Below are positions 1 through 29,203 of a stretch of 29,203 nt of DNA, in pieces (position 1 is the stretch's first letter; each line of letters begins with the position of its first letter). The position numbers and the translations under genes were made by a program. The notes under the pieces are model-generated. The model saw only the letters and a program-made list of their open reading frames with translations. It did not search any database and had not been told where the DNA came from. Source of the DNA: a virus; the IMG/VR virus record IMGVR_UViG_3300009160_000128, positions 1 to 29,203 of that record, one strand, 5' to 3'.

Positions 1-111
1 AACTTTTTTACTGTCCCATAATTTATTTAGCATTAGTAGAAAGAACCCATAATAGGGCTCTTTTAACATTAGTTCTTTTGCTGTCTTACTAAGACTTTGT
101 GCTTTGTCCAT
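1..111 (-). CDS. VWA/DUF2201-like protein, N-terminal fragment (cut by window edge)
   Basis: An open frame starts at the ATG at 111-109 on the minus strand and runs off the left edge, giving at least 37 residues. It begins MDKAQSLSKTAKEL and continues with a KEPYYGFFLLMLNK segment. This matches the usual N-terminus of VWA-like DUF2201 proteins (putative metallopeptidase-linked), which occur in large phages including crAss-like ones. The start overlaps the end of the upstream gene by 23 nt in another frame, which is normal for this compact genome. Only the first helix region is visible, so the family call rests on a short motif. Confidence 0.5.
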   Translation of the reverse strand, partial: MDKAQSLSKTAKELMLKEPYYGFFLLMLNKLWDSKKV

Positions 112-496
112 CTTTTAGTTTTAATATTATATCAAATTTGTCAACAGGATATCCCATTTGACCTAAAAAGCCAACCATATTTTCTGTAAATAATTCCATA
201 AAAAGCTCTATAGAATACATACTAACTTTATTAAATGTCATGGCTGAAAGACATTCACCAGTAGATAATGTTTTATCTATATCTATTTCTTTATTTATAG
301 CAGTAAAACACTTAGGACAATTAGCTTCCCAAACAGCATTTGTTTGTTTACCAAACTTATATAATAAAATTAGTTCTCCAATATATGCCTTTATGTCAAC
401 ATTTTTTAAAGATTCAAATGCTATTACAGCATTTTCATCATCAGGTGACCTTAACATGTTTAATAAGTTTCTTGTTTCTTCTTTGTTAAAAATCAT
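89..496 (-). CDS. conserved phage protein of unknown function
   Basis: 135 residues. I do not recognise a named domain. The N-terminus (residues 8-30) carries the pattern LLNMLRSPDDENAVIAFESL, which resembles a segment of the protein at 9743-10330. A single CPKC pair near residues 60-63 could be half of a metal site, but no second pair is visible. The gene overlaps its upstream neighbour by 1 nt (stop/start TAATG), which implies translational coupling at the end of the replication transcript. Confidence 0.7.
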   Translation of the reverse strand: MIFNKEETRNLLNMLRSPDDENAVIAFESLKNVDIKAYIGELILLYKFGKQTNAVWEANCPKCFTAINKEIDIDKTLSTGECLSAMTFNKVSMYSIELFMELFTENMVGFLGQMGYPVDKFDIILKLKDGQSTKS

Positions 497-837
497 TAGT
501 CTTCAATTTTTAAGGTTTTAATCATCCACTCTGTAGGTTTATTTATATTATCCACCCATTCTTTTGCAGTAGGAATATATCCATTGCAATCTTCTTTTAC
601 ATGTTGTTCACCAACATATCTTACATACACATCTTTATTATCAGAATTTGTAATCATAATACCAAATTTTTTCTCACATTCAAAAATACCTTCTGAGTGA
701 TGTCTAAACATTCTGTGCTTACTATGCCCAATCCATGCTTTAGTTTCATCATACCATTCATGTATCTCCAAATAATCTGTTGCTACACCACCAAACTTTC
801 TAGCTGATGATTTTGCATGTTCATATGGATGTGACAT
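496..837 (-). CDS. DUF6915 family protein
   Basis: 113 residues, full length for the family. Recognisable features are the N-terminus MSHPYEHAKSSARKFGG, the central RHHSEGIFECEKKFG segment and the YVGEQHVKEDCNGYIPTAKEW segment in the C-terminal half. Together these match the DUF6915 family, found in many phages and bacteria. No biochemical role is known to me. The His/Asp-rich conserved blocks would suit metal binding, but that is inference. The stop and start overlap with both neighbours by 1 nt, so it is part of one minus-strand operon. Confidence 0.8.
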   Translation of the reverse strand: MSHPYEHAKSSARKFGGVATDYLEIHEWYDETKAWIGHSKHRMFRHHSEGIFECEKKFGIMITNSDNKDVYVRYVGEQHVKEDCNGYIPTAKEWVDNINKPTEWMIKTLKIED

Positions 838-1241
838 TAGTCTAAAGTTTGATTAATTAAATTACCATCATGATAATATTCTTCAGTATTAGTAATATAA
901 ATAGTGTTGTCAATTTTATAATTACCGGAAGGAACAGCAATAAGCATTACTCCATAACCACCATCATTATTCCACCAATCTTCAATATCACTTAATATTT
1001 GTTCTGTAGCAAAGTTTTCTATATCTTGATTAAGTGCTGAGTCAAGATCTTTTAAATAATAAACATGATCACCAAAGTTTTCTAAATAGTTGATATCTTC
1101 AATATCTTCTATTTCTTTTGTTGTATATACAATATCATCAAGAGCACCACTGTCTCCACCACCTGAATAAAATATCTTAATTCCGGTCACACCAAGGTCA
1201 GCCAACTTAAGTAGAAGGCCTGTCATATCATTTTCTGTCAT
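837..1241 (-). CDS. DUF6878-like protein
   Basis: 134 acidic residues. The block IKIFYSGGGDSGALDDI (about residues 21-37) followed by WWNNDGGYGVMLIAV (about residues 88-102) has the layout of the DUF6878 family, whose function is unknown. The start MTENDMT resembles that of the protein at 9323-9589, although the bodies differ. The gene is coupled by a 1-nt overlap to the DUF6915 gene downstream and lies 2 nt after the GIY-YIG gene. Confidence 0.7.
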   Translation of the reverse strand: MTENDMTGLLLKLADLGVTGIKIFYSGGGDSGALDDIVYTTKEIEDIEDINYLENFGDHVYYLKDLDSALNQDIENFATEQILSDIEDWWNNDGGYGVMLIAVPSGNYKIDNTIYITNTEEYYHDGNLINQTLD

Positions 1242-1243
1242 AA

Positions 1244-1669
1244 TTATTTTGTTTTGTAAAATCTGCCAAGAATATTGGCATTTAAGTATTCATCTTTTTC
1301 AAGCACCTCATATTTAAACTGGTGCTTTACTTCTTGATAAGTTAATTCTGTAGCTGAGTAACATATTAACAAGATCTCTCTTTTGATTATTACTCCTTCT
1401 TTGTGAGCAGCTTTAAGAGTTGCATTACTACTATAATATTTCATGAAGTCAGGTTTGAGCTCCCGGGTATACTTCTTTAGTCTTTTATCTGTAGTTAGAG
1501 CTAAAGCTTTTTTACCTAAAGGTCTTTTTATATTAGCAAAAAAGTTCTTCTTACCAATGTATGCAACAGACTTATGCTGTATGATTGCTGTCATACGGTA
1601 AATAAATCCAATACTACCGTTTGGTATACATGATTCATCAAACTCCTTGCCTTTATAAATCCAACTCAT
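1244..1669 (-). CDS. SegE-like GIY-YIG endonuclease
   Basis: 141 residues. The split GIY-YIG core is visible as GFIYRMT (about residues 21-27) and AYIGKK (about 36-41). It is followed by a KKYTRELKP / KYYSSN block, the KREILLICYS strand and an EVKHQFKYEVL helix containing the likely catalytic Glu. This order matches the phage SegE-type putative endonuclease family common in T4-like and other large phages. Such enzymes cut DNA as free-standing homing or degradation nucleases. No intron or intein is visible next to it. It overlaps the primase start by 4 nt (ATGA). The fold is confident; the biological substrate is not known. Confidence 0.8.
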   Translation of the reverse strand: MSWIYKGKEFDESCIPNGSIGFIYRMTAIIQHKSVAYIGKKNFFANIKRPLGKKALALTTDKRLKKYTRELKPDFMKYYSSNATLKAAHKEGVIIKREILLICYSATELTYQEVKHQFKYEVLEKDEYLNANILGRFYKTK

Positions 1670-2643
1670 AATCTTTCTTTTAATAAAGGTAATAATACAT
1701 TTCTAACTTCATCAATACCATGTTTTGCAACTGAATCAGATAAATCTTTTTCCATTGGTAATATAATATATGGAATCTCATACTTTAAATGATATCTTTT
1801 TGCAGCTTTAATACCTGGTTCATCATTATCAAATATCACAAAGATCTTTTTATACTGACGGATCAGCTTAGACATGGTAGTTTCAGGAAGCATACTGTTC
1901 TCGCTATCTGGAGCTAATGTTTCAACATCATTTATTTGAAGTTTTCTGAGTGTCATTAAATCTTTTAGGGAAGATGTTATTATTAGATACTTCTTGTCAA
2001 ATGTTAGTTGTTCTGAGCCCTGAATATAGTTTTGAACTTTAGTAAACTTTCTTTCTTTATCCATTGGTTTATAAATCTTGTACAGAGTACCATCATTTTT
2101 AAAATAACCATAGATATAACCATTTGCATGCTTAAAAGACTTTACTTCACCATCAGCTTGATTTTTTTCCATTACATAATAAGAAAGTGGAATAACATTA
2201 TAGAAATCAAGCATTTTAGAGCCAATATTAAATTTTGTCCAATACTTTTGATCATGTTCTTGCCAATGCCTCATTTCATAATCAACAACTTTATATCTAT
2301 CTTGATCTATTGTTTCAGTTGTATATCTTCTATTATTATCTACAACATAATCTTGATAGTCACTAGTTATTTTATTTGCTGCTTGCCATCTATGTTCTAG
2401 ATTAAACATATACTTTACTAGTTCAACATTATCACCTTGAAAGCTAGAAGAGAAATCTTTAAATTTATAAGTACCATCTTTGCTATAAACACACATTGAA
2501 GGTACTTTATCTTTTGGATTAAATACGGATAAGATTTTTATGTCTTGTCCATTAAGTCTTTCATTTAAATTTAGGTAATATTCATAAACCCATTCTACAG
2601 GAACATCAGTAATTTTGGAAATTAAGTTCTTTGTTGAAATCAT
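1666..2643 (-). CDS. DNA primase, DnaG-like TOPRIM
   Basis: 325 residues. The N-terminal half has the CHC2-like layout (VPSMCVYSKDGTYKFKDF, then VELVKYMF) without the zinc cysteines. The C-terminal half is a TOPRIM domain: LIITSSLKDLMTL holds the first acidic/Ser position, and IFVIFDNDEPGIKAAKRY is the DxD motif (FDND) with the following helix. It lays down RNA primers for phage replication with the DnaB-type helicase encoded upstream. The layout and neighbourhood match crAss-like phage primases. It is separated from the SSB-like gene by a hairpin terminator at 2657-2689, so its expression may be lowered or independent. Confidence 0.9.
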   Translation of the reverse strand: MISTKNLISKITDVPVEWVYEYYLNLNERLNGQDIKILSVFNPKDKVPSMCVYSKDGTYKFKDFSSSFQGDNVELVKYMFNLEHRWQAANKITSDYQDYVVDNNRRYTTETIDQDRYKVVDYEMRHWQEHDQKYWTKFNIGSKMLDFYNVIPLSYYVMEKNQADGEVKSFKHANGYIYGYFKNDGTLYKIYKPMDKERKFTKVQNYIQGSEQLTFDKKYLIITSSLKDLMTLRKLQINDVETLAPDSENSMLPETTMSKLIRQYKKIFVIFDNDEPGIKAAKRYHLKYEIPYIILPMEKDLSDSVAKHGIDEVRNVLLPLLKERL

Positions 2644-2656
2644 AATATTTTGATAA

Positions 2657-2689
2657 ATAAAAAAGGAGAGCCATTGCTGACCCTCCTTT
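2657..2689 (-). terminator. intrinsic terminator after the SSB-like gene
   Basis: Inverted repeat AAAGGAG / CTCCTTT (2662-2668 with 2683-2689) followed on the minus strand by a run of T. It lies between the stop at 2704 and the primase start at 2643. Confidence 0.75.
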
Positions 2690-2703
2690 AATTAAACTAT
2701 TTC

Positions 2704-3387
2704 TTAGTCAAGTGAAAAGTCAGATGATGTTTTAGTTGGAATACTAATATCATCATCATCACCAAAGTTATTAACTTCAGTTACTTTAGCTTTAATAAGA
2801 TGTGTTTTCTCATCAAAAGTTAAAACCTTACCACCTTCAATTTCACCATATGCATATCTGCCTTTATCAGATTTTGGTAAGAACAAATCATAATTTGTAT
2901 AACCTGTTTTACCAACATACTCTTTACCTGAAATACAAAATTCAAAAAACTTGTCTTTGAATGGTGCAGTTTCATTGAATGCTTTAATTAAGTCTTCAAT
3001 TGTATCATGCAAATTATCTTGAGCAACAAACCAGTCATTGATTCCAATAGTCTTACATAAGTTCTGTAAGAACATCATGATAGATCTATCTCTCTGAATC
3101 TTAATTCCTGTTTTAGTTTCTCCATCTGCAAATGCATATTGACTTGCTTTTACTCTACCAATTTGACCTGCATAATGGCCCTTGCTTTCATCATCTTTGT
3201 CAATCATAAAACCTTGAAAACCTTCAATTGGTTCACCCTCTACATTTAGCATTAAATGTTTAGCACCTGGAATAAATGAATAATCATCCAAATGGATATT
3301 ATTAATTTTCAATGTGTGGTTACCCGGAGCTAATGTTTTTGGAAGGCCCGAACCTCCAGTGCTTAAATCAGTTGTACTTAATCCCAT
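2704..3387 (-). CDS. putative single-stranded DNA-binding protein
   Basis: 227 residues beginning MGLSTTDLSTGGSGLPKTL, then a beta-rich body (HTLKINNIHLDDY, HLMLNVEGEPIEGF) typical of the OB-like proteins at this position in crAss-like replication modules. The C-terminus is strongly acidic (DDDD stretch, ending SSDFSLD), as in SSBs that recruit partners through an acidic tail. It sits between the Sak4-like ATPase and the primase, which fits a recombination/replication role coating ssDNA. No diagnostic SSB motif is present, so the call rests on context, tail and size. Confidence 0.55.
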   Translation of the reverse strand: MGLSTTDLSTGGSGLPKTLAPGNHTLKINNIHLDDYSFIPGAKHLMLNVEGEPIEGFQGFMIDKDDESKGHYAGQIGRVKASQYAFADGETKTGIKIQRDRSIMMFLQNLCKTIGINDWFVAQDNLHDTIEDLIKAFNETAPFKDKFFEFCISGKEYVGKTGYTNYDLFLPKSDKGRYAYGEIEGGKVLTFDEKTHLIKAKVTEVNNFGDDDDISIPTKTSSDFSLD

Positions 3388-3406
3388 TTTTATTTATTTT
3401 TAATTG

Positions 3407-4126
3407 TTACACAAATACTTTGTCCCATGTTGTTGTTAGGACATCATCTACCATTTCACTTATTACTATCTCCTCATTTCTAAGGTGTTCTGGCCTAGCA
3501 CCACAAGTAACTTCTTCATTTGTTTTAAAAGACAAAATAGTCTTATTTCCTTTTCTGTACATATAACCAATTGCATCAGCTTGTGCACAGATAAGAGATT
3601 TAATTTTACCAGTTAAGTCAATGTTTGCTGACATAACCATTTCACCTTTATCATCTACCTGCTTGTCCTTAATGTGACCAGATAAAATAATGTGGGGCGC
3701 TAAGGTATCAATAAAATCTAAAACTTGAAAGAAAGCTTGACGGATATATAAATATCCTGCACCATTTGCAAGAGTGATAACACTAGTGCCATCAAAATTC
3801 TTACCCATTGGTGTTTGTCTATAAAGCTTAATTGCTAAAGGCATAATCATTTCCTCTAATGCTGTTACTGTATCTATAGTAACAAATTTATAAGGACATC
3901 CTGCTTCTTTAATAGCTTTACCAGTGTCAAGTAATTCCTGTAGATTATTAATTTTTACTTTCAGAGCTTCTACATAATCAGTTCCGTTTTCTAAATCTAA
4001 TATTAGATTATTTTCAAGACCAGCATACGCTGTGGTTTTACCAGTCTTTGGTTTAGAATAGATAACTATTCTCTTGGGATTTACACGTCCTCCCTTTACT
4101 TTGTTTGTTGGCAGTATTATACTCAT
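3407..4126 (-). CDS. Sak4-like RecA-family ATPase (AAA_24)
   Basis: 239 residues. Walker A is YSKPKTGKTT (about residues 23-32). A conserved acidic strand NLILDLENGTDY follows, then Walker B as FVTIDTVTALEEM (about residues 103-115) and the downstream HIILSGHIKDKQ strand. This is the single-domain RecA-like Sak4/AAA_24 annealing or recombination ATPase typical of crAss-like and other phages. It works with an SSB, here probably the next gene, on strand annealing and repair. It overlaps the upstream gene by 4 nt. Confidence 0.88.
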   Translation of the reverse strand: MSIILPTNKVKGGRVNPKRIVIYSKPKTGKTTAYAGLENNLILDLENGTDYVEALKVKINNLQELLDTGKAIKEAGCPYKFVTIDTVTALEEMIMPLAIKLYRQTPMGKNFDGTSVITLANGAGYLYIRQAFFQVLDFIDTLAPHIILSGHIKDKQVDDKGEMVMSANIDLTGKIKSLICAQADAIGYMYRKGNKTILSFKTNEEVTCGARPEHLRNEEIVISEMVDDVLTTTWDKVFV

Positions 4127-4785
4127 TGTCTGTTAATTAAAGAGTTTAACCATAATTTATTACTTACAGGCTTTTTCCATAGAATAGCAGCAACATCTCT
4201 GATTGTCATATCTGAAATAGGTGTATCATCTCCCACTAGTAAATCTTCTAGGGTTGGTTCTTTTACTTCTTCAGGTTTCTTAATCAGGTCTTCCTCAAAA
4301 TTTGGGAAAACTAAACTGTTCTGTAATCTCGGCATACCAGCATCTTCCTTAGAAGGAGACTCTTTAGCTTTCTCATACATTGGGTAAGCCATTTCTCTTC
4401 CATCTAAGTTAATAGTAATCATTTCAGCTAATGGAACAGTATAAGTAAAATAAGACTCACCAGTACTTTGATTGGTATTTTCTTTTTTCTCATACTCTTC
4501 AGCAAAATGAGGGTTGACTTTATATTTACAAAGTATTCTGTCATCATGAAAAGGTATATGATCTACTGTCTTTCCACTTGCATCAGTTACATTGTCATAA
4601 AATTCAACATAAATGTCCTCATCTTTCTTTAATTCCCATTCAAAGAATTGAACCTGTCTTCCATACTTACCTTTCTGGAAAAATGCAGTCTTAATTACAA
4701 AGAATGGATCCATGATCCCCAACTTTCTGAATGTTTCCATGTGCTGCACATAGAATTCAGATGTTTTTTGTTGTCTTAAACTCAT
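4123..4785 (-). CDS. conserved replication-module protein, unknown function
   Basis: 220 residues, no domain I can name. It begins MSLRQQKTSEFYVQHMETFR and has a beta-rich middle. The C-terminal third is acidic and proline-containing (PEEVKEPTLEDLLVGDDTP) and looks like a flexible linker before a final helix. Its fixed position between DnaB and the Sak4-like ATPase suggests an accessory role in replication or recombination. Confidence 0.75.
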   Translation of the reverse strand: MSLRQQKTSEFYVQHMETFRKLGIMDPFFVIKTAFFQKGKYGRQVQFFEWELKKDEDIYVEFYDNVTDASGKTVDHIPFHDDRILCKYKVNPHFAEEYEKKENTNQSTGESYFTYTVPLAEMITINLDGREMAYPMYEKAKESPSKEDAGMPRLQNSLVFPNFEEDLIKKPEEVKEPTLEDLLVGDDTPISDMTIRDVAAILWKKPVSNKLWLNSLINRQ

Positions 4786-4794
4786 AACTTTTTT

Positions 4795-5799
4795 TTAATT
4801 TGTACTTAATTTTTGTTTTGTTGCCGTTGGTGGAGTATCAATCTCAATAATTCTCATTGTAGTCCGATCAAGCTTAAAGAAGCTTATACGTGTGGTACCA
4901 TTTCTTGATTTTAAAAAGTGAAAGACTAATACATCTGTGTCACTAATAATATACTTTTCTGGACCATAATTTCTGATCTTCCTTATTGAAGGCTTATTAA
5001 TACCTAATACTACATCAGCATGTTGCAACAACGCATCAGAACCATATATATCAGAATCTAATACATAATTACCGTAAGTTCCTTCTTCAGACCTTTTAGG
5101 GTCATCAATGTTTCTATTCAATTGACTGAGAACTACAAAGGCAACAGGATAATGCTTTTTCATCATAGTGAGTGCCTCACCTAATGAACCAAGCATTTCA
5201 AACTTGTCTTTTTCATTTCTAGATTTTTTGAATAGTGCAGAGTGGTCAATTGCAACTAGCATGTTTGGGTAAGTCCCATCTTCTTTCTTGTGTTTATTCA
5301 TATGATAATGAATAGTTGCACACATTTCATCTACTGTACATGCATCATATACTACTTCTACTATATCTTTAGCAGCAGTTTTTTGATAATACTCTAAACA
5401 TTTTTCATAGATATGTTTATCTATTTGTTTTCCTTTACTCATTAATGTATTGTAATCAGAACCTGTTTTCAGACTAAATTTTCTTACACCACTGGTTTCA
5501 TCAACCATTTCCATCTGGAACTTTAAAACTCTAAATTCTTGGTCAGCATTGTGTTCTATAATATCACTAATCAACTGTTCCATGAATAAAGTTTTACCTG
5601 TTCCCGGTCTAGCACCAACTACGGTGATAGTTCTCCATTCTAATCCATCACAAAAAGCATCATTAAACTTGGGCCAAGCACTCTTAAGAGATTTTACTTC
5701 TCCGTTCCTTCTTGCACGCATTTTTATTAGAGCTTTCTCTAATGCTTGTCTTTCACTTACAGGAATGAGAGCCCTTGCTCCATTAAATAATTCAGCCAT
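4795..5799 (-). CDS. replicative DNA helicase, DnaB C-terminal type
   Basis: 334 residues, shorter than bacterial DnaB (about 450) because the N-terminal helical domain is absent. Walker A is VGARPGTGKT (residues 61-70). Walker B is MLVAIDHSALF. The sensor/H3 strand VAFVVLSQLNRN and a C-terminal ADVVLGINKPS / VFHFLKSRNGTTR block follow in RecA-fold order. It is the hexameric fork helicase acting with the primase downstream. The same truncated form is found in crAss-like replication modules. Confidence 0.92.
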   Translation of the reverse strand: MAELFNGARALIPVSERQALEKALIKMRARRNGEVKSLKSAWPKFNDAFCDGLEWRTITVVGARPGTGKTLFMEQLISDIIEHNADQEFRVLKFQMEMVDETSGVRKFSLKTGSDYNTLMSKGKQIDKHIYEKCLEYYQKTAAKDIVEVVYDACTVDEMCATIHYHMNKHKKEDGTYPNMLVAIDHSALFKKSRNEKDKFEMLGSLGEALTMMKKHYPVAFVVLSQLNRNIDDPKRSEEGTYGNYVLDSDIYGSDALLQHADVVLGINKPSIRKIRNYGPEKYIISDTDVLVFHFLKSRNGTTRISFFKLDRTTMRIIEIDTPPTATKQKLSTN

Positions 5800-5804
5800 T
5801 GTAT

Positions 5805-5996
5805 TTATTTTATTGGTTTATACTGATTTTTTGCTTTATTGTAAAAAGCATGGAATACACTTATAACAAGTTCAATTAGAAAAAACTGCCAAAAAGAAAT
5901 TGTTATAATAAATAGATCAGTTATGCACCAAGCTAATATTGTACCTATGATTGCTATAAATAACAAAAAGGTACTAAACTCTGTTTTACTTCTCAT
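5805..5996 (-). CDS. small membrane protein
   Basis: 63 residues with two hydrophobic segments (about residues 8-30 and 33-50). It overlaps the following upstream gene by 4 nt. No family recognised. A membrane microprotein inside a replication operon is unusual but common in this phage. Confidence 0.6.
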   Translation of the reverse strand: MRSKTEFSTFLLFIAIIGTILAWCITDLFIITISFWQFFLIELVISVFHAFYNKAKNQYKPIK

Positions 5997-6580
5997 ACTA
6001 CATCTTCACTAAAATAAACATGATCAACATCTGGAGTAGTTTTGAGTAACTCACAGTAATTTGCTAATTCAGATTCAAATGATTTGTCAAGACTTTGTTT
6101 TCTCACAAAATATTGTGATGTTCTCATATATTCAAAATTTCTAAGTTCATAGTCTTTTACATATTTTTCAGAAGCTTTAAGAATAATCTCCCAATCGTAA
6201 TCATATGTTGTAAAAAACCATTTAAAGGCACCTTCAAGATTTTTTGCAGTTGTTCTTGCATATTTTCCAGAGGACAGTTTCCTGTTAGGAAATATGTTAA
6301 CATATTCCTGGATCTTTTGCATAAATTCTGCACCCATTAAATCTTTTGAGACCTTTTTAGTAGTTCTATTAAAGAATCCACTAATTTCTTCCATAAAGAT
6401 AATACTTTTACTAGTAAGTTGCAAATTTTCAGTTAACCATTCATCATTTTGTAATCTTTTGCATTCAAGCTCTTTGTTTACAAATTTTTTTGGTACAACC
6501 TTTTCTTTAATGCAATGCAAGATATAGTAAGCATTAGGAGTAATGTTCTCCTGTATAAGTCTATTAAATATTTCTGTCAT
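5993..6580 (-). CDS. replication-module protein, possible winged-helix N-terminus
   Basis: 195 residues. The N-terminal 60 residues (ITPNAYYILHCIKE, then WLTENLQLTSKS) read like a winged-helix unit. The rest is helical with many aromatic residues. It lies between Ung and the DnaB helicase, where phages often place a helicase loader or initiator. That role is inference from position; I recognise no loader motif. Confidence 0.7.
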   Translation of the reverse strand: MTEIFNRLIQENITPNAYYILHCIKEKVVPKKFVNKELECKRLQNDEWLTENLQLTSKSIIFMEEISGFFNRTTKKVSKDLMGAEFMQKIQEYVNIFPNRKLSSGKYARTTAKNLEGAFKWFFTTYDYDWEIILKASEKYVKDYELRNFEYMRTSQYFVRKQSLDKSFESELANYCELLKTTPDVDHVYFSEDVV

Positions 6581-6581
6581 G

Positions 6582-7292
6582 TTACCAGATTAAGTCTTCA
6601 TTATAATTTTGTTTAATAATTACTTGAGTTTCTAAGAATACATTTTTTGAATCCCACTTGCTACTATTATAAGCTGCACTTGCAGGATGAGATAAGAAAA
6701 ACTTATAATTGTTTTCACTTATTGCATCAGCCCATTCTTTAGCTTGTTTACCAAGATAAACATAGACTAATCCATTATGATTCAATGTAAGATAATCAAA
6801 GAGATATGCTATAAATGGTTGCCATATCTTATAGTGTTGACCAATTTTATTAACTGTAGTTGTAAGAGCAGTATTAAGCATTAGTATACCTTGGTTTGCC
6901 CATCTAGTTAAATCAACATCAGTTGATACAGGATGACCACCATATAAAGTAACATTAACTTCACTTAACATATATCTTAGACTAGGTTGTAGTTGATTTG
7001 TTTTACTGCAACTAAATGCAATGCCATCAGCTACACCAAATTGAGGATATGGATCTTGCCCTACAAGGATTACCTTAAGTTTATCATAAGGACATTCTTC
7101 AAAAGCTTTGAATATGTCTTTTAGGGTAGGAGTAAACCTTTGCCCATCATTAGCTGTCTGAGCTAACTGTGTAATGATATTATCAAAGTCTCCACTAAAT
7201 ATAAATGGTTTAAAAACCTTACCCCATCCTGAAGGTTCTAACTTTTCAAACATTTTTTGTTTAATTTCTTCTATATCTAATTTTTGTTTCAT
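6582..7292 (-). CDS. ung: uracil-DNA glycosylase, family 1
   Basis: 236 residues from the ATG at 7292. The frame extends upstream to 7373, but that part is hydrophobic, unlike Ung, and overlaps the divergent gene. Catalytic motif GQDPYPQFGVADGIAFS contains the water-activating Asp. LNTALTT is the uracil-pocket region, and LSHPASAAY is the C-terminal DNA-intercalation motif (HPSPLSAY in bacterial Ung). It removes uracil from phage DNA in base-excision repair. Ung is a recurrent member of crAss-like replication modules. Confidence 0.95.
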   Translation of the reverse strand: MKQKLDIEEIKQKMFEKLEPSGWGKVFKPFIFSGDFDNIITQLAQTANDGQRFTPTLKDIFKAFEECPYDKLKVILVGQDPYPQFGVADGIAFSCSKTNQLQPSLRYMLSEVNVTLYGGHPVSTDVDLTRWANQGILMLNTALTTTVNKIGQHYKIWQPFIAYLFDYLTLNHNGLVYVYLGKQAKEWADAISENNYKFFLSHPASAAYNSSKWDSKNVFLETQVIIKQNYNEDLIW

Positions 7293-7299
7293 ATTTTTG
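7292..7299 (+). promoter_or_regulatory. TAnnTTTG box before the 7315 gene
   Basis: TATTTTTG matches the Bacteroidota -7 consensus TAnnTTTG and lies 16 bp before the ATG at 7315. No good -33 TTG is present at the expected distance. The box overlaps the first base of the divergent ung start codon. Confidence 0.4.
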
Positions 7300-7314
7300 T
7301 TTAAAATTAAGTTT

Positions 7315-7632
7315 ATGGCAATCACAGTAAAAGAAATTAAAGATGACGCAGTTGTGTCAATCCAAGTCAACAAAAGTTTTTATATGATGACTAAGGCTTT
7401 GTCTTTTTATATTTACCAAAACATTGGCAAAAATAATCAAACAGAAGAATATCTTAAAGATATAATGACAAAGTCATATGTTGATCTTGATGATCTTCAA
7501 AGATCTTTTTATACAGTTGCTCTTTTGTTAGCTGAAATGGAAGCTCAGTTTAAAACTGAAAATTTATATACAGAAAAAGAAATTCTTGAACCTGGTGATG
7601 AAGGATATGTAGCACCTACACTTTCTAAGTAA
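7315..7632 (+). CDS. conserved phage protein of unknown function (lone plus-strand gene)
   Basis: 105 residues from the ATG at 7315 (MAITVKEIKDDAVVSIQVNK). The frame is open further upstream, but that part overlaps ung and lacks protein-like composition. The body is helical (SFYMMTKALSFYIYQ, then FYTVALLLAEMEAQF) with an acidic tail. The type recurs in crAss-like phages, to my recollection. It is transcribed divergently from ung and convergently with the NinB-like gene, overlapping its end by 8 nt, so it is a one-gene island needing its own promoter. Confidence 0.75.
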   Translation: MAITVKEIKDDAVVSIQVNKSFYMMTKALSFYIYQNIGKNNQTEEYLKDIMTKSYVDLDDLQRSFYTVALLLAEMEAQFKTENLYTEKEILEPGDEGYVAPTLSK

Positions 7633-7999
7633 GGTTCATATTATACATCTGACCAATTTCTATACAAGCTTCAATAGCTAGTGCTAGTTCATCTTTACTA
7701 CATTCTGCAAAGGATTTGCACATAATTGCATCTCCTCCATCATAACATAGACCAGATTGTTGTTTTACTAGAGTTTTCATCTCATCAAAAGTATAGCCTG
7801 ATTCTGAGGCTAATGCTCTTATACATGCATGCACTTTTGCAAGCTGGGCCACACTTTTATCACTTGATGTAGGTCCCATATATACTTCTACCTCCTGTCC
7901 TTCAGGAAGTTTATCAAGAAATATTTGATAATTTAACTTTGATTTATCATTAGGATAAACTAACTTGCCATCCTGTTTAACTAGTTTTACAGTAAACAT
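7625..7999 (-). CDS. NinB-like recombination protein (putative)
   Basis: 124 residues. The order LDKLPEGQEVEVYMGP, then VAQLAKVHACIRALASESG, then FAECSKDELALAIEACIEIGQMYN follows the layout of lambda NinB/Orf-type recombination mediators: an N-terminal strand, a QxAxxHA-type helix and a C-terminal helix ending near an NMNL tail. Those proteins bind ssDNA and help load recombinases. Identity would be low and the call is by pattern only. It is convergent with the 7315 gene and divergent from the metallophosphatase gene. Confidence 0.5.
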   Translation of the reverse strand: MFTVKLVKQDGKLVYPNDKSKLNYQIFLDKLPEGQEVEVYMGPTSSDKSVAQLAKVHACIRALASESGYTFDEMKTLVKQQSGLCYDGGDAIMCKSFAECSKDELALAIEACIEIGQMYNMNLT

Positions 8000-8007
8000 A
8001 TTGATTA

Positions 8008-8021
8008 TTTTTTGTATATTA
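8008..8021 (+). promoter_or_regulatory. T6GTATATTA motif upstream of the metallophosphatase
   Basis: TTTTTTGTATATTA lies 8 bp before the ATG at 8030. The identical 14-mer occurs at 28561-28574 ahead of the virion gene at 28603. It may be a promoter element or an A/T-rich translation enhancer. Confidence 0.35.
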
Positions 8022-8029
8022 ATATATAT

Positions 8030-9070
8030 ATGACAAAAGCCGTTACTAAAAGAAACACTGTTCTGAAAACTACAGAAATTGTTTTTGAGTACTTGGAAAA
8101 ATTCCCAGAAGCTCCTTCTAAAACTTTAGCCAGAAAAATTTATGCAGAAAATACTGCATTTTTTACATCATTTGAAGTTGTCTATACTAGAGTAAGATAC
8201 TATAGAGGACAAACAGGTAAAAAACAAAGAACTCACATGAGCCAGGGTCCCCACAATAAATTCTTAAAAGAACTAAAGACCAAAGTTATGCAAAATAAGC
8301 TTAGTTTACCAGAATCACACACAAAAACACGTAACCAATTTACCTTCCCTACAGGGTGTATGAGATTAGGTATATTTGGAGATGTCCACATACCATTTCA
8401 TGATAATACAGCCTTAGAAACTATGTTTAGTAAGTTTGAAGAAGAAAAAGTAGACTCTATTTTAATTAATGGAGACTTATTAGACTTCTATCAGCTTTCT
8501 TTTCATGAGAAAGACCCAAGAGTAGTACATTTTAAAGATGAGATAGAGGCAGGAAAAGAATTCCTGGCTTATATTAGAGATAGGTTCCCTGATATTCCCA
8601 TCTATTACATTACAGGTAACCATGAGAATAGATTTGAAAGATACCTAAGAATTAAGGCATCAGAGCTATTAGACATGGATGAGTTCAGATTAGATGTTAT
8701 TCTACATGTTGCAGAATACAGAATAGAGTTCATACCTTTTAGAAGTAAAGTAGTATTTGGTGACTATACCATAGAGCACGGAGATAAAATCCCCGGAGCT
8801 GGTGGTGTAGTACCCGCTAGGACACTTCTAATGAGACTTAAATCTAATTCCATAGTGAATCACTTCCATAAGTCTAGTGAAAGCTCACAGAGAGTTTATG
8901 GAGTAGGTGAGCCAACTTCAATCAAAGCATATAGTTTAGGCTGCATGTGTGATCTTGCTCCTGAGTATATGGAAATCAATGAATGGAATCATGGGTTTGC
9001 CATAATGAAAAGAGTTAAAGATAAAGTTTCAGTAAAAAATTACAAAATAGAAGGTAATATCATACTATAA
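8030..9070 (+). CDS. metallophosphatase (calcineurin-like)
   Basis: 346 residues from the ATG at 8030; a TTG 18 nt upstream is in frame but less likely. The N-terminal 110 residues are basic and helical and may bind nucleic acid. The catalytic domain has the classical motifs in order: GDVHIPFHD (metal 1), GDLLDFY (bridging Asp), GNHENRFER (GNHD/E box), EHGDK and NHFHKSSE (final His pair). Such two-metal enzymes cleave phosphodi- or monoesters, and a metallophosphatase is part of the conserved crAss-like gene set. The substrate is unknown. The stop overlaps the next start (TAATG). Confidence 0.9.
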   Translation: MTKAVTKRNTVLKTTEIVFEYLEKFPEAPSKTLARKIYAENTAFFTSFEVVYTRVRYYRGQTGKKQRTHMSQGPHNKFLKELKTKVMQNKLSLPESHTKTRNQFTFPTGCMRLGIFGDVHIPFHDNTALETMFSKFEEEKVDSILINGDLLDFYQLSFHEKDPRVVHFKDEIEAGKEFLAYIRDRFPDIPIYYITGNHENRFERYLRIKASELLDMDEFRLDVILHVAEYRIEFIPFRSKVVFGDYTIEHGDKIPGAGGVVPARTLLMRLKSNSIVNHFHKSSESSQRVYGVGEPTSIKAYSLGCMCDLAPEYMEINEWNHGFAIMKRVKDKVSVKNYKIEGNIIL

Positions 9071-9375
9071 TGTTTCTACCCATAGAATTCAGAGACAAAG
9101 AGGGCCCATATATTGAGCACCTTAATGTAACTCACATAACTAGAGTGTCTTTTGTCAATGTCATGAATCCTGATGCTGGTACAAAAATCCATTTAAGAAC
9201 AGGAGAAGTATTAACTACCCCTGCTCCTTTGGATATTATTTCTGAAAAAATAGATGAATGCTGGAAATCAGCTGCCACCCTTGTTATCTTTAATGTTTTA
9301 GCTGAAAAAGCTAAGGTCATGTCTAAGCATGATGGGGATGTGGATGAGGATTTACAGTTTCAAGAAAATGAATAA
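9070..9375 (+). CDS. hypothetical protein coupled to the metallophosphatase
   Basis: 101 residues starting inside the metallophosphatase stop codon (TAATG). A beta-rich first half (FLPIEFRDKEG, VLTTPAPLDIISEK) is followed by a helix and an acidic tail. Its end overlaps the convergent gene at 9323-9589 by 53 nt. No family recognised. Confidence 0.65.
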   Translation: MFLPIEFRDKEGPYIEHLNVTHITRVSFVNVMNPDAGTKIHLRTGEVLTTPAPLDIISEKIDECWKSAATLVIFNVLAEKAKVMSKHDGDVDEDLQFQENE

Positions 9376-9589
9376 CATGTTCTTTATCATGCATTCTGAA
9401 CTGATCCGGCCACTCTAAGTTATATACATACCATTGACCATTCTCTACTCTGTCACTATCTATTGAGATCAGTGTAAGATTGTTAAATACTTCATAGGTA
9501 TAATAATAGTAATCATATCCATTCTGACTCTCTAAGTCTTTGACTTCCACTTTATTAAAGCCTAAGTCTGTTAAATCATTTTCTGTCAT
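9323..9589 (-). CDS. hypothetical protein with His/Pro-rich tail
   Basis: 88 residues. The body (MTENDLTDLGF..., GYDYYYYTYEV, GQWYVYNLEW, KEHVIHFLETV) resembles small Bacteroidota phage proteins of unknown function that start by naming a LGF segment and contain a YYYT strand. The last residues alternate His and Pro (NPHPHPHHA) and come from the overlap with the convergent plus-strand gene. That tail could be an accidental extension or a metal-binding tag. Confidence 0.65.
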   Translation of the reverse strand: MTENDLTDLGFNKVEVKDLESQNGYDYYYYTYEVFNNLTLISIDSDRVENGQWYVYNLEWPDQFRMHDKEHVIHFLETVNPHPHPHHA

Positions 9590-9743
9590 TGGTTAGTTCT
9601 TTAGTTATTTCTCTTGCTAAATGAGCAGAGCACTTATATTTAGTTCTAATATAACCGGCTACTGCTTTAGGTAGCATAATTGCAATGTCTTTGTTTTTAA
9701 GTCTCATCTCCTTGATGACAAACTCTTTCATTATCTTAGACAT
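9576..9743 (-). CDS. small basic protein, 55 aa
   Basis: The ATG at 9743-9741 overlaps the stop of the upstream gene (TAATG), and the frame ends with TGA at 9578-9576, inside the next gene's start region. The product is basic and helical, beginning MSKIMKEFVIKEMRLKNKDI with a later YIRTKYKCSAHLAREITKEL. Coupled starts on both sides and codon use like its neighbours support a real gene. No family recognised. Confidence 0.65.
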   Translation of the reverse strand: MSKIMKEFVIKEMRLKNKDIAIMLPKAVAGYIRTKYKCSAHLAREITKELTNDRK

Positions 9744-10330
9744 TACTTAACAGCCATTGTAGTCATAAATACTTCATGGTTAAGTACCTCAAATGCATAG
9801 TTCTTTGCAATATCTGCATAATGCTTACTTACTTTACAATACTCACCATATTCTTGGATTCTTAGGTCTCTATAGTTCTTGATAGCAAGAGTAACAAGAT
9901 GTACATTCTCCTCATCATCAGATTCAAGCATCTTAATCATGTTTTGTACCTCTTTATCATTTGTGTAACCCATTCTTTTTAGCAACTGTAACTCAGCCAT
10001 ATAAACAAATGGCTTGAATGTACCTGCTTTAGTACCCATATGGTACATATACCATAGATAGTTTAAATTACTATCTACATCTTTTGTAATCTCATAATGC
10101 TCTGCTGCAATCTTTGCTGTCAGAGATTCTATTTCTAATCTAATATCTTTTTCCATATAGAAAAATACCATTTTTTTTACTACACTATAAACAGGACTGG
10201 TATAAGCCTTGTGTGAATATACCAGCTCCTTCTTCTTATCATGTGATCTTCTTTTAATACCAAATAATGTTGGTAAAAATCTTTCTAAAGTGTCATTTCT
10301 TTTCTCATCTGCACTTTTCCTAACACGCAT
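9743..10330 (-). CDS. hypothetical helical protein
   Basis: 195 residues with a strongly basic N-terminus (MRVRKSADEKRNDTLERF). The middle contains NMIKMLESDDEENVHLVTLA, which resembles the NMLRSPDDENAVIAF segment of the protein at 89-496, so the two may share a small helical domain. The remainder is helical. Function unknown. Confidence 0.7.
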   Translation of the reverse strand: MRVRKSADEKRNDTLERFLPTLFGIKRRSHDKKKELVYSHKAYTSPVYSVVKKMVFFYMEKDIRLEIESLTAKIAAEHYEITKDVDSNLNYLWYMYHMGTKAGTFKPFVYMAELQLLKRMGYTNDKEVQNMIKMLESDDEENVHLVTLAIKNYRDLRIQEYGEYCKVSKHYADIAKNYAFEVLNHEVFMTTMAVK

Positions 10331-10333
10331 AAA

Positions 10334-10534
10334 TTACTTCAGAAAGTTAATATATGCTTGAGCTTTTCTTTTACTAGAAGACTCAACATCATAACCTGTA
10401 TGATCTTTAACATTCTTCCAAAAAAACCATAAGAATTTCTTCTTAACAACATACCTGGTCGTATAACCGTACTGTACTTCTACTACTTTGTAGTTTTTTT
10501 TGTTTACACTCATCATTCTAGATTTAAGTTCCAT
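10334..10534 (-). CDS. small basic hypothetical protein
   Basis: 66 residues, Lys- and aromatic-rich (RYVVKKKFLWFFWKNVKDHT), ending SSKRKAQAYINFLK. Overlaps the upstream gene by 22 nt. Composition suggests a compact nucleic-acid- or membrane-associated protein, but no family is recognised. Confidence 0.55.
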   Translation of the reverse strand: MELKSRMMSVNKKNYKVVEVQYGYTTRYVVKKKFLWFFWKNVKDHTGYDVESSSKRKAQAYINFLK

Positions 10535-10749
10535 TCTTCTAATAATCTTCTTAATTCTTCTCTAAGTTTTTCAGCTGCCTCAGTTTCTTGTTCGGTAGCT
10601 TCTCTGTTACCCATATATCCGTACTTAGTTATTTTTCTAAGTTCTTGGTCAATATCCCAGACAACACCTCTCCACTTGTAACCATCTAAAGCTGTTCTAG
10701 CTTCATCTTTTTCTTCATCGGAGTCAAACTCCAGAATTATCTTTCCCAT
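10513..10749 (-). CDS. conserved small phage protein (charged helical)
   Basis: 78 residues. MGKIILEFDSDEEKDEARTA, then KWRGVVWDIDQELRK and a long charged helix ending LRRLLEEWNLNLE. This strand-helix-strand-helix pattern is widespread in small phage proteins encoded in accessory runs, especially in Gram-positive and Bacteroidota phages. Function unknown to me. Confidence 0.7.
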   Translation of the reverse strand: MGKIILEFDSDEEKDEARTALDGYKWRGVVWDIDQELRKITKYGYMGNREATEQETEAAEKLREELRRLLEEWNLNLE

Positions 10750-10948
10750 TTACAATATCTTTTAATTGATTCCAAATAAGTTCATTATTTTCTCCCCAGT
10801 ACATGTCACAAGTAAACTTATCATCTTCTGTTTTACCAGGAGCTTCAAAGAAATAACTTTGTCTGTACTCACTCTTAGGAGCTGTAAATCTATAACATTT
10901 TTCTTTAACCGGACAATCTGTACCCGGACAACATGTGATATCAGCCAT
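10724..10948 (-). CDS. small Cys-rich phage protein
   Basis: 74 residues with cysteines arranged CCPGTDCPVKEKCYR at the N-terminus and a later FTCDMYW, which could bind zinc or an iron-sulfur cluster. The block YRFTAPKSEYRQSYFFEAP is typical of a small family seen in Bacteroidota phages and metagenomic phages. Function unknown. Its start overlaps the stop of the 28-residue gene upstream. Confidence 0.7.
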   Translation of the reverse strand: MADITCCPGTDCPVKEKCYRFTAPKSEYRQSYFFEAPGKTEDDKFTCDMYWGENNELIWNQLKDIVNGKDNSGV

Positions 10949-11034
10949 TATAAAAAGTTTAGTAATACATTATAAAATCTAATACCTGCTAAAAAGTAAA
11001 CAAGATTGTTTACCCATAAAGGATACTTTTCCAT
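10948..11034 (-). CDS. membrane microprotein, 28 aa
   Basis: The ATG at 11034-11032 opens a 28-codon frame (MEKYPLWVNNLVYFLAG start) whose stop overlaps the next ATG (TAATG at 10948). One hydrophobic segment covers most of it. The coupled stop and tight fit between genes support translation, but its size makes this uncertain. Confidence 0.45.
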   Translation of the reverse strand: MEKYPLWVNNLVYFLAGIRFYNVLLNFL

Positions 11035-11041
11035 ATTATTC

Positions 11042-11233
11042 TTATTTAAAAAATACTTGTTGTACCATAGCATATATAACTAGTATTACTGCTATTGCAA
11101 TTGTAACTCCTGTTACATAGAAGGAATACTCTTCCTTCTGCCTTTGTCTTTCATATTTCTTAACCTGTGGTTTAACTACAGTTTCTATAATATGCTCTGC
11201 TTTTCTATTAAAGTCTTCTCGGTCTATTTTCAT
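11042..11233 (-). CDS. small single-pass membrane protein
   Basis: 63 residues: a charged N-terminal half (helix to about residue 38) and one C-terminal transmembrane segment (VTGVTIAIAVILVIYAMV), so likely tail-anchored with the charged part in the cytoplasm. Function unknown. Confidence 0.65.
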   Translation of the reverse strand: MKIDREDFNRKAEHIIETVVKPQVKKYERQRQKEEYSFYVTGVTIAIAVILVIYAMVQQVFFK

Positions 11234-11238
11234 TATTC

Positions 11239-11445
11239 TTATTGTTTAGGTATTTCTTGTTTTACTTCCTCCCAATAATTTGTAAATACATTTGTATGTG
11301 AATTCTCTAGTACCTCATTAACTGCTATTAATGCACATTTTTTGGCTGCACCAATTGCATCACTTGAACTATATCCATCTTTATAGTAAAACATTTCATC
11401 ATACATTTTGTATACTAATTCATATGCTTTTTCTTTTGCTGTCAT
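11239..11445 (-). CDS. conserved Bacteroidota-phage small protein (KCALIAVNE type)
   Basis: 68 residues. TAKEKAYELVYKMYDE, then AAKKCALIAVNEVLE and a closing YWEEVKQEI. This combination is very common in small proteins of Bacteroidota phages and prophages and supports the host assignment. No function is known to me. Confidence 0.75.
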   Translation of the reverse strand: MTAKEKAYELVYKMYDEMFYYKDGYSSSDAIGAAKKCALIAVNEVLENSHTNVFTNYWEEVKQEIPKQ

Positions 11446-11568
11446 TGTTCTTGTTGTTTAGTTATCATTTCTATTTAAGATATGGGGTAAAAATTGCCAC
11501 TTATCATGAACAGATTTGTTATTTATACCACAGATAACCGGATTATTTCCGTTTATCTACCAAAAATC

Positions 11569-11781
11569 TTACTTATCTTCAATATTAAAGTACCCAATAA
11601 TAAATCCGGTGCCTGTAAATGTTCCTATAGTATAGATAACTTCTGCTTTACCAATAGGTTCCCAATTACAAGTTACTGTTTTGTATATACATCTTATGTA
11701 CCCAAAGGTTATTGCTAACCAAAGAAACGCGGGTAATAACATTGTTATTCTATCTCTCATGTCTTGTTTGTTTATAATCAA
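11569..11781 (-). CDS. small membrane protein, two segments
   Basis: Up to 70 residues; the internal ATG at 11760 (MRDRITMLL) is a better start because it reduces the overlap with the upstream gene. Two hydrophobic segments (about residues 14-32 and 47-64 of the long form). Function unknown. The 123 bp downstream (11446-11568) hold no convincing gene. Confidence 0.55.
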   Translation of the reverse strand: MIINKQDMRDRITMLLPAFLWLAITFGYIRCIYKTVTCNWEPIGKAEVIYTIGTFTGTGFIIGYFNIEDK

Positions 11782-11944
11782 TAATAAATCCTACTGCTAC
11801 AATAATATTCATACCTAGGGACATTAGTACCTCATGTATATCTTGATAGACATTCACACTAAGATGCACATGACCTACCATCCAAAATGGTATGGACAAG
11901 TTTTGACTTATCCATACCAATGTGTATTTTAAAAAGTGTTTCAC
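11750..11944 (-). CDS. small membrane protein, GTG start
   Basis: 64 residues starting at GTG 11944-11942, three bases after the stop of the 34-residue gene. Hydrophobic N-terminal and C-terminal segments (VWISQNLSIPFWMVG; LGMNIIVAVGFIIDY). Function unknown. Confidence 0.5.
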   Translation of the reverse strand: MKHFLKYTLVWISQNLSIPFWMVGHVHLSVNVYQDIHEVLMSLGMNIIVAVGFIIDYKQTRHER

Positions 11945-11947
11945 TGA

Positions 11948-12052
11948 TCATTTAATAAATGGTACACATATATAATTCTTTATAGTTCCTACAATTAGGA
12001 AAATTACTAGAACATATAGTAATACATATCCGGCAAATTTTAATGTTTTCAT
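11948..12052 (-). CDS. membrane microprotein, 34 aa
   Basis: ATG at 12052-12050 to TGA at 11950-11948. The start MKTLKFAGYVLLYVLVIFL is a single transmembrane helix with a basic N-terminus. It fits exactly between neighbours (3-nt gaps), which supports translation. Confidence 0.55.
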   Translation of the reverse strand: MKTLKFAGYVLLYVLVIFLIVGTIKNYICVPFIK

Positions 12053-12055
12053 ATT

Positions 12056-12256
12056 TTAATTATTGTATAAATGCTCAAGGTACTTGACCTTTTTAGGATT
12101 GGATTCTGACTTCCAATCATTTACTTTTAAATAACGGTTTATACTTACTCTTTTGATATGCATATAGGTTGGTTTTGTAAAGCCTACAAGAAACATTCCT
12201 ATAAGTAATCCAATAGCAAACAAAAGAGATCCTTTAATACTAATCTCCTTCTTCAT
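12056..12256 (-). CDS. small membrane-anchored protein
   Basis: 66 residues: an N-terminal transmembrane or signal-anchor segment (GSLLFAIGLLIGMFLVGF) followed by a basic soluble tail. The start overlaps the upstream stop by 1 nt. Unknown function. Confidence 0.6.
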   Translation of the reverse strand: MKKEISIKGSLLFAIGLLIGMFLVGFTKPTYMHIKRVSINRYLKVNDWKSESNPKKVKYLEHLYNN

Positions 12257-12507
12257 TATTTATTTTTATATTGCTTAATAATTTCTTTTTGCTGACTTTG
12301 TCTCTCAGCTTGGTCTTGTTGTACTTGAAGATTATTTTGATCAATCTTAAGTCTTTCTTCTTTAAGTTTAATAGCTCTCTCATATTCTCTCCATTCATAA
12401 ATATTTAAATCTTCCATTCTTTTTAAGTCAGCTATAGTAGCTTCTTCAGGGATGCTTTCATTGTTAGCATAATACATTTGCATAAATAATTCTTTTACTC
12501 TTCCCAT
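12256..12507 (-). CDS. hypothetical coiled-coil protein
   Basis: 83 residues. The second half is a continuous charged/Gln-rich helix (residues about 40-80) predicted by eye to form a coiled coil. Overlaps the upstream HTH gene by 13 nt. Function unknown. Confidence 0.65.
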   Translation of the reverse strand: MGRVKELFMQMYYANNESIPEEATIADLKRMEDLNIYEWREYERAIKLKEERLKIDQNNLQVQQDQAERQSQQKEIIKQYKNK

Positions 12508-12929
12508 AACTTTAAACTTTTGTCTAATAAATGTTTTACAGTATCTCTTATGTCACCATGATTAAGAATACCTTTAATTCTTTTTAGCTTTCTTCCTGTC
12601 TTATCATCAATTATTATTTTAATAGTATGATGTCTATGAGATTTCAAAGCATAAGACTTTGCAAAGTCATGTGGAAACAATTGTGCATACACATAAACAT
12701 TTTGCTGATAAGACTCATCACCTATAAACTGAATAGGCATTCTTCTTGCATAGTTGACTCTAGATCTAGTAAACCCTGTAAGGTGAGCTATTTTCTTCTC
12801 AGATAACTCAAATTTTTGGTGTAATAAACCAAATAAATAACTTCTTTGGTCTACAAGAGATCTTTGTCTGGAATTTTTATTTAAGCTCTGAAGAGCATTA
12901 ATAACTTCTTCTATTTTATAATCTTCCAT
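12495..12929 (-). CDS. putative HTH DNA-binding protein
   Basis: 144 residues. Residues about 40-65 (SEKKIAHLTGFTRSRVNYAR) form a good helix-turn-helix: a helix, a GF/T turn and a recognition helix rich in Arg/Ser. A His-rich strand (SHRHHTIKIIID) and a C-terminal IRDTVKHLLDKSLKL helix pair follow, the latter resembling a ribbon-helix-helix end. It could regulate phage transcription. Which promoter it binds is unknown; the operators at 24098-24228 are candidates only. Confidence 0.6.
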   Translation of the reverse strand: MEDYKIEEVINALQSLNKNSRQRSLVDQRSYLFGLLHQKFELSEKKIAHLTGFTRSRVNYARRMPIQFIGDESYQQNVYVYAQLFPHDFAKSYALKSHRHHTIKIIIDDKTGRKLKRIKGILNHGDIRDTVKHLLDKSLKLWEE

Positions 12930-12933
12930 AAAT

Positions 12934-13203
12934 TTAAATTAATTCAAAATCAGCTTCTTTAACAGTTTCTTCTTCTTTTTGATATATTTTAAGATCTAAT
13001 GGGATAAACCTATCAGCATCATATAATTCATAAGGAAAAGACTGAGAACTTAGCTGAACTTCTTTTAGTAATACACCAAACTTGTTATCCTGGAGACCCA
13101 TTCTTACTATCTTAGTAATGGTATAGGTTTCTCCTTCAACAATCCACTCATGTTGTGGTACATTGTTAGGACGGTTTTTGTCATCAATACAGATTGCCTT
13201 CAT
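12934..13203 (-). CDS. conserved Bacteroidota phage protein of unknown function
   Basis: 89 residues. MKAICIDDKNRPNNVP, then WIVEGETYTITKIVRM, a loop with GVLLKEVQL, FPYELYDADRFIP and an acidic tail. This SH3-like beta arrangement recurs in Bacteroidota phages and prophages. No biochemical role known. Overlaps the ClpS-like gene by 20 nt. Confidence 0.75.
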   Translation of the reverse strand: MKAICIDDKNRPNNVPQHEWIVEGETYTITKIVRMGLQDNKFGVLLKEVQLSSQSFPYELYDADRFIPLDLKIYQKEEETVKEADFELI

Positions 13204-13438
13204 TAACTTCTAATTTTACTTTAATATTTAAACCAGCAAGTTGATCTTTCATATTCTCCATAGCATAGTATGAACCATACTTGATAGTACACTGCCCTAC
13301 ACTGTCAGCAATTAATGAACATTGTTCAGCTTGGATAGGTTCATGCATACAAAATCTAATTAAACAGGCCATGATATATGAAAAACTATTTACTTCATCA
13401 TTTAACAAAATTAGTTTATAATCTTTTATTATTTCCAT
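13184..13438 (-). CDS. ClpS-like Clp protease adaptor
   Basis: 84 residues from the ATG at 13438, two bases after the helicase stop (an upstream in-frame ATG at 13468 lies inside the helicase). YKLILLNDEVNSFSYIMACL matches the ClpS core, with N13-D14-E15 at the positions that hold the N-degron alpha-amino group. The helix with PIQAEQCSLIADSVGQC and the final LNIKVKLEV strand complete the fold in the form seen in Bacteroidota ClpS. ClpS delivers proteins with Leu/Phe/Tyr/Trp N-termini to ClpAP/ClpCP. Oddly, the ligand-contacting His of the VHxxG motif is Asp here (D45), and the N-terminal extension that activates the protease is almost absent, so it may select different substrates or compete with host ClpS. 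Confidence 0.8.
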   Translation of the reverse strand: MEIIKDYKLILLNDEVNSFSYIMACLIRFCMHEPIQAEQCSLIADSVGQCTIKYGSYYAMENMKDQLAGLNIKVKLEVNEGNLY

Positions 13439-13440
13439 AA

Positions 13441-14532
13441 TTATAAATTTATCCCATAATCTTTCCACATAATCTTAGTCTGATCAAATCCTTCTAAAGC
13501 TTCCTTAACCCATTTTTCATCTATTGTACCTATATAACATAGTATATGTACAACTGCTTTATCATCTGGATTAAGACGCAGTAACCTACCAATTCTTTGA
13601 GCAGCTTTTCTCTCATTACCATATGCATGCATAATAATACCTTGTTTAAGATTAGATATATTAACACCTTCATTTAACTGCAATACAGTTGAAAGTTTTA
13701 AAATCTTACCTGTTTTAAACTTTTCTAAGTTATCTTCTGATCTGCTATTATTACTATGGTAACTGTGATCACATAATCTATCTGCTTGATCCTGAGTATT
13801 TGCAAAAAGAATACATTTACTATTGATACTACTAAATAGAATCTTTGCATAACGCTCCTTACTAGGATACTCCATCATAGCTTTCATTCTCATTACTCTG
13901 AGCATGTGCATATTTCCGGAACCTGCTTCAATTCTTCTAGACCAATAAGTATAGTTCTGTTGCTCACTTGTAAGAAAAGACTTATTCTTCATGGTCACCT
14001 GGTAGTTTGTAGCTGTTCCAAGATCAATTTCATGAACTATAATTTTATAGTCATTTAATATTCCATTCTCAATAGCGTCATCTGCTTTAAATGTAAATAT
14101 TGTTGGGCAAAACTCTTGACATAATCTACCTTTTTCTGAGTTCTTATGTTTAGGTGGTGTACCAGTAAGACCTAGTATTTTTCCTTTATAGTTTTCTAAG
14201 AAAGACCGGTGACTGTCAAGTAAACTATGAGATTCATCCAAATAGAGTACATCATAATCAGCCGGGTTATGTTTATTTAAGCTCAAATATGTGGTAAACA
14301 CCATTCTCCCTATTAGGTATTGCTTATCAAACTTCTCAGCATCATCTTTCCAAGAGGTAAAGATGGATCTTTTAGGTGCAACAACAAGACACTTCATTAG
14401 TGGAGTAGTATTTCTATCCATATGGTTAAGACCAACTAAAGTCTTACCAACACCAGTTCCTAATACTACACTACATCTTTGTTTCCCATCAGTTGCAGCT
14501 AATGCTTCTAATTGAATATCATCTTTTGTCAT
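13441..14532 (-). CDS. SF2 helicase, SNF2/DEAH-like
   Basis: 363 residues. Motif I is GTGVGKT (about residues 25-31), motif II VLYLDESHSL, motif III LGLTGTP, motif V near KLSTVLQLNEGVNIS and motif VI AAQRIGRLLRLN. It is a short, domain-complete superfamily 2 DNA translocase or helicase like the SNF2 genes of crAss-like phages, probably remodelling DNA in replication, recombination or transcription. It is followed 2 nt later by the ClpS-like gene. Confidence 0.9.
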   Translation of the reverse strand: MTKDDIQLEALAATDGKQRCSVVLGTGVGKTLVGLNHMDRNTTPLMKCLVVAPKRSIFTSWKDDAEKFDKQYLIGRMVFTTYLSLNKHNPADYDVLYLDESHSLLDSHRSFLENYKGKILGLTGTPPKHKNSEKGRLCQEFCPTIFTFKADDAIENGILNDYKIIVHEIDLGTATNYQVTMKNKSFLTSEQQNYTYWSRRIEAGSGNMHMLRVMRMKAMMEYPSKERYAKILFSSINSKCILFANTQDQADRLCDHSYHSNNSRSEDNLEKFKTGKILKLSTVLQLNEGVNISNLKQGIIMHAYGNERKAAQRIGRLLRLNPDDKAVVHILCYIGTIDEKWVKEALEGFDQTKIMWKDYGINL

Positions 14533-14537
14533 AATTT

Positions 14538-14945
14538 TTATTTTAACCAGTTCATTGTTCTAGCTTCACTCGGGTGGGAATGTATCCAGTCATGGCAGTT
14601 TCTACAAACCGGTATCCATGTGCTTTGTACTAAATAAAATGCATCTCTGTTTGACCCAGCAAAAGTATGATGAACATCAGTGGCACCATTGCCACATCCG
14701 TTCACCATTACCCGGCAGAGATTATTTTCAGTTAAGTATTTCATTCTTAATTTAGCGTATTCCGCATCCTTCTTTGCTCTTTTGGCAGAAACGCGGGGGA
14801 TATTAGAACTTGTTGGTTTCTGTATATCCTCTCCGCTTTTGTGGCAACTCCAGCATTGTTGGCATAATTTTAATCCCCCGGTTCCGCTACTCTTCCAAAT
14901 GGGCCGTTGTTTTCCGCACCCATCACATGTTTTAAGCTTTATCAT
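14538..14945 (-). CDS. HNH endonuclease with N-terminal zinc fingers
   Basis: 135 residues. The N-terminal part has Cys pairs C7/C10 and C28/C31/C34 (a rubredoxin-like knuckle). The C-terminal HNH domain has C77, C84, the DVHH motif at residues 90-93 and CRNCHDWIH (114-122) giving the final metal ligands. HNH enzymes nick or cut dsDNA. In phages, similar NinG-like proteins resolve recombination intermediates. It lies just upstream of the helicase in the same operon, so a recombination role is plausible. Confidence 0.8.
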   Translation of the reverse strand: MIKLKTCDGCGKQRPIWKSSGTGGLKLCQQCWSCHKSGEDIQKPTSSNIPRVSAKRAKKDAEYAKLRMKYLTENNLCRVMVNGCGNGATDVHHTFAGSNRDAFYLVQSTWIPVCRNCHDWIHSHPSEARTMNWLK

Positions 14946-15408
14946 TTTTTAGTCTTGGTAATTGGTTTAAGTTGTGTTCTAAACTTAAAAAGTTTTTAGG
15001 TAACACACCTTCAGCAATAAAGATACTGATAATCTGGTCTTTAGTGATGTTTAAATCTTTAAAAGTTAAAGTATTTTTAAACTTCTCATCAACCTCACTC
15101 TCAGATAACAAAAACTGTGTGATAGGGCTTTTAGGAAAGAATGTTTCAAAGAAGTTATTGCTGTATGCAATAGTTAATCTTTGTTTAAATTTATTAAGCA
15201 CAATCTGTGCTTTTTTGTAAACATTTACAATCCTTTGTCTCTTTTTACTGCACATTGTAGCTAATTCTTCTTGGCTTAATGCATCAAGACCGTACAAGGC
15301 TCTCTTGTACAAATAATTTTGATAAGTAGAATACTTATCTGTTTCATATGACATCACAGTTTGTGATCTCATCTGGTAATTTCTAATCTCTTTCTTTAAC
15401 TTTTCCAT
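14932..15408 (-). CDS. hypothetical helical protein
   Basis: 158 residues if the ATG at 15408 (MEKLKKEIRNYQ) is used, 162 from the ATG at 15420. Highly basic and helical (SKKRQRIVNVYKKAQIVLNK). Overlaps the HNH gene by 14 nt. No family recognised. Confidence 0.65.
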   Translation of the reverse strand: MEKLKKEIRNYQMRSQTVMSYETDKYSTYQNYLYKRALYGLDALSQEELATMCSKKRQRIVNVYKKAQIVLNKFKQRLTIAYSNNFFETFFPKSPITQFLLSESEVDEKFKNTLTFKDLNITKDQIISIFIAEGVLPKNFLSLEHNLNQLPRLKNDKA

Positions 15409-15434
15409 AACTTTATACAATTTGTTTAATACAT

Positions 15435-15462
15435 AAAAAAAAGGGGACAGTTACCTATCCCC
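15435..15462 (-). terminator. intrinsic terminator after the 15488 gene
   Basis: GGGGACAG / CTATCCCC stem (15443-15462) with a GNRA-type GTAA loop on the minus strand, followed by eight T on the minus strand. Confidence 0.85.
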
Positions 15463-15487
15463 TCTCATAACTATTTTTCAGTTCTAA

Positions 15488-15964
15488 TTATTTCCCAATT
15501 GAGAAATCTTCATTAGGACTCATTGCTGAAACTTGCTCATTTGCATATGCAGTACGCAATTCTTCAACATTATCATGCTGCTTGTAAGTATCCTCAGCTT
15601 CAGCATTAAAAGAGAATCTAGTTCTACGGTAAATTGGTTCACCATCTACACGGCAAACAATACCAGTTTTACCAGCTACTTTTAAATCACGCTCAGGGCT
15701 TTTCTTGTTAAATGGAGTTAATCCCTCCTCTATAACAATTTTACCAGTAATAGCTTGACCTGCATAAAAATCTGCAGCTTGCAAATCTTCTACAAGACCT
15801 GGCATAAGTGCAGTTACAGTTTTAGCTCTTAAGAATCCTGATTTCTCATCAGCAAGGATTCTTGTTTGTTTCACACGGATATAACCCCAATCAGGATTAT
15901 TCTCAGAAATATTAACTACTGCTCCAGTAGTTTCGTCAGATAACACAACAACTTTAGTATTCAT
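15488..15964 (-). CDS. conserved crAss-like phage protein, possibly ssDNA-binding
   Basis: 158 residues. Recognisable blocks are NPDWGYIRVKQTR, GFLRAKTVTALMPG, AGQAITGKIVIEEGLTPFNK and SPERDLKVAGKTGIVCRVDG. This beta-rich family is widespread in Bacteroidota phages and is usually annotated as hypothetical. It has its own leader (15965-16087) and a strong terminator, which suggests high, independent expression. An abundant OB-type DNA-binding protein is my guess, not shown by a motif. Confidence 0.75.
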   Translation of the reverse strand: MNTKVVVLSDETTGAVVNISENNPDWGYIRVKQTRILADEKSGFLRAKTVTALMPGLVEDLQAADFYAGQAITGKIVIEEGLTPFNKKSPERDLKVAGKTGIVCRVDGEPIYRRTRFSFNAEAEDTYKQHDNVEELRTAYANEQVSAMSPNEDFSIGK

Positions 15965-16061
15965 AATTTTGAATTTAAAAGGTAAATAAATAAATAAATA
16001 GATTTTTTGAGTAGATTTTAATACTATCAGTTAGTTACTCATTCTAAGTGATAATTCAGTA

Positions 16062-16089
16062 AGTATTGCATATTGCAATTAGCAATACT
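16062..16089 (-). promoter_or_regulatory. hairpin at the stop of the 16088 gene
   Basis: AGTATTGC / GCAATACT (16062-16069 with 16082-16089), 8 perfect base pairs with an inner ATTGCAAT palindrome. It reaches into the stop codon of the upstream gene. There is no T run, so it may be an RNA processing or 3'-end stability hairpin, or an operator for the 15964 gene. Confidence 0.45.
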
Positions 16090-16357
16090 ATATATCCAGT
16101 GGGCCCGATAGGTCTATTATATCATCAAATGGTTCATCATCTGATATAACATCATCTATGCTTTCATCATCAGAAAGATAATCAAAGTCATAATATTTTT
16201 CTTTAGTATTTTCTGCAATTGCAGAGTCAGTGAAAGGATTTATTGCATATTCACCAGCATTTAATGACATCAAGTATTGAACATCTAAATCAGTGAGCTC
16301 TAAGAATTGCTCAATTGATAAATAAATTACTTTGCCATTTGGCAGCTGATATAACAT
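16088..16357 (-). CDS. conserved small acidic phage protein (MLYQLPNGKVIYLS type)
   Basis: 89 residues. The start MLYQLPNGKVIYLSIEQFLE, then LTDLDVQYLMSLNAGEYAINP, is a pattern I know from crAss-like phages. The C-terminal 45 residues are Asp/Glu/Ser-rich and probably disordered. Function unknown. Flanked by leader-like AT-rich DNA on both sides. Confidence 0.75.
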   Translation of the reverse strand: MLYQLPNGKVIYLSIEQFLELTDLDVQYLMSLNAGEYAINPFTDSAIAENTKEKYYDFDYLSDDESIDDVISDDEPFDDIIDLSGPLDI

Positions 16358-16446
16358 TTTTATGCATAAAGTTTAGTAAATGTATTATATAATTTCATAC
16401 ATAAATTACCTTCATGTTTAAAATATTACATTATATAGCTAAAACA

Positions 16447-16471
16447 ATAAAAAGGGAGCCGAAACTCCCTT
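16447..16471 (-). terminator. intrinsic terminator after the 16511 gene
   Basis: AAGGGAG / CTCCCTT with a six-base loop (16452-16471), followed on the minus strand by a T-rich stretch. Confidence 0.8.
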
Positions 16472-16472
16472 G

Positions 16473-16511
16473 TTATTTGTTAGGAAAAGCATATCCTGAG
16501 ATATACTGCAT
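16473..16511 (-). CDS. possible 12-aa peptide
   Basis: An ATG overlaps the stop of the 16511 gene (TAATG) and opens MQYISGYAFPNK, then stops just before the terminator. The coupled start is suggestive, but the length is too short to be sure. Confidence 0.2.
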   Translation of the reverse strand: MQYISGYAFPNK

Positions 16512-16930
16512 TAAATTTCCTCTATAACTTCAAGATAATCAACAGAAGTATATGTTGTATCTTTTTTCCTTGTACCATCTGGTAGAATATTAGTATACTC
16601 TACTACATAAGGACTATACTCATGATAACCTCTAAAGTTAAATACAGATACCATAATATGTCCATCAACACATAAATCACTTTGTTTAAGTAAGTCTTGG
16701 TTTGCACCATAACTTAACTTGGTAACATCCATCCAACATAGTGTACTATTTGGAATTATGTTTGGTAACTTATTTCCTATCATTAACTTAAAGAAATGTT
16801 GTATAGCTTCACTACTATTACATAGCATAGGAGTAAGTAATCTTACAAACTCTGCACCATTAGGATGTTTAATAATAGACTCCAATGCTTTAGCAACATC
16901 GGAGTCTTCATAATTTACAGATACTTTCAT
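16511..16930 (-). CDS. hypothetical protein
   Basis: 139 residues. Helical N-terminal half (AKALESIIKHPNGAEFVRLL) and a beta C-terminal half (GYHEYSPYVVEYTNILPDGT). Overlaps the upstream gene by 4 nt. No family recognised. Confidence 0.65.
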   Translation of the reverse strand: MKVSVNYEDSDVAKALESIIKHPNGAEFVRLLTPMLCNSSEAIQHFFKLMIGNKLPNIIPNSTLCWMDVTKLSYGANQDLLKQSDLCVDGHIMVSVFNFRGYHEYSPYVVEYTNILPDGTRKKDTTYTSVDYLEVIEEI

Positions 16931-17142
16931 GTATTTAATCTTTTATGGTCTTTAATTTTTTGTAATAGACCGTTATTAAAATTAGTAAACCACTTAGTAT
17001 TTCCAAAATTGTTACCAATTTTTGGTAGTTCATTAGTTTTAGGTAGACAAGTACTTCTAATACCTGTCTTAACTAACTGACCTTCCTGGTCAATAAGCTC
17101 TAGATTAAAATCAAAACCTAGTACATTACTAATCATCTTCAC
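16927..17142 (-). CDS. hypothetical protein
   Basis: 71 residues (66 or so if a later start is used). FDFNLELIDQEGQLVKTGIR then a basic C-terminus. Overlaps the next upstream gene by 14 nt. No family recognised. Confidence 0.55.
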   Translation of the reverse strand: MKMISNVLGFDFNLELIDQEGQLVKTGIRSTCLPKTNELPKIGNNFGNTKWFTNFNNGLLQKIKDHKRLNT

Positions 17143-17446
17143 GGCTAAACATTTTCATTAAACCTGCTAAGGGATTGTCCTGCATATCACAATATCTTTC
17201 AAAGATTATACAAGCTGTGATAACTTCATTAATATGATTACACTTGTCTACAATCTGTTCATAACTACCTGTTTTAGTGTTATGTAAGTTATATGCATCT
17301 TTACACAATGCAATAATTTCATCTCTTCTCTCATCTGTGATACCCAAAGTAACCCATAAATCTGAAGTTGTATCATCAACAATACATAATTTTAAAGCCG
17401 TTGAAGACTTTAATGTTTTCTTTCTCTTAAATAGTTTTCCTAACAT
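17129..17446 (-). CDS. hypothetical protein
   Basis: 105 residues. A basic start (MLGKLFKRKKTLKSS) followed by a helical body (ERRDEIIALCKDAY; INEVITACIIFERYC) and an acidic end. First gene after the tRNA on the minus strand. No family recognised. Confidence 0.65.
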   Translation of the reverse strand: MLGKLFKRKKTLKSSTALKLCIVDDTTSDLWVTLGITDERRDEIIALCKDAYNLHNTKTGSYEQIVDKCNHINEVITACIIFERYCDMQDNPLAGLMKMFSREDD

Positions 17447-17530
17447 AGTATAAGTTTTAAGTAAATAAATAAAATAAACAGACTATCTTGCCTTTTATCT
17501 GTTCAATACGGTCATGGGCAAACGCAACTG

Positions 17531-17604
17531 TGATTCCGCTTGGATTCAAACCAAGGACCTATGCCTTAGAAGGGCAGTGCTCTATTCAACTGAGCTACAG
17601 AACC
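17531..17604 (-). tRNA. tRNA-Arg (anticodon TCT)
   Basis: A 74-nt cloverleaf on the minus strand. The acceptor GGTTCTG pairs with CGGAATC (two G-U type pairs allowed). The D stem is GCTC/GAGC. The anticodon stem has four good pairs with a C-U mismatch at its base, and the loop is CTTCTAA (anticodon TCT). The T arm is CTTGG-TTTGAAT-CCAAG. The discriminator base is A, and CCA is not encoded. It reads AGA, a codon this AT-rich genome uses heavily, so codon supply is the simplest role. Confidence 0.92.
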
Positions 17605-17613
17605 AAAGAAATA

Positions 17614-18000
17614 TTAAATTTCTTCTTGATGTAAGTTTTTAGCAAACTTGTTATGCATTATTCTTGATAATACATCAACTGAACCTTCTACATCTTGCAA
17701 TGTTAAACTTCCTGCATGATATTCTATGTTAGCTAAATGTTGAATAAGATAACTTAATTGATTACTTACAGTAGTTAACATATAAGTATGTTGATCATAT
17801 GCCTCATTTAATTGGGCATTCAAACTTTGAACAACTTGAGCATGCATTTTATCAAACTCTGTTTCCATGAACTCTAATGCCTCAATTCTTTGATATAACA
17901 TTGCTAATTCAAGTCTTTGAGCAGCAGCACTACCTGGCTTAGGTTCTTGAACAATTGTAGATGTTTTCTTTGGTCTCCCAACTTTTTTCTTTTCAGTCAT
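17614..18000 (-). CDS. hypothetical protein with AT-hook-like N-terminus
   Basis: 128 residues from the ATG at 18000 (MTEKKKVGRPKK). The frame is open further upstream, but that part overlaps the 18003 gene. GRPKK is an AT-hook-type minor-groove binding core. The rest is a long helix (LELAMLYQRIEALEFMETEF...) likely to form a coiled coil. It may bind AT-rich DNA as an oligomer. Lies 2 nt after the membrane coiled-coil gene. Confidence 0.65.
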   Translation of the reverse strand: MTEKKKVGRPKKTSTIVQEPKPGSAAAQRLELAMLYQRIEALEFMETEFDKMHAQVVQSLNAQLNEAYDQHTYMLTTVSNQLSYLIQHLANIEYHAGSLTLQDVEGSVDVLSRIMHNKFAKNLHQEEI

Positions 18001-18002
18001 TT

Positions 18003-18254
18003 TTACTGTTTTATAGTTAAAAAATATAATGCAATTGCAACCACTGCAATCACAAATCCTACTAATGTTGCCTTGAATGGCCACATTGTTTTTTCAAAAT
18101 TAATTTCATCTTCAATTTGTACAATCCTAAATTGTAAATCTGATTGATAGATTGCTTTAACATTGGGATCTGCATCAGTATCATGGATACTATCCAATCT
18201 TTCTTGTACTTCTGCTCTTAGCTTTAATAGCCTTTTAGTTTTTTTGTTTAACAT
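18003..18254 (-). CDS. coiled-coil protein with C-terminal membrane anchor
   Basis: 83 residues: basic helical N-terminus (LNKKTKRLLKLRAEVQERL), a middle helix, then one transmembrane segment (FKATLVGFVIAVVAIALYFL) near the C-terminus, so the soluble part faces the cytoplasm. Function unknown. Confidence 0.65.
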   Translation of the reverse strand: MLNKKTKRLLKLRAEVQERLDSIHDTDADPNVKAIYQSDLQFRIVQIEDEINFEKTMWPFKATLVGFVIAVVAIALYFLTIKQ

Positions 18255-18276
18255 AGTTATACATTTAAAGTTGTTT

Positions 18277-18312
18277 AAAAAAAAAGAGCCGAATTGTTAC
18301 ATTCAGCTCTTT
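18277..18312 (-). terminator. intrinsic terminator after the lipoprotein gene
   Basis: AAAGAGC-c-GAAT / ATTC-a-GCTCTTT (18283-18312) with a hexaloop, followed on the minus strand by nine T. Confidence 0.85.
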
Positions 18313-18335
18313 ACCTTATCAAATAAACCAATTAA

Positions 18336-18488
18336 TTATTTAGATGCAGTATCATTTGGTTTTTCTATGTTCACTTGACTATATGCATCACATGTAGCAT
18401 GAGAACTTCCACAACTTCCTAGTAAAATACTGATTGTTATGATTACAATAAGATATGTTATTGCAATCAAGCTCATTTTCTTTGTCAT
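18336..18488 (-). CDS. small lipoprotein, 50 aa
   Basis: ATG at 18488-18486 to TAA at 18338-18336. A basic start (MTKKM), a hydrophobic stretch (LIAITYLIVIITISILL) and the lipobox LGSC with Cys26 define a type II signal peptide. The mature part, beginning CGSSHATCDAYSQ, is only about 25 residues and resembles tiny lipoproteins of Bacteroidota hosts. It would be lipid-anchored in the host envelope. Phage lipoproteins of this kind can block receptors (as T5 Llp does), but that role is inference. Followed by a strong terminator and not overlapped by neighbours. Confidence 0.75.
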   Translation of the reverse strand: MTKKMSLIAITYLIVIITISILLGSCGSSHATCDAYSQVNIEKPNDTASK

Positions 18489-18551
18489 AATGTAAATTTA
18501 ATCATAATTTTTAATCATACCTAGTTTCACCGTAACTAGTAAGGTTGTTTT

Positions 18552-19508
18552 TTAATATACTCTGCTTGCTTTTCTTTTAATTTTCAAAGTATCTGGAGTA
18601 TTTTGACCGTAGATACTATTACTACAAGTCAAGATAGATTTGATATGCAAATCAAGGACTGTATTATAGTCATCTTTGCGGTAACCTCCAAACAATGCAA
18701 GAACTACCGGCAACTTTCTCCCTAAAAGGTGAGACATACGGTTTACCCAATCAGCAAATTTCTCAGCACACATAATCCAATACTCTGTACCATTCTGACC
18801 ATGTAGATCATCATCTTCATGTGAATCTGCACCATGTGCAAATACAACATAATCAACTTCACCATTAAGTACTTTTGTACCTAACTTATCAAGTGATTCT
18901 ATAAAGGAAGATACATATTGAGAATTAGCACCATCAGGGTTAATGTTACACCCAATAGGGATTGCTTTATTCAATAGAGGATTAAACTTTCTTGTGTCTT
19001 CAATACTGTTACCAAAATGACCGTCAAGGTCAAGATAAGCACAAACTTTACCTGTTTCTTGATAGATTTTAATAGCAGATACTACTTGACCTGAGAAAGT
19101 ACAGAATCCACTACCACGTTCAGGTTGTGCATGATGCATTCCTGATATTGGAGCAAGACATATAGTTTCAGGATGTTCAATAGCATACTTACTAGCAGCA
19201 TACAATGAACCTGTAGTATATGGTAAACTATCTACTAAGTTTTGAGACCAAGGTATAGAATTACTTCTGCAATTACCTGTTCCGGTATATACATTCTCAA
19301 CATATTCTTTTGTGTGAGCAATGTAAAAGTCTTCTTTCTTGATAGGTTCAAAAGAACCATCAATGTCTAACAAGTTACTATAACCTGTTTCTTGAAACCT
19401 GTTCATTAATAAATGAGGTTTCAATGGAGATTGAGAGTATGAACTCTCACGGATACTGTCAAAGCATACTTGCTTGTCAGTATAAAATGTTTTGATTTTT
19501 GAATTCAT
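18552..19508 (-). CDS. HDAC-superfamily deacetylase (acetylpolyamine amidohydrolase/AcuC-like)
   Basis: 318 residues, close to the 300-340 usual for bacterial class II-like HDACs. Motifs in order: GMHHAQPERGSGFCTF (H125/H126 charge-relay pair and GFCxF), YLDLDGHFGN (D162 and H164 zinc ligands), FAHGADSHEDD (D228, third zinc ligand) and FGGY (Y276, transition-state Tyr). All catalytic residues are present, so it should be an active Zn-dependent deacetylase. Natural substrates could be acetyl-lysine on host proteins, acetylpolyamines or a small metabolite. It follows the 1.3-kb non-coding region with no terminator between them, so it may share that transcript. Confidence 0.88.
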   Translation of the reverse strand: MNSKIKTFYTDKQVCFDSIRESSYSQSPLKPHLLMNRFQETGYSNLLDIDGSFEPIKKEDFYIAHTKEYVENVYTGTGNCRSNSIPWSQNLVDSLPYTTGSLYAASKYAIEHPETICLAPISGMHHAQPERGSGFCTFSGQVVSAIKIYQETGKVCAYLDLDGHFGNSIEDTRKFNPLLNKAIPIGCNINPDGANSQYVSSFIESLDKLGTKVLNGEVDYVVFAHGADSHEDDDLHGQNGTEYWIMCAEKFADWVNRMSHLLGRKLPVVLALFGGYRKDDYNTVLDLHIKSILTCSNSIYGQNTPDTLKIKRKASRVY

Positions 19509-19540
19509 GTCTTGAATAATTTAAGTGAATAATCAGATAT

Positions 19541-19643
19541 CCCTCTGCACTCAGTTGTAACATAGAGTTTGTTCCATTTCTGGCTCTTAAGCTTGTTAGC
19601 CTTACATTACAACTGTCTACCCTTGGGAAGTAGAAATGGTGCA
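19541..19643 (-). ncRNA. three-way-junction domain, copy A (3' end of the RNA)
   Basis: Outer stem TGCAC (19546-19550) with GTGCA (19639-19643). A 9-bp stem CAGTTGTAA (19552-19560) with TTACAACTG (19607-19615) encloses a further hairpin arm with GGCT/AGCC. A 5-bp hairpin TCTAC (19616-19620) / GTAGA (19630-19634) has a nine-base loop. On the RNA the loop is TTCCCAAGG, and its TCCC could pair with the GAGGGA that follows the outer stem. Confidence 0.75.
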
Positions 19644-20566
19644 TTACTATTTGAAAGGCTGAGTATTTGACCTTTCATGTTGTTATCATTAAGAGTTTCC
19701 TCTATGTATACACACTTGTATTTCTACAAGTAAACAACATGCTCAATGATTTATAGTATCATCATACTTGTCCATATTAGTGCCATAAGTTTCTTTTCAT
19801 ACCAACTTCCTTGCGAGATTCACAGGTTGCACCCTGCTAGTTAAGATATTAATCAGTCCCTTTACATAAACCTTGCGGGTCTTCTGTATCTACATATTGC
19901 AGTAGAATAAGAGCATTTTCACTAATAAGTGTCCGAACATTTTTTGCGTCATAAATTTTTAAGTTTAGATGCGGTTCAGGAGAATGAAAGAAGTAGTTCA
20001 AACTTTATGTAACATGCTACCTTTTGAGTAGTTTAGTTACAACTTCCTTCTGCTTTAAGCTGCCAAGCTTACTTACTGTTTGATGTAAATACACACTATT
20101 TCTAGTAGCATACGGAACATCTCACTAATAACAACTTCCATCTTGGCAAGATGTACTATTGTTATCTATTGCACTTTCTATTGGCATTTCTGCCTCAACT
20201 TCCTACCTGTTAGAAAGTCTACATCTCTATGCATCAACCGTTAGGCCACTAGCACACCAAAATGTAGGTAGTTACAATACTCTTCAGTAGACAGGATTAC
20301 TCCTGCGCAATATGTTACCAACATATCACTTTATACCATTGCTGGTTTATCCTATGGTCACGAGAGCTGACCTATTGTTTCAGTAGTTCCACAAGGAAAC
20401 TTAACGCACACACCATGAGCATCTAAACTCTGAGGGTAACAATATTGTGTACTTAAATCAGGACTCTTACCTGCAAATCCCTACATAGTCAATAGGAATG
20501 GCTTTCTCATACTAAACTGACTTGCAAATCAGAATAGAATGATAAAATTATAATCTTTAAGGTTGT

Positions 20567-20689
20567 CCCTCTGTACTTAGTTGTTATTGGCTGTACTCAA
20601 GACCAATATTCATCACATCCTCTATTAATTTAGAAGGAGACGCTCTGTGTGATTACAACTACCTGACCTTGGGAATCAGGAATGGTACA
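20567..20689 (-). ncRNA. three-way-junction domain, copy B (5' end of the RNA)
   Basis: Outer stem TGTAC (20572-20576) with GTACA (20685-20689). Stem TAGTTGT (20578-20584) with ACAACTA (20655-20661). Hairpin CCTGA (20662-20666) / TCAGG (20676-20680) with the same nine-base loop as copy A. The linkers are identical in length to copy A, and the AATG linker and GAGGGA flank are identical in sequence. Inside the middle arm are further stems ATTGG/CCAAT and ATCACA/TGTGAT. Confidence 0.75.
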
Positions 20690-20813
20690 TTACGACTTTG
20701 CTTGACATCAACAACCCCCTCAAGCTAGTGAATCACTACTTGTATGTAAACTGTATAGAGTGCAAAGGTTAAAAACTCCCCCTCAGTTATTTACAGCTGA
20801 TGTACTAAATGTA

Positions 20814-21122
20814 TTAATTTCTTGGTGGAAGTGCTTCTACTTCCTTCATCAGTCTAGTTACATCATCCGGAGTTAGATGTCCTTCAACATCATTAGTAAC
20901 CGGAGTATCATATACTAACTCTGAATACTCATCTTCAGGAGCCATATATAATACAGCAAGTTCATATAGTCCTTCTCTACCTCCATGTGAATAAGGACCA
21001 CGGATTACTGATACACCATAATGGTTATCAAAAAAATGATGAGCATGTTCTGCTGGATCCATCCACTGCAAAACTGCTTGTTCTTCATCATCTTTTTCAA
21101 ATACTAAATCTTCAAATGTCAT
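20814..21122 (-). CDS. conserved phage protein of unknown function (VIRGPYSHGG type)
   Basis: 102 acidic residues. The block YGVSVIRGPYSHGGREGLYELAVL split around residues 35-58, then YDTPVTNDVEGHLTPDDV, matches a small protein family common in phages of quite different hosts, including actinobacteriophages. Function unknown. The 110-bp leader upstream (21123-21232) holds short stems (CCATG/CATGG and CCGT/ACGG) but no gene. Confidence 0.75.
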   Translation of the reverse strand: MTFEDLVFEKDDEEQAVLQWMDPAEHAHHFFDNHYGVSVIRGPYSHGGREGLYELAVLYMAPEDEYSELVYDTPVTNDVEGHLTPDDVTRLMKEVEALPPRN

Positions 21123-21232
21123 AGTAAATAGTTTTAAAAGATTAAATAATAATGTTACAGAGGTTCACCTACCCATGGACTCTCATGGCATACTCCTATA
21201 TCTGCACCGTTAACGTACGGTATAACATACTA

Positions 21233-21439
21233 TTATTTTTTAAAGATAGATAAATCAACCTTATCATCTAAGGTTTCATCATACTGAAAAGTACCGGTTT
21301 CAAGATACCGGATAATCTCTGTCTTATAAGCATACTCTATCCCAACAGTAGGAATAGAGTATATAGTTCTGCCATCAACATCATCTTGTGGTACAATCAC
21401 ACCTGTGAGTACTTGCCACATAAAGAATAACTTTAACAT
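21233..21439 (-). CDS. small hypothetical protein with hydrophobic N-terminus
   Basis: 68 residues. The first 16 are hydrophobic (MLKLFFMWQVLTGVIV), short for a transmembrane helix, followed by an acidic soluble part. Overlaps the upstream membrane gene by 7 nt. No family recognised. Confidence 0.55.
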   Translation of the reverse strand: MLKLFFMWQVLTGVIVPQDDVDGRTIYSIPTVGIEYAYKTEIIRYLETGTFQYDETLDDKVDLSIFKK

Positions 21440-21699
21440 AAGAACAGGAATATAAATGTAAAACCTGTTACTATGACCGCAGTTAAGAATAGTAAATCAT
21501 CTTGCCATTTGTATTTGAAAACAAATCCGGGAGACAATAATCTTTCATTGTCATATAACAACAAAGAAGAAGTAGCACCTAATGCAGATAAAGAGATAAT
21601 CAATCCACCTATAAAGGCACTATCTACAAAAAGGATAATAGTTCCTAAGAGTAGGAATAAGGTAAACATAGTACAGAATACTAAAGCATAATTTTTCAT
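21433..21699 (-). CDS. small membrane protein, three segments
   Basis: 88 residues with three hydrophobic stretches (about 5-26, 29-50 and 68-87) and a short soluble loop (YDNERLLSPGFVFKYKWQDD). Function unknown; a holin-like role cannot be excluded from topology alone. Confidence 0.6.
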   Translation of the reverse strand: MKNYALVFCTMFTLFLLLGTIILFVDSAFIGGLIISLSALGATSSLLLYDNERLLSPGFVFKYKWQDDLLFLTAVIVTGFTFIFLFLC

Positions 21700-22131
21700 A
21701 TATAAGGGTTTAAGGGTTTCTAATAAATTTGTCTAACTATGACCGTCAAACTAAATCCGGAGACTAATACTCTGTTCTAATTCTTCCCCTATAAGGTAAT
21801 AGTAATAGAAGAGTATATATAGAGAGAGAGAGTAATAAGACAAGTTAATGTATGAGTGATAAGTTAGCTATATAAATATATTAAGTATATACTGTATACA
21901 GTTATTCTGCTAAGGTGTATGATACTAAAAACTAAGGATAGTATGCTAGTTAATGTAATTCTCACCCACATAACTCCTTGATTTACAACTGTTAAGTACT
22001 AATTAATACAAGTAAGTTACTATGACTTACTATGACCGTGTAATGAACAGTTCTCTACCACTCCCCAACAGTTCCAAGCGGAGCAAACAAGCCTGTTCCG
22101 CAGGAACATACACAATGGTTCTTAACTATAA
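21700..22131. other. intergenic region without a convincing gene
   Basis: About 430 bp. Visible features are an (AG)n run near 21819-21831, a CTGTATACAG palindrome at 21892-21901, two more copies of CTATGACCG (21737 and 22030; a third is at 21471), one copy of the AGTTnnAAGCGG element at 22070-22081 and a TGTTCC/GGAACA hairpin at 22094-22108. A 35-codon hydrophobic frame on the minus strand is too weak to call. Confidence 0.5.
22070..22081 (-). promoter_or_regulatory. CCGCTTnnAACT element, copy 1
   Basis: Plus-strand AGTTCCAAGCGG. ATGGTTCT lies 45 bp away at 22115-22122, as also near copies 2 and 3. This copy is far from the next start (21699), unlike the others. Confidence 0.5.
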
Positions 22132-22164
22132 AAGAAAAACCCCTACACATTCCGTGTAGAGGTT
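22132..22164 (-). terminator. intrinsic terminator after the 22178 gene
   Basis: AACCCCTACAC / GTGTAGAGGTT stem (22138-22164), ten pairs and one mismatch, followed by a T-rich run on the minus strand. Confidence 0.85.
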
Positions 22165-22177
22165 AAACCCAAGTTTG

Positions 22178-22561
22178 TTATTTCTTTGATACCTTATCAA
22201 AGTCAACAACTTCCAACAAAGACATATCAATCCCGAAGTCATCATCAGATGCTTGAGACGCTCTGTCTAAGTGAGAAAGAACAAGTAATGGTAATTTACC
22301 TGCAACCTTGATAATCTTGCCCAAATAGGTAGTACCTACGGACATTCCATAATCAAAATTACTTTTGTAAACCAAACAACCACGCTTTGCTATCTTGCCT
22401 TGTGCATCTTCAAATGCAACAGTAGCAGGATAAAAGGCAGTTCCTTTTACATTGTTCATTGGCTCATTAGCAATAGAGATTAATTCTCCTTGCATTGATG
22501 ATACCAACATTTTTTCACCTGTGTTGGGATTGCTCTCAACTTTAAAATCAAATTTTGCCAT
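22178..22561 (-). CDS. hypothetical beta-rich protein
   Basis: 127 residues: MAKFDFKVESNPNTGEKMLV then alternating strands (FYPATVAFEDAQGK, GCLVYKSNFDYG, TYLGKIIKVAGKLPLLVLSH) and an acidic, probably flexible end (ASDDDFGIDMSLLEV). The pattern suggests an OB- or SH3-like fold with an acidic tail, which would suit ssDNA binding; this is inference. It is an independent unit with its own upstream element, structured leader and terminator. Confidence 0.7.
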   Translation of the reverse strand: MAKFDFKVESNPNTGEKMLVSSMQGELISIANEPMNNVKGTAFYPATVAFEDAQGKIAKRGCLVYKSNFDYGMSVGTTYLGKIIKVAGKLPLLVLSHLDRASQASDDDFGIDMSLLEVVDFDKVSKK

Positions 22562-22602
22562 AGCTAAAAATTTAAGTTAATAATAAAACAATAATCCCTT
22601 AC

Positions 22603-22614
22603 AGTTACAAGCGG
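22603..22614 (-). promoter_or_regulatory. CCGCTTnnAACT element, copy 2
   Basis: Plus-strand AGTTACAAGCGG, 41 bp before the start at 22561, with ATGGTTCT at 22645-22652. Confidence 0.6.
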
Positions 22615-22722
22615 TGAACAACAAGCCTTGCGCAGCAATTGAGTATGGTTCTAAGCATTATGGGTCTTTTTCTAAGTGCCTCATTATCAGGCTCTGAGTC
22701 TACTTGCTCCACACGGTGGAGA

Positions 22723-22750
22723 CAAAAAAGAAAAGGGGATTTCTCCCCTT
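22723..22750 (-). terminator. intrinsic terminator after the 22755 gene
   Basis: AAGGGGA / TCCCCTT with a GAAA loop on the minus strand (22733-22750) and a T-rich tail. Confidence 0.85.
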
Positions 22751-22754
22751 ATTC

Positions 22755-23189
22755 TTACACAGCCAATTCATAGTTTTTTGCATCTTCACATAACCAATTA
22801 GTTATAGAAGTATTTGCTTGCTGTGTTCTTGTTTCTCCTGTTAGTAAACGGAATGATTTTCTGTCAGCATCTTCATACTGTTTTTCATATTCCATATAGT
22901 TCTCAAGAGTAAGTATGCTTGTGTCAAGGTTAGTATCAACATAAATATGTTTTGTTACTTCCTCTTCATAAGAATACCTAACATTACCATCCCAATAGTC
23001 AACACTAACTACAGTTTTTTTGGTATTGTTTTCAAAAATAGTGTTAGGAATTTCCGGCTTTACATACACCCCTAAAAGGATTTCTGCTGCCATCTCAGGA
23101 TTGCAAGTTGCACCTATTACTTCCATTAAATTGGTTACTGCTTCAGCACCAAATTTGCCTGTTAAGGCTACTTCAATAATTTTGTTCAT
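22755..23189 (-). CDS. hypothetical protein
   Basis: 144 residues. N-terminal helices (KIIEVALTGKFGAEAVTNLM), a beta segment (TVVSVDYWDGNVRYSYEEEV) and an acidic helical C-terminus. Independent unit with an upstream CCGCTTnnAACT element and its own terminator. No family recognised. Confidence 0.7.
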   Translation of the reverse strand: MNKIIEVALTGKFGAEAVTNLMEVIGATCNPEMAAEILLGVYVKPEIPNTIFENNTKKTVVSVDYWDGNVRYSYEEEVTKHIYVDTNLDTSILTLENYMEYEKQYEDADRKSFRLLTGETRTQQANTSITNWLCEDAKNYELAV

Positions 23190-23220
23190 AAGACTTAAGT
23201 TTTAATTAATAATCCATTGT

Positions 23221-23232
23221 AGTTAAAAGCGG
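23221..23232 (-). promoter_or_regulatory. CCGCTTnnAACT element, copy 3
   Basis: Plus-strand AGTTAAAAGCGG, 31 bp before the start at 23189, with ATGGTTCT at 23244-23251. Confidence 0.6.
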
Positions 23233-23256
23233 AGATAAGCAGTATGGTTCTTTTAC

Positions 23257-23281
23257 AAAAGAAAAGGGGTATTACCCCCTT
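23257..23281 (-). terminator. intrinsic terminator after the 23286 gene
   Basis: AAGGGG / CCCCTT stem (23264-23281) and T-rich tail on the minus strand. Confidence 0.8.
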
Positions 23282-23285
23282 ATTC

Positions 23286-23513
23286 TTAGTTAAAGCTAAA
23301 GCCTTCAAAGATGATTAGTCCATCATCAGTATCACGCAATCTTCCTTGTACTTCACCTCTTGCACTGATTTGGTTAAAGTGCTTCTTGTTCATTACAGCT
23401 GAAATAGGTGCACTACCATCAGGTATAAAGATGTTAACCAATACATTGTTTCTTTGGCTAATAGCTTTAGCGCTGCAATTACTTGCATTCAAGGTAATCA
23501 TAATGTTTTCCAT
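23286..23513 (-). CDS. small hypothetical protein
   Basis: 75 residues, beta-rich (NNVLVNIFIPDGSAPISAVM; RLRDTDDGLIIFEGFSF). Independent unit with its own upstream element and terminator. No family recognised. Confidence 0.65.
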   Translation of the reverse strand: MENIMITLNASNCSAKAISQRNNVLVNIFIPDGSAPISAVMNKKHFNQISARGEVQGRLRDTDDGLIIFEGFSFN

Positions 23514-23540
23514 AAGACATAGGTTTTAGAATTCAATGAG

Positions 23541-23552
23541 AGTTAAAAGCGG
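23541..23552 (-). promoter_or_regulatory. CCGCTTnnAACT element, copy 4
   Basis: Plus-strand AGTTAAAAGCGG, 27 bp before the start at 23513. No ATGGTTCT nearby. Confidence 0.6.
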
Positions 23553-23556
23553 TGAA

Positions 23557-23579
23557 AAGAAAAAGGGATTAACTCCCTT
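23557..23579 (-). terminator. terminator overlapping the stop of the 23569 gene
   Basis: AAGGGA / TCCCTT stem (23563-23579) with T-rich tail on the minus strand. The stop codon TAA lies in the loop, so translation would reach the hairpin. Confidence 0.75.
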
Positions 23580-23763
23580 CTTCATCTTTGATTCTTAATG
23601 CAGTTGTTACAGCAGCGGTAACTATAACAGCTTGAGCTATCCAAGCAAACGCGTTATAATTAGAGAAGTTAAATGCACTACCTAATGATAACATACCTTC
23701 CAGAAAGATAGTTAGCAAGAGAGATAGAGATACATACTGAATAGATTTTATCATAGTCTTCAA
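23569..23763 (-). CDS. small membrane protein
   Basis: 64 residues with two hydrophobic segments (about 8-24 and 36-55). First gene of the leftward run next to the divergent control region. A TAAATTTG box (CAAATTTA on plus at 23761-23768) just upstream fits the host promoter consensus, and a CCGCTTnnAACT element lies slightly further out. Confidence 0.6.
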   Translation of the reverse strand: MKTMIKSIQYVSLSLLLTIFLEGMLSLGSAFNFSNYNAFAWIAQAVIVTAAVTTALRIKDEEGS

Positions 23764-23780
23764 ATTTAAAGTTCAAGTAA

Positions 23781-23792
23781 AGTTACAAGCGG
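23781..23792 (-). promoter_or_regulatory. CCGCTTnnAACT element, copy 5
   Basis: Plus-strand AGTTACAAGCGG, 17 bp before the start at 23763 when measured to the nearest base. It is the outermost copy, next to the divergent region. Confidence 0.6.
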
Positions 23793-24097
23793 TGTTGTTT
23801 CCCACAGCAGGAAAATCTTTTGTCACAGTCTCATACAGGATCTGTCCCCTCTCAGACACAGGGGGTACCACCCAGCTCCAGCGTGGGGGGGCGTGCTGTG
23901 GTAAGGACCCACCATAACGCCTAACATACTATGTTTTCAAATACTTTTGTCCAGTTTTTAGTCCCATAAACTTGACATTCTGGGGGGGTACAACCTTGGT
24001 AAAATGCCCGGGGGGGTTGGCTATATGCAAGTACATATAGTGTTTCACCTTACCCCAAAGGATAGGTACAGTGCCACTGCTTTTGCATATAGTTTAT
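23793..24097. other. divergent intergenic region with G tracts, possible origin or control region
   Basis: No gene on either strand. Contains G5 (23861-23865) and three G7 tracts (23885-23891, 23982-23988, 24010-24016), all on the plus strand, in an otherwise AT-rich genome. A perfect 10-bp inverted repeat CTATATGCAA (24021-24030) / TTGCATATAG (24083-24092) follows. A lone TGTCACA half-site is at 23821-23827. Confidence 0.55.
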
Positions 24098-24126
24098 TGT
24101 CACAAATTTCATCTATATTTGTTACA
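24098..24126 (+). promoter_or_regulatory. promoter-operator unit 1
   Basis: TGTCACA-N15-TGTTACA with the -7 box TATATTTG at 24114-24121; the last two bases of the box are the first two of the right half-site. Confidence 0.7.
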
Positions 24127-24131
24127 GATTG

Positions 24132-24160
24132 TGTCGCAAGAATCTACTATATTTGCGACA
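24132..24160 (+). promoter_or_regulatory. promoter-operator unit 2
   Basis: TGTCGCA-N15-TGCGACA, a perfect inverted repeat, with TATATTTG at 24148-24155. Compared with unit 3, both half-sites change together (CGC/GCG versus CAC/GTG), so the dyad is kept. Confidence 0.75.
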
Positions 24161-24200
24161 TACTTTACATATTATGTAACTTATACTTTACAAAATAGAA

Positions 24201-24228
24201 TGTCACAGTTATTTGTATATTTGTGACA
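24201..24228 (+). promoter_or_regulatory. promoter-operator unit 3
   Basis: TGTCACA-N14-TGTGACA, a perfect inverted repeat, with TATATTTG at 24216-24223, 23 bp before the ATG at 24247. Confidence 0.75.
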
Positions 24229-24246
24229 TAATAAGTATATTAGTAT

Positions 24247-24693
24247 ATGAAGAAGATAGACATGGGTAAGTACATACTCTTAGTAGGCAATGATGCCACT
24301 GAGATCTTTGACTATTATAAAGTCCCAGAAATGCATGGTCTTAACCGTGCAGATGCTAAAGCAGAAGAAGTAGATAAGACTGTTGGTAATGGTGTTTACA
24401 TATATGGATTAACTAACTATGATCCTGCAGATAAAAAGTTAACTGCTAAAGCTCCTTACAAACCATTCTTGTTTTTAAACATGGGTACCTTTAAAAAGTA
24501 TAATGTTACAGAGAAAGCTACCGCTATTATGCATGAGACTATGCACATGAGTATCTTACTTAATAACTGGAAGATTACTGATAAGGAAGAAGAGGTAATA
24601 ACATTTGCTGAAGATGAAGCAAACAAGATTATAGAAAAACTAAAGACTACTAAAGTAGAATCCCCAAAGAAAAGTTTCTTCACTAGAAAATAA
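24247..24693 (+). CDS. putative zinc metallopeptidase (HExxH)
   Basis: 148 residues. The helix ATAIMHETMHMSILL carries HETMH (H96, E97, H100), the zincin motif. E114-E116 in DKEEEVITFAEDEA could give the third ligand in gluzincin style. The N-terminal half is a small beta domain with a FLFLNMG edge strand ahead of the active helix. No signal peptide, so it would act in the cytoplasm. Similar small HExxH proteins occur in Bacteroidota phages. Being the first gene after the three promoter-operators, it is probably expressed early. Confidence 0.7.
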   Translation: MKKIDMGKYILLVGNDATEIFDYYKVPEMHGLNRADAKAEEVDKTVGNGVYIYGLTNYDPADKKLTAKAPYKPFLFLNMGTFKKYNVTEKATAIMHETMHMSILLNNWKITDKEEEVITFAEDEANKIIEKLKTTKVESPKKSFFTRK

Positions 24694-24694
24694 T

Positions 24695-25195
24695 ATGGTA
24701 CCAGCACCTATACTTAATGTTATATCTATAGAAGAAGAACTAGCTTTATTAGAGTCTCTGGCAAAAGCTGAAAAAGACAGTAAGGTATCTAATGATAGAA
24801 CTCTAATAAGATATGGTAACTCTATATATGGTAATGAGAAGTTAGATCCTATTCCGGACTACCTACTAGATCTATGTTATAAGTTAATAGATCAAAAGAT
24901 ACTAGATGCTTTGCCAGAAGATGTAACTATAAATACTTATTATCCAGGAGACAGTATGACCCCACATATAGATAAAGCAGATGCCGGACCTGTAATAACT
25001 ATATTGAGTTTGTTGTCAGATGCAAAACTTATTCTAACCTACGGAACAAAAAGAGAAAGTATAATCTTACCTTCAAGATCTGTTATACAACTTAAGGGAC
25101 TATACAGAACACATTGGAAACACAGCATAGAAAGATTAGAACATAAAAGAATATCAATAGTGTTTAGACAATTAGGTAAAAATTTCAGGGTATAG
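24695..25195 (+). CDS. AlkB-like 2OG-Fe(II) dioxygenase
   Basis: 166 residues, short for AlkB (about 200) because the N-terminal lid is reduced. The core has YYPGDSMTPHIDKAD with HxD (H91, D93), a distal iron ligand in THWKHSI (H143) and RISIVFR (R152, R158), which binds 2-oxoglutarate and the substrate as in AlkB. AlkB-type enzymes oxidatively remove methyl adducts from DNA or RNA bases. It starts 1 nt after the peptidase stop, in the same operon. Confidence 0.85.
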   Translation: MVPAPILNVISIEEELALLESLAKAEKDSKVSNDRTLIRYGNSIYGNEKLDPIPDYLLDLCYKLIDQKILDALPEDVTINTYYPGDSMTPHIDKADAGPVITILSLLSDAKLILTYGTKRESIILPSRSVIQLKGLYRTHWKHSIERLEHKRISIVFRQLGKNFRV

Positions 25196-25393
25196 CCTGA
25201 CGTTAGGTACCCCCAGCATCAGGTTATAACCTTACAAAAATATACCCTATAGGGTGTAATAGAATACAATAGCCTTAAATTTATACCCGATAAGGTACAT
25301 TATAATGTGATTTTAAATAGATTTAGTGGTGGATATATCCATCATTGACCCCAGAATCACAAGTTAATGTGGTTTATAATGGACATTATATTA
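25196..25393. other. intergenic region with three 12-bp palindromes
   Basis: A CCTGA/TCAGG hairpin follows the AlkB stop (25196-25223). Then come three perfect palindromes of different sequence: ACCCTATAGGGT (25244-25255), ACATTATAATGT (25297-25308) and TGGATATATCCA (25330-25341). No gene is visible. Confidence 0.5.
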
Positions 25394-25401
25394 TACTTTT
25401 G
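25394..25401 (+). promoter_or_regulatory. TAnnTTTG box, distal
   Basis: TACTTTTG fits the Bacteroidota -7 consensus; 41 bp upstream of a second box driving the 25466 gene. Confidence 0.5.
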
Positions 25402-25434
25402 ACCCTTATATGACCACTTATGGCTAATATATTA

Positions 25435-25442
25435 TACCTTTG
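25435..25442 (+). promoter_or_regulatory. TAnnTTTG box, proximal
   Basis: TACCTTTG, 23 bp before the ATG at 25466, next to a TAATATATTA palindrome. Spacing to the start is the same as for promoter unit 3. Confidence 0.6.
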
Positions 25443-25465
25443 TATATAACTTAAAAATATATAAT

Positions 25466-26044
25466 ATGAAAAATTTAATCTTAACACTATTACTAACAGC
25501 ATCCAGTTTAGCATATACCCAAACTCAGGCTGTTTACATTTATAAAGGTAAGTTTGCATTATGTGCTGCATCATCAGCTGAACCTACAGGTAATCTAATC
25601 ACAGTTCAAGGAAGAACATTTATTGAAGGATGTGCCGTATGTCCAGTATTAGATGGTCCATCTATTGGTAATAGATTCTTGGTTCCTGATCCTACAGTAT
25701 CTCCGGATGGAACAGATAGTACAGTATGGTCTTTCTTCTGGTACTCAGATTCACTTCCACAAGCACCAACCTGGGAAACTCTACCTACAGTAAATAGATC
25801 ATTTGTTGTTTCCGATACAATAGGTGGTGGAATGAGCAACATGTTCTGTATGCCATGTAAAGTTTGGAAAGAAGTTAACGGAGTAACATTAGTTAAATGT
25901 TATGGTCCACTTAATGAAGCTGCCGTACCTTTGAGAAGAGCATTAAGAGTTCATAAAGGACAGACCTCTATTACACAAGCACCAGTTGGAGCATTTTATC
26001 CAGTGGGAACAATTATCCCAGTAATAGATTCTGGAATTAAATGA
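25466..26044 (+). CDS. secreted Cys-containing protein
   Basis: 192 residues. The first 22 (MKNLILTLLLTASSLAYTQT...) form a type I signal peptide: basic start, hydrophobic core and a small-residue end, with cleavage probably near QTQA. The mature part is beta-rich with cysteines in LCAA, GCAVCPV, FCMPCKVW and KCYG, an even spread that would suit disulfides in the periplasm. No named domain. An exported protein driven by two promoter-like boxes suggests a task in the host envelope, such as superinfection control. Its stop overlaps the next ATG. Confidence 0.7.
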   Translation: MKNLILTLLLTASSLAYTQTQAVYIYKGKFALCAASSAEPTGNLITVQGRTFIEGCAVCPVLDGPSIGNRFLVPDPTVSPDGTDSTVWSFFWYSDSLPQAPTWETLPTVNRSFVVSDTIGGGMSNMFCMPCKVWKEVNGVTLVKCYGPLNEAAVPLRRALRVHKGQTSITQAPVGAFYPVGTIIPVIDSGIK

Positions 26045-26715
26045 AAATATTCTTTGATCATATCTCTGGATTTGGTAAAGTTAGTAATCTTGAGGTCATA
26101 GTCAACTGTGCCTATGGAATACTTGAGTCTAATGAATCTTCTGTAGATGCATTAAAGGAAGGATGGATTCCCTGGGAAGGCAAGTGGTATAATGAGCGCA
26201 GTACCCGGATAGACTTAGCATTATATAAACCAACTAAGACTACTAAGAAGTTATCCAAAAAAATTATAGCACAATCTGGAAATGTCTTGGCTGATCTAGA
26301 ACAGTATGAAGAGCTACATGAAAAGTATTGTAAGTACCATAACTTTAAAAGAGATATCAAACTAGAATCATTTAAGGATTGTTCTGTTATAGAGTATCAT
26401 ACAGATAAGCTGATAGGGATAAGTTTGTATAAACAATATGATACCCAGTTTGTGGCATATCAATTTATCTGGGATTATGCAGATCCAAAATTATCTTTAG
26501 GCTCAGTAGCTCAAATGATAGAATGTGAAACAGCTAAACTATTAGGTTGCGAGTATGTATATTTACTTGGTGGATATGAAGACTGTTGCAAATATAAATC
26601 TAACTATCCAGGGTTTGAATTCTGGACAGGTAAAGAATGGTCAACTGATATTAAGTTATATACTACCTTAGTAGCTAGAGATGAAAGAATAAAAATTGAG
26701 AACTATGATCTATGA
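26041..26715 (+). CDS. ATE/Bpt-like aminoacyl-tRNA-protein transferase
   Basis: 224 residues, near the 230-250 of bacterial Bpt. The N-terminal domain keeps the order CAYG (C23; CPY in Bpt), a helix ending ALKEGW, a RIDLALYKPTKTTKKLSKK strand-helix (VPLRVxxFxPSRSQRR in Bpt) and the second domain YQFIWDYADPKLSLGS, EYVYLLGGYEDCCKYKSNYP and GFEFW (YxDPxxxxSLG and YxYLGYYIxxCxKMxYKxxFxP in the family). These enzymes move Arg or Leu from charged tRNA to protein N-termini, making N-degrons. The CxxC part of the N-terminal metal or cluster site is missing (NERST at that place), so activity or substrate may have changed. Confidence 0.78.
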   Translation: MKIFFDHISGFGKVSNLEVIVNCAYGILESNESSVDALKEGWIPWEGKWYNERSTRIDLALYKPTKTTKKLSKKIIAQSGNVLADLEQYEELHEKYCKYHNFKRDIKLESFKDCSVIEYHTDKLIGISLYKQYDTQFVAYQFIWDYADPKLSLGSVAQMIECETAKLLGCEYVYLLGGYEDCCKYKSNYPGFEFWTGKEWSTDIKLYTTLVARDERIKIENYDL

Positions 26716-26902
26716 ACCAAGAAACAGGGTGGACGTTATTACCCCTAAAGGCCCAGGCATAATTTGGTTAGTCACAGACTATGGTCATGAGACAGATACA
26801 ATCTATACTGTAATCATAAATGATACTGGAGAGATGTGGCAGTATGCACACAAAGATATTAGAGTAAAAAATAATATTACATTTGGTAGAGTAAACAAAT
26901 AA
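26705..26902 (+). CDS. small hypothetical protein (SH3-like)
   Basis: 65 residues from the ATG at 26705, which overlaps the upstream stop by 11 nt. Beta-rich: RVDVITPKGPGIIWLVTD, TVIINDTGEMWQYAHKDI. This looks like a small SH3- or KOW-like barrel. No family recognised. Confidence 0.6.
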   Translation: MIYEPRNRVDVITPKGPGIIWLVTDYGHETDTIYTVIINDTGEMWQYAHKDIRVKNNITFGRVNK

Positions 26903-26906
26903 GTTA

Positions 26907-26914
26907 TATATTTG
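26907..26914 (+). promoter_or_regulatory. TAnnTTTG box before a terminator
   Basis: TATATTTG immediately after the 26902 stop. It is followed 48 bp later by a terminator with no gene between, which would define a short transcript. Confidence 0.4.
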
Positions 26915-26961
26915 TTGAAGCATTATTCATAGTGCTTGTGTTTTTTTAAAGGTTTACACAG

Positions 26962-26994
26962 AAAAAGTCTGAAGTTGAAAGCCCAGACTTTTTT
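26962..26994 (+). terminator. intrinsic terminator
   Basis: AAAAAGTCTG / CAGACTTTTT, 10 perfect pairs with a 12-base loop and a T run on the plus strand. Confidence 0.9.
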
Positions 26995-27010
26995 ATTTAA
27001 AAATATTTTT

Positions 27011-27018
27011 TATATTTG
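27011..27018 (+). promoter_or_regulatory. TAnnTTTG box before the 27034 gene
   Basis: TATATTTG, 15 bp before the ATG at 27034 and directly after a terminator, so it probably starts the next operon. Confidence 0.6.
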
Positions 27019-27033
27019 TACAAACCAACAGTC

Positions 27034-27285
27034 ATGACATTCTATAAAAAGAAACCATTAGTTATTCAGGCAGTCCAGTGGACAAGTGAAAACAATATAG
27101 AGATCTTAAACTTTTGTTCTAGATGTTATATTACATCAAGTGGTAAAACAAAAGATCTGGTTATCACAACTCTAGAAGGAGATATGTCAGCAGCAATAGG
27201 TGATTATGTAATCAAAGGAGTTAAAGGAGAATTCTATCCTTGCAGAGAAGACATCTTTGATCTAACATACGAGACTGTGATATGA
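27034..27285 (+). CDS. conserved small phage protein (GDYVIKGVKGEFYPC type)
   Basis: 83 residues from the ATG at 27034; the in-frame ATG at 27016 lies in the promoter box. VIQAVQWTSENNIEIL, then VITTLEGDMSAAIGDYVIKG with EFYPCREDIFDLTYE. This is a very common family in phages of Bacillota and Bacteroidota; its function is not known to me. Overlaps the next gene by 4 nt. Confidence 0.8.
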   Translation: MTFYKKKPLVIQAVQWTSENNIEILNFCSRCYITSSGKTKDLVITTLEGDMSAAIGDYVIKGVKGEFYPCREDIFDLTYETVI

Positions 27286-27629
27286 CAACACAACAGTTAG
27301 AAATATGGAACAAAATAACAGCAGAGTCTAAAACTAACTTAGAAGCAAGAATTAAATTTGATAAATATATGGAACAGGAACAACAAGTAGCATTTAAAGA
27401 AACAAGGATCCCACATTTTGGGGAACTAATTGCAGGAATAAATCCGGAGAATCTACACAAAGATGAAGATGTACGTAAAGTAAAAGAACTAGCTGCAGAA
27501 ATGGCTGAGATCTTGAAACGTAGATATACCGAAGATACTAAGAGTGCAGCAAAGAGTTTGTTATTTGATCATGCAGTGGGCGAGATAGTCAATGCACAAA
27601 TGGCAGTAGTGAAAGTAATAACAATGTAA
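27282..27629 (+). CDS. hypothetical helical protein (weak Acb2-like pattern)
   Basis: 115 residues, all-helical. The C-terminal half (VRKVKELAAEMAEILK, then a helix ending AVGEIVNAQMAVVKVIT) has the helix spacing of the Acb2 (DUF7681) cyclic-nucleotide sponge: two helices, the second with an A-x-x-x-x-x-A-x-M-x-x-x-K-A/V-I/L-T pattern. Acb2 blocks CBASS defence by sequestering signals. The likeness is short and may be chance. Confidence 0.55.
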   Translation: MTTQQLEIWNKITAESKTNLEARIKFDKYMEQEQQVAFKETRIPHFGELIAGINPENLHKDEDVRKVKELAAEMAEILKRRYTEDTKSAAKSLLFDHAVGEIVNAQMAVVKVITM

Positions 27630-27638
27630 TTTAAAAAA

Positions 27639-27935
27639 ATGAGTATACCGTTTAAAAAGTTAAGAGGAAGAACAATATTATTAAGTATTCCTAAAAGAAA
27701 AGAATCATCTATAAAGCTGAGTGCTAAGGATGAAGAAACAATCATGGCTGAAGCAGTTAAGATGTGGAGTAAACTAACAGTGTTTGCAATTGGTGATAAA
27801 GTAGAAGAAGTAGCTGTGGGAGACCAAGTCTATGTCAGAACAAGTGCACTTAACTTAGAAGTAGTTGAGCGTATTGATATTGATGGAGAGACTAAGTTGG
27901 TTCTTACTGAAGGAGATGTAGTTATAATCTGGTAA
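27639..27935 (+). CDS. GroES-like co-chaperonin
   Basis: 98 residues, the length of GroES (97). Order of strands: KKLRGRTILLSIPKRKESS (N-terminal strand), a loop, KLTVFAIGDKVEEVAVGDQVYV (the VVAVG...VKVGDIV strand pair of GroES) and a closing LVLTEGDVVIIW (the VLIMSESDILAIV strand). The mobile loop is of unusual composition (KLSAKDEETIMAEAVKM). It could work with the host GroEL to fold phage capsid protein, as gp31 does in T4. Confidence 0.65.
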   Translation: MSIPFKKLRGRTILLSIPKRKESSIKLSAKDEETIMAEAVKMWSKLTVFAIGDKVEEVAVGDQVYVRTSALNLEVVERIDIDGETKLVLTEGDVVIIW

Positions 27936-27938
27936 GTC

Positions 27939-28280
27939 ATGGTGAATATAACTCATGATGATTACCCTACTTACAGTTCTACTATTACAAAAGTTTGGAC
28001 TCAAGATACACCAAAGACAGATATCAATGGAACACTTTGTAGTAACTTAAAAAAAAGAATAGTAGACTTATCTGATATACCTAGACCAGACTATTATGGC
28101 GGCAAAGACAACCCCTATGAGGTGTTTAATGTACTAGAGGCTTGGGAGTTAGATAAAGATTTCTATCTTGGTAATGTAATTAAGTATATTGCAAGAGCAG
28201 GAAAGAAAAATAAATCTACTGAAAAAGAGGATTTACAAAAAGCTTTAGTATATTTACAAAGAAGAATAGATTCACTATGA
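27939..28280 (+). CDS. DUF3310 family protein
   Basis: 113 residues. The C-terminal 60 have the DUF3310 signature: PDYYGGKDNPYEVFNVLEAW, FYLGNVIKYIARAGKK and KEDLQKALVYLQRRID. These are a helical MazG-like pattern found in many phages and often called nucleotide kinase or nucleotidohydrolase. The N-terminal 50 residues are variable. Ends 4 nt into the next gene. Confidence 0.88.
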   Translation: MVNITHDDYPTYSSTITKVWTQDTPKTDINGTLCSNLKKRIVDLSDIPRPDYYGGKDNPYEVFNVLEAWELDKDFYLGNVIKYIARAGKKNKSTEKEDLQKALVYLQRRIDSL

Positions 28281-28480
28281 TAGTATTTAAAACTATACTG
28301 CTTATTTTAACTCTCATGTTTGTAGCGTTCTTATGGTTGAGTTCTATTAATTTAACTAAACCATTCTATAACCATACATATCACATATGGGAAGAGGATA
28401 CTGCAGCAAGACAATTGAGCAACATAGCTATTATGTTAATGCTAGCTATTATGTTCTTTTTAGGATATATAGTTGCCTAA
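28277..28480 (+). CDS. small membrane protein, two segments
   Basis: 67 residues with hydrophobic segments at about 5-24 and 47-66 and a short loop between. Holin-like topology, but no lysin is visible nearby. Last gene before a strong terminator. Confidence 0.6.
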   Translation: MIVFKTILLILTLMFVAFLWLSSINLTKPFYNHTYHIWEEDTAARQLSNIAIMLMLAIMFFLGYIVA

Positions 28481-28519
28481 TTCTATAACTCCATTATATT
28501 CAACAAGGCAACTGTTAAG

Positions 28520-28547
28520 TCCCCGGATTATATCTGGGGATTTTTTT
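28520..28547 (+). terminator. intrinsic terminator
   Basis: TCCCC-g-GAT / ATC-t-GGGGA stem followed by seven T on the plus strand; separates the accessory operon from the virion genes. Confidence 0.9.
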
Positions 28548-28560
28548 GTTATGTAATATT

Positions 28561-28574
28561 TTTTTTGTATATTA
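28561..28574 (+). promoter_or_regulatory. T6GTATATTA motif upstream of virion gene
   Basis: Identical to the 14-mer at 8008-8021; lies 28 bp before the ATG at 28603, directly after the terminator, where a virion-operon promoter is expected. Confidence 0.45.
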
Positions 28575-28602
28575 TAGTATATATTTATTAAAACTAAAAA
28601 TC

Positions 28603-29073
28603 ATGGACATTTTAAATTTTATTTCTTGGATCAAAGCCGGAAACTACAGAACAACTTTACCAACTGATACACAAAATCTATTAGCAATTGGAGCTAAAGA
28701 TCCAAGTAGAGATGATGGTTGGTTACCACTTGCAGTAGATGCGACTCCTTTACAAGCATTATACAATAAAGGTACAGTAACTCAATTAACTTCTATTACA
28801 ACAACTGTAACTTTAAATACTTTTAATGGTGTAATTACTTCTGTATCTTCAACATTAGCAGCAAATGCTAAAACATATTTTACAGTAATTAACTCTAATG
28901 TAACTTCTACATCTAGAATTATTGTATCTGCTGAATATGATAAAGCTGCAACAGGTATTGTTGTTTTAGGTGTTTCAGACATTGCTGCTGGAGCTTTTAG
29001 AGTTGTTATTTCAAATGGTGGAAATGCTGCATTAAATAATGTAGTTAAGGTACACTTTATGGTAATTAATTAA
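28603..29073 (+). CDS. virion protein, crAss-like (fibre/decoration type)
   Basis: 156 residues from the ATG at 28603 (MDILNFISWIKAGNYRTTLP); the frame is open to 28546, but that part overlaps the promoter and terminator. After the shared N-terminal segment and an IGAKDPSRDDGWLPL block, the body is Thr/Ser/Ala-rich beta (TSITTTVTLNTFNGVITSVS; RIIVSAEYD), as in head-fibre or decoration proteins. The next gene starts with almost the same N-terminus, pointing to a common docking segment. Confidence 0.75.
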   Translation: MDILNFISWIKAGNYRTTLPTDTQNLLAIGAKDPSRDDGWLPLAVDATPLQALYNKGTVTQLTSITTTVTLNTFNGVITSVSSTLAANAKTYFTVINSNVTSTSRIIVSAEYDKAATGIVVLGVSDIAAGAFRVVISNGGNAALNNVVKVHFMVIN

Positions 29074-29075
29074 TA

Positions 29076-29203
29076 ATGGATATTCTAAATTTCATTTCTT
29101 GGATAAAAGGTAAAAGAGTAGTTACTACTGTTGATCCATCTAAAACTCTTATACCAGTTGGATTAAAAGATTCTAGACGAGATGATGAGTATCTTGCTGG
29201 AGC
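29076..29203 (+). CDS. second virion protein, N-terminal part (cut by window edge)
   Basis: ATG at 29076, 2 nt after the preceding stop. The 42 visible residues begin MDILNFISWIKGKRVVTTVD and include IPVGLKDSRRDDEYLAG, parallel to the preceding protein. This N-terminus is one I associate with crAss-like and Bacteroidota phage structural (head fibre or tail) proteins. Confidence 0.7.
   Translation, partial: MDILNFISWIKGKRVVTTVDPSKTLIPVGLKDSRRDDEYLAG

Follow-up and report, generated by a model that had tools for sequence, protein, structure and literature searches.

A divergent phage GOLLD RNA flanked by putative twister-like ribozymes

GOLLD RNAs have a conserved 3' domain and a separate, less conserved 5' domain, exceed 800 nt in many members, and assemble as a class into a 14-mer RNA cage, as in the env-38 structure (PMC12286853). 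The abundant non-coding RNA of ICP1 (~800 nt) was compared with GOLLD and ROOL by its authors (PMC7567579); it is a large phage RNA like the one described here, the likeness is by description only, and ribozyme flanks are not reported for it. A precedent for phage ribozymes that mature a neighbouring structured RNA is given by the HDV-like theta ribozymes, which adjoin phage tRNAs (PMC10879173); however, these have another fold and process tRNAs, whereas the neighbour in the present case is GOLLD. Twister ribozymes are described by a U/A-A step in L1, a short P2 followed by a dinucleotide whose partners are two nucleotides beside L4 (T2), an L4-L1 pairing (T1), and a P5 that may be absent (PMC5408937); P5 is present in 1% of annotated twisters (PMC6154101). 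Our literature search found no paper linking GOLLD with twister ribozymes.

A GOLLD RNA between two phage genes

The window, that is, the whole stretch of DNA analysed, is an unplaced, tailed-phage-like viral contig of 29,203 bases. About 1.3 kb separates its deacetylase gene from the gene of a 102-aa phage protein (Table 1), and the preliminary description had seen no convincing gene there. This held: no ORF of at least 60 aa overlaps positions 19509-20813, and the longest reading frame has 55 aa. The same description had proposed a GOLLD- or ROOL-type RNA on the minus strand, or else a new class of giant RNA, to be checked with Rfam covariance models. The GOLLD model matched over its full length when Rfam was run in the permissive E-value mode, so the class is a known one; the ROOL model was unmatched, and at E <0.5 Rfam gave nothing besides GOLLD.

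Table 1 Features of the GOLLD locus and its neighbours in the window.
Feature	Coordinates	Strand	Basis and remarks
tRNA-Arg (UCU)	17530..17604	-	ARAGORN and Rfam; ~1.9 kb from the RNA
Histone-deacetylase-fold protein	18552..19508	-	Pfam PF00850 (Hist_deacetyl), E 3.4e-23; 31 nt downstream of the 3' ribozyme
3' twister-like ribozyme (putative)	19540..19646	-	Alignment and covariation; R1 90.6 bits, in training set; predicted cut U19646/A19645
GOLLD conserved 3' domain	19656..20050	-	Rfam RF02032 model positions 1-416; cmscan 91.6 bits, E 3.6e-24, full model
GOLLD 5' domain (variable half)	20051..20456	-	From about 20456 on, shared by six related contigs; compensatory pairs
Leader, 5' ribozyme to GOLLD core	20457..20565	-	blastn extents; conserved in some relatives only
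5' twister-like ribozyme (putative)	20566..20692	-	Model R1 67.2 bits, E 3.8e-15; repeat; predicted cut U20692/A20691
RNA expected after both cuts (inferred)	19646..20691	-	1,046 nt; 5'-OH and 2',3'-cyclic phosphate ends; from predicted cleavage sites
Small phage protein, phrog_4074, function not known	20814..21122	-	PHROGs E 1.4e-16; upstream of the RNA

The scores of the window and of all its relatives lie below the curated Rfam cut-off for GOLLD (150 bits), and in curated mode only the tRNA-Arg was reported for the window; this cut-off governs automatic inclusion in searches and does not describe the biology of GOLLD. Despite the sub-cut-off scores, the E-values of the matches leave chance no room. 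Related contigs were found through neighbouring proteins or the flanking motif. Seven, the window included, contained GOLLD, with 83-103 bits in the relatives (102.6 in L173/L262, 100.8 in both L038/L254 and L153/L263, 85.5 in L215/L264, 84.0 in L040/L255, and 83.0 in L039/L256). The homologous core extends from about 20456 to 19647 in six contigs (~810 nt, a length in keeping with GOLLD; PMC12286853). When the six cores were aligned, RNAalifold predicted 243 pairs, of which 18 were changed on both sides in a compensated manner and were spread over both halves. Both things that had been proposed as a check in related phages, homologous intergenic regions and covariation, are thereby present.

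The stretch of 1.2 kb almost certainly encodes a member of GOLLD. It shares with the class the full conserved 3' domain, the ~810-nt core with a variable 5' half, the phage location, and a tRNA in the region, but differs in its score below the cut-off, in a tRNA that lies about 2 kb away instead of abutting, and in its ribozyme-like flanks. In a blastn comparison, the 5' half showed no significant similarity to canonical GOLLD 5' halves; an AUAAACC-hairpin-GGUAUAAAGUG element common to both was recognized by eye and is a lead only.

Other signs cited at the outset were weaker. The G+C content of the stretch (0.35-0.38) exceeds that of the deacetylase side (~0.28-0.36), as had been stated, but some later genes are equally rich. 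For the reported density of stems, folding of positions 19530-20529 gave z -2.7 (0/20 shuffles as good), but tiles of 200 nt from other parts of the window did equally well against their shuffles. Folding energy was dropped as evidence because it does not set the stretch apart; the case stands on homology together with covariation. The tRNA-Arg announced about 2 kb away was located, and, in agreement with the earlier reading, no terminator-like site was found on the minus strand in the interval between the RNA and the deacetylase gene. Elsewhere in the window, positions 26041-26715 of the plus strand encode a protein whose match is to the C-terminal domain of arginyl-tRNA-protein transferases (ATE_C, E 1e-7).

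A twister-like family at both ends

The duplicated RNA domain that had been recognized at the ends of the stretch was recovered, its copies having the same order and strand (19540-19558/19606-19652 and 20566-20584/20652-20698, 79-89% identical), and the proposed limits of 19535-20710, approximately right, were refined to about 19537-20696 from ribozyme to ribozyme. Along the minus strand, each copy has the order U-AA-UGYA-CC-(linker)-P4-UUCCCAAGG-P4'-P5...P5'-AG-UGYA'-GAGGG. When only the 5' half served as a pattern, at least 120 stretches matched in viral contigs; the full 3' half was present in at least 97 distinct copies from uncultured phages, and the remaining stretches were mostly chance matches. 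No copy was found in named phages, and a scan of genome contigs gave, among the matches listed, chance matches only, without the 3' half. Model R1 was built from 24 aligned natural copies, with the 5' copy of the window left out and the 3' copy included.

The copies covary extensively. P4 was paired in 95-97 of the 97 copies listed, each position showing as many as four Watson-Crick types, and P2 showed C-G in 76 and U-A in 19 of the copies listed. T1 changed from CCC/GGG to CAC/GUG in the lineage of L039, L040 and L215. In an alignment of 24 copies, pseudoknots included, 93.9% of the cells were paired compared with 79.4% after shuffling, and the covariation score was 0.428 compared with 0.159 (0/500 shuffles); in slid registers, 30-47% were paired. 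P5 was between 10 and about 180 nt long. Some P5 inserts turn up with the same sequence in several copies, even across different 5' frames (L104, L140, L173 and L206; L102, L141 and L147; L417 and the 5' copy of the window), which suggests modular exchange.

Every element of the published twister description is present in the flanking domain in the same order. With the type P1 twister (RF03160), the family shares U/AA and GAGGG in L1, a 4-bp P2, P4 with a CCCAAG loop, T1, and the P1 register; it differs in having T2 as CC/GG instead of GC/GC, a long P5, a weak P1, no P3, and no UAAA in L2, and in going undetected by Rfam, whose twister models left the copies of the window unmatched even at E 10. 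Parts of this agreement follow from the search. The L1 U, found in 95/95 copies listed, was fixed by the pattern, and the L1 AA and GAGGG and the L4 CCCAAG, invariant in the 24 aligned copies, were partly so; T1 and T2 are likewise nearly invariant within the family and partly pattern-fixed. The CC/GG of T2, invariant and occupying the position of the classical GC/GC, is argued from that position only, and its first C might belong to P2 instead, as a fifth pair. The P1 register was not built into the search: the bases that immediately precede the U and those that immediately follow GAGGG formed at least three pairs in 38/95 copies listed, compared with 10.6 +/- 2.9 after shuffling (0/2000), and slid registers showed no excess. 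P1 is weak in the two copies of the window itself.

A search with the classical T2 (GC/GC) yielded one RNA in two contigs, L247 and L249. The identical bases of this 56-nt RNA (3519-3574) were matched by the Rfam twister-P1 model (32.9 bits, E 9e-4) and by the family model (28.4 bits, E 6e-6); the bridge is only partly independent, since the RNA was found with a pattern derived from the 5' half of the family. Pistol, HDV-like and hammerhead ribozymes were rejected as identities on the basis of topology and the lack of Rfam matches.

Taken on architecture and covariation, the flanking domains are very likely twister-like ribozymes. The family appears to be a large twister-like variant that escapes Rfam rather than an Rfam twister, and it was the flanking domains that pointed to it. 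That the bounding domains are self-cleaving is probable, and would fit the processing that the preliminary description had guessed at. At L162:838-2301, a further copy precedes the gene of a DUF2828/DUF7788 protein (E 1e-50) that has a DVSGSM motif of von Willebrand type and resembles Ro60/TROVE proteins.

Spacing after GOLLD and the proposed release

The predicted cut of the 3' element falls 10 nt after the end of the GOLLD model in the window and in L262, L263 and L256, and 12 nt after it in L255; by blastn, the element occupies the same position after GOLLD in 7/7 contigs. A survey of GOLLD 3' ends with two patterns gave chance or coding matches only in viral contigs, so seven representatives from annotated phages were used for comparison. 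A tRNA starts 8-10 nt after the GOLLD end in four of these seven (Acinetobacter phage Herod, 9 nt; LR756502, 9 nt; Streptococcus Javan636, 10 nt; Javan565, 8 nt). The huge phage LR745206 (635 kb) has a tRNA-like sequence 10 nt after a strong GOLLD match of 287 bits (L386:2128-2225), DSS3_MAL1 a tmRNA 57-83 nt past the end, and the GOLLD of a Mycobacterium phage is followed by neither a tRNA nor a tmRNA. The tRNA-like sequence of LR745206 has an apparent D-arm insertion, and ARAGORN makes no call there.

From GOLLD identity, ribozyme architecture, covariation and spacing, all of them computed, we infer cleavage, release and cage assembly as follows. The divergent GOLLD RNA on the minus strand would be co-transcribed with its neighbours, and a twister-type ribozyme at each end would cut just 5' of itself at U/AA. 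The 3' ribozyme would fix the GOLLD 3' end at 10 nt beyond the last stem and stay behind as the leader of the deacetylase mRNA, while the 5' ribozyme would free the other end and remain attached to that RNA. Both cuts would yield an RNA of ~1,046 nt that can fold and probably assemble into a cage of the GOLLD type. Elsewhere among phages, this 3' end would be set by the tRNA starting 8-10 nt downstream, and the ribozyme would take over the role of RNase P/tRNA punctuation at the same spacing; such a replacement is the simplest reading. As an explanation of the whole locus, a divergent GOLLD freed by flanking twister-variant ribozymes is the best available, and we hold it with good confidence; release by the ribozymes, taken as a step of its own, is likely.

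The ribozyme placed about 10 nt past the last stem by phages without an adjacent tRNA suggests that a defined GOLLD 3' end matters at this point. With the predicted cuts, cage studies would also gain exact ends that can be tested and a construct that processes itself.

Competing explanations and variant elements

The copies could be selfish or mobile RNA elements scattered between phage genes, beside GOLLD by accident. Their number would fit, as would the recurrence of P5 inserts in different frames and the fact that copies among the matches listed are mostly without GOLLD in the same record and adjoin diverse genes. Yet all seven GOLLD contigs keep one at the same place, about 10-12 nt past the end, and the downstream gene is co-oriented in 84/88 cases among the matches listed, which makes this reading rather improbable. 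The seven contigs form one clade, so the association may go back to a single event. A family widespread between co-oriented genes without GOLLD is probably a general RNA-processing element of phages. We consider the chances evenly balanced for the broader proposal, in which a cage-forming RNA is freed by a ribozyme pair replacing tRNA/RNase P and a large undetected twister subclass (T2 CC/GG, P5-extended) serves as general punctuation in uncultured phages.

The domains may instead be structured elements that do not cleave, such as protein-binding or stabilising leaders or decayed ribozymes, with GOLLD released by host nucleases. The lack of an Rfam twister match and the large variable P5 inserts speak for this, and so do sister elements that share the 3' half. 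A 3'-anchored scan gave 111 distinct 3' halves, 74 with the canonical 5' half and about 6 nearly so. About 17/111 (class B) have the same P5 and 3' half behind a 5' half of UUAAUCAG-CUCCCAAGG without a UGCA partner; in about 6/111 (class C), which read CCC-(UU/AA)-UGCAC, GAGGG pairs locally with the CCC just 5' of UGCAC, so there is no T1 pseudoknot. Class B includes L401, L403, L405, L411, L412, L413, L416, L417, L421 and L138:8451, in which UCAG could pair with CUGA; class C comprises L398 (two copies), L415, L422, L430, L393 and L428. Both classes are unable to form the same core and may be decayed or alternative forms, and since elements with the 3' half exist without the twister 5' half, the frame may have another role. 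Against non-cleaving domains, nearly all class A copies keep the twister-conserved U, A, A, CCCAAG and GAGGG and the P1 register, and their distance from GOLLD is the one at which tRNAs stand in other phages; we judge non-cleaving domains unlikely.

The ribozyme pair could also serve to circularize the GOLLD RNA. Cleavage by twister leaves 5'-OH and cyclic-phosphate ends, which are substrates of RtcB-type ligation, as in twister-based engineered circles, and two copies on the same strand surround one unit. No ligase was identified, however, the P1 strands match poorly when those of the two copies are joined, and both copies occur in only 3/7 contigs, so that circularization seems very improbable. 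The 5' copy is present in the window, L038 and L153 and lacking in L039, L040 and L215, L173 being a truncated contig; with the 5' side covered in six contigs, half of these do not carry the copy, so release at this end would not be general. Decayed coding sequence or an ordinary untranslated region, favoured by nothing beyond the missing annotation, is already refuted by the GOLLD match, the compensatory changes and the lack of a long frame, and its probability is negligible.

Three further observations concern RNAs in other contigs. The region L096:4880-5320 (Prevotella phage Lak-A1, MK250015 region) matches the GOLLD of the window by blastn (E 1e-10); the Lak megaphages carry the GOLLD signatures AAAAGCAAAAGU, CGCAAGG, AAGGAAGUUGGUAUGAAA and CUCAGCC, Rfam reports no GOLLD there, and the region is possibly a divergent GOLLD. 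L152 contains a tRNA with the anticodon CUA (11829-11903), called tRNA-Pyl by ARAGORN and possibly a phage suppressor tRNA. A Pistol ribozyme (RF02679), which has an unrelated fold and is absent from the window, scored 42.1 bits, above the cut-off, at L040:2531-2595, after a short ORF and ~400 nt downstream of GOLLD and its twister-like element.
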